Part shown: one piece after another, positions 1-37,074 of the stretch
Layout: each line of letters begins with the position of its first letter
Numbering within the stretch: position 1 is the stretch's first letter
Assembly: GCA_017856545.1 (NCBI GenBank)
Contig: JAFMEV010000006.1
Coordinates: 1 to 37,074 of the forward strand
Source of the DNA: Chitinophagaceae bacterium
GTDB lineage: Bacteria > Bacteroidota > Bacteroidia > Chitinophagales > Chitinophagaceae
DNA: 37,074 bases
Direction: 5' to 3'
The notes under the pieces: model-generated
Database searches by the model: none
Seen by the model: the letters and a program-made list of their open reading frames with translations, nothing else
What the model was told of the DNA's origin: nothing
Position numbers and translations under genes: made by a program

Positions 1-299
1 TCCGCTGCTGCTAAATTTGCTTTCGGATTTTTTGCAAATTCATTCTTACATTCTGGAGAACAAAATCCTAATACTTTGTTTTCATAATGTGCAGTGTCAC
101 TGATGCCTGCAGTCACTGGCATGCCGCAAGTAGGATCTTTTTTATTATCTACCATCTCAACGGTATAAGCTACGGTTGCAGTAGTATCTTGTTGAATGGT
201 CATACTAGTATCAGTTGCTGTTGCCTGCTCTTGTTGAGTACTATTACATGCTACAAGGCCTAAGCTTACTATCAAGCTCAATGAGATTAAATTTTTCAT
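1..299 (-). CDS. YHS-domain lipoprotein, C-terminus cut by window edge
   Basis: The gene starts at ATG 299-297 and reads off the left edge, leaving 99 complete codons. The N-terminus is a lipoprotein signal: MKN, a hydrophobic stretch, then the lipobox LVAC with Cys at residue 17, followed by a Thr/Gln-rich linker. From about residue 55 a YHS domain begins with DPTCGMPV and continues with a GFCSPECKNEF-like segment, so Cys residues typical of this metal-associated domain are present. YHS domains occur in heavy-metal and copper-handling proteins; that this one binds metal is inference. It is probably anchored in a cell-envelope membrane facing the periplasm. It is divergent from the arginine operon and has its own -7 element at 326-319. 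The missing C-terminus prevents judging total length. Confidence 0.85.
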   Translation of the reverse strand, partial: MKNLISLSLIVSLGLVACNSTQQEQATATDTSMTIQQDTTATVAYTVEMVDNKKDPTCGMPVTAGISDTAHYENKVLGFCSPECKNEFAKNPKANLAAA

Positions 300-318
300 A
301 AGTCAAATTGTATTTAAG

Positions 319-326
319 CAAAATTA
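319..326 (-). promoter_or_regulatory. -7 promoter element for the YHS lipoprotein
   Basis: On the minus strand the sequence reads TAATTTTG, a perfect match to the Bacteroidota -7 consensus TAnnTTTG, 19 bases ahead of the ATG. No convincing -33 TTG was found at the usual spacing. The assignment rests on motif and position only. Confidence 0.45.
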
Positions 327-435
327 CAATTAGTTCTTTATTTAAAAACTAACGTTTATTCTTATTTAAGGTTAAATTTTGGCATAATTATCCTTAATGT
401 CTATTTAATTGTTTATTTTTACATCTACATTCCTC

Positions 436-443
436 AAAGGGAG
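436..443 (+). promoter_or_regulatory. Shine-Dalgarno-like site of the leader ORF
   Basis: AAAGGGAG contains GGAG six bases before ATG 450, a normal spacing. The start regions of argG, argC, argD, argF', argB and the FKBP gene in the same operon are A/T-rich with no such motif, as is usual in Bacteroidota. The leader ORF is therefore set up for translation in an atypically strong way for this genome. Confidence 0.55.
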
Positions 444-449
444 ATCAAC

Positions 450-557
450 ATGAAACAGGACAACTTACATATCTTATCTACATCTGCTTTTTCGGCAGCT
501 GTTCCTGTTTTAAATAACCCTATTAGGTTGCCTCAGTCTTTGCGACGTGGATTCTGA
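450..557 (+). CDS. 35-residue putative leader peptide of the arginine operon
   Basis: The ORF runs from ATG 450 to TGA 555-557. The peptide starts MKQDNLHILSTSAFSAAV and ends PIRLPQSLRRGF. It has no signal peptide, membrane segment or recognised domain. It contains three Arg codons: AGG, then CGA and CGT in tandem at 543-548, two codons before the final Phe. In argG plus argH I counted 25 Arg codons (AGA 18, CGT 5, CGA 2, AGG 0), so two of the three leader codons are minority choices. The ORF is preceded by a GGAG site, lies 96 bases before the first arginine gene, and its stop codon sits inside a hairpin. These features fit a ribosome-sensing attenuator for arginine or charged tRNA-Arg. The regulatory role is inference. 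It could instead be a conserved small protein of unknown role. Confidence 0.6.
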   Translation: MKQDNLHILSTSAFSAAVPVLNNPIRLPQSLRRGF

Positions 558-603
558 TAGGACGAGCAGTTGGCAATTGCCCCTATCAGTGGAAAAATCC
601 CCG
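546..603 (+). promoter_or_regulatory. Long hairpin overlapping the leader stop codon
   Basis: The core stem is CTGATAGG (554-561) with CCTATCAG (582-589), eight perfect pairs. An inner stem forms from GCAGTT (566-571) with AATTGC (575-580), with one G-U pair. An outer stem forms from GGATT (549-553) with AATCC (596-600), with pairs C546-G603 and G547-C602 below a mismatch. The tandem Arg codons lie at the base and the stop codon TGA forms part of the 5' arm, so a ribosome finishing or stalling there would open the structure. GCAATT at 573-578 can alternatively pair with AATTGC at 606-611. No GC-rich stem directly precedes the T run at 632-638, so a classical terminator is not evident. The regulatory logic remains open. 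Confidence 0.5.
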
Positions 604-653
604 GAAATTGCATTCAACGCCAGAAGTGTCATTTTTTTAAATTTTATTGATCA

Positions 654-1193
654 TTGGAACAGAAAATTATAGTTCGTGTTGCCCATAGTGGCGATATTTC
701 TTATGCTAAGGATATTACAGATGAAATGGCATCATCAGCAAAAGCCAGAGGAACTGGTATTGCTAAAAGAAGTCCAGAATATGTAGCAAAAAAAATTGAA
801 GAAGGTAAATCGGTAATTGCACATACTGAAGATGGAACCTGGGTGGGCTTTTGTTATATAGAAGCTTGGCAGCATGGCCAGTTTGTTGCTAATAGTGGTT
901 TGATTGTAGCGCCCGCATTTAGAAAAAGTGGAATTGCCAAAAAAATCAAACAAACCATTTTCCAATTATCTAGAGAAAAATATCCAACTGCTAAAATATT
1001 TGGATTGACAACAGGCTTAGCCGTAATGAAAATCAATAGTGAATTGGGTTATGAGCCTGTAACTTATAGTGAGCTTACTGATGATGAAGAGTTTTGGGCA
1101 GGTTGTAAGAGTTGTGTGAATTATGAAATTTTGAAAAGTAAAGACAGAAAAAATTGTATGTGTACGGCTATGCTGTATCAACCTAAAAAATAA
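654..1193 (+). CDS. GNAT-family acyltransferase, probable first enzyme of the arginine pathway
   Basis: This is a 179-residue single-domain GNAT protein. The acyl-CoA pyrophosphate-binding signature appears as R90-K-S-G93-I-A95 after a V-A-P-A-F strand end, as expected for Q/RxxGxG/A. The C-terminal part has four cysteines, C151 and C154 (CxxC) and C168 and C170 (CxC), which could form a metal site. The start must be TTG 654: an in-frame TGA lies at 648-650, and the next Met (residue 25) would remove the first strand and helix. It is the first gene of the operon, five bases before argG, and no classical ArgA, ArgJ or NAGS-kinase fusion is in the operon. I infer that it acylates glutamate, with acetyl-CoA or succinyl-CoA as donor. 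The family assignment is firm and the reaction is inferred from context. Confidence 0.8.
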   Translation: MEQKIIVRVAHSGDISYAKDITDEMASSAKARGTGIAKRSPEYVAKKIEEGKSVIAHTEDGTWVGFCYIEAWQHGQFVANSGLIVAPAFRKSGIAKKIKQTIFQLSREKYPTAKIFGLTTGLAVMKINSELGYEPVTYSELTDDEEFWAGCKSCVNYEILKSKDRKNCMCTAMLYQPKK

Positions 1194-1198
1194 AAATT

Positions 1199-2398
1199 AT
1201 GGAGAAAGTTGTTTTAGGTTTTAGTGGTGGCTTAGATACCACATTTTGTGTTAAATATTTAACAGAAGATAAAGGACTAGAAGTACATAGTGTCATTGTA
1301 AACACAGGGGGTTTTTCCGAGGAAGAACTTAAAAAAGTAGAAGCGCATGCTTATGCTTTGGGTGTTAAAACACATACAACAGTCAATGCGGTAAAAGGTT
1401 ATTACGACAACATTATCAAATACCTTATTTATGGAAATGTTTTAAAGAACAATACTTATCCATTAAGTGTTAGTGCTGAGCGTTTAAGCCAAGCCTTACA
1501 TATTGCAGAACATGTAAAAAAAGTAGGTGCTAAATTGGTGGCTCATGGAAGTACGGGTGCGGGAAATGATCAGGTTCGTTTTGATATGATTTTTCAAATC
1601 TTGATTCCTGGCATTGAAATTTTAACGCCTATTAGAGATTTACAATTGAGTAGAGAAGCGGAGATTGACTATTTAAAAGGGAAGGGTGTAGAAATGAATT
1701 TTGAAAAAGCTGCATACTCTATTAATAAAGGATTATGGGGAACCAGTGTGGGTGGTAAAGAAACATTACATTCTAAAGGTATATTACCTGAAAGTGCATG
1801 GCCAACACAAATGACAAAAGAAGGTTCTACTGAAGAAATGGTGATTCGATTTGAGAAAGGAGAAATCAACAAAGTAAATGGTCAATCCTTTGCACATCCT
1901 ACAGAAGCTATTCAATATATTCAATCTATTGCTGGCGCTTATGGTATTGGTAGAGATATTCATGTGGGTGATACGATTATTGGCATAAAAGGTAGAGTAG
2001 GATTTGAAGCAGCTGCGCCAATGGTGATTTTGAAAGCGCATCATGCACTAGAAAAACATGTATTAACTAAATGGCAATTATCTTGGAAAGAGCAATTAGC
2101 TTCTTTTTATGGCAACTGGTTGCATGAAGGACAAATCTTAGATCCGGTAATGCGTGATATTGAAGCCTACTTAACTAATTCACAAGAACAAGTTACAGGT
2201 GATGTTTTTGTGCAATTAAACCCATACCGTTTCCAAATAATTGGTATTGAATCTGAGCATGATTTAATGAGTGCTAAGTTTGGAAAGTATGGTGAGATGA
2301 ATACTGGCTTTACTGGTGCAGATGTAAGAGGGTTTACCAAAATATTTGGTAACCAAACCAGCATTTTTCACAATGTAAAAGAGTCAAATAAAAAATAA
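1199..2398 (+). CDS. argG: Argininosuccinate synthase
   Basis: This 399-residue cytosolic enzyme joins citrulline and aspartate with ATP to make argininosuccinate, the penultimate step of arginine synthesis. The N-terminal ATP pyrophosphatase loop is FSGGLDTT at residues 8-15. The conserved STGAGNDQVRFD segment near residues 118-129 and a substrate-binding GLWGTSVGG segment follow in the expected order. The length is normal. The ATG at 1199 lies five bases after the GNAT stop. Its position early in the operon, away from argH, differs from the enzyme order of the pathway but is common in Bacteroidota arginine clusters. Confidence 0.97.
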   Translation: MEKVVLGFSGGLDTTFCVKYLTEDKGLEVHSVIVNTGGFSEEELKKVEAHAYALGVKTHTTVNAVKGYYDNIIKYLIYGNVLKNNTYPLSVSAERLSQALHIAEHVKKVGAKLVAHGSTGAGNDQVRFDMIFQILIPGIEILTPIRDLQLSREAEIDYLKGKGVEMNFEKAAYSINKGLWGTSVGGKETLHSKGILPESAWPTQMTKEGSTEEMVIRFEKGEINKVNGQSFAHPTEAIQYIQSIAGAYGIGRDIHVGDTIIGIKGRVGFEAAAPMVILKAHHALEKHVLTKWQLSWKEQLASFYGNWLHEGQILDPVMRDIEAYLTNSQEQVTGDVFVQLNPYRFQIIGIESEHDLMSAKFGKYGEMNTGFTGADVRGFTKIFGNQTSIFHNVKESNKK

Positions 2399-2415
2399 GT
2401 TCAAATAAAATAGTT

Positions 2416-3396
2416 ATGCAAAAAGTTAATATTGGAATTATTGGTGGTGCAGGTTATACAGGTGGTGAATTGCTGCGTGTATTATTACGCCATCCTAATG
2501 CTACTATTAGTTTTGTGCATAGCTCTAGTAATGCAGGTGAACTAGTTAATAAAGTTCATACAGATTTATTAGGAGATACTGATTTGATTTTTACCAAAGA
2601 AATCAATTCATCAGTTGATGTATTATTTTTATGTGTTGGTCATGGAGATGCTCAAAAATTTTTAGCAACAAATGAAATTGCATCTAGTGTTAAGATCATT
2701 GACCTTTCTCAAGATTTTAGATTGAATAGTTCGGCAAGTATTGGTGATAGAAAATTTGTATATGGATTGCCAGAATTGCAAAGAGACGCTATTCGTTCTG
2801 CTCACCATATAGCTAACCCTGGTTGTTTTGCTACAGCAATTCAATTAGGATTATTGCCTTTAGCATCTAAGAACTTATTAAAAGAAGTATATACTACTGG
2901 TATTACAGGGTCTACTGGTGCTGGTCAGGGATTGTCTTCTACAAGTCATTTTAGTTGGAGAGCGAATAATATTGGGGCATATAAAACATTAAATCATCAG
3001 CATATTCATGAAATTCATCAAAGCTTAGGTCTTTTACAAGGACATCAAGCAGCTGAAGTATATTTTGTTCCTTGGAGAGGTGATTTTACAAGAGGTATTT
3101 TTGTAACATCTGTTATCAGTTCTGATATGAGTATGGATGCTTTATATGAACTATATATGGATTTTTATAAAGACCATCCTTTCACGCATGTTTCTACAAC
3201 TGCTATTGATTTAAAACAGGTAGTGAATACCAATAAGTGTTTTATCCATATTGAAAAGCAAGGAAATAAAATTGCGATTCATTCTGTGATAGATAATTTA
3301 TTGAAAGGTGCAGTTGGTCAAGCAGTTCAGAACATGAATTTGATTTTTGGCTTAGATGAAACTACTGGTTTACATATTAAAGCCAATTATTTTTAA
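2416..3396 (+). CDS. argC: N-acyl-gamma-glutamyl-phosphate reductase
   Basis: The enzyme (326 residues) reduces the N-acylated glutamyl phosphate to the semialdehyde using NADPH. The Rossmann dinucleotide motif GGAGYTGGE lies at residues 10-18. The catalytic cysteine is C137 in the signature NPGCFAT, followed by the STGAGQGLSSTSHF segment and a histidine-rich NHQHIHEI stretch. The size and domain order are those of the ArgC short type. It lies 17 bases after argG and 18 bases before argD in the same transcript. In this operon the physiological substrate may be the N-succinyl rather than N-acetyl derivative, judged from ArgF'. Confidence 0.96.
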   Translation: MQKVNIGIIGGAGYTGGELLRVLLRHPNATISFVHSSSNAGELVNKVHTDLLGDTDLIFTKEINSSVDVLFLCVGHGDAQKFLATNEIASSVKIIDLSQDFRLNSSASIGDRKFVYGLPELQRDAIRSAHHIANPGCFATAIQLGLLPLASKNLLKEVYTTGITGSTGAGQGLSSTSHFSWRANNIGAYKTLNHQHIHEIHQSLGLLQGHQAAEVYFVPWRGDFTRGIFVTSVISSDMSMDALYELYMDFYKDHPFTHVSTTAIDLKQVVNTNKCFIHIEKQGNKIAIHSVIDNLLKGAVGQAVQNMNLIFGLDETTGLHIKANYF

Positions 3397-3414
3397 GTTT
3401 TAAAAAAGTAAAAC

Positions 3415-4557
3415 ATGTCTTTATTCAATGTATATCCTTTAAATCCCATTGCTATTACTAAAGCAAATGGATCTAGGGTTTGGGATGATAAAGGTCAAGA
3501 ATACCTTGACATGTATGGTGGCCATGCTGTAATTAGTATTGGTCATACACATCCTCATTGGGTAAAAAGAATCGAAGATCAATTACATCAAATTGCATTC
3601 TATTCCAATTCAGTCATCATGCCAATCCAAGAAGAGTTGGCAAAAGCCATTAATGAAATTAGTGGTAAAAAAGATTTTCAATTATTTCTTTGTAATAGTG
3701 GGGCTGAGGCCAACGAGAATGCTTTAAAATTAGCTTCTTTTCATACTGGCAGAAAAAAAATCATAGCATTTAAGAAAGCTTTTCATGGTAGAACTTCTTT
3801 AGCTGTTGCAGCAACTGATAATCCAAGTATTATTGCACCAGTCAATGAAACAGACAATATTATCTTTTTGCCATTCAATGATATTGATGCTTTAGATGCT
3901 TGTTTTAAACAAAATGAAAATAATATTGCTGCAGTGATCATTGAAGGAATTCAAGGGGTTGCGGGTATTCATGAAGCATCCAATGCATTTTTACAAGCCA
4001 TTAGAAAAAATTGCGACCAATTTGGTGCTGTATATATTGCAGATAGCGTTCAATGTGGTTATGGAAGATCCGGAAAATTTTTCGCTCATGATTTTGCAGG
4101 TGTACATGCGGATATTTATTCAATGGCTAAGGGAATGGGAAATGGTTTCCCGGTTGGTGCTATTTTAATTGCGCCACATATTCAAGCTAAATTTGGCATG
4201 TTAGGCACCACCTTTGGTGGTAATCCATTGGCATGTGCAGCAGCCTTAGGGGTAATTGAAGTAATGCAAAAAGATCATCTTATTCAAAACGCACAAGAAC
4301 AAGGCGATTATTTAATAAATGCCTTAAGAAATATAAAGGGTGTCAAAACAGTTAGAGGAAAAGGATTGATGATAGGGTTTGAAATGGAAGAGGGTTTGGA
4401 AGATGTTAGAAAAGTATTGTTGAATGATTGTAAAATTTTTACTGGAGAAGCTAAGCCAAATGTCATTAGATTGCTTCCTTCATTAGCGATCACCAAAACA
4501 GATATTGATTTATTTTTAAAAGGATTGCAGCAAGCTATTGCGTTATTGCATCAATAA
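3415..4557 (+). CDS. argD: Acylornithine aminotransferase (class III PLP enzyme)
   Basis: The 380-residue protein converts N-acylglutamate semialdehyde to N-acylornithine with glutamate as amino donor. Class III aminotransferase features are visible: NSGAEANE at 94-101, FHGRT at 123-127, and the PLP lysine K239 in SMAKGMGNGFP. The PLP-aspartate motif reads IADSVQCGYGRSG (D210), where many family members have DEVQ; the glutamate is replaced by serine. The aspartate that contacts the pyridine nitrogen is intact, so activity is expected. It begins 18 bases after argC and ends 10 bases before argF'. Confidence 0.94.
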   Translation: MSLFNVYPLNPIAITKANGSRVWDDKGQEYLDMYGGHAVISIGHTHPHWVKRIEDQLHQIAFYSNSVIMPIQEELAKAINEISGKKDFQLFLCNSGAEANENALKLASFHTGRKKIIAFKKAFHGRTSLAVAATDNPSIIAPVNETDNIIFLPFNDIDALDACFKQNENNIAAVIIEGIQGVAGIHEASNAFLQAIRKNCDQFGAVYIADSVQCGYGRSGKFFAHDFAGVHADIYSMAKGMGNGFPVGAILIAPHIQAKFGMLGTTFGGNPLACAAALGVIEVMQKDHLIQNAQEQGDYLINALRNIKGVKTVRGKGLMIGFEMEEGLEDVRKVLLNDCKIFTGEAKPNVIRLLPSLAITKTDIDLFLKGLQQAIALLHQ

Positions 4558-4567
4558 AATTACTCAA

Positions 4568-5542
4568 ATGAAACAATTTATTAGTGCACATGACGTAACC
4601 GATATCAATGCTTTGGTGGCAAAAGCACTAAAATATAAAGACAATCCATATATAGATAAACAATTAGGTTTTCAAAAAAGAATTGGATTACTTTTTTTAA
4701 ATCCAAGCCTAAGAACTAGATTAAGTACACAGGTGGCAGCTCAAAATTTAGGAATGGAGCCCATCGTATTTAATGTAGATAAAGAAGGCTGGGCATTGGA
4801 ATTTACAGAAGGCGCAATCATGAATGGCACTACTGTAGAGCATATTAAAGATGCTGCACCTATTTTGGGAAATTATTTTGATATGCTATGTATTAGAACT
4901 TTCCCCGGTTTAGTGAATCAACAAGAAGATTATAGTGAAAAAATCATCCATCAGTTTATACAGTATGCAGGAGTGCCAATAGTGAGTTTAGAGTCTGCTA
5001 CTTTACACCCTTTACAATCTTTAACAGATATTATTACTATAAAAGAGTCCATCGCTTTAAATAGTGCCTTACAAAATAAGCGACCAAAAGTGGTTTTAAC
5101 CTGGGCGCCACATATAAAATCTATTCCTCAATGTGTGTCTAATAGTTTTAGTCAATGGGTGAATGCATGGGGAGAAGCTGATTTTGTTATTACACATCCA
5201 GAGGGTTATGATTTAGATACTCAATTTACTCAAGGCGCAACTATTACTCATCATCAAGAAGAGGCATTGCAAGATGCAGATTTTGTTTATGTAAAAAACT
5301 GGAGTAGCTACGAGCCATATGGGCAAGTTTTATCTAAGGATGACAATTGGATGATGACCAATCAAAAATTAGCATTGACTCATAATGCTAAAGTGATGCA
5401 TTGTTTACCAGTTAGAAGAAATGTAGAATTAAGTGATGAAATATTAGATGGCGCAAATAGTTTAGTCACAAAACAAGCCTCTAATAGGGTTTGGGCTGCA
5501 CAAGCGGTTCTTGCTTCCATTTTGGAAGCACAAAAAAAATAA
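4568..5542 (+). CDS. argF': N-succinylornithine carbamoyltransferase (ArgF')
   Basis: The enzyme transfers the carbamoyl group from carbamoyl phosphate to an N-acylated ornithine, giving N-acylcitrulline. The carbamoyl-phosphate loop is SLRTRLSTQ (residues 47-55), and the C-terminal half has HCLPVRRN. The sequence follows the Bacteroides fragilis SOTCase throughout, for example RHPLQS-like and TWAPH segments and ITHPEGY. Residue 90, in NGTTVEH, is Val, at the position where B. fragilis has Pro and Xanthomonas AOTCase has Glu; published swaps at this site, as I recall them, favour succinylornithine when Glu is removed. I start it at ATG 4568 (324 residues) because an upstream ATG at 4538 lies inside argD and adds an unconserved tail. 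It precedes argB by two bases. Confidence 0.93.
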   Translation: MKQFISAHDVTDINALVAKALKYKDNPYIDKQLGFQKRIGLLFLNPSLRTRLSTQVAAQNLGMEPIVFNVDKEGWALEFTEGAIMNGTTVEHIKDAAPILGNYFDMLCIRTFPGLVNQQEDYSEKIIHQFIQYAGVPIVSLESATLHPLQSLTDIITIKESIALNSALQNKRPKVVLTWAPHIKSIPQCVSNSFSQWVNAWGEADFVITHPEGYDLDTQFTQGATITHHQEEALQDADFVYVKNWSSYEPYGQVLSKDDNWMMTNQKLALTHNAKVMHCLPVRRNVELSDEILDGANSLVTKQASNRVWAAQAVLASILEAQKK

Positions 5543-5544
5543 TT

Positions 5545-6348
5545 ATGAGTTCAAGTACAGATACCGAATTATTATATGTCATTAAAATTGGGGGCAATAT
5601 TGTCGACCATCCTGATTTGTTGAAACAATGTTTAACTGCATTTTCAAATATCAAGGGTAAAGCTATTTTAGTCCACGGAGGTGGAAAGATGGCTACACAA
5701 TTAGCTAAGGATTTAAATATACCTCAGCAGATGGTAGAGGGTAGAAGAATTACCGATGCAGAAACTTTGAAAATTGTTACTATGGTGTATGCGGGTTTAA
5801 TTAATAAAAATATTGTTGCGCAGTTGCAATCATTAGGCGTTCAAGCAATGGGCTTATCTGGAGCAGATGCTAATTTAATTAAAGCACATAAAAGAGTACA
5901 TGCTTCTATTGATTATGGTTTTGTGGGTGATGTGGATGAAGTGAATGTATCAATGATCAATCATTTGTTACAACAAAATACAAGTTTGGTGATTGCACCT
6001 ATTACACATGATGGGAATGGCCAATTATTGAATACCAATGCTGATACCATTGCGCAAAGTATTGCTACAGCCATGTCTGAAAAGTATGCAGTTCACCTAA
6101 TATACGGATTTGAAAAAGATGGGGTATTATTAGATATCAAGGAACCTAGTTCTGTCCTACAGCATATGAATAAGGATAAATACCAAACATTAAAAGAAGA
6201 AAAAGTTATTTTTGAAGGTATGATACCAAAGATAGATAATGCATTTCTGGCTTTAGAGAAGGGGGTGAAATCTGTTATTATTGGTAAGGCAGAAATAATG
6301 AATGAATTAATTCATGGAAATGCTGGTACAACAATTACTCAATCATGA
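5545..6348 (+). CDS. argB: N-acylglutamate kinase
   Basis: ArgB (267 residues) phosphorylates N-acylglutamate, the second pathway step. The amino-acid kinase fold is marked by VIKIGGN at 12-18 with K14, the glycine-rich HGGGK at 44-48, and a GLSGADANL segment near residues 115-123. The start ATG 5545 is chosen over an in-frame ATG at 5491 that lies within argF'. Its last four bases ATGA (6345-6348) are shared with the argE start, implying translational coupling. The N-terminal extension that marks arginine-inhibited hexameric kinases is absent, so arginine feedback through this enzyme is not suggested by the sequence. That makes transcriptional or leader control more plausible. Confidence 0.94.
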   Translation: MSSSTDTELLYVIKIGGNIVDHPDLLKQCLTAFSNIKGKAILVHGGGKMATQLAKDLNIPQQMVEGRRITDAETLKIVTMVYAGLINKNIVAQLQSLGVQAMGLSGADANLIKAHKRVHASIDYGFVGDVDEVNVSMINHLLQQNTSLVIAPITHDGNGQLLNTNADTIAQSIATAMSEKYAVHLIYGFEKDGVLLDIKEPSSVLQHMNKDKYQTLKEEKVIFEGMIPKIDNAFLALEKGVKSVIIGKAEIMNELIHGNAGTTITQS

Positions 6349-7436
6349 CAAACCAAATAAATATAGCATCAGCACAATCGCTTCAAGTAAAAGTCAAGCA
6401 GTTGTTAAAAGAATTGATAGCAATACCTTCTTTTAGTAAAGAAGAAAATGCTACTGCAAATTGCATTGAACAATTTTTAATTCAACATGGTGTAAAAACC
6501 AATCGTATTCAAAATAATATTTGGGCGACTAATCTTTACTTTGACGAATCAAAGCCTTCTATATTATTGAATTCCCATCATGATACTGTTAAGCCCAATA
6601 ATAGCTATACTTTGGATCCTTTTTCTGCTATTGAACAAGAAGGAAAATTATTTGGTTTAGGTTCGAATGATGCAGGTGGATCTTTAGTTAGTTTGATTGC
6701 TAGTTTCTTATATTTTCATACAACAGAACATCTCCCATTTAATTTGGTTTTATTAGCATCTGCAGAAGAAGAAATTTCCGGATTAAATGGTGTTGAATTG
6801 GTATTAAAACATATTCCAAAAATTGATTTTGGCATTGTGGGTGAACCAACTTTACTTGAAATGGCTATTGCAGAAAGAGGTTTGATGGTGCTAGATGTAG
6901 AAGCAACTGGAATGGCGGGTCATGCTGCAAGAGAAGAGGGAGATAATGCTTTATATAGCATATTAAAAGATATTGAGTGGTTCAGAAATTACCAGTTTGA
7001 AAAAGTATCTCCCTTATTGGGTGCTGTAAAAATGACTGTAACCGTGATTGAAACGGACAATAAAACCCATAATATCGTTCCGTCCTCTTGTAAAATGGTG
7101 GTAGATGTTCGAGTGAATGAGTTGTATACTTTTGAAGAAATTTTAGCAACGATTCAATCCAATATTAGTTCTTCAATGAAGCCAAGAAGTTTAAGATTAA
7201 GATCAACAAGTATTGGATTAGATCATATTGCTGTCAAAGCTGGTTTAAGTATTGGTAAGGGCTATTTTGGTTCAGTAACTACTTCAGACAAAGCATTGAT
7301 GCCATTCCCCACTTTGAAAATGGGGCCTGGAGATTCAGCAAGAAGCCACACTGCAGATGAATTTATTTACATTAAAGAGATCGAGGAAGGTGTTTTAACT
7401 TATATACAATTACTTTCAACTATTTTTACATCATGA
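6345..7436 (+). CDS. argE: M20-family deacylase, acylornithine/acylcitrulline type
   Basis: This 363-residue metallo-hydrolase removes the N-acyl group late in arginine synthesis. M20 metal ligands are visible: H78 and D80 in NSHHDTV, D109 in GSNDAGGS, the catalytic glutamate pair in SAEEE (141-143), E167 in GEPT, and a late His in RSHTADEF. A dimerisation/lid insert sits between about residues 175 and 285. Since ArgF' acts on an acylated substrate, the likely substrate is N-succinyl- or N-acetylcitrulline rather than acylornithine; this is inference. It overlaps argB and argH by ATGA at both ends, so the three genes are tightly coupled. Confidence 0.9.
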   Translation: MTNQINIASAQSLQVKVKQLLKELIAIPSFSKEENATANCIEQFLIQHGVKTNRIQNNIWATNLYFDESKPSILLNSHHDTVKPNNSYTLDPFSAIEQEGKLFGLGSNDAGGSLVSLIASFLYFHTTEHLPFNLVLLASAEEEISGLNGVELVLKHIPKIDFGIVGEPTLLEMAIAERGLMVLDVEATGMAGHAAREEGDNALYSILKDIEWFRNYQFEKVSPLLGAVKMTVTVIETDNKTHNIVPSSCKMVVDVRVNELYTFEEILATIQSNISSSMKPRSLRLRSTSIGLDHIAVKAGLSIGKGYFGSVTTSDKALMPFPTLKMGPGDSARSHTADEFIYIKEIEEGVLTYIQLLSTIFTS

Positions 7437-8770
7437 GTAAGCTTTGGCAGAAAAACAGTCATGTAGCCGCTTCGGTGGAGTCTTTTACCATTGGAAATGA
7501 CCAGGCAATGGATTTATACCTTGCTCAGTATGATGTATTAGGTTCAATTGCACACGCTACTATGTTGTCTGAAGTAGGGTTATTGACCACTGATGAACAA
7601 TTACAAATAAAAAATACTTTAATTAAAATCTACGAGCGTATTGAAGCGGGTCAATTTAAGTTAGATGCAGGAGTAGAAGATATTCATTCACAAGTAGAAA
7701 TTTTATTAACTCAGGAACTAGGAGATATTGGTAAAAAAATTCATAGTGCAAGAAGTAGAAATGATCAAGTTTTAGTGGATTTAAAACTTTTTTTAAGAGC
7801 AGAAATAATATCATTAAGCAAAGCTGTTCAATCCTTTTTTGATGTATTACAAAATAAAAGTGAAGCACATAAAAATGATTTATTACCTGGCTATACTCAT
7901 CTGCAATTAGCTATGCCCTCTTCTTTTGGATTATGGTTAGGCGCTTATGCAGAAAGCTTGGTAGATGATATGACCATGCTACAAGCTGCTTTTACGGTAG
8001 TGAATAAAAATCCTTTAGGATCTGCGGCAGGATATGGTTCTTCTTTCCCTATCAAAAGAACTAGAACTACTGAATTACTTGGATTTGAAACCCTTAATTA
8101 TAATGTAGTATATGCTCAAATGGGCAGAGGAAAGGCAGAAAGAATTACAGCAACTGCCATGGCCAATATTGCAGATACTTTAGCGAGATTGAGTATGGAT
8201 GCCTGTTTGTTTTTGAATCAAAATTTTGGATTTATTAGCTTTCCTGAAGAATTAACCACTGGCTCTAGCATCATGCCACATAAAAAGAATCCGGATGTAT
8301 TTGAATTAATTAGATCTCATTGTAACAGAATTAAAGCATTGCCTAATGAGATCATGATGATGACTACGAATTTACCTTCTGGCTATCACAGAGATCTACA
8401 ATTATTAAAAGAACATTTATTTCCAGCATTCATTCAGTTGAGATCTTGTATTGAAATGGCTGCTTTGATGATTCAACATATGGAAGTGAAAAAAGATTTA
8501 TTGGAAGATGTTAAATACCAATATTTATTTAGTGTAGAGGAAGTGAATAAATTAGTCTTATCTGGTATGCCATTTAGAGATGCTTATAAAAAAGTGGGAT
8601 TAGATATCGAGGAAGGTAAGTTTACCCATTCTACTAAAATTGCGCATGTTCATGAAGGCAGCATTGGGAATCTTTGTAATGAAGAAATTGCCAAAGAAAT
8701 GAAGAAAGTAGTAGCTTTGATGCCTACTGAAAAAGTAGCTAAACAATTAAATACATTAATTAACCGATAG
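7433..8770 (+). CDS. argH: Argininosuccinate lyase
   Basis: ArgH (445 residues) splits argininosuccinate into arginine and fumarate. It belongs to the fumarase/aspartase superfamily: the signature GSSIMPHKKNPD is at 277-288 and carries the flexible catalytic serine loop. HSARSRNDQ (104-112) and GYTHLQ with H156 match the substrate-binding regions. The start overlaps argE by four bases. The last codons end seven bases before the FKBP gene, so the transcript probably continues. Arg codons in this gene are almost all AGA (13 of 15), useful as a reference for the leader ORF. Confidence 0.96.
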   Translation: MSKLWQKNSHVAASVESFTIGNDQAMDLYLAQYDVLGSIAHATMLSEVGLLTTDEQLQIKNTLIKIYERIEAGQFKLDAGVEDIHSQVEILLTQELGDIGKKIHSARSRNDQVLVDLKLFLRAEIISLSKAVQSFFDVLQNKSEAHKNDLLPGYTHLQLAMPSSFGLWLGAYAESLVDDMTMLQAAFTVVNKNPLGSAAGYGSSFPIKRTRTTELLGFETLNYNVVYAQMGRGKAERITATAMANIADTLARLSMDACLFLNQNFGFISFPEELTTGSSIMPHKKNPDVFELIRSHCNRIKALPNEIMMMTTNLPSGYHRDLQLLKEHLFPAFIQLRSCIEMAALMIQHMEVKKDLLEDVKYQYLFSVEEVNKLVLSGMPFRDAYKKVGLDIEEGKFTHSTKIAHVHEGSIGNLCNEEIAKEMKKVVALMPTEKVAKQLNTLINR

Positions 8771-8777
8771 ATATACT

Positions 8778-9497
8778 ATGAAAAAAGGATTATTGATTCT
8801 TTGTTTGACTGTAAGCTTATTCGCTGCTGCTCAAACCAAAAAAGTAAACACCCCTGTAGCTAAGCCAAAATTAGCTATTACGTATACTCCTGCGCAAGCA
8901 ATGAAAAATACCAAAGACAGTGCTTCTTATGCACTAGGATACAGAATTGCACAAAGCATGAAGGGTCAAGGTTTACAAGAAATTAATATGGCTATTTTTG
9001 AACAAGGCTTTAAAGCAGGCGTTCAAACAAAATCTGTTATTCCAGATAGCCTTTTAGATGTATGTATTAAAAACTACCAAGATAAAATGATGAACGAAAA
9101 AATCGCAGCTAATAGAGCTGCAGGAAAAGCATTCTTAGAAGAGAATGCTAAAAAACCAGGTGTTGTTAAAATGACAAGTGGTTTACAATACCTTATTTTA
9201 AATGAGGGTACTGGTACAGAAAAGCCTACTTTAAAAAGTAATGTAAAATGTCATTATCATGGCACGTTAATTACGGGTGAGGTATTTGATAGCTCGGTTC
9301 AAAGAGGAGAACCCATCAGTTTCCCATTAAGTGGAGTGATTAAAGGATGGCAAGATGCTGTTCAATTAATGACTGTAGGAAGCAAATGGAGATTGTTTAT
9401 TCCTTCAGAATTAGCTTATGGTGAGCGTTCTGCTGGGGCTATGATTGGACCAGGATCTACTTTAATATTCGATGTGGAATTATTGGGTATTAACTAG
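8778..9497 (+). CDS. Periplasmic FKBP-type peptidyl-prolyl isomerase
   Basis: The 239-residue protein has a signal peptide (MKKGLLILCLTVSLFAAAQ) and then an FkpA/Mip-like architecture. A helical N-terminal dimerisation region (about 40-125) includes DSASYALGYRIAQSMK, and a C-terminal FKBP domain (about 150-239) includes KCHYHGTLITGEVFDSS, GWQDAVQLM and the LAYGER-AGAMIGPGSTLIFDVELL end. It should catalyse prolyl isomerisation and assist folding in the periplasm. It lies seven bases behind argH and just before a strong terminator, so it is probably the last gene of the arginine transcript, although its role has no evident link to arginine. Confidence 0.92.
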   Translation: MKKGLLILCLTVSLFAAAQTKKVNTPVAKPKLAITYTPAQAMKNTKDSASYALGYRIAQSMKGQGLQEINMAIFEQGFKAGVQTKSVIPDSLLDVCIKNYQDKMMNEKIAANRAAGKAFLEENAKKPGVVKMTSGLQYLILNEGTGTEKPTLKSNVKCHYHGTLITGEVFDSSVQRGEPISFPLSGVIKGWQDAVQLMTVGSKWRLFIPSELAYGERSAGAMIGPGSTLIFDVELLGIN

Positions 9498-9513
9498 TCT
9501 AAAATATTCTACT

Positions 9514-9548
9514 AAAAGCCCCGAATAGTCTTCTATTCGGGGCTTTTT
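9514..9548 (+). terminator. Strong intrinsic terminator of the arginine operon
   Basis: AAAAGCCCCGAATAG (9514-9528) pairs perfectly with CTATTCGGGGCTTTT (9533-9547) around the loop TCTT, giving 15 pairs with a five-T tail. It lies 16 bases after the FKBP stop. Confidence 0.95.
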
Positions 9549-9563
9549 ATTGTGATTAAATGG

Positions 9564-9571
9564 TAATTTTG
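9564..9571 (+). promoter_or_regulatory. -7 element for the class D-like lipoprotein and ispG unit
   Basis: TAATTTTG matches TAnnTTTG exactly and ends eight bases before ATG 9580. A start of transcription a few bases downstream would leave almost no 5' leader. No good -33 element was found because the terminator occupies that space. Confidence 0.5.
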
Positions 9572-9579
9572 CTATTGAA

Positions 9580-10335
9580 ATGAAAATTCGCCTTATGAGA
9601 TGTGCAACAGTTGTATTAATTGGTCTATTTGCCTTTATTTCGGCTTGTACTCCCAACAATGTTCAAAATGACGCTTCTATTGGTAAGATATTAGATAGTG
9701 CAGGTATGTATGGAAGTTTTGCTTTATTGGATAATGGAACGGAGCAATTTGTAATTCATAATTTAGCAGCCTATAAAGATTCTGCTGTAGCGCCATTAAA
9801 TACTTTCTTTTTAATTCCAACATTACTTGGAGTAGAAAGGGGTATGATAAGTCAAGACACCCAAACATGGAAAAATCTTGATTCTACTGTTGTGTATCAA
9901 AAGTTGATTCAAGAAATAGGTAGAACTGCCATTTTAAAAGTAATTGACTCTTTGCGTTATGGTAAGGGAATTGTGAGTGCAGATATGACTCAATTCTGGT
10001 CAGACAATTCGTTGAAGATTACACCTGATGAACAATTAGGCTTGATCAAAAGATTATATTTTAATCAACTGTATTTTCAAAAAAGATCTCAGGAAATTGT
10101 AAAGAAGATGATCTTAAAAGAAGATAATGCTAGTTATAAGCTAAGTTATATTTCAACTACCTCATCAAATGCTAATCGTCAAAGTTGGGTATTAGGTTAT
10201 ATTGAAGAGAATAAACATGTATACTTTTTTGTGCTATCTACTAAGTCATTAAAGGCAGAAGATCTTCCCAATAAAAATATTGAAGTACTCAAACAAATTT
10301 TATTACAGCAAGGATTCTTAAAAGGTAGAAGATAA
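9580..10335 (+). CDS. Lipoprotein with a class D beta-lactamase fold lacking catalytic residues
   Basis: The 251-residue protein has a lipoprotein signal with lipobox ISAC (C23). The rest resembles OXA-type class D beta-lactamases along most of its length: GSFALLDNG (45-53), then NTFFLIPTLLGVERG (74-88) where OXA enzymes have STFKIP, VYQKLIQEIG (105-114), YGKG (127-130) for YGN, QFWSDNSLKITPDEQ (138-152), FQKRSQEIVKKM (166-177), and VLGYIEENKHVYFFVLS (204-220). The SxxK serine and lysine are replaced by N74 and F77, and the KTG motif is replaced by a Ser/Thr-rich ISTTSS stretch (191-196). It therefore should not hydrolyse beta-lactams. A structural, sensor or binding role in the cell envelope is inference. 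ispG follows 24 bases downstream. Confidence 0.8.
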   Translation: MKIRLMRCATVVLIGLFAFISACTPNNVQNDASIGKILDSAGMYGSFALLDNGTEQFVIHNLAAYKDSAVAPLNTFFLIPTLLGVERGMISQDTQTWKNLDSTVVYQKLIQEIGRTAILKVIDSLRYGKGIVSADMTQFWSDNSLKITPDEQLGLIKRLYFNQLYFQKRSQEIVKKMILKEDNASYKLSYISTTSSNANRQSWVLGYIEENKHVYFFVLSTKSLKAEDLPNKNIEVLKQILLQQGFLKGRR

Positions 10336-10359
10336 TTTCAACATTTATTAAAGTAACTT

Positions 10360-12369
10360 ATGCAATACTATTGTAACTCTTTAACAAATTATAAAAGATT
10401 CATTACGCGCGAAGTAAAAGTAGGTGATTTGATTATAGGCGGCGGTCATCCTATTAGGGTGCAAACCATGACGACGACAGATACTATGGATACAGATGCA
10501 ACCGTTGCTCAAGTCATCAAGTGTATTGAAGCAGGAGCTGAGTTGGTTCGCATTACTGCACCAAGCAAAAAAGAAGCCGAGAATTTAGCACTGATTAAGA
10601 AAGCCTTAAAAGAAAAAGGCTATAATACACCACTGGTTGCTGATATCCACTTTACCCCAAACGCTGCAGAAATAGCTGCTAAAATAGTGGAGAAAGTAAG
10701 AGTGAATCCAGGGAATTATGTCGATAAGAAAAAGTTTGAACAAATTGATTATACAGATGCTGAATATGTAGAAGAAATTGAACGTATTAGAGAAAAGTTT
10801 TCTCCCTTGGTATTGATTTGTAAAGAGCATGGAACAGCCATGAGAATTGGAACCAATCATGGTTCTTTGAGTGATAGAATCATGAGTAGGTATGGTGATA
10901 CAGCAATTGGTATGGTAGAAAGTGCTATGGAGTTTTTGAGAATTGCCAGAAGTTTGGATTACCACCAAATTATTTTAAGTATGAAATCTAGTAACCCGCA
11001 AGTAATGGTGCAGGCGTATAGATTACTCATTCAGCAAATGCACAATGAATTTGGGGAAGCATATCCATTGCATTTAGGAGTAACAGAAGCAGGAGATGGA
11101 GAAGATGGAAGAATTAAAAGTGCTATTGGTATTGGAACATTATTGGAAGATGGTATTGGAGACACTATAAGAGTAAGTTTAACAGAAGATCCTGAATTAG
11201 AGATTCCAGTTTGTTGTGATATTGTAAAGAGATACAATGCACAAATAGTGAATAGTATGCAAATACCTTCTGTTGAAAAATTACCCTATAGTCCTTTTGA
11301 ATATAAAAGAAGAAATACTCATTCAGTGGAGAATATTGGACATCAACAAGTTCCAGTAGTGGTGGCAGACTTAAGCAAGTTACCAATTATTGATAGAGCA
11401 GCTTTAACTAGTATAGGGTACACTTATCATGCAGATACAGACAAATGGAGTATTGCTGATGCTGCTGCCGATTATGTATTTATTGGTAAACAATCTATTG
11501 ATTATGACTTACCTGGTACTTTAAGAATTATTCAAGATGCTGCTGCTTGGAAACCTTCCCATGGTGAGCAGAAGAACCTACCTATTTTTGATGCCGCTGA
11601 TTATTTAGGCGCAGCTAATAAAAGTACCGTATTGAATTTTATCGCATTAGATGCTTATTCAACCAACGCACCTTTATCTGATGAGCAACTATTGACGCTA
11701 GCAAAAGATCCAACTATTGTATTTTGTATCAGTAGTAGTGTTCAATTCGCCATGTCTGCAGTTAGACGCTTAATGATTAGATTAATGGATTTAGGTATTA
11801 CTACTCCAGTGATTTTAGTTACAGATAGCAATTGGTCTACCATTGATGAACATTTAATTCATTTTGCAACTGAAACTGGTGCCTTACTTTTAGATGGAAT
11901 GGGAGATGGTATTTGCTTAGGTTTATCTGAAGATGCATATTCTAAAGCATCTCAAAATTTTAGCAATGTTTCAGGAAGAAATTATGTTCAAAATAAAACA
12001 GTTGAACAATTTTTAAATGCTACTGCATTTGGAATCTTGCAAGCAACAAGAACTAGAATTTCAAAAACTGAATATATCTCTTGTCCAAGTTGCGGTAGAA
12101 CATTATTTGAATTACAAGAAACTACCGCTAAAATAAGAAAAGTAACTCATCATTTAAAAGGGCTAAAAATTGCTATTATGGGTTGTATTGTGAATGGTCC
12201 TGGAGAAATGGCGGATGCTGATTTTGGATATGTGGGCAGTGGAGTTGGTAAAATTACTTTATACAAAGGCAAAGAAGTAATGAAGCGTAATATAGATAGC
12301 GCTATTGCGGTAGACGAATTAATTCAATTGTTAAAAGAGCATAATGCTTGGGTAGATCCCCAACAATAA
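10360..12369 (+). CDS. ispG: 4-hydroxy-3-methylbut-2-enyl diphosphate synthase, long form
   Basis: IspG reduces methylerythritol cyclodiphosphate to HMBPP in the MEP isoprenoid pathway. The N-terminal TIM-barrel region is clear (VQTMTTTDTMDTDATVAQ, VADIHFTP at 93-100, RVNPGNY at 114-120). The [4Fe-4S] cluster ligands are in the C-terminal domain: C575 and C578 in SCPSCGRT, C609 in MGCIVNGPGE, with E616. At 669 residues it is the long type with an insert (about 290-545) between the two domains, as found in Bacteroidota, Chlamydiae and plants. It follows the lipoprotein gene by 24 bases and is followed 11 bases later by an acyltransferase gene. Confidence 0.96.
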   Translation: MQYYCNSLTNYKRFITREVKVGDLIIGGGHPIRVQTMTTTDTMDTDATVAQVIKCIEAGAELVRITAPSKKEAENLALIKKALKEKGYNTPLVADIHFTPNAAEIAAKIVEKVRVNPGNYVDKKKFEQIDYTDAEYVEEIERIREKFSPLVLICKEHGTAMRIGTNHGSLSDRIMSRYGDTAIGMVESAMEFLRIARSLDYHQIILSMKSSNPQVMVQAYRLLIQQMHNEFGEAYPLHLGVTEAGDGEDGRIKSAIGIGTLLEDGIGDTIRVSLTEDPELEIPVCCDIVKRYNAQIVNSMQIPSVEKLPYSPFEYKRRNTHSVENIGHQQVPVVVADLSKLPIIDRAALTSIGYTYHADTDKWSIADAAADYVFIGKQSIDYDLPGTLRIIQDAAAWKPSHGEQKNLPIFDAADYLGAANKSTVLNFIALDAYSTNAPLSDEQLLTLAKDPTIVFCISSSVQFAMSAVRRLMIRLMDLGITTPVILVTDSNWSTIDEHLIHFATETGALLLDGMGDGICLGLSEDAYSKASQNFSNVSGRNYVQNKTVEQFLNATAFGILQATRTRISKTEYISCPSCGRTLFELQETTAKIRKVTHHLKGLKIAIMGCIVNGPGEMADADFGYVGSGVGKITLYKGKEVMKRNIDSAIAVDELIQLLKEHNAWVDPQQ

Positions 12370-12380
12370 TTTCTTGCATC

Positions 12381-13268
12381 ATGTACTATATATTTTACGC
12401 ATTTTTTTATCTACTATCCTTATTACCTTGGCGTGTATTTTATATTATCAGTGATTTTTTTGCATTCATTTTACAATATGTTGTTAAATATAGAGTTGAT
12501 GTAGTGGCGAAAAATCTTGCCATTGCTTTTCCTGATAAATCGGTAGCCGAGAGAAAAAAAATAGCCAATGCATTTTATCAAAAATTCACTGACTCCTTTG
12601 TAGAAACAATCAAGTTTATTTCCATTTCCACTAGGGAATATGAAAAAAGATTTACAAGCAATGTTGAAGTATTGAATGATCTATATGATACTGGGCAGAG
12701 TGTGCAGATTATGGCTGGACATTTTTTTAATTGGGAGTATGCCAATTGGGGAGTAGCAAAATATGGTAAATACCCATTTCTGGCTGTATATATGCCCTTG
12801 AGTAATGGATTTTTTGATAAAATGATTCTCCAAATGCGCGCAAGATTTGGAAGTATTATGATCCCTGCTACACAATTTAAATCACAATTTCATCAATACG
12901 CCAATAAAGGCCCATATGTTATGGCATTGGCTGCAGATCAGAATCCAAGCAATCCAATGAAAGCATTTTGGGTACCGTTTTTTGGCAAAAACATCCCGTT
13001 TGTAAAAGGTCCTGAAAAAGGGGCTATCCTAAATAATACGGCTCAAGTATTTGTACATTTTTATAGTACAAAAAGAGGCTATTACCATATGGAATATTCT
13101 TTAATGACTACTTCTCCCCAAGCATTCAAGGAAGGTGAATTGACTGCTATGTATGTTAAAATATTAGAAGAGAAAATAAAATTAGAGCCAGCTAATTACT
13201 TATGGAGCCATCGTAGATTCAAATATGAGTATGATGCTAGCAAGCATGCTGCATTATTAGTGTCTTAA
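12381..13268 (+). CDS. LpxL/HtrB-family lysophospholipid (lipid A) acyltransferase
   Basis: This 295-residue membrane-bound acyltransferase has an N-terminal hydrophobic anchor (residues 1-35, FYAFFYLLSLLPWRVFYII) and the family HX4E catalytic motif H114-FFNW-E119. DVVAKNLAIAFPDKS (40-54) and AADQNPSN match the family. By family it adds a secondary acyl chain to lipid A at the inner face of the inner membrane. The start is ATG 12381; an in-frame start at 12348 would overlap ispG by 22 bases and add polar residues before the anchor. Its stop shares the four bases TTAA (13265-13268) with the stop of the convergent rhodanese gene. Confidence 0.88.
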   Translation: MYYIFYAFFYLLSLLPWRVFYIISDFFAFILQYVVKYRVDVVAKNLAIAFPDKSVAERKKIANAFYQKFTDSFVETIKFISISTREYEKRFTSNVEVLNDLYDTGQSVQIMAGHFFNWEYANWGVAKYGKYPFLAVYMPLSNGFFDKMILQMRARFGSIMIPATQFKSQFHQYANKGPYVMALAADQNPSNPMKAFWVPFFGKNIPFVKGPEKGAILNNTAQVFVHFYSTKRGYYHMEYSLMTTSPQAFKEGELTAMYVKILEEKIKLEPANYLWSHRRFKYEYDASKHAALLVS

Positions 13269-13930
13269 TTTTCTTCTGCTTTAGGTGGTGCTTTTGAAGT
13301 TTCAAAACTAAAGGAATCTTTTAAGGCTTGCACTGCTTCCCATCCTCCGTTGACCACTCTATTATTATGTATGCCTTCTTTTTTTAGAAGGGTAGAAGCG
13401 ATACTTGCATCTTCTCCGTTATCACTGATTATATAAATATTAAAGTGTTCATCTAATTCAGACATACTTCCAGGGTCAGCTAATTCCACTAAAGGAATAC
13501 TTATTGAATTTTTGATATGTCCTTGATGGTATCTATCTTCTTCTCTAATATCCAATACCATCAAGAACTCGTCAAATGGAATGTCCATTGCTAATTCATC
13601 TATGTCTACGTCTATTAAAATATCAAATTTGTTTCCTGCTTTAACCCAAGCTGCATATCCATGTTCTAAAACTCCTTTATAATTGGTAAAGCCCAATTTT
13701 CTAAATAAAATATCTGCTTCATTTTCTGCATCCGCTGGAGCTACAATTACAATTGGACTATCCAATTGTAAAAAACCCATCGCTATTAATTTGCCTAATT
13801 GATGTTTAGGTGCATGAATGGCATTAGGTATATAGCCATTTAAAAGATCTTCAAAAGGTCTGGTATCTAAAATGATTGCCTGATCTTCTGCAATAATCTG
13901 CTGAAATTGTTCAATAGATAATAACATCAA
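13265..13930 (-). CDS. Tandem rhodanese-domain protein without cysteine
   Basis: The 221-residue cytosolic protein has two rhodanese domains: residues 5-100 (ILDTRPFEDLLNGYIPNAIHAP, then IVIVAPADAENEADILFRKLGF) and about 118-205 (VLDIREEDRYHQGHIKNSISIP, then IYIISDNGEDAS). The active-site loops hold APADAEN and SDNGED, and the whole protein contains no cysteine, so thiosulfate or persulfide sulfurtransferase chemistry is excluded. The first domain resembles the C-terminal domains of metallo-beta-lactamase/rhodanese fusions, but no metallo-beta-lactamase domain is nearby. It lies six bases after an ArsR-family regulator and is surely co-transcribed. A binding or regulatory role is inference. 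Confidence 0.85.
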   Translation of the reverse strand: MMLLSIEQFQQIIAEDQAIILDTRPFEDLLNGYIPNAIHAPKHQLGKLIAMGFLQLDSPIVIVAPADAENEADILFRKLGFTNYKGVLEHGYAAWVKAGNKFDILIDVDIDELAMDIPFDEFLMVLDIREEDRYHQGHIKNSISIPLVELADPGSMSELDEHFNIYIISDNGEDASIASTLLKKEGIHNNRVVNGGWEAVQALKDSFSFETSKAPPKAEEN

Positions 13931-13936
13931 ATAAAA

Positions 13937-14272
13937 TTAACCAACTAATTGTTCAACAAATTGATTCACTTGTTCTAAACGTGCGTAGTCTACTAAGTAA
14001 AAAATAAATTTTCCTTCACGTATTGTTCCAACAATTCCAGCTCTTCTTAAAATTGCTAAATGTTGTGAAGCAACAGATTGTTCAAGTCTTAATTTTACAT
14101 AGATCTCTGTAACAGTCATCTTTTGATGCTCATCGATCAGTTTTAAAATTTGTTGACGAAGTTTGTGGTTCAATGCGCGCAGGATCATTGCCGCTTTCTT
14201 GCTATGCAATAAGTCCACTTTGAGCGGCTCCTTGCCATTGGCAAGTTGTAATTGGGGTAAAGATTGATTCAT
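13937..14272 (-). CDS. ArsR-family winged-helix transcriptional regulator
   Basis: The regulator has 111 residues, the usual ArsR/SmtB size. The DNA-binding helix-turn-helix is in TEIYVKLRLEQSVASQHLAILRRAGIVGTIREGKFIFYLV (residues 55-94), with the SQHLAIL recognition helix and the beta-wing REGKFIFYLVD. The ELCVCDL metal motif is missing and the protein has no cysteine, so it is neither a classical thiolate metal sensor nor a two-cysteine persulfide sensor of the BigR/SqrR type. It heads a two-gene unit with the rhodanese protein and is probably autoregulated through the palindrome at 14327-14358. Confidence 0.92.
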   Translation of the reverse strand: MNQSLPQLQLANGKEPLKVDLLHSKKAAMILRALNHKLRQQILKLIDEHQKMTVTEIYVKLRLEQSVASQHLAILRRAGIVGTIREGKFIFYLVDYARLEQVNQFVEQLVG

Positions 14273-14311
14273 GACAATTCTTGTTTGGGGGTTAAAAAGA
14301 AAATTGCCCTA

Positions 14312-14319
14312 CAAAGTTA
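14312..14319 (-). promoter_or_regulatory. -7 promoter element of the ArsR/rhodanese unit
   Basis: On the minus strand this reads TAACTTTG, a perfect TAnnTTTG, 39 bases ahead of the ATG at 14272. The upstream promoter region coincides with the palindromic operator, as expected for repression. Confidence 0.65.
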
Positions 14320-14326
14320 AGGGATT

Positions 14327-14358
14327 ATTATCAAATATGATAATTTATTATCATATTT
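14327..14358. promoter_or_regulatory. Palindromic operator, probably bound by the ArsR-family regulator
   Basis: AAATATGATAAT (14333-14344) and ATTATCATATTT (14347-14358) are perfect 12-base inverted arms around TT. A further ATTATC at 14327-14332 forms an overlapping inverted repeat with GATAAT at 14339-14344, giving three half-sites in alternating orientation. The site begins eight bases upstream of the ArsR gene's -7 box, so binding would block the promoter. Confidence 0.8.
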
Positions 14359-14412
14359 ACTGCTTTAAATTATAAAGCCTAGTTGAAAGCCATTGCGATA
14401 ACCTAAAATGGG

Positions 14413-15111
14413 CTATTTAGACTGCTTGGATGGAATGGTATACACGTCTTTAATATAAGTTGGACCAACATAGGCAAGGTCCTCAAAATCTTGCTTTTCC
14501 CATTTAATCATGGCCATTTCAAGCATTTCCACTACTGAATACTGGCTATCTAATATTTGAATTTGTTCGTCCTCGATGAGTTGAGCTATTTTCGAAGCTC
14601 CAGAACCTGCACAGTATATGGTACCTTTTTTTGCTAATGCTGTTAAATAGGGAATATCTAATACAATGGCCTGCTCCTCTGTTAAAGCTTGTTCATTGGC
14701 ATCATAGATAGCCCCAAAAATTTCCATTCTTCTTGCATCAATCATACTAAACAAGCTATAATTGCTTCCACTTTGATCTATTTTTTTATTGGCTGCTTTG
14801 GCTATCAAAGCTAAACTAGATAATCCAATGAGTGGTTTATCTAATGCATATGCAATACCTTTTGCACTAGCTAATCCAACCCTCATTCCTGTATAACTTC
14901 CTGGACCAAGTGTTACTACAATGCCATCAAGTTGATTCAAATCAAATGAATGTTCTTTGCAAATTGACTCTATACTAGTTTGTACAAAACTTGCATGTTG
15001 TTGGGATGCTTGGTTAGTTACTTGCGCAATAATTTGATCTTGAATACTTAATCCAATCAGTGCAATTTCACTAGTAGTGTCTATATGGAGTAATTTGGGC
15101 ACTTTATTCAT
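14413..15111 (-). CDS. tsaB: tRNA threonylcarbamoyladenosine biosynthesis protein TsaB
   Basis: TsaB is the non-catalytic partner of TsaD in making the t6A modification at position 37 of ANN-decoding tRNAs. The ASKHA-fold start LLHIDTTSEIALIGL, the LGPGSYTGMRVGLASAKGIAY segment and the MIDARRMEIFGAIYD segment identify it. I choose ATG 15111 (232 residues) because MNKVPKLLHIDTTSE is the normal family start and a -7 element lies eight bases upstream. The longer reading from 15162 adds 17 unconserved residues. It is divergent from ridA. Confidence 0.92.
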   Translation of the reverse strand: MNKVPKLLHIDTTSEIALIGLSIQDQIIAQVTNQASQQHASFVQTSIESICKEHSFDLNQLDGIVVTLGPGSYTGMRVGLASAKGIAYALDKPLIGLSSLALIAKAANKKIDQSGSNYSLFSMIDARRMEIFGAIYDANEQALTEEQAIVLDIPYLTALAKKGTIYCAGSGASKIAQLIEDEQIQILDSQYSVVEMLEMAMIKWEKQDFEDLAYVGPTYIKDVYTIPSKQSK

Positions 15112-15119
15112 TTGTTTTG

Positions 15120-15127
15120 CAAAAATA
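15120..15127 (-). promoter_or_regulatory. -7 promoter element of tsaB
   Basis: The minus strand reads TATTTTTG (TAnnTTTG), ending eight bases before ATG 15111. It supports the shorter tsaB start and implies a very short 5' leader. Only the motif and its position support it. Confidence 0.4.
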
Positions 15128-15178
15128 GGTTGGTCAAGTGATAGAAAAATAAGAAATTGCAATTCTTAATCAATTATT

Positions 15179-15565
15179 ATGTCAAAACAGATCATCGAAT
15201 CAAAGAAAGTGCCTGCTCCAATTGGACCTTATAGTCAAGCTGTGATTGCAAATGGCTTTTTATTTGCGAGTGGCCAAGTGGCTTTTGACCCTAAAACTGG
15301 TGCCTTAGTACTTTCTGATATTGCTTCAGAAACTAAGCAAGTAATGGAAAATATCAAGTCTATCTTAGAAGCCGCAGAATTAACTTTCGCACATGTAATT
15401 AAAACAACTATCTTTTTGAGTGATATGGGATTATTTGCACAAGTGAATGAAGTATATGGTTCTTATTTTTCTAAAGATTTTCCAGCTCGTGAAACAGTTG
15501 CAGTTAAAACATTACCTCGTAATGTAAATATTGAAATAAGTATTACTGCAGTGCTTACTTTATAA
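15179..15565 (+). CDS. ridA: RidA-family enamine/imine deaminase
   Basis: The 128-residue protein has the normal size and full signature of the YjgF/YER057c/UK114 family: APIGPYSQAV at 13-22, FASGQ at 29-33, and LPRNVNIEISITAV near the end. The arginine in LPRNVNIEI corresponds to the residue that binds the substrate carboxylate. RidA hydrolyses reactive 2-aminoacrylate and related enamines released by PLP enzymes. The gene is divergent from tsaB, and its end overlaps the end of the opposite epimerase gene by 11 bases. Its terminator lies inside that gene. Confidence 0.94.
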   Translation: MSKQIIESKKVPAPIGPYSQAVIANGFLFASGQVAFDPKTGALVLSDIASETKQVMENIKSILEAAELTFAHVIKTTIFLSDMGLFAQVNEVYGSYFSKDFPARETVAVKTLPRNVNIEISITAVLTL

Positions 15566-16484
15566 TATACTGGTAACTCGTAACGAGTTCCCAGGTTTCA
15601 TGGGGCTTCACTAAGTGAAGCCCCATTTTGTTATTAAAACAATTGGGTGCGGCACTTAAATTTTCAATCGCAATACTTTGTCTATCTTCTGGTGTATACA
15701 ATTGTATATATGGATAATTGGCTATTGGGGTGATGATTATTTTTTGGTGTTCTTTTTGGATCGTACAATTTGGAGCTGTTTCGTCAATCATCCAACAATC
15801 ATCTAAATGCATATTACCCAATACTTTCCCTTCATTAAATGTATCGTCTGCAAATATTTTCCCTGTAGGTAGTAATTGTTCATCGTATTCTATTTTCCCT
15901 TTATTTTTAAACTGAATGGTACAATCCTGAATGCCATTGCCTAATTGAAAATAAGGATGCCATCCATCCATCATGGGGATTGCATGATGATAGTGATTGG
16001 TCAATGCAGTGGTTACTACAATGATATTATTTGTTTTTAATGTCCATTTTAAATGTATACTATAAGGGAAAGGATAGCCTTTATCGGTTCCCTTATAATG
16101 ATATGCTAAAATTACAGATGCTTGATATTCATCAAGATGGGTGGATTCTATAGAATAAACTGCATCATATTGTATTCCATGTAAGGCATGAGCTCCTAAA
16201 TAAAATTTTTCAATTTTATAGTCATGTTCTTCATGTTGATATTGCCCATTCGCTAATCGACAAGAAAATGGGCTCATTTTACCACCCTTAAATCCATTCA
16301 TTTCAAAGGCTCCCCAACCTCTTGATAAATCATTTCCATGGATGATAGCATTTACTCCTTCAGCCAGCCATTCATTCAATAAGCCACCTTTTGTAACTAT
16401 GGTAATACTGTTGCTATTACTTTTGTCTCTAAGCCTAATTTCTTGAAAATCAGTATTGGGGTGAATTTGTATTTCGAAGGACAT
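15555..16484 (-). CDS. Aldose 1-epimerase (GalM-family) homologue
   Basis: The 309-residue protein has the galactose mutarotase superfamily beta-sandwich landmarks: GKMSPFSCRLANGQY around residues 67-81, the first catalytic-type His in GAHALHGIQYD (about 97-107), the second His in DGWHPYFQLG (about 173-182), and a late acidic residue in SIAIENLSAAPNCFNN. Such enzymes interconvert alpha and beta anomers of aldoses in the cytosol. No signal peptide is visible. The sugar cannot be told from the sequence and no sugar operon surrounds it. It is divergent from the PliI-like gene and convergent with ridA, overlapping it by 11 bases. Confidence 0.85.
   Translation of the reverse strand: MSFEIQIHPNTDFQEIRLRDKSNSNSITIVTKGGLLNEWLAEGVNAIIHGNDLSRGWGAFEMNGFKGGKMSPFSCRLANGQYQHEEHDYKIEKFYLGAHALHGIQYDAVYSIESTHLDEYQASVILAYHYKGTDKGYPFPYSIHLKWTLKTNNIIVVTTALTNHYHHAIPMMDGWHPYFQLGNGIQDCTIQFKNKGKIEYDEQLLPTGKIFADDTFNEGKVLGNMHLDDCWMIDETAPNCTIQKEHQKIIITPIANYPYIQLYTPEDRQSIAIENLSAAPNCFNNKMGLHLVKPHETWELVTSYQYIIK
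15601..15629 (+). terminator. Terminator of ridA embedded in the opposite coding sequence
   Basis: TGGGGCTTCACT (15601-15612) and AGTGAAGCCCCA (15614-15625) form a perfect 12-base inverted repeat around one A, followed by TTTT. It lies 35 bases after the ridA stop. On the minus strand there is no T tract after the stem, so the element is directional. These bases also encode the segment MGLHLVKPH of the epimerase. Confidence 0.75.
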
Positions 16485-16506
16485 TTGAATTGGATTAATG
16501 GTAAAT

Positions 16507-16514
16507 CAAAACTA
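16507..16514 (-). promoter_or_regulatory. -7 promoter element of the epimerase gene
   Basis: The minus strand reads TAGTTTTG (TAnnTTTG), 22 bases ahead of ATG 16484. It lies back to back with the plus-strand element at 16521-16528. Confidence 0.45.
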
Positions 16515-16520
16515 TTCTAT

Positions 16521-16528
16521 TAACTTTG
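16521..16528 (+). promoter_or_regulatory. -7 promoter element of the PliI-like gene
   Basis: TAACTTTG matches TAnnTTTG exactly and ends 17 bases before ATG 16546. It is identical to the element of the ArsR gene. No -33 element was recognised. Confidence 0.5.
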
Positions 16529-16545
16529 AATCATAAAAATAAAAT

Positions 16546-17121
16546 ATGCGCAACACTTTATTTTTGATTTGTATGTTAATGGCATTTGTTGCCAATAGCC
16601 AAACTGTAGTACCTAGATATGATAGTACTTTAAAAATAGGTAAAGCTGGTTTTAGAATAAGTTGTTTTAATAAATCAGTAGACCGAAATGTATTGAATAT
16701 AAAACCGGTTGGCTTTAAACAAGAAGCAAGAGAGATTTCTTTTGAATTAAAAGGGAGAGTAACCGGAACTGAAATTGATGACTTAAACTTAGATGGATTT
16801 CCTGATGCAATTATTTATTTTTTAGACAAAGATATCAAGCCATCTATTTTATGTGTTAGTTCCAGAAACAATGAAGGACTAATGCCTATTATTTTTCCTG
16901 ATATCACCAATGATATGGTTTTGAGTAAGGGCTATAGAGGAGAAGATGAGTATAAGCTCGTGGAAGGTATTTTATTCAGAAAGTTTCCAGTGTATGAATC
17001 AGATACCTCTATCAAAACTCCAACCAATAAAGTAAGACAAATTATGTATAGGGTTGTTGAAGGAGAACGTGGTACTTGGAAATTTAAAGCCTTTAAGAAT
17101 TTTGACATTACAAAAGATTAA
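16546..17121 (+). CDS. Exported PliI-like (I-type lysozyme inhibitor family) protein
   Basis: The 191-residue protein has a signal peptide (MRNTLFLICMLMAFVANSQ). The mature part follows the layout I know for PliI proteins: a ELKGRVTGTEIDDLNLDGFPD segment (about 68-87), then KGYRGEDEYKLVEGILFRKFPVY (128-150) and NKVRQIMYRVVEGERGTWKF (161-180). D79, N81, D83 and D87 form a DxNxDGxxD calcium-type loop. C40 and C103 could form a disulfide. The glycine/serine-rich SGxY-type loop expected after the calcium-like motif is not evident; DKDIKPSI is found instead, so lysozyme inhibition is uncertain. Its stop shares TTAA with the convergent porZ stop. Confidence 0.7.
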   Translation: MRNTLFLICMLMAFVANSQTVVPRYDSTLKIGKAGFRISCFNKSVDRNVLNIKPVGFKQEAREISFELKGRVTGTEIDDLNLDGFPDAIIYFLDKDIKPSILCVSSRNNEGLMPIIFPDITNDMVLSKGYRGEDEYKLVEGILFRKFPVYESDTSIKTPTNKVRQIMYRVVEGERGTWKFKAFKNFDITKD

Positions 17122-18941
17122 TAACCTTTTGTAATCATAATTTTACCAACTCCTTTTTCATTACCAGTATCGTCTCTTACAAATACTAAATATATACCTG
17201 TTGCTACTTGGCTTCCATCGTACTTGCGTCCATTCCAAATGGCTTGTCCGCCTAATGCCCTGGTTTGAAAAACTAATTTCCCGCTAATGTCTGTAATTTT
17301 TAATTGAGCATTTTCAACGAGGTTTCTAAAACTAATCGGGCCATTAAAATCAGGAGGTACTGGATTTGGAAAAATAAAAATAGATTGTTGATTCAAAGCT
17401 GCTTTTGCTGCAGTACTTCTATAACTTACCCACTCTTCGTTTGTTTGAAAGAATACTTCACCATTATTGGGTTCAATAATAATTTGATTTAAGGTATCTG
17501 AAGGTAAAGGGCTATTATCTTTAGTGAAATGCTCAATGATAGATAAGCCATCCTGACTAACCAACCATACACCATTATTGGTGCCAATCCATTTTTGATT
17601 GGCTGCATCAACAGCCATACATCTTACTGTTTCTTTTTGAAATAAATAAGCATTAAATCCGTTTGATTTTATGATGGGTAGATAGGCATTGCATGCTTCC
17701 TTACTAATGTCTCCACAATTGAAAATGCCAATTCCATTATCAGTTCCTACCCAAATAGCGCCATCCTTGTCTTCAATCATGCTTGTTACTCTATTACTTG
17801 GCAAATTACCAGTATTGCTTCCTGTTGTTTTTTGTATCCAGCTATTGGTATTATAATAGTTATCTGATTGAAAAATATATAGTCCTTGTATTGAAGGGCC
17901 TGTCATCCATAATTGTTCTTGTTGATTTGCCAACAATTGAATACGACTATTTAAATTCAGACCAGTTGGCAGTGCATAATTTTTAGAATTGCTTTTTTGA
18001 TACAATGTTAATCCTGTTGGATTATTCAATATCCAACCTCTTCCATTTTTTGAGAATGCAATATTTTTAATATCACCAGTTGGATAGTTTTGTATTATTT
18101 GTAATTGATTACCATTGTAGCTATAAACGTTATGATCATTAGCCAACCAGAATAAGTTTTCTGTGGGGTGAACATAGCTATAGTCTATCTGTGGAATTGA
18201 GTTATTTTGATAAGTAAAATAGTTTGTCCAACCTTGATCAGTGTATGTAGCAAAACCTTTTTCATTTTTGGAAAAAGGAGCAAGGAGTATATTTTCATTC
18301 ACAGAAGCATATCCATTCATTGGTTTTCGAGGTCCTGAAATATTGATCCATTTACTCAAATTCGGTGCAATAGCAATTCCTTTAAGACTATCAGTAATCG
18401 ACTCAATGTTTTTTGTAAAAGGAATACTTGTTAATTTATACAATATTTCTGCTTGCGCTAAGTCTTTATTTTGCCATGTTTCTTTTATTTCACGTAAAAC
18501 GAGATCAATAATAACTATTCCAAAACCAGTCTCTACAAAAGCAAGTCCTTTATTTGTTCTAATATTTTTTATTTGCTTATTGTTAAAAAGAGATGTGGTT
18601 TTAATATCATTGATTAAGTATACTTGATCCCCTTTAACAATATCAATTGCACTATTGGTATAAGCAATAATTAATTGTTCTTCTTGTGAATCCCAAGCAA
18701 TAGTTTGAATACCTATTTCATGTAATCCGTTAGATTTTCCTATATAAGCAATCTGTCCAGAATTTTCGTTATAGGAAATGATCTGATTTTTACTGGCTAA
18801 ATAATATTGATCACCTTTGATCACCTGCTGAATTGTAGCATTATTATAATGCTCCCTCCATGTTCCAATTGAGCCAATTGCATTCTGAGCATTTGTCTTA
18901 GTAATAACCAAGCAAGATAATATCAATATGATTACTCTCAT
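17118..18941 (-). CDS. porZ: PorZ-type propeller protein of the type IX secretion system
   Basis: This 607-residue exported protein begins with a signal peptide ending NAQ, then GTWREHYNN, YYLASKNQIISYNE, NGLHEIGIQTIAWD, LIIAYTNSAIDIV and VETGFGIVIIDL, a PorZ-like first beta-propeller. Later repeats include two-component-regulator-type propeller units such as VTSMIEDKDGAIWVGTDNGIGIF and WIGTNNGVWLVS. The C-terminus (about 525-607) is a type A T9SS sorting domain: IFIFPNPV, KITDISGKLVF, GIYLVFV. PorZ is part of the surface sortase complex and delivers anionic LPS to PorU in Porphyromonas. It is shorter than the roughly 780-residue Porphyromonas protein. Its ATG overlaps the upstream gene's stop in TAATG. 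Confidence 0.82.
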   Translation of the reverse strand: MRVIILILSCLVITKTNAQNAIGSIGTWREHYNNATIQQVIKGDQYYLASKNQIISYNENSGQIAYIGKSNGLHEIGIQTIAWDSQEEQLIIAYTNSAIDIVKGDQVYLINDIKTTSLFNNKQIKNIRTNKGLAFVETGFGIVIIDLVLREIKETWQNKDLAQAEILYKLTSIPFTKNIESITDSLKGIAIAPNLSKWINISGPRKPMNGYASVNENILLAPFSKNEKGFATYTDQGWTNYFTYQNNSIPQIDYSYVHPTENLFWLANDHNVYSYNGNQLQIIQNYPTGDIKNIAFSKNGRGWILNNPTGLTLYQKSNSKNYALPTGLNLNSRIQLLANQQEQLWMTGPSIQGLYIFQSDNYYNTNSWIQKTTGSNTGNLPSNRVTSMIEDKDGAIWVGTDNGIGIFNCGDISKEACNAYLPIIKSNGFNAYLFQKETVRCMAVDAANQKWIGTNNGVWLVSQDGLSIIEHFTKDNSPLPSDTLNQIIIEPNNGEVFFQTNEEWVSYRSTAAKAALNQQSIFIFPNPVPPDFNGPISFRNLVENAQLKITDISGKLVFQTRALGGQAIWNGRKYDGSQVATGIYLVFVRDDTGNEKGVGKIMITKGY

Positions 18942-21823
18942 TATAAAAGGGCACTATAAATAACTTCTTGAATCTTGGGTCTTAGATTTAAACTACTAAA
19001 GGCTTTATTGTCTCTTGTTGGATAAACTCTGTTAGATAAAAATATATACAATAATTGATGTTCAGGATCTGCCCAAACACAGGTTCCGGTAAAACCGGTA
19101 TGACCAAAGGTCCTAGGCGATACACTTGCACTTGGGTAGGGTTCTTTCAAGCTTTTATTATCCTTTTCTGGCTTATCAAAACCTAAACCTCTTCTACTGT
19201 TGCTTGAATTATATGCAGTATAATTGTTCACTGTATTTACATCAAAATATTTTTTTCCTTCCCATTGTCCTCCGTTTAATAACATCAAATATAATTTTGC
19301 TAAATCAGTTGCATTGCTAAATAAGCCTGCATGTCCAGCAATTCCGCCCATTGTAGAAGCGCCTTCATCATGAACCGTTCCATGTATTAATTCATTTCTA
19401 AAATAGTTGTCTAGCTCTGTTGCTGCAATATTTTCTTTAGTTGTTTTTTGTAAAGGTAGAAAACCAGTACTAGTCATGCCAAGCGGCTCATAGAAATTTT
19501 TACTCGTATAGCTATGTAAAGACATGCCACTAACTTTTTCCACAATAAAGCCTAAGAATATAAAGTCATTATCACTATAAATATATTTACCTGGAGCAGT
19601 AACGGGACTTCTTAATATTTGTTGTTGAATACTATCCATCCAATCATTGGCCAAGTATTTTGTGGGCGTAATCATTAGTTGATGTGTACCCTTCGCTATA
19701 TCACTGACTACATCCTTCTTTAAACTACCATCGGGGTAGAGAAGTTTTTCATAAAATTTAATGTAAGGGTATAAGCCTGCTTGATGTAATAACAAGTCTC
19801 TTAAACTGATTCCTGCTTTTGGATTTCCTTTTACCCAGGGTAAATAATCTCCAATGGTTTTATCAATATCTACTTTACCTTCTTCTGCTAGTTTCATAAT
19901 GGCTACAGTAGTAGCACTTACTTTTGTAACAGAAGCTAAATCATAATAGGTTTGATTACTAACTGGTGTAGTGCCCTCGCCTGCAATCGTACCATAAGAT
20001 TTATTAAAAACAATTTGATTATCTTTTGCAATTAGTACTTGACATCCCGGAAGGGCTTTTTTTTTAATAGCGTCTGCCACTAAAGAGTCAATTGCGTTTA
20101 ATTTATCCAATTGAATATGGGTAATAGCATTGTTTTGTTGATGGGTGGTGGTCTTTGCTGGCGTAGATTTGCCTAATCCATATGGCATTTGTTGCGTAAC
20201 AGTAACTGGTAAAACACCTTCAGCTTCTAATTTTCCCTCTAACCATAAGATAGCTGCATTTTGTGTGTGTATATTGTCTTCATAAGCAAACAAAACATTC
20301 TTTATGTTAGGAAAGTCAGCTACTACATATGGATTACCAAACACCATATGTGTCCAGCTTTCATGACCAGGTCTATTTAAAAATTCTAAAATATTAGTAG
20401 GAACTTCAAAATGATTAGCTGGTTTGCGATTATAACTATGTAAGCCTATAATAACTTGATCGTAATCCATTAATTGTTTTTCAATAGAAACTAAATAATT
20501 CATTTCTGTTCCTTTGCTAAAAAATACGGTAGCATCATAGCCCACACTTAAAGCATTGCTCATAGCATTCGCATTGGTGGCATTTAAAACTACATAAGCA
20601 ATTCTTTGTCCTTTTTTGACAATGGGTCTTTGATTGGCATTCACATAAGTCAATGATTGCTTTGCCATAGCGGCTTTTAATGGACCTACAGCTTGATTCA
20701 AATCAGCAATGATATTTGTTGTGTCAATTTCTTTTATTTGACTTAATCCATATTTATATTTTGCGGATAAAACTTTTTTAACTCTTGCATCTATATCTTT
20801 TACACTTAATCTTCCTTCTGCAATAGCTTCTTTTACTTTTTTAATAGATTGTCCAATATCACCTGGTAAACATAACATGTCATTACCTGCTAAAATAGCT
20901 TGAACATTCGCTTCTCCTTCTGGGTAATAGTTGCTAATGGCTTTCATATCTAACGCATCAGTCACGGTAATGCCTTTGAAACCTAATTCTGTTTTCAATA
21001 ATCCATTGATAGCTTTTGATGAAAGTGATGTAGGTCTTTTTTCTCCATTATCGATTGCTGGTACTGAAAGATGGGCAACCATTACAGATTCTATTCCTGC
21101 ATCAATCAATGCCTTGAAGGGTGCCAATTCCATGCTATCTAGGGCTTCTCTAGATTTATTGACCACTGGAATATCTAAGTGAGAATCTACATTCACATCG
21201 CCATGTCCTGGAAAATGTTTTGCTGCAGCCATCACACCATTGTCTTGCATTCCTTTCATGTATGCAATACCATAATCAATCACTGTTTTTTTATTTTGAC
21301 CAAAACTTCTATCATTGATCACAGGATTTGCTGGATTATTATTGATATCAACATCGGGTGCGTAATTGACTTGTATACCTAATCTTTTGCATTGTGCTGC
21401 AATGGCTTCACCCATTTTATATACTAATTGATTATTAGGCATTGCACCTAATGATAGTTGTTTTGGGAACATTTCAACACTATCCAATCTCATGCCAATA
21501 CCCCATTCTGCATCTGTTGTAATGAGTAAAGGTGTTTTAGCTATTCTTTGATAGTTATTGGTTTGAATAGCTTGTCTAACCGGACCTCCTTGAAAAAAAC
21601 ATAATCCTCCAATATTGTATTGTTTGATGAGTCCTGCCAATGAATCAATTTTTTTAGCATCCCAATTACTATGTGCTCTTAGTACCATTAATTGAGCAAT
21701 TTTCTCTTCTAAGCTTAAAGATTTGAATTGATGTTTTACCCATTTTTTTTCTGCACTTGTTTGTGCGAATAGGCTAGATTGAATACTTGTAAGAATGATT
21801 AAGAATAAGTATATTTTTTTCAT
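18941..21823 (-). CDS. GH3 beta-N-acetylhexosaminidase (NagZ-like) fused to a serine beta-lactamase-fold domain
   Basis: The 960-residue exported protein (signal peptide ending LFAQ) combines two enzymes. The GH3 domain (about 30-360) has NYAPDVDINNNP (153-164), the NagZ loop AKHFPGHGDVNVDSH (201-215) and the nucleophile D289 in TVTDALDM. A GH3 C-terminal-type region spans about 385-560. The last part (about 575-955) is a class C/esterase-like serine hydrolase with S631-V-T-K634, Y749-S-D and H908-T-G. All catalytic motifs look intact. It probably trims N-acetylglucosamine from peptidoglycan fragments and hydrolyses a second bond, in the periplasm. The stop overlaps the porZ start by one base, so the two are translationally coupled. 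Confidence 0.92.
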   Translation of the reverse strand: MKKIYLFLIILTSIQSSLFAQTSAEKKWVKHQFKSLSLEEKIAQLMVLRAHSNWDAKKIDSLAGLIKQYNIGGLCFFQGGPVRQAIQTNNYQRIAKTPLLITTDAEWGIGMRLDSVEMFPKQLSLGAMPNNQLVYKMGEAIAAQCKRLGIQVNYAPDVDINNNPANPVINDRSFGQNKKTVIDYGIAYMKGMQDNGVMAAAKHFPGHGDVNVDSHLDIPVVNKSREALDSMELAPFKALIDAGIESVMVAHLSVPAIDNGEKRPTSLSSKAINGLLKTELGFKGITVTDALDMKAISNYYPEGEANVQAILAGNDMLCLPGDIGQSIKKVKEAIAEGRLSVKDIDARVKKVLSAKYKYGLSQIKEIDTTNIIADLNQAVGPLKAAMAKQSLTYVNANQRPIVKKGQRIAYVVLNATNANAMSNALSVGYDATVFFSKGTEMNYLVSIEKQLMDYDQVIIGLHSYNRKPANHFEVPTNILEFLNRPGHESWTHMVFGNPYVVADFPNIKNVLFAYEDNIHTQNAAILWLEGKLEAEGVLPVTVTQQMPYGLGKSTPAKTTTHQQNNAITHIQLDKLNAIDSLVADAIKKKALPGCQVLIAKDNQIVFNKSYGTIAGEGTTPVSNQTYYDLASVTKVSATTVAIMKLAEEGKVDIDKTIGDYLPWVKGNPKAGISLRDLLLHQAGLYPYIKFYEKLLYPDGSLKKDVVSDIAKGTHQLMITPTKYLANDWMDSIQQQILRSPVTAPGKYIYSDNDFIFLGFIVEKVSGMSLHSYTSKNFYEPLGMTSTGFLPLQKTTKENIAATELDNYFRNELIHGTVHDEGASTMGGIAGHAGLFSNATDLAKLYLMLLNGGQWEGKKYFDVNTVNNYTAYNSSNSRRGLGFDKPEKDNKSLKEPYPSASVSPRTFGHTGFTGTCVWADPEHQLLYIFLSNRVYPTRDNKAFSSLNLRPKIQEVIYSALL

Positions 21824-21857
21824 AAGACCATCTTTGTTGTTGCAATTTAAGGATAAT

Positions 21858-21890
21858 AAAAAAGCTTACCTTGTTTGGATAAGCTTTTTT
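21858..21890 (-). terminator. Intrinsic terminator after the DUF5606 gene
   Basis: AAAAAAGCTTA (21858-21868) pairs with TAAGCTTTTTT (21880-21890) around an 11-base loop. Read on the minus strand it ends in six T, 29 bases after the DUF5606 stop and ahead of the GH3 gene, separating the two units. It also has a T tail on the plus strand. Confidence 0.75.
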
Positions 21891-21918
21891 ATAATTCTAT
21901 CATATTTTTTATAGGAGC

Positions 21919-22326
21919 CTAAGCTTCTGTTTCTTCCTCATCAGCTGGCAAAACAGGCTCAATATTATTGGTTTTTAATTGACCAAACCATTTTACCATT
22001 TTTTTCATATCGCTTGGATAAACGCGTTCGAAATCCATTGATGGAAACACTTTTTTAAAATAAGCAGTTACAGCTTTTGGGTCTTTTTCACTAGGCAATG
22101 CTTCTTTTGATTTGCCCATCGCAATAAACACTTCTGCCAAGAATACATTATCATGAGTGGTATATACTTCAATACTTTCTAAATGAGAGAATTGATGTAC
22201 TCTAGAACTCACAAACTGAGTAGCGCCAGTTTCTAAAGATTTAGCGATAGCACCATCGTTTTTGCTGCTAATCATTTCAAATAATCCAGGTAGGCCAGAA
22301 ACTGCCATTAAGTTATTGTATTCCAT
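21919..22326 (-). CDS. DUF5606-family protein
   Basis: The 135-residue cytosolic protein has no signal peptide or membrane segment. It matches my memory of the Bacteroidota-specific DUF5606 family: an N-terminal LMAVSGLPGLFEMISSKNDGAIAKSL segment (an SH3-like beta unit), HLESIEVYTTHDNVFLAEVF (about 49-68), then a helical part with DPKAVTAYFKKVFPSMDFERVYPSDMKKMVKWFGQL (82-117). The acidic tail EEETEA is unstructured. The function of the family is unknown to me. The gene is monocistronic, divergent from the DegT-type aminotransferase, and ended by its own terminator. Confidence 0.85.
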   Translation of the reverse strand: MEYNNLMAVSGLPGLFEMISSKNDGAIAKSLETGATQFVSSRVHQFSHLESIEVYTTHDNVFLAEVFIAMGKSKEALPSEKDPKAVTAYFKKVFPSMDFERVYPSDMKKMVKWFGQLKTNNIEPVLPADEEETEA

Positions 22327-22392
22327 AAAGTTCTATTTCGTTTTTTTACTGGCGCAAATTACTGAAAAACCCTCAATTTTCATTTTTTAAAC

Positions 22393-22400
22393 TACCTTTG
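22393..22400 (+). promoter_or_regulatory. -7 promoter element of the aminotransferase-rpoN operon
   Basis: TACCTTTG matches TAnnTTTG exactly and ends 22 bases before ATG 22423. The same sequence serves as the alaS element. No clear -33 TTG was seen at the expected distance. Confidence 0.55.
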
Positions 22401-22422
22401 TTTATCATTAAAAATCAAGCAT

Positions 22423-23622
22423 ATGCCCGGTTTTGAATTTTTTGGCGACGAAGAAAGAAAAGAAGTAAATGATGTCTTGGAGACAGGTATTTTAATGCGT
22501 TATGGATTTGATGGTCCTCGTAAAGGAATCTGGAAATCCAAAGAGTTAGAAGCAGCCATTTGTAAGACATTTGGTACTGGATATGCTCAATTAACCTCTA
22601 GCGGAACTGCTGCTTTAACTACAGCAATGGCGTCTTTGGGAATTGGTGCCGGGGATGAAGTGATTATGCCAGCATTCACATTTGTGGCTAGTTTTGAAGC
22701 AGTTTTAAGTATGGGCGCTGTTCCTGTTTTAGTGGATATTGATGAAACACTCACTTTAAACCCAGCCGCAGTAAAAGCAGCCATTACTCCAAAAACAAAA
22801 TGTATCATGCCGGTGCATATGTGCGGTAGCATGGCGGATTTGGATGCTTTAAAAGCTATTTGTGATGAACATCAATTGATTTTATTAGAAGATGCTTGCC
22901 AAAGTATTGGAGGAACTTATAAAGGAAAACATTTGGGTACGATTGGACATGCCGGTACTTTTTCTTTTGACTTTGTTAAAATGATCACTTGCGGTGAAGG
23001 GGGTGTGGTAATGACAAATGATCAAAATATTTATACAAAATGTGATGCATTCACTGATCATGGGCACGATCATTTAGGAGTAGATAGAGGTGCGGACTTG
23101 CATCCTTTTTTAGGTTACAATTTTAGAATTAGTGAATTGCATGCAGCGGTTGGTTTAGCGCAGATTAGAAAACTAGATACTTTTTTGACGATTCAAAGAA
23201 GAAACAATCATATTCTTAGATCATACTTAGAACAAGTTCCTGGAATTAGTTTTAGAGTAGTGCCTGATCCATCTGGAGATAGTGCAAGTTTCTTATCTTG
23301 GTTCTTACCTTCTCAAGACAAAATGGAAAAAGCCATTGAAGCATTAAAATCTGCTGGCATTTTTGCTGGTAATTTTTATTGGTATGCAAATAACTGGCAT
23401 TATATTAAAAAGTGGGATCATTTAAAGAATGTACAAAGTTTATATGCTTTAAATGAAGCGCAACAAACTGCTTTGAAAAAATTAAGTAATACAAAATTTG
23501 AAGTAAGTGACGCTATTATGTCTAGATGTGTATCTACTGCAATTAGTCTTACTTGGACAGAGGAACAAGTACATGCAAAAGGAGCTCAGTTTTTACAAGT
23601 ATTGAAAGAAGCACTTTCATAA
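22423..23622 (+). CDS. DegT/DnrJ/EryC1-family PLP aminotransferase, KdnA-like
   Basis: The 399-residue sugar aminotransferase has the PLP lysine K186 in FSFDFVKMITCGEGG, LLEDACQS (154-161) with D157, and the N-terminal MPGFEFFGDEERKEV start. Segments such as RYGFDGPRKGIWK, MPVHMCGSMADLD, FTDHGHDHLGVDRGADLHPFLGYN and YWYANNWHYIKKWDHLKN look to me like the 8-amino-3,8-dideoxy-manno-octulosonate aminotransferase KdnA, which changes Kdo to the 8-amino sugar of LPS; this comes from memory. The partner oxidase KdnB is not in the window and no sugar cluster surrounds the gene. It heads an operon with rpoN, 11 bases downstream. Family certain, substrate tentative. Confidence 0.85.
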   Translation: MPGFEFFGDEERKEVNDVLETGILMRYGFDGPRKGIWKSKELEAAICKTFGTGYAQLTSSGTAALTTAMASLGIGAGDEVIMPAFTFVASFEAVLSMGAVPVLVDIDETLTLNPAAVKAAITPKTKCIMPVHMCGSMADLDALKAICDEHQLILLEDACQSIGGTYKGKHLGTIGHAGTFSFDFVKMITCGEGGVVMTNDQNIYTKCDAFTDHGHDHLGVDRGADLHPFLGYNFRISELHAAVGLAQIRKLDTFLTIQRRNNHILRSYLEQVPGISFRVVPDPSGDSASFLSWFLPSQDKMEKAIEALKSAGIFAGNFYWYANNWHYIKKWDHLKNVQSLYALNEAQQTALKKLSNTKFEVSDAIMSRCVSTAISLTWTEEQVHAKGAQFLQVLKEALS

Positions 23623-23633
23623 TAATATAACGT

Positions 23634-25133
23634 ATGTCACTAGGGCAGTCCATGCAACAAAGACAATTACAAAGATTGTCGCCTCAGCAGATTCAATTGA
23701 TGAAATTGTTGCAAATACCGTCTGCTCAAATAGAACAAAGGGTTAAAGAAGAGTTAGAAGAAAATCCAGCTTTAGAACTACATTCAGAATTATTAGATAA
23801 TGAAATAGGAGAGGATACAAATGACGACCTGATCAATGATTTGCAAGAAGAAGAAGCCATTCCGGTAGATGAATATGAAATGAGCAATGAAGAAATAAGT
23901 GAGTATACTTATGACGATGATGGAGAGATTGCAGATTACAAAACCAAGGATGATTATTATCCAGAATTAGATAACGATAAGGTTATTCCTATCAAAGCAG
24001 AACTTAGTTTAAATGATCAACTCATGGATCAGTTAAGCATGTTGGATTTAGAAGAGACTCCCTATAAAATTGCAGAACAAATTATTGGAAGCTTAGATGA
24101 TGATGGCTATTTAAGAAGAGCTTTACAATCTATTGCAGATGACTTGGCTTTTAAACAAAGTATGTGGGTGGAAGAAAAACAAATTGAGGAAGTATTATTA
24201 CTCATACAAAAATTTGAACCCGCTGGTATTGCGGCTAGAAACTTACAAGAATGCTTGTTGATTCAATTAAAAAGAAAACTAGAAGATAACGAAAAGGTGG
24301 ATGTGTTAAAAATGGCGATCACTATTCTTGAAAAGTATTTTGACGAATTTACCAGAAAGCATTACGATAAGATTCAAAAAAGCCTTCATTTAGATGATGC
24401 TACTATGAAAGAAGTGCTACATCAAATTATTGCTTTAAATCCAAAGCCAGGCGCAGATACAGCAGGAAGTAATGAGGCGGAAATGTATATTATCCCTGAT
24501 TTTACAGTGTTAATCAATAATAATAAGCTCGAGCTTTCTTTGAATAGCAGAAACGCACCCCCATTAATTATAAGTGATGATTATAAAATGATGCTGAAAG
24601 AATATGAGGGTAGCAAGAAGCAAGATAAAGCTCAAAAGGAAGCCGTGTTCTTTATCAAACAAAAAATAGATTCAGCAAAATGGTTTATTGAAATGATCTT
24701 ACAAAGACAACAAACCCTTTTGTTAACTATGAATGCGATTATTGAACACCAAGAAGCATTTTTTTTAAGTGGCGACACTACTCAGCTAAAGCCAATGATT
24801 CTTAAAGACATTGCTTCCAAAACCAAATTGGATGTTTCAACGGTGAGCAGGGTAGCAAATAGTAAATATGTGCAAACAGAGTTCGGTACATATTTACTAA
24901 AGTATTTCTTTAGTGAATCTTTGACAACAGATAGTGGAGAAGAAGTAAGCACCAAAGAAGTAAAAGCTATTTTACTTGAATTCATTGAATCGGAAGATAA
25001 GCAAAAGCCTTTAAGTGACGACGAACTAACTTCTTTGCTTCAAGAAAAAGGGTATAATATTGCTAGAAGAACTGTTGCAAAATATAGAGAGTTGTTAAAT
25101 ATTCCTGTTGCCAGATTAAGAAAAGAACTTTAA
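23634..25133 (+). CDS. rpoN: RNA polymerase sigma-54 factor
   Basis: The 499-residue sigma factor directs RNA polymerase to -24/-12 promoters that need AAA+ activators. Region I is the Gln-rich helix pair QSMQQRQLQRLSPQQIQLMKLL followed by EELEENPALE. Region II is strongly acidic (about 50-120). The core-binding domain follows, then the helix-turn-helix (TKLDVSTVSRVANSKYVQTE) and the RpoN box ARRTVAKYRE at 477-486. All regions and normal length are present. No bacterial enhancer-binding protein gene or -24/-12 site was recognised in the window. Confidence 0.97.
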   Translation: MSLGQSMQQRQLQRLSPQQIQLMKLLQIPSAQIEQRVKEELEENPALELHSELLDNEIGEDTNDDLINDLQEEEAIPVDEYEMSNEEISEYTYDDDGEIADYKTKDDYYPELDNDKVIPIKAELSLNDQLMDQLSMLDLEETPYKIAEQIIGSLDDDGYLRRALQSIADDLAFKQSMWVEEKQIEEVLLLIQKFEPAGIAARNLQECLLIQLKRKLEDNEKVDVLKMAITILEKYFDEFTRKHYDKIQKSLHLDDATMKEVLHQIIALNPKPGADTAGSNEAEMYIIPDFTVLINNNKLELSLNSRNAPPLIISDDYKMMLKEYEGSKKQDKAQKEAVFFIKQKIDSAKWFIEMILQRQQTLLLTMNAIIEHQEAFFLSGDTTQLKPMILKDIASKTKLDVSTVSRVANSKYVQTEFGTYLLKYFFSESLTTDSGEEVSTKEVKAILLEFIESEDKQKPLSDDELTSLLQEKGYNIARRTVAKYRELLNIPVARLRKEL

Positions 25134-25150
25134 TCCCTACACCAATATCC

Positions 25151-25789
25151 ATGCAAAATAATACCCCAGCTTTTTTAAAATATATTGGACAATTCATTTC
25201 TTATATTCTACATCCTTTATTTATTCCTACTTTTTTTATGTTATACCTGATTCGGGTACTTCCATACGAATTTGTAGGGATTACAGAATGGCAATTAACT
25301 TTACGTTTATTTAGTGTTTTTTGGTTGACTGCTTTTTTTCCTGCTTTTGCTGTTTTCTTGATGTGGCGTTTGAAATTGAGTGAGAGTATTTTTTTAAGAA
25401 CACAAAAAGAACGCATTATTCCTTATGTAATTACTATGTTCTTTTATTGGTGGATGTATTATTTGAGTAGAAACTTTACAGATCAACCCATTGCATTAAA
25501 GTTCTTCTATTTCGGAATTTTTATTGCAACTGCTATTGGCTTAATCGCTAATAATTTTATTAAAGTAAGTTTGCATACGATGGGAGTAGGGGGTTTATTG
25601 ACCGCAGTAATTATTGTGGGTATGCATTATTCTATGAACAATGCTGTTTGGGTTTTATTGGCAATTATAATCACTGCTGTTGTTACAAGTTCAAGAATGC
25701 TTGTTAGTGATCACACCAAACAAGAATTAATTGCTGGCTTATCCATAGGTGTACTTACACAATTAATGGCTTATTTTTGGGTGATCTAA
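25151..25789 (+). CDS. Polytopic membrane protein with PAP2-like motifs
   Basis: The 212-residue protein has about six hydrophobic segments (near 13-35, 53-72, 90-106, 117-136, 145-178 and 193-212). Between them are fragments that resemble the PAP2 phosphatase signature in order: KERIIPY (87-92), K138-V-S140-L-H142 for the central SxH motif, and SRMLVSDHTKQE (181-192), which fits SRx5Hx3D except that the final residue is Glu. A lipid phosphatase role (for example undecaprenyl diphosphate or phosphatidate) is possible but unproved. It lies 17 bases after rpoN and 15 bases before the RND gene, so it shares their transcript. Confidence 0.65.
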   Translation: MQNNTPAFLKYIGQFISYILHPLFIPTFFMLYLIRVLPYEFVGITEWQLTLRLFSVFWLTAFFPAFAVFLMWRLKLSESIFLRTQKERIIPYVITMFFYWWMYYLSRNFTDQPIALKFFYFGIFIATAIGLIANNFIKVSLHTMGVGGLLTAVIIVGMHYSMNNAVWVLLAIIITAVVTSSRMLVSDHTKQELIAGLSIGVLTQLMAYFWVI

Positions 25790-25804
25790 TTTAATCTATT
25801 TTAT

Positions 25805-28150
25805 ATGTGGTATCGTTTAGGACAGAAAATTTTACAATACAGGCGAACTAGTTTAATACTACTTACTGCTATGACCATTTTTATGGGTTATTTTGCTGTT
25901 CAAGTAAAATTAAGCTACGAGTTTACTAAAGCTATACCAGAAGACAATCCTACATTTGCTATTTATAAAAAATTTGTACACCAATTTGGAGTGGATGGCA
26001 CAACAATGGTGGTAGGCTTTCAAACAAAGGATTTATATACTGTTCGTCATTTCAATGCTTTATATGATTTACAAAAATCTATAAAAACTATACCAGGTGT
26101 TACAGAAGTTTTAGGTGTTCCAAGTGCTTATGCTATTGTAAAGGACACAATAAATTATAGCTTTAAAGGAAATACTATTTTTCATGCGCCTTATAATAAT
26201 GATAGTGCTTTATTATCAGATAAATCAGTTTTTGAATCCCTGCCGTTTTATAAGCATTTATTGTATAATCCAGATAGTAGTTCTTATATCATGGCGATTA
26301 GTTTTATTCCTGACTCCATCAACAGTGGAGCTAGATCAAGAATCATTAACGCACTAGAAACTAAATTAACTACGTTCAAAAAATCTACTCAATTAGATGT
26401 ACATGTAAGTGGGCTTCCTTATATCAGAACCATCATGGCGGATAGAATTAAAAAAGAGATGTTATGGTTTTTAATTGGGTCATTAGTGCTATCAGCCATT
26501 ACATTATTATTGTTTTTCAGATCTATACCGGCTATGTTAATGAGTTTAGCAGTGGTGGCCATGGGTGTGATTTGGAGTCTTGGAACCATGGTATTATTGG
26601 GTCAAAAAATTACCTTGTTAACGGCTTTAATACCACCATTGATTGTGGTAATTGGTATTCCCAATTGTATTTATTTTTTAAATAAATACCATACTTCTTA
26701 TAAAGAAACAGGAGACAAAGAACAAGCACTCATTCAAATGGTGGGTAAAATGGGTATTGTGACCTTGTTTTGTAATATAACTGCAGCCATAGGATTTTTT
26801 GTATTTGCATTAACCAAGAGCCCTTTATTGAAAGAGTTTGGATGGGTGTCTGGAGTGAATATTATGGCTTTGTTTTTCATTAGTTTATTTTTCATACCAC
26901 CTGTTTTGTCCTATTTAGAAGTACCCAAGGCAAAACATGTTAGGTATTTAGACAATAAAATTTTAGAAAAACTTTTAGTAAAAATTGAGCGCTGGACTTT
27001 TGATCATACAAAATGGGTTTTTGGGATTACCATAGTATTAGTAATTGTTTCTTCTTTTGGATTGGTTCAAATTAAGAAAGAAGCTTTTATTGTAGACGAC
27101 TTGCCTAAAAAAGATAAATTGTATACTGATCTTAAATGGTTTGAACAAAATGCGGGTGGCGTTATGCCCTTAGAGATCGTAATTGATAGCAAAAAGAAAA
27201 ATGGTTTAACAAAGAGCTTGAAGCCTTTGGAAAAAATAGATGAATTAGACTATTTCTTACAAGAGCAACCAGAATTGGGAAAATCTTTGGGATTATTGGA
27301 TGGTATTAAGTTTGCTAAACAAGCATTCTATGATGGAGATAGTTTAGCTTATGCAATACCTACTGGAACGGAGATGGCTTTTATTGCACCCTATATTGCA
27401 CCTAAACCTATAGATTCAACAAAGCCAAAATCAGTTACTGCAAAAGGTCCAGAAACCTTATTAAATAAGTTTATTGACAAGGATAAAAAAGCTACCAGAA
27501 TATCTGTAAATATGAAAGATATTGGCAGTGCTAAATTGCCTTTATTCCTTGCCAAGATTGATAGCGTCACTACTGCCTTATTTGATACTACTAAATATCA
27601 TGTTCAAATTACAGGGAGTAGTGTGACCTTCTTAGAAGGAAGTAATTTTATTATCAAAGGTTTAGGCGAATCTATTTTTTGGGCCTTTTTATTAATTGCT
27701 GTTTGCATGATTTTCTTATTTAGATCTTTTCCTATACTAGTGTGTTCTTTGATCCCAAATATCATTCCTTTGTTTATCACTGCTGGCATTATGGGTTGGA
27801 CTGGTGTTGCGTTAAAACCATCTACTGTATTGGTATTTAGTGTCGCTTTGGGTATTGCCATTGATGTAACCATTCGATTTTTGGTAAATTATAAACAAGA
27901 ACTACCACATTTAAATTATCAAGTGAGTAAGACACTTATACAAACCATTAGACATACGGGTATTAGTATTATATATACTTCCTTGGTATTGGTGGCTGGG
28001 TTTATTATTTTCTGTTTCAGTGATTTCGGAGGGACTAAGGCATTAGGATGGCTTACTTCATTAACACTTATTGTTAGCACATTAACTAATTTGGTGCTAT
28101 TGCCAGCCTTGATAAAGACATTCATCAAAGAGAATAAAAAAACCGTCTAG
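25805..28150 (+). CDS. RND-superfamily (MMPL/HAE3-like) transporter
   Basis: The 781-residue inner-membrane protein has the duplicated RND layout: one membrane helix (about 15-35), a periplasmic loop (about 36-215), five helices (about 218-365), then a helix (about 398-418), a second loop (419-620) and five more helices (625-775). The second half carries an acidic residue in its fourth-helix equivalent, D687 in GIAIDVTIRFL, while the pseudo-symmetric position is N287 in GIPNCIYFLNKYH. No membrane-fusion or outer-membrane partner gene is adjacent. A role in exporting lipids or hopanoid-type compounds is only a family-based guess. It is the last gene of the rpoN operon. Confidence 0.88.
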   Translation: MWYRLGQKILQYRRTSLILLTAMTIFMGYFAVQVKLSYEFTKAIPEDNPTFAIYKKFVHQFGVDGTTMVVGFQTKDLYTVRHFNALYDLQKSIKTIPGVTEVLGVPSAYAIVKDTINYSFKGNTIFHAPYNNDSALLSDKSVFESLPFYKHLLYNPDSSSYIMAISFIPDSINSGARSRIINALETKLTTFKKSTQLDVHVSGLPYIRTIMADRIKKEMLWFLIGSLVLSAITLLLFFRSIPAMLMSLAVVAMGVIWSLGTMVLLGQKITLLTALIPPLIVVIGIPNCIYFLNKYHTSYKETGDKEQALIQMVGKMGIVTLFCNITAAIGFFVFALTKSPLLKEFGWVSGVNIMALFFISLFFIPPVLSYLEVPKAKHVRYLDNKILEKLLVKIERWTFDHTKWVFGITIVLVIVSSFGLVQIKKEAFIVDDLPKKDKLYTDLKWFEQNAGGVMPLEIVIDSKKKNGLTKSLKPLEKIDELDYFLQEQPELGKSLGLLDGIKFAKQAFYDGDSLAYAIPTGTEMAFIAPYIAPKPIDSTKPKSVTAKGPETLLNKFIDKDKKATRISVNMKDIGSAKLPLFLAKIDSVTTALFDTTKYHVQITGSSVTFLEGSNFIIKGLGESIFWAFLLIAVCMIFLFRSFPILVCSLIPNIIPLFITAGIMGWTGVALKPSTVLVFSVALGIAIDVTIRFLVNYKQELPHLNYQVSKTLIQTIRHTGISIIYTSLVLVAGFIIFCFSDFGGTKALGWLTSLTLIVSTLTNLVLLPALIKTFIKENKKTV

Positions 28151-28166
28151 TTAAGACGGTTTTTTT
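28136..28166. terminator. Bidirectional intrinsic terminator
   Basis: AAAAAAACCGTCT (28136-28148) and AGACGGTTTTTTT (28154-28166) pair perfectly around AGTTA. The RND gene's TAG stop lies inside the 5' arm and loop. T tracts exist on both strands, so it can also end the convergent TlpA-like transcript, whose stop is 16 bases away. Confidence 0.92.
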
Positions 28167-28181
28167 AAAGTGTTACACTAT

Positions 28182-29318
28182 TTATTTTAATAGGGTTTCT
28201 AATGTATTTCCCAACGCTGGGCCTCTTAAATCTTTTGCAATAATTTTTCCAGTTGGATCTAATAAAACATTAAAAGGAATTCCTTCAATTTGGTAGGCGC
28301 CTACCACAATACTTTCCCATTTTTTTAAATCACTGATATGTTGCCAGTTTAATTTATCTGATTTTATCGCTTCTATCCAATTAGCTTTGTCATCATCTAA
28401 TGAAACACCTAAAACAGTAAAATTTTTGTTTTTATACTTTTCAAAGTTGGCTACCACATTGGGATTTTCACCTCTACAAGGGCCGCACCAACTAGCCCAA
28501 AAATCTACTAATACAAACTTGCCTTTTAAGCTACTTAAAGTAATAATTTTTCCATCCATATCTTGTAAAGCAATTTCTGGTGCCATTTGACCCACTTCAA
28601 TGGGACTAGCATTAGTATTAGCTTGAACCTGAGAACTTAAAGTGGTAACAAAATCAATTAATATGTTTGCTTTTGTTTTTTCTGCAGCCAATTTAGCCAT
28701 AGCCAATACTTGATTAGCTTCCATAGATCTTATACTTAATCCTAATGCATAATATAAAAAAGCTGGATTCGTTTCTGTTGTTACCGTTTTTTCAATAAAC
28801 TGATTTAACTGACTGATTTTATCTGTCTTTTGTTTTTGTAGCCAGAAGATCGTGCTATCTTTTCCTTTTTGATTTTGTAATGCGTCTAAGTTATATAAGG
28901 TGGCAAAAATAGAAGAGTCTTTTTGTCTATATTCTTTTAAGAATTTTAATAAACCTTCGCTTGTTTTTGATCCCTTTATTTGATAACTATTATAATCATT
29001 CGCATCTGCATTTATTTGAATATTCTCCACATCGTTTATAAATAGAATTTCTAAGTCTTTTTCTGTTGCTATTCTATAAATACCTTCTTCTTTTGCAATG
29101 AAGTCAAAACTGTATTTACCATCTTCTTTCAAGCTTGTTGAATCAAGTGTGATGATAGGCTTACCACCGTAGGGGATTTCTTGTAAAAGCAGTTTTTCAC
29201 CAGTTGCACTTTTAATCGTACCAGCAACATTGTATCTTATTTCTTGATTTTTTTGACCACAACTATTTAATAAAAATAAAGTGATCAAGAAGCTGAGTTG
29301 AAGTAATATATTTTTCAT
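28182..29318 (-). CDS. TlpA-like thiol-disulfide oxidoreductase lipoprotein with DUF4369-type N-terminus
   Basis: The 378-residue lipoprotein has lipobox LNSC (C20), a beta-rich N-terminal domain (about 28-115) of the DUF4369 type (VAGTIKSATGEKLLLQE, GIYRIATEKDLEILFIN), a helical middle part, and a thioredoxin-fold domain (about 240-378). The redox motif is WCGPC with C278 and C281 in LVDFWASWCGPCRGENP. The cis-proline loop is GIPFNVLLD. It should reduce or isomerise disulfides, or support cytochrome maturation, outside the cytoplasm. It follows gatB by seven bases, an operon partner with no evident functional link. Confidence 0.9.
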   Translation of the reverse strand: MKNILLQLSFLITLFLLNSCGQKNQEIRYNVAGTIKSATGEKLLLQEIPYGGKPIITLDSTSLKEDGKYSFDFIAKEEGIYRIATEKDLEILFINDVENIQINADANDYNSYQIKGSKTSEGLLKFLKEYRQKDSSIFATLYNLDALQNQKGKDSTIFWLQKQKTDKISQLNQFIEKTVTTETNPAFLYYALGLSIRSMEANQVLAMAKLAAEKTKANILIDFVTTLSSQVQANTNASPIEVGQMAPEIALQDMDGKIITLSSLKGKFVLVDFWASWCGPCRGENPNVVANFEKYKNKNFTVLGVSLDDDKANWIEAIKSDKLNWQHISDLKKWESIVVGAYQIEGIPFNVLLDPTGKIIAKDLRGPALGNTLETLLK

Positions 29319-29325
29319 AGTTTAA

Positions 29326-30768
29326 TTATACTAATTTTTCTTCTAAAATTTGAGTTGTTTTTTTCGGATCTGCTTGTCCTTTACTTATTTTTTTAACTTC
29401 TCCAATAAATACACCCATTAATCCTTTTTTCCCATTCTTATATGCTGCTACTTTTTCTGGGTGGGCATTTAAAACCTGTTCTACCCATTGATTAATAGCA
29501 TCAGTGGAATTATTCTGTATAAGCTGCTGCTCTTGTGCAAATTGTAATGCTGACTTATTCGTACCGACTATTCCTTTAAAAACCTTTCCTGTTGCATTAG
29601 CAAAACTTAATTGATTAGATTCAACCAAGTTGAGTATTTCATTTAATTGAATAAATGATGTATTCAATTGTGTATAGGTCAGTCCTGTTTCATTTAGGTA
29701 TTCTCTGATTGGCCCCAAAATCCAATTCACTACAGACTTGTAATGTGAAGTAGTTTGTATCCAATTCGAAAAAAACGCTGCTTCCTCTTTATTTTCAGTA
29801 ATTTGTTCAATATCGTAATCTGATAAACCTAGCGTATTTTTCCATTCCTTTTTTAATTGGTTTGGCAAAGCTGGAATACTTGCTTTAATGGTATTGATAT
29901 ATCCTTCTGTTAGCTGAAAGGGTGCAAGGTCAGGATCTGGGAAATATCGATAATCATTAGCATCTTCTTTATCTCTGATAGCAAATGTTGTATCGTTATT
30001 GGCATCAAAACTTCTGGTTTGTTGAATTATGGTTTCACCTGCTTCTACTAATGCAGTTAATCTTTCAATTTCAAACTCTATAGCTTTTTTAATATTTCTA
30101 ATAGAATTTAAATTCTTTACCTCAACTTTGGTACCCAAAGTATTTGTCCCCATTGGCCTTATAGAAATATTGGCATCGCATCTTAAACTTCCTTCTTCCA
30201 TATTACCATCACAAATACCCAACCATCTTACCAGTTTTCTCACTTCAGTTACATATTGGAAAGCTTCTTCTGCAGAATGTATGCATGGTTCTGTAACTAT
30301 TTCTATCAAAGCTGTTCCTGCTCTATTTAAATCTATACAGGTATCTGTAGGAGAGATGTCATGAATACTTTTACCAGCATCTTCTTCTAAATGAATTCGA
30401 TTTAATTGTACATAAGAACTTTGACCATTTAATTGTATGGCTACTTTTCCACCCACACATATTGGTGTTGTATGTTGTGATATTTGATAACCTTTTGGTA
30501 AGTCTGGGTAGAAATAATTTTTTCTAGCAAAATAATTATTTTCTTCAATGGTAGATTCACAAGCAATACCCATCTTTATGGCATACTCTACTGCTTTTTT
30601 ATTGGTCTTTGGAAGGGTGCCTGGATGACCCATTGTAATCGGGCTGATATGTGTATTTGGCGCTGCTCCAAAACGAGTCGCATCTCCGCAAAATAATTTG
30701 CTATTAGTAGCCAATTGAGCATGTATCTCTAGTCCAATTACAGCTTCATATTTGTTTGCCTCTACCAT
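29326..30768 (-). CDS. gatB: Asp-tRNA(Asn)/Glu-tRNA(Gln) amidotransferase subunit B
   Basis: GatB (480 residues) is the kinase and tRNA-binding subunit of the GatCAB enzyme that converts mischarged Glu-tRNA(Gln) or Asp-tRNA(Asn) to the amide. The start YEAVIGLEIHAQLATNSKLFC, GHPGTLPKTNKKAVE, the DLNRAGTALIEIVTEP motif (about 146-161), GNMEEGSLRCDANIS and KDEDANDYRYFPDPDL-like segments are all typical. The C-terminal YqeY-like tail domain (about 330-480) ends KGQADPKKTTQILEEKL. Length is normal. gatA and gatC are not in the window. A -7 element ends only four bases before the ATG. Confidence 0.97.
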   Translation of the reverse strand: MVEANKYEAVIGLEIHAQLATNSKLFCGDATRFGAAPNTHISPITMGHPGTLPKTNKKAVEYAIKMGIACESTIEENNYFARKNYFYPDLPKGYQISQHTTPICVGGKVAIQLNGQSSYVQLNRIHLEEDAGKSIHDISPTDTCIDLNRAGTALIEIVTEPCIHSAEEAFQYVTEVRKLVRWLGICDGNMEEGSLRCDANISIRPMGTNTLGTKVEVKNLNSIRNIKKAIEFEIERLTALVEAGETIIQQTRSFDANNDTTFAIRDKEDANDYRYFPDPDLAPFQLTEGYINTIKASIPALPNQLKKEWKNTLGLSDYDIEQITENKEEAAFFSNWIQTTSHYKSVVNWILGPIREYLNETGLTYTQLNTSFIQLNEILNLVESNQLSFANATGKVFKGIVGTNKSALQFAQEQQLIQNNSTDAINQWVEQVLNAHPEKVAAYKNGKKGLMGVFIGEVKKISKGQADPKKTTQILEEKLV

Positions 30769-30772
30769 AGTA

Positions 30773-30780
30773 CAAAAGTA
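30773..30780 (-). promoter_or_regulatory. -7 promoter element of gatB
   Basis: The minus strand reads TACTTTTG (TAnnTTTG), ending four bases before the gatB ATG at 30768. If used, the mRNA would be leaderless or nearly so. Confidence 0.45.
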
Positions 30781-30802
30781 CTAATTTAAAAGCCTATGGC
30801 AT

Positions 30803-30833
30803 AAAAAAGCCCCTCCAAATACATGGAGAGGCT
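30803..30833 (-). terminator. Intrinsic terminator of the plug/PDZ gene
   Basis: Read on the minus strand, AGCCTCTCCA (30833-30824) pairs with TGGAGGGGCT (30817-30808) around a six-base loop with one U-G pair, followed by six T. It lies 22 bases after the stop of the PDZ gene and just upstream of gatB. Confidence 0.88.
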
Positions 30834-30855
30834 AAGTATATCAGAACCATTTTAA

Positions 30856-32031
30856 CTATAAATCTGCAGAATTGATCTTTTTAGGGATTTTTACTTCAAT
30901 TGTTTTTACTTCTTTATTTCGCATGATGCTCAACTTTAAAGTTTGTCCTGCATCAAAATATTGCCACTTAATATCATTCACTTCCTTCACTTCGTGTTTA
31001 TCAATACTGGTAATGATATCGCCAATTTTTAAACCAGCTTTAGAAGCTGGAGATGCTTCATTTACAGCAGTGATTTTCACTCCATTCCCTTCTTCTAAAT
31101 CTTCAATAGAGATACCTAATTTTGGCTTCTTGGTATTCACATAAATCTCTTCTAAGTTTGGCAAGTTTGGAAGGGCAAATCCTTTTCTAAAATTTTTATT
31201 AAAATCTTTATTGAAGTTTTGATTGAAATTGTCTGGTACAAATTCATAAGCTTCAGTTATTGCTTCCATTTTATTTTTTGCTAAAACAATTTCTTTTTTA
31301 TTTTTTTTGCCATCTCTTAAATACTCAATGGTTACTTTATCACCTTCTTTGTATTTACCAATAGCAGCATATAAATCAGATTGTTTTTTAATAGGGTCTT
31401 TATTTACTTGAGTAATAATATCATCTTCTGCTAATCCAGCCTTTGCAGCGGGGCTCTCTGGGCTTACTTCCACTACCAAGGCACCCTCTGAAGAAGTTTC
31501 AGTAGATACACCAAGAAAGGCTTTATTCATTGGAGCTGGAGGAGCTTCAGGAGCTAGTGGATCCAACATCACTCCCATTAAAGGGCTTGAATTCTGTCCA
31601 CCCAATACATTAATTCTTTTTATTTTCTTCAATCTTGGATCTCTTGGATCTACTTTTTCGCCGTTCAACATTACTTGATCACCATCCACTGTTATAGACA
31701 AATTGGTCGTATCTATTTCAAAACCCACTATTGTTTTACCCATTTTATTGGTTGGTTTAGAAGATGATTTAGTGGTAATTTCAATTACGCCATTTTCTCC
31801 TTTTTCTCCATATATAACTTTTGCTGACGCACCTTTTAAAACATTCATTGATTGAATATCGTTTGGAGACAATTCATTCATGTCTTTATTTGGGGTAATT
31901 ACTCCATCAATCACAACCAATGGTTTATTTGCAGAGTCCTTACTACTTTTCTTTATCACCACTACTTCTTGTGCTTGTGTTGCAAGGGCAGTTGTAGTAA
32001 AGAAAACCATCCCTAAAAAAATCTTTTTCAT
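30856..32031 (-). CDS. Secreted protein with a TonB-receptor plug-like domain and two PDZ domains
   Basis: The 391-residue protein has a signal peptide (MKKIFLGMVFFTTTALATQAQ). Residues 37-88 look like part of a TonB-dependent receptor plug of the SusC type: PLVVIDGVI, LSPNDIQSMNVLKGASAKVI and YGEKGENGVIEITTK. No beta-barrel follows. PDZ1 (about 171-252, FLGVSTETSSEGALVVEVSPESPAAKAGL) and PDZ2 (about 302-384, KPKLGISIEDLEEGNGVKI, SPASKAGLKIGDIITSID) are joined by a repetitive Asn/Phe linker at 267-286 (FNQNFNKDFNKNF). No protease motif is present. An adaptor role at the periplasmic face of the outer membrane is inference. It is a single-gene unit with its own promoter and terminator. Confidence 0.85.
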   Translation of the reverse strand: MKKIFLGMVFFTTTALATQAQEVVVIKKSSKDSANKPLVVIDGVITPNKDMNELSPNDIQSMNVLKGASAKVIYGEKGENGVIEITTKSSSKPTNKMGKTIVGFEIDTTNLSITVDGDQVMLNGEKVDPRDPRLKKIKRINVLGGQNSSPLMGVMLDPLAPEAPPAPMNKAFLGVSTETSSEGALVVEVSPESPAAKAGLAEDDIITQVNKDPIKKQSDLYAAIGKYKEGDKVTIEYLRDGKKNKKEIVLAKNKMEAITEAYEFVPDNFNQNFNKDFNKNFRKGFALPNLPNLEEIYVNTKKPKLGISIEDLEEGNGVKITAVNEASPASKAGLKIGDIITSIDKHEVKEVNDIKWQYFDAGQTLKLSIMRNKEVKTIEVKIPKKINSADL

Positions 32032-32065
32032 AAAGTTTATTTTAAATACGAAATATTTTGTAGAT

Positions 32066-32098
32066 CAAAAATAAGGAAAAATTTAATCTACGAAACAA
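32066..32098 (-). promoter_or_regulatory. Promoter of the plug/PDZ gene
   Basis: The minus strand has TTG at 32098-32096 and TATTTTTG at 32073-32066 with a 22-base spacer, matching the Bacteroidota -33/-7 pattern. The -7 box ends 34 bases before the ATG at 32031. The alaS promoter has the same spacing. Confidence 0.6.
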
Positions 32099-32117
32099 TT
32101 CGCAAATGTTAAATTTT

Positions 32118-32160
32118 TATAAAAAATAAACCCTTAGCCGTTTTCGGTGCTAAGGGTTTG
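32118..32160 (-). terminator. Intrinsic terminator of alaS
   Basis: AAACCCTTAGC (32128-32138) pairs perfectly with GCTAAGGGTTT (32149-32159), with a small inner CG/CG pairing around TTTT. Read on the minus strand the stem is followed by a T-rich stretch (TTTATTTTTTAT). It lies 33 bases after the alaS stop. Confidence 0.8.
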
Positions 32161-32192
32161 ATTATGAAGCTTTTAATGCTATTTTGATCTTA

Positions 32193-34886
32193 TTATAATA
32201 GTGATTTTACCACTTCAATCACCTTATCTAATTGGCTTGCATCCTGTCCGCCAGCAGTTGCTAAGGTCTTTTGACCACCACCACCACCTTTGATTAATGG
32301 AGCAATTTTTTCTTTAATAATGGCAGGAGCTTGCCAGTTTTTACTATTTACTAAAGACTCGCTTATAGATAAAGCTACATTCGCTTTTCCATTGGCTTCA
32401 GCAGTTAATATCACCACAGCAGTGGTATGTAAGCTATTTAATTGTAATGCTAATTTTTTCAAATGATCCGCATTACTTAATTGTAATTGTACTCCTAAGA
32501 ATTCAATGTCATTAATGGTAGTGAAAGCAGATTTATATTGTTCAAATAATTCATTCACTAATAAAGCTTCTTGGCTTTCTAATTTCTTTGCTAAATCTTT
32601 TTGACTGCTCTGTAATGATTGAATGGTATCATTTAATACATCGATACTAGATTGCTCATTCCATTCTGGAGCAGTGAATGAGGAATTCATTTTAGCAGCA
32701 ATACCAGCACATGCTTCCGTCAATTGCACTATCTGTTTGTGTAATTTTTCTTTTACTTCTGTTATATGCAATGCAGCTGCATCACCCACAACTGCTTCCA
32801 CTCTTCTTACACCCGCTGCTACAGATGATTCTGCTTTTAAAATAAAGTGACCAATTTCTCCTGTATGTCCCACATGCGTACCACCACATAATTCAATTGA
32901 ATAGGCAGGATCCATCACTACTACTCTAACTTTGTCTCCATATTTTTCTCCAAACAATGCCATTGCACCTAATGCAATCGCTTCATCCTTGCTCATTTCA
33001 TTAATTACTACAGGAACATTTTCTTTAATCTTGTCGTTCACTATTTTTTCTACAGAACTCATTTCTGCATCTGTCATTTTTGCAAAGTGAGAGAAGTCAA
33101 AACGTAATTGTAATTCGTTTACCAGAGATCCTTTTTGTGCAACATGTTTTCCTAAAACATTTCTTAATGCTGCATGTAATAAGTGTGTAGCAGAATGATG
33201 CTTGGTAGTATTTGCTCTTAAGTGAGCATTTACTGTTGCAGTAATTTTAGTGCCAATAGTTTTTGGTAAACTATCTGTAAAATGAATAAATAAATTATTC
33301 TCTTTTTTTGTATCTGTTACTTCAATAATAGATCCATCTTCAAAAGTAAAACTTCCTTTATCCCCCACCTGTCCGCCGCTTTCAGCATAAAATGGGGTAG
33401 AAGCTAATACCCATTGATAAGCTTCTTTCCCTTTTGCTTTTACATTTCTATATTTTATGATCACAGTTTCAGAAGAAGTTTGATGGTAACCAATAAACTG
33501 AGTAGGGGTGTCTTCTCCCACCATGATCCAATCACCTGTATCAACAGCAGTTGCTGCACGACTTCTGTCTTTTTGTTGCTTCATTTCTATATCGAAACCA
33601 GCTTCGTCTACTTCTAAATAGTTTTCAGTTGCAATCAATCTTGTAAGGTCTACTGGGAAACCATAAGTATCAAATAATTCAAATACTAATTTACCTTCAA
33701 TGGTTGCACCTTTTTGATGAGAAGCAATGATATCATCCATTCTTTTTAAGCCTTTCTCTAAGGTTCTTAAAAATCCTTCCTCTTCTTCTTTAACAACTTT
33801 GCTAACAAAATCAAGTTGACTATGTAATTCAGGGAACACATGTTCAAATTGTTTTGCCAATGCAGGCATTAACTGATGCAATAAAGGTTGCTTATAATCC
33901 AAATAAGAGTAATAGTATCTTACAGCTCTTCTTAAAATTCTTCTAATTACATAACCAGCACCTGTATTGGATGGCAATTGTCCATCTGCGATAGTAAATG
34001 CAATAGCACGAATATGATCGGCTATTACTCTAAAGGCAACTGCCTCTTTGCTATCACTGTAATCGTATTGCTTTCCAGTAATATTTGAAACTATATCGAT
34101 AGTGCCTGTGAATACATCAGTGTCGTAATTACTTTTCTTTCCTTGAATAACACGAACCAATCTTTCAAAACCCATTCCTGTATCTACATGCTTTGCAGGT
34201 AATGGTTCTAAGCTGCCATCTTTTTTTCTATTGTATTGAATGAATACATTGTTCCAAATTTCAATTACTTGTGGATGATCTTTATTCACCAAATCTCTAC
34301 CTGGAACTTGTGCAATTTCATCTTCGGATCTCATGTCCACGTGAATTTCACTACATGGACCACAAGGGCCAGTATCTCCCATTTCCCAGAAATTATCTTT
34401 TTTAGATCCATAAATAATTTTGTCTTCTGTCACCCATTTTCTCCACTCTTCTAAAGCAACAGTAGAAGCAGGTAAATTTTCTGCTGGATCTCCTTCAAAT
34501 ACAGATACATATAATCTTGCTGGATCTAATTTGTATACTTTAGTTAATAATTCCCAAGACCATTCAATTGCTTCAGGTTTAAAATAATTTCCAAAACTCC
34601 AGTTGCCTAACATTTCAAACATGGTATGATGATAGGTATCCACACCAACTTCTTCTAAGTCGTTGTGCTTTCCACTTACTCTTAAACATTTTTGAGTATC
34701 TGCAATTCTTGGATGACTAGGCTTTTGATTGCCTAAAAAATAATCTTTAAATTGATTCATGCCAGCATTGGTAAACAATAGCGTTGGGTCATTCTTAATT
34801 ACAATAGGCGCGGAGGGTACTATCGCATGTCCTTTGGATGCAAAAAAATCTAAAAACTTTTGTCTTATGTCTGAACTGGTCATCAT
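32193..34886 (-). CDS. alaS: Alanyl-tRNA synthetase
   Basis: AlaRS (897 residues) charges tRNA-Ala and edits mischarged Ser and Gly. Class II motif 1 region (FTNAGMNQFKDYFLG), RVSGKHNDLEEVG, and the GHTVFEMLGNWSFG-type segment (HHTMFEMLGNWSFGNYF, 86-102) mark the catalytic domain. The editing-domain zinc site is complete: H564-SAT-H568 and C667-GGT-H671. The C-terminal DHHA1/glycine-rich tail contains IKGGGGGQ. Two adjacent ATGs (34886 and 34883) are possible starts; the first is used here. It is a single-gene unit, divergent from the M23 peptidase gene. Confidence 0.97.
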   Translation of the reverse strand: MMTSSDIRQKFLDFFASKGHAIVPSAPIVIKNDPTLLFTNAGMNQFKDYFLGNQKPSHPRIADTQKCLRVSGKHNDLEEVGVDTYHHTMFEMLGNWSFGNYFKPEAIEWSWELLTKVYKLDPARLYVSVFEGDPAENLPASTVALEEWRKWVTEDKIIYGSKKDNFWEMGDTGPCGPCSEIHVDMRSEDEIAQVPGRDLVNKDHPQVIEIWNNVFIQYNRKKDGSLEPLPAKHVDTGMGFERLVRVIQGKKSNYDTDVFTGTIDIVSNITGKQYDYSDSKEAVAFRVIADHIRAIAFTIADGQLPSNTGAGYVIRRILRRAVRYYYSYLDYKQPLLHQLMPALAKQFEHVFPELHSQLDFVSKVVKEEEEGFLRTLEKGLKRMDDIIASHQKGATIEGKLVFELFDTYGFPVDLTRLIATENYLEVDEAGFDIEMKQQKDRSRAATAVDTGDWIMVGEDTPTQFIGYHQTSSETVIIKYRNVKAKGKEAYQWVLASTPFYAESGGQVGDKGSFTFEDGSIIEVTDTKKENNLFIHFTDSLPKTIGTKITATVNAHLRANTTKHHSATHLLHAALRNVLGKHVAQKGSLVNELQLRFDFSHFAKMTDAEMSSVEKIVNDKIKENVPVVINEMSKDEAIALGAMALFGEKYGDKVRVVVMDPAYSIELCGGTHVGHTGEIGHFILKAESSVAAGVRRVEAVVGDAAALHITEVKEKLHKQIVQLTEACAGIAAKMNSSFTAPEWNEQSSIDVLNDTIQSLQSSQKDLAKKLESQEALLVNELFEQYKSAFTTINDIEFLGVQLQLSNADHLKKLALQLNSLHTTAVVILTAEANGKANVALSISESLVNSKNWQAPAIIKEKIAPLIKGGGGGQKTLATAGGQDASQLDKVIEVVKSLL

Positions 34887-34922
34887 GTATTGGAAATTTA
34901 AGCTAATTCATTCTTAAAAAGC

Positions 34923-34930
34923 TATATTTG
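34923..34930 (+). promoter_or_regulatory. -7 promoter element of the M23 peptidase gene
   Basis: TATATTTG matches TAnnTTTG exactly and would give a leader of about 75 bases. No -33 element is seen at 19-23 bases. Its position between the alaS promoter and alaS ATG means the two 5' leaders would overlap antisense. Confidence 0.4.
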
Positions 34931-34949
34931 TAGAGTTTTTTAAGAGCTT

Positions 34950-34982
34950 CAAAGGTAAGGAAATAGGCCCTTTTTTAAACAA
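34950..34982 (-). promoter_or_regulatory. Promoter of alaS
   Basis: The minus strand has TTG at 34982-34980 and TACCTTTG at 34957-34950 with a 22-base spacer, 63 bases ahead of the alaS start. It interleaves with the plus-strand element of the divergent peptidase gene. Confidence 0.6.
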
Positions 34983-35009
34983 TTTGGACAAATTAATCAC
35001 GTAATTGAG

Positions 35010-35981
35010 ATGAAGAAAATCAAATATTTCTTTAATACCCATACACTTCGATTTGAAAAAGTGGAAGTCCCTTTACGTGTCCGCTTATTACAAAGCTTTG
35101 GATTTATTGGCGCCTCCATAGTAACAGGTGTTATTATTGTAATGGTGATGTTCCAGTATATTGATTCCCCTAAAGAAAAGTTGTTACGTCAACAAAATCA
35201 GGATTATAAAGAAAGTTATAGCGTTTTGCAAGAAAGAGTGAAGCAATTAGAACTGCAAATGAATGAATTAGAGAATAGAGACAATGATGTATATCGTTCT
35301 ATTTTTGAGGCAGATCCTATTCCGGATAGCGCACGTGTAAAAGCGATGGAGGCTAAAAAGGAAGTTCAATTAATACAAAACTTGAGTAATGAAGATTTAT
35401 TAGAAAGTATGGTGGGACAATTGAATAATTTAAGTTTAAGGATGGCTTATCAAACAAAATCTTTCACAGAGATTACGGATATGGTGAAGAATAAAGAAAA
35501 ATTATTAAAGGCCATTCCTGCCATTCAACCCATTCGTAATAATAACTTAAATAGAGTTGCTTCTGGTTTTGGATATAGAGTAGATCCCTTGTATAAGGAT
35601 TATAGATTACATGCTGGTTTAGATTTTGCTGCTCCTTCTGGAACACCTATTTATGCTACTGCAGATGGAGTGGTACAAGCGGCTGGATTTAACACAGATG
35701 GATATGGTAACAAAGTGGTGATCAACCATGGTTATGGCTACCAAACCTTATATGGACATATGGTAAGAGTTAAAGCAAGAGTTGGACAAAGGGTGAAAAG
35801 AGGAGAAGTGATTGGGTATATCGGAAGTACAGGAAAGAGTACTGGTCCGCATTGTCACTACGAAGTCATTAAAAGAGGTACAAAAGTAGATCCTGTCTAT
35901 TATTTTTATAACGATCTAACTCCTGCACAATTTGATAGAATTCTCAAAGCTGCAGCTACCAATAAACAAAGCTTGGATTAA
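35010..35981 (+). CDS. Membrane-anchored M23 (LytM-type) metallopeptidase
   Basis: The 323-residue protein has an N-terminal cytosolic stretch, one membrane helix (about 28-50), a coiled-coil (about 55-92) and a C-terminal M23 domain (about 180-300). The zinc and catalytic residues are intact: H201 and D205 in HAGLDFAAPSG, H250 in LYGHM, and H281-C-H283. It should cut peptidoglycan cross-links or activate another hydrolase in the periplasm; the coiled coil resembles that of envelope division factors. The intact motifs argue for an active endopeptidase rather than an EnvC-type activator. It is divergent from alaS and ends ten bases before a convergent gene. Confidence 0.93.
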   Translation: MKKIKYFFNTHTLRFEKVEVPLRVRLLQSFGFIGASIVTGVIIVMVMFQYIDSPKEKLLRQQNQDYKESYSVLQERVKQLELQMNELENRDNDVYRSIFEADPIPDSARVKAMEAKKEVQLIQNLSNEDLLESMVGQLNNLSLRMAYQTKSFTEITDMVKNKEKLLKAIPAIQPIRNNNLNRVASGFGYRVDPLYKDYRLHAGLDFAAPSGTPIYATADGVVQAAGFNTDGYGNKVVINHGYGYQTLYGHMVRVKARVGQRVKRGEVIGYIGSTGKSTGPHCHYEVIKRGTKVDPVYYFYNDLTPAQFDRILKAAATNKQSLD

Positions 35982-35991
35982 TAGTCACTCA

Positions 35992-36414
35992 CTAACTACT
36001 GTGATCTGATACTATTTTCCAAACACCATTGATTCTTCTAAGAATAAGCGTAAAGTGCCCACTAGCATCACCAACTTTTCTTTGTAACATGAATTTTCCA
36101 ATCACAAAAAAGTGGTCTTTCTCCATAGGCTGAACGCTTAAAATATCAAAATTTAAGATACCCATATAGTCCTTGTTAGGGTAGTTTTTCTGATAATTAC
36201 GCAATGTATTATTGTAGCCATAAGTGGGTCCGTTTTTTCCAACAAATACAAGGCTGTCACTATTCCAGTATCCTTGCATAAATCCTGGAATATCTCCTTT
36301 ATTCCAAAAGCTAATTTGATCGGCCAATATGTTTCTAATGATTTTTTCATCATTTGATTGAGCCATACTTGAAACCGAAATAAGCATACCCAGAATGAAT
36401 ACTATTTTTTTCAT
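35992..36414 (-). CDS. Exported DUF4440/NTF2-like protein
   Basis: The 140-residue protein has a signal peptide (MKKIVFILGMLISVSSMAQ) and then one NTF2-like domain of the DUF4440 type: EKIIRNILADQISFWNKGDIPGF, an MQGYWNSDSLVFVG segment, and the C-terminal GHFTLILRRINGVWKIVSDHSS. The cone-shaped fold usually binds a small molecule; no catalytic residues can be assigned from sequence alone. It is divergent from the DNA glycosylase gene and convergent with the M23 gene, separated by only ten bases with no terminator visible. Confidence 0.85.
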   Translation of the reverse strand: MKKIVFILGMLISVSSMAQSNDEKIIRNILADQISFWNKGDIPGFMQGYWNSDSLVFVGKNGPTYGYNNTLRNYQKNYPNKDYMGILNFDILSVQPMEKDHFFVIGKFMLQRKVGDASGHFTLILRRINGVWKIVSDHSS

Positions 36415-36465
36415 GTGCTTTTATTTTGACATACCTAAATTACATAAAAGAAACTAAATTGCGTC

Positions 36466-37071
36466 ATGTCTTATAAAGTACACTTAAAGAAAGATACATC
36501 TCTTATTGCTTTATTAAAAGAGGATAGCTATGTTCTTGAAAAAAGAAAACGTACTGCTATTCGTTTGATTGCGAGTATTATTAGCCAACAATTAAGTACG
36601 CAGGTAGCTAAAATTATTTTCACTAGATTCTTGGATCTATATGGTGGCAAAGAGCCAAGCTGCGAAAAGGTTTTAGCAACAGATCCTATACAATTGAAAA
36701 GTATTGGATTGAGTAATAATAAAGTGAACTATGTTCAAAATGTAGCTAAGTTTTTTTTGGAAAATAAAATTACAGATGCTCAATTGTATAAAATGCCACC
36801 TGAAGAAGTGATTGAATTACTGACTCAAATTAAAGGGGTAGGAAAGTGGACGGTTGAAATGTTATTGATGTTTAGTTTGGGGCATGAAGACGTATTTGCT
36901 GTTGATGATTTAGGTATTCAACAAGCTATGATTAAACTATACAAGATTCAATACGAGACCAAAAAAGAATTACATACCAAGATGCTTACAATAGCTGAAA
37001 ATTGGACACCGTATAAAACCTATGCTTGTTTGCATCTGTGGAAATGGAAGGATACAAAAGCCCCTGTTTAA
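36466..37071 (+). CDS. AlkA-type DNA-3-methyladenine glycosylase (HhH-GPD)
   Basis: The 201-residue protein belongs to the helix-hairpin-helix GPD superfamily: AIRLIASIISQQLSTQVA (31-48), the hairpin QIKGVGKWTV at 121-130 with the typical GVGxWTA-like form, and FAVDDLG where D148 corresponds to the catalytic aspartate. It lacks the Cys cluster of MutY and Nth and lacks the hairpin lysine of OGG1/Nth, consistent with a monofunctional glycosylase that removes alkylated purines. It lacks the N-terminal beta domain of E. coli AlkA, as do many short bacterial forms. The stop codon at 37069-37071 is just inside the window, so the gene is complete. Confidence 0.92.
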   Translation: MSYKVHLKKDTSLIALLKEDSYVLEKRKRTAIRLIASIISQQLSTQVAKIIFTRFLDLYGGKEPSCEKVLATDPIQLKSIGLSNNKVNYVQNVAKFFLENKITDAQLYKMPPEEVIELLTQIKGVGKWTVEMLLMFSLGHEDVFAVDDLGIQQAMIKLYKIQYETKKELHTKMLTIAENWTPYKTYACLHLWKWKDTKAPV

Positions 37072-37074
37072 TTA

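Follow-up and report, generated by a model that had tools for sequence, protein, structure and literature searches.

The leader ORF and the arginine gene cluster

The window, a stretch of 37 074 nucleotides from a Chitinophagaceae bacterium, contains on its forward strand a cluster of arginine genes in the order GNAT-argG-C-D-F-B-E-H (654 to 8770), which is preceded by a short leader ORF (450 to 557). The first gene of the cluster (654 to 1193, TTG start) encodes a GNAT acetyltransferase and scored over the cut-off of Pfam PF00583. The genes argG, argC, argD, argF, argB, an argE-like gene and argH follow on the same strand (1199 to 8770) and were assigned with NCBIfam and Pfam. argC, argB and argH were above the curated NCBIfam cut-offs; argG was just under its own (266.3 bits against 268.2) and above that of Pfam PF00764, and argD, argF and the argE/DapE-like gene were assigned by their best-scoring families, all below cut-off. 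The best match of the argF product, again below cut-off, was the N-acetylornithine carbamoyltransferase type. Judged by gene order and spacing, the GNAT and arg genes probably form a single operon.

The leader ORF consists of 35 codons (MKQDNLHILSTSAFSAAVPVLNNPIRLPQSLRRGF, ending in SLRRGF), with an ATG start and a TGA stop at 555 to 557. A Shine-Dalgarno-like sequence, GGGAG, is located before the ATG at 439 to 443 on the same strand, and AGGA-like sites were found 5' of the leader ATG in several close relatives, yet Bacteroidota rarely use Shine-Dalgarno pairing and the role of such a site in this phylum is uncertain. Tandem Arg codons, CGA (543 to 545) and CGT (546 to 548), occupy codons −4 and −3 from the stop and are the proposed sensing codons, and a third Arg codon, AGG, lies at codon −10 (525 to 527). 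The initial annotation had proposed an arginine attenuator here, on the basis of an ORF with a GGAG site and a CGA-CGT pair near its end, and each of these features was found in the sequence. Its count of the Arg codons in argG and argH together (AGA 18, CGT 5, CGA 2 and AGG 0) was exact, and its suggestion that the leader favours minority codons held over a larger set: AGA makes up 58 of the 75 Arg codons in the nine genes between 654 and 9497 (the arg genes and the next gene), and none of the three Arg codons of the leader is AGA.

A putative Bacteroidota-type −7 promoter box, TATTTTTA, was located at 414 to 421 of the forward strand and fits TAnnTTTR; TAnnTTTG is the promoter consensus of the phylum. 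The transcription start would be expected shortly downstream, before the leader ATG. Of 106 loci, 103 had a TAnnTTTR box at 85 to 200 nt 5' of the leader stop, compared with 34% of shuffled sequences, as had 95 of 98 when identical regions were merged. The leader therefore probably lies inside the operon transcript.

The sequence of the window on its own was insufficient as evidence, because the region folded no better than shuffled sequences (z-scores of −0.53 and −0.82). An ORF of the same type, with at least two Arg codons among the last eight, arose in the same place in 7.6% of shuffles and anywhere within 330 nt in 22%. The significance of the leader and its hairpin comes from the comparison of homologous regions.

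Conservation of the Arg-rich leader end and of the stop-codon hairpin

Of 294 genomes of the family, 232 had a match to the GNAT gene, and 30 loci were drawn from these; the remaining upstream regions belong to the 80 best-scoring of 556 relatives in named records, whose titles read Sediminibacterium, Ferruginibacter, Niabella, other Chitinophagaceae, a few Cytophagales, or Bacteroidetes only. One of the 110 loci (L076) had no upstream sequence and was dropped, and merging of identical regions left 101 distinct regions. This set, assembled by best-hit searches, leans to close relatives, and as the loci are related the counts are not independent and do not represent probabilities.

An ORF with a start codon, with at least two Arg codons among its last eight and with its stop 60 to 135 nt before GNAT was present in 100 of the 101 regions of this best-hit set, as against 7.6% of dinucleotide shuffles; at least three Arg codons were found in 61 regions, as against 1.2%. 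The antisense strand, searched over the whole 330 nt, gave some excess, far below that of the sense strand: 48 of 101 regions (36.8% of its shuffles) with at least two Arg codons and 14 (5.9%) with at least three. The sole exception on the sense strand, L052, has lost both the hairpin and the stop. In comparison with its close relative L053, approximately 80 bases comprising the leader end, the stop and the whole hairpin are absent upstream of the GNAT match at 3001, which is either a natural loss or an assembly error.

Two classes of leader were distinguished. In the hairpin class (75 of the 101 distinct regions of the best-hit set) the TGA stop forms part of the 5' arm of an almost invariable hairpin, within the motif CTGAYAGG...CCYRTCAG, a position fixed in 75 of 75 by the selection of the class. 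These leaders end in RRGF, RRGC or the variants RRSPGC, RPRRIV and RRRPVF. Arg was found at codon −4 in 65 of them and at −3 in 59, and the Arg closest to the stop was at −3 in 59, at −4 in six and at −5 in 10; Arg at codon −10 was found in just seven and is not a general feature. The second class, RRPRI, comprises 23 leaders that end in RRPRI, RRPRL or RRPRH, stop with TGA (14) or TAA (nine) and are without the core hairpin. As this class was defined by CGACGACC, the selection dictates the first two Arg codons and leaves the third free. The third codon encoded Arg in all 23 (CGT 13, AGA 5, CGC 3, AGG 1 and CGA 1), with the stop two codons after it in every case. A codon that always specifies Arg, yet does so in five synonymous forms, argues that the amino acid itself is conserved, and this comparison is the clearest sign of it. 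L052, L085 and L107 fell outside both classes.

The RRPRI leaders (L009, L011, L013, L066, L084, L090, L099 and others) are mostly 37 to 38 codons long, start with TTG and share a conserved HPSL-like motif in the middle. In the clade of the window (23 sequences, window included) the leaders have an in-frame ATG start followed by K or N, with MKQ in most, and are 30, 35, 37, 39 or 41 codons long; their pN/pS was 0.50, and the stretch immediately ahead of RRGF is variable in sequence and can lack up to 11 codons. The GNAT start in the 75 hairpin-class loci was TTG in 53, GTG in 10, ATG in five and unassigned in seven, with TTG or GTG in 63 altogether; in the 23 RRPRI loci it was GTG in 18, TTG in two and unassigned in three.

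The core conserved hairpin (554 to 589, forward strand) was delimited by alignment, covariation and a covariance model, R1, and consists of an outer stem, 554–561 with 582–589, and an inner stem, 566–568 with 578–580. The minimum free energy (MFE) fold of 540 to 640 contained the outer stem and a lower extension (549–553 with 596–600 and 546–547 with 602–603), so that the extended hairpin first described at 546 to 603, with TGA in its 5' arm, was recovered. The extension belongs to the clade of the window; it is weak and only partly kept in relatives. The alternative pairing of 573–578 with 606–611, also pointed out by the initial annotation, is possible on paper and did not survive comparison, both halves being present in three of 75 loci (L002, which is the window, L032 and L033). 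The sequence 3' of the hairpin is also conserved in the 75 loci and reads TGRAAAA followed by a C run. This run, CCCC at 599 to 602 in the window and YCYCC in others, spans bases 10 to 13 past the hairpin, and each of these four positions is C in 57 to 72 of the 75 loci. The run is retained also in loci that have lost the GG upstream with which it could pair.

Covariation was assessed in an alignment (A1) of 45 of the 69 distinct hairpin sequences. Pairing in the outer stem (helix 1) carries little weight, as the search pattern fixed this stem; its one varying pair was UA in 18, CG in 13 and UG in 12 of 43 distinct rows. The inner stem (helix 2) was unselected, and over the same 43 rows its first pair was AU in 27 and CG in 16 and its second GC in 34, AU in four, GU in two, CG in one and unpaired in two. 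Three measures (cells paired, cells with both sides changed, and covariation score) exceeded all 500 shuffles, while the numbers of pairs changed on both sides and of pair types were reached or exceeded in 24 and 27 of the 500. By this alignment the inner stem covaries.

With R1, the hairpin was the only match at E 0.1 or better (E 3.3e-20) in the genome that holds the window, where 48 first-look candidates were scored. An even sample of 117 genomes of the family yielded 35 strong matches (E 5.8e-9 or better, the next following from E 6.6e-4), one per genome, all at 42 to 78 nt from the GNAT match and always before it; with the stricter filters of this search, and with scoring confined to 48 first-look candidates in each genome, weak copies elsewhere could escape. 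As strong matches lay only before GNAT in these 117 genomes, the idea that the same hairpin serves as a general attenuator of other operons was rejected. Among 100 further loci one strong match was found, L186, which belongs to the family of the window, and none among the 90 loci outside it. The share with the hairpin was 75 of 101 regions in the best-hit set, 35 of 117 genomes in the even sample and one of 10 in the family loci L177 to L186. Clade-wise RNAalifold predicted the core hairpin together with small clade-specific stems, and found no structure for the RRPRI class. A further conserved mini-hairpin, GGAYTGGTNNYCC-like and reading GGAGTGGT in L105, was observed between the leader hairpin and GNAT in L012, L022, L026, L028, L078, L093, L094, L098, L105, L106 and L111.

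The initial annotation had suggested that conservation of the Arg codons, the ORF frame and the stem pairs be tested in related genomes. All were kept, with Arg-rich ends in 100 of 101 regions, the hairpin in 75 and covariation in helix 2; loss of the ORF end and of the stem pairs was specifically looked for among the relatives, and what was found does not refute the element. On these comparisons the Arg-rich leader end is the general feature and the core hairpin marks only part of the family. An arginine-binding riboswitch, to which the leader ORF would be incidental, could account for the near-invariant arms and the ACGA-like internal loop. However, this loop varies (ACGA, CCGA, CAGA, TCAA, ACAA and ATGA). 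No Rfam family matched the window or any of 20 other loci at gathering score (three hits at a relaxed threshold, E 0.88 to 3.1), and the Arg codons are kept in the 23 RRPRI loci, which lack the core hairpin, with the third written in its five synonymous forms. A riboswitch of this kind was judged extremely unlikely.

Outside the family, 90 regions upstream of GNAT were compared. At least two Arg codons among the last eight were found in 59 (30.9% of shuffles), at least three in 39 (5.5%) and at least four in 19 (0.5%). At least three were present in 7/7 regions of family f28, 8/10 of f18, 5/6 of f23, 4/5 of f43 and 9/19 of f25, with low numbers in f24 (0/4) and f19 (1/11). The leader ends include RRDRRRVRRTK, CRPARFVRI, RRRVYSPRV, PTRRRP and RRRPFRA. 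The finding is broader than the initial annotation supposed, as Arg-rich leader ends occur in further families of Bacteroidota. Many of these leaders carry a small hairpin of another kind at or near the stop (CCCGTAAGGG in f25 and TATAGGGTTTGACCCTGTA in f28 are examples), and among 51 leaders picked by hand the folding z-score around the stop was −2.0 or below in 10; these predicted stop hairpins may serve as leads. In f25 the Arg codons lie inside the 5' arm, and the stalling geometry is accordingly not universal.

Some of these loci have additional structure. In L211, L216 to L218 and L220 to L224 (f25) two elements follow the Arg codons: the stop lies in a tight hairpin (CCCGTAAGGG in several), and a second hairpin has, on a varying stem, a conserved AGGTGAGTCC-like loop, the GGUGA of which could pair with UCGCC of the Arg codons. 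L219 and L221 to L224 have an Arg-rich ORF end about 234 to 254 nt before GNAT (e.g. LRRRRPMRRR, PTRNRRRF and GLLRRR), which in L221 to L224 is additional to the one near GNAT. A second hairpin with a conserved CCTAYGYGG loop and a varying stem was seen approximately 15 to 20 nt past the stop hairpin in L196, L197, L198 and L200 (f28).

The leader peptides SpeFL and TnaC arrest the ribosome through binding of a metabolite in its tunnel. If the finished leader bound arginine or a related metabolite there and arrested in a like manner, the conservation of its last residues (RRGF or RRGC and the stop), and of length and middle motif in the RRPRI class, would be expected; the variation and missing codons before RRGF in the clade of the window would not, nor would the observation that across families the leaders have only Arg in common. 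We consider such a nascent-peptide sensor very unlikely.

Proposed mechanism and the output step

Two arginine-responsive leaders have been described elsewhere. The available part of PMC6386406 reports that the Salmonella speF leader orf34 is a 34-codon ORF with two consecutive Arg codons and arginine-dependent ribosome pausing, that no Rho-independent terminator was seen, that Rho and CU-rich RNA are involved and that RNase G decides the arginine response. The window leader resembles orf34 in being a short ORF with consecutive Arg codons and no Rho-independent terminator, but orf34 controls ornithine decarboxylase rather than arginine biosynthesis, its peptide has the domain DUF2618, its sensing Arg pair lies early (codons 12 to 13) and not near the leader end, and a stop codon inside a hairpin of the window type is not described in that part of the source (PMC6386406). 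In S. aureus, according to the portion of PMC13009471 at hand, rare Arg codons in the short leader rbfL sense charged tRNA-Arg, as is proposed here; unlike the window leader, pausing blocks the ribosome-binding site of rbf and represses this biofilm regulator, not an arg operon. These two cases, together with the established behaviour of leader peptides, suggest that charging of tRNA-Arg would be sensed by stalling (PMC6386406, PMC13009471, each as far as available).

Conserved Arg codons, a conserved leader frame and hairpin, specificity for this locus and the absence of ArgR (below) all emerge from the comparison of sequences, and on this basis the leader is very probably a cis-acting arginine sensor. 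Stalling of the ribosome at the Arg codons, and the direction of its effect, are proposed by analogy. A leader peptide with Arg among its last codons would be translated just before the arginine genes. Were charged tRNA-Arg scarce, the ribosome would halt at Arg codons −4 and −3, its leading edge reaching the hairpin foot, and most of the hairpin would remain closed. With ample arginine the ribosome would reach the UGA in the 5' arm and cover the whole arm (554 to 561); the hairpin would be opened and its C-rich 3' side (CCCC...YCCCC) freed. This opened, C-rich, untranslated RNA would reduce operon expression, with Rho-dependent termination or RNA processing as the most likely route, and a stalled ribosome would prevent the shut-down. 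The geometry is drawn from S. aureus, where a ribosome with an Arg codon in the A site gave a toeprint at +13 (PMC13009471, in the part available). Counted from CGA at 543 this position is about 555, the hairpin foot, and counted from UGA at 555 it is about 567, beyond the 5' arm; a starved ribosome would thus leave most of the hairpin shut and a finishing one would open it. An arginine-sensing leader peptide is, taken whole, the best explanation and a likely one. The output step as described, in which the opened C-rich RNA lowers expression, is a tentative suggestion.

The attenuators of trp and his operons have a leader rich in codons for the end product directly before the operon, with a hairpin at the leader end. 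The window has a like leader and end hairpin; the terminator/antiterminator pair was not found in its class. A stalled or finishing ribosome that selects between an antiterminator and a Rho-independent terminator would fit a leader of cognate codons before matching genes, and terminator-like hairpins at −8 kcal/mol did exceed shuffles in other groups (RRPRI 5/23 against 7.8%, f25 7/19 against 8.4%, f19 7/11 against 9.1% and f18 6/10 against 24%). In the class of the window, however, none of 69 spacers had one at or below −8 kcal/mol (2.0% of shuffles) and three reached −5 kcal/mol (7.2%), which bears out the initial annotation in its statement that a classical terminator is not visible. Averaged over the 75 loci, mutually exclusive pairing did not exceed shuffles, with a mean z-score of −0.13 for the leader with the 5' arm and −0.01 for the 3' arm with downstream sequence, although some close relatives were better: the leader and arm were good complements in leaders near that of the window (z −1.9 in L002, −2.8 in L032, −3.0 in L045, −2.6 in L046 and −2.9 in L048). 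A classical attenuator appears decidedly unlikely.

Control at translation of GNAT, an outlet suggested initially, was not borne out by the predictions. A stalled ribosome might free a weak TTG or GTG start from pairing; such rare starts are kept in both leader classes (in the numbers given above), and short stems surround the GNAT start in a Ferruginibacter-like group. Yet the predicted cost of opening the GNAT start hardly shifted when the masked ribosome was moved from the Arg codons to the stop, with a mean change of 0.24 kcal/mol over 75 loci; the stop position was costlier by over 0.5 kcal/mol in 24 loci and cheaper in 14. Pairing of the start with the spacer did not exceed that in shuffled sequences (mean z +0.28, n=69). 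On these two values sequestration of the start was rejected, and translational attenuation was considered unlikely. A reading frame continuing at +1 from the hairpin past the GNAT start (547 to 672 in the window) was also rejected: it was open past GNAT in only 24 of 75 loci, with no slippery site seen. The +2 frame was open past GNAT in 11 of 75, and otherwise both frames closed before it.

With regard to the hairpin-gated output, Rho-type termination is preferred as it would fit the conserved C run, the composition of the spacer between hairpin and gene (19% C against 13.5% G) and the lack of an intrinsic terminator in the class of the window; RNA processing, as by RNase G on Salmonella speF, would come next. 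In E. coli tnaC a ribosome at the leader end likewise controls the access of Rho next to the stop, as is proposed for the window, but tnaC responds to free tryptophan, with arrest at the stop. The initial reading of an arginine attenuator with a leader ORF was right in kind, its Arg codons, frame and hairpin being conserved; it was wrong on the alternative pairing, and in the strict sense of a terminator and antiterminator it is unproved.

ArgR and the distribution of the leader

ArgR (PF01316) was detected in none of 40 genomes, namely that of the window and 39 relatives, of which 24 were at least 90% complete and at most 5% contaminated; as a positive control, the same profile matched in nine of 14 genomes, including Bacteroides ihuae. 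In a sample of 296 genomes of the phylum, 110 had ArgR, 124 had the GNAT gene (E 1e-30 or better) and four had both; in two of the four (G473 and G452) the match to ArgR was weak (E 1.1e-5 and 1.6e-7). Across the phylum, ArgR and the GNAT gene are almost mutually exclusive. In G642 and G650 (family f31) argR lies directly before GNAT on the same strand. The best ORF ends upstream of argR (L247 and L248), at −304 and −166, had two Arg codons in eight, as is common among shuffled sequences elsewhere; in G650 the interval from argR to GNAT (L226) yielded no ORF end with more than one. By gene order and leader content these genomes represent a natural swap of repressor for leader. A TAnnTTTG box was seen close before argR in L247. 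On this evidence repressor and leader look like alternatives, in a sample in which the phylogeny is uneven and genomes without GNAT may also lack the pathway.

Leader peptides have been considered in this phylum before. For Flavobacterium psychrophilum, strong clues for leader-peptide attenuation before amino-acid operons were reported, the available passages naming neither arginine in that context nor this hairpin (PMC9723704). Leader-like small ORFs are mentioned for B. thetaiotaomicron in the available part of PMC7366714, and the main text of a paper on a uORF tool, so far as it was available, contains neither arginine nor Bacteroid- (PMC10219788). In open full text, to which supplements might add an entry, no recognised account was found of an arginine leader before an arg operon of Bacteroidota, and searches there aimed at leader peptides gave none of arginine sensing in Bacteroidota lacking ArgR.

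A wider scheme can be drawn from these observations, in which the finishing ribosome would itself be the effector of an attenuator without a terminator: it would open the hairpin that holds its own stop codon, expose a C-rich Rho entry site and shut the operon, and a ribosome starved one footprint upstream would leave the hairpin shut. In ArgR-less Bacteroidota, arginine control would depend mainly on variants of this leader, each clade with its own evolved stop-codon hairpin. As a whole this scheme is speculative and rather doubtful.

The leader offers a testable arginine sensor for Bacteroidota without ArgR, and its hairpin represents a conserved cis-regulatory RNA with no match in the Rfam release searched. 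It would represent an amino-acid leader that lacks a visible terminator and belongs to a phylum with little use of Shine-Dalgarno pairing. The near mutual exclusion of ArgR and the GNAT-type arg gene suggests two alternative solutions to arginine control within one phylum.
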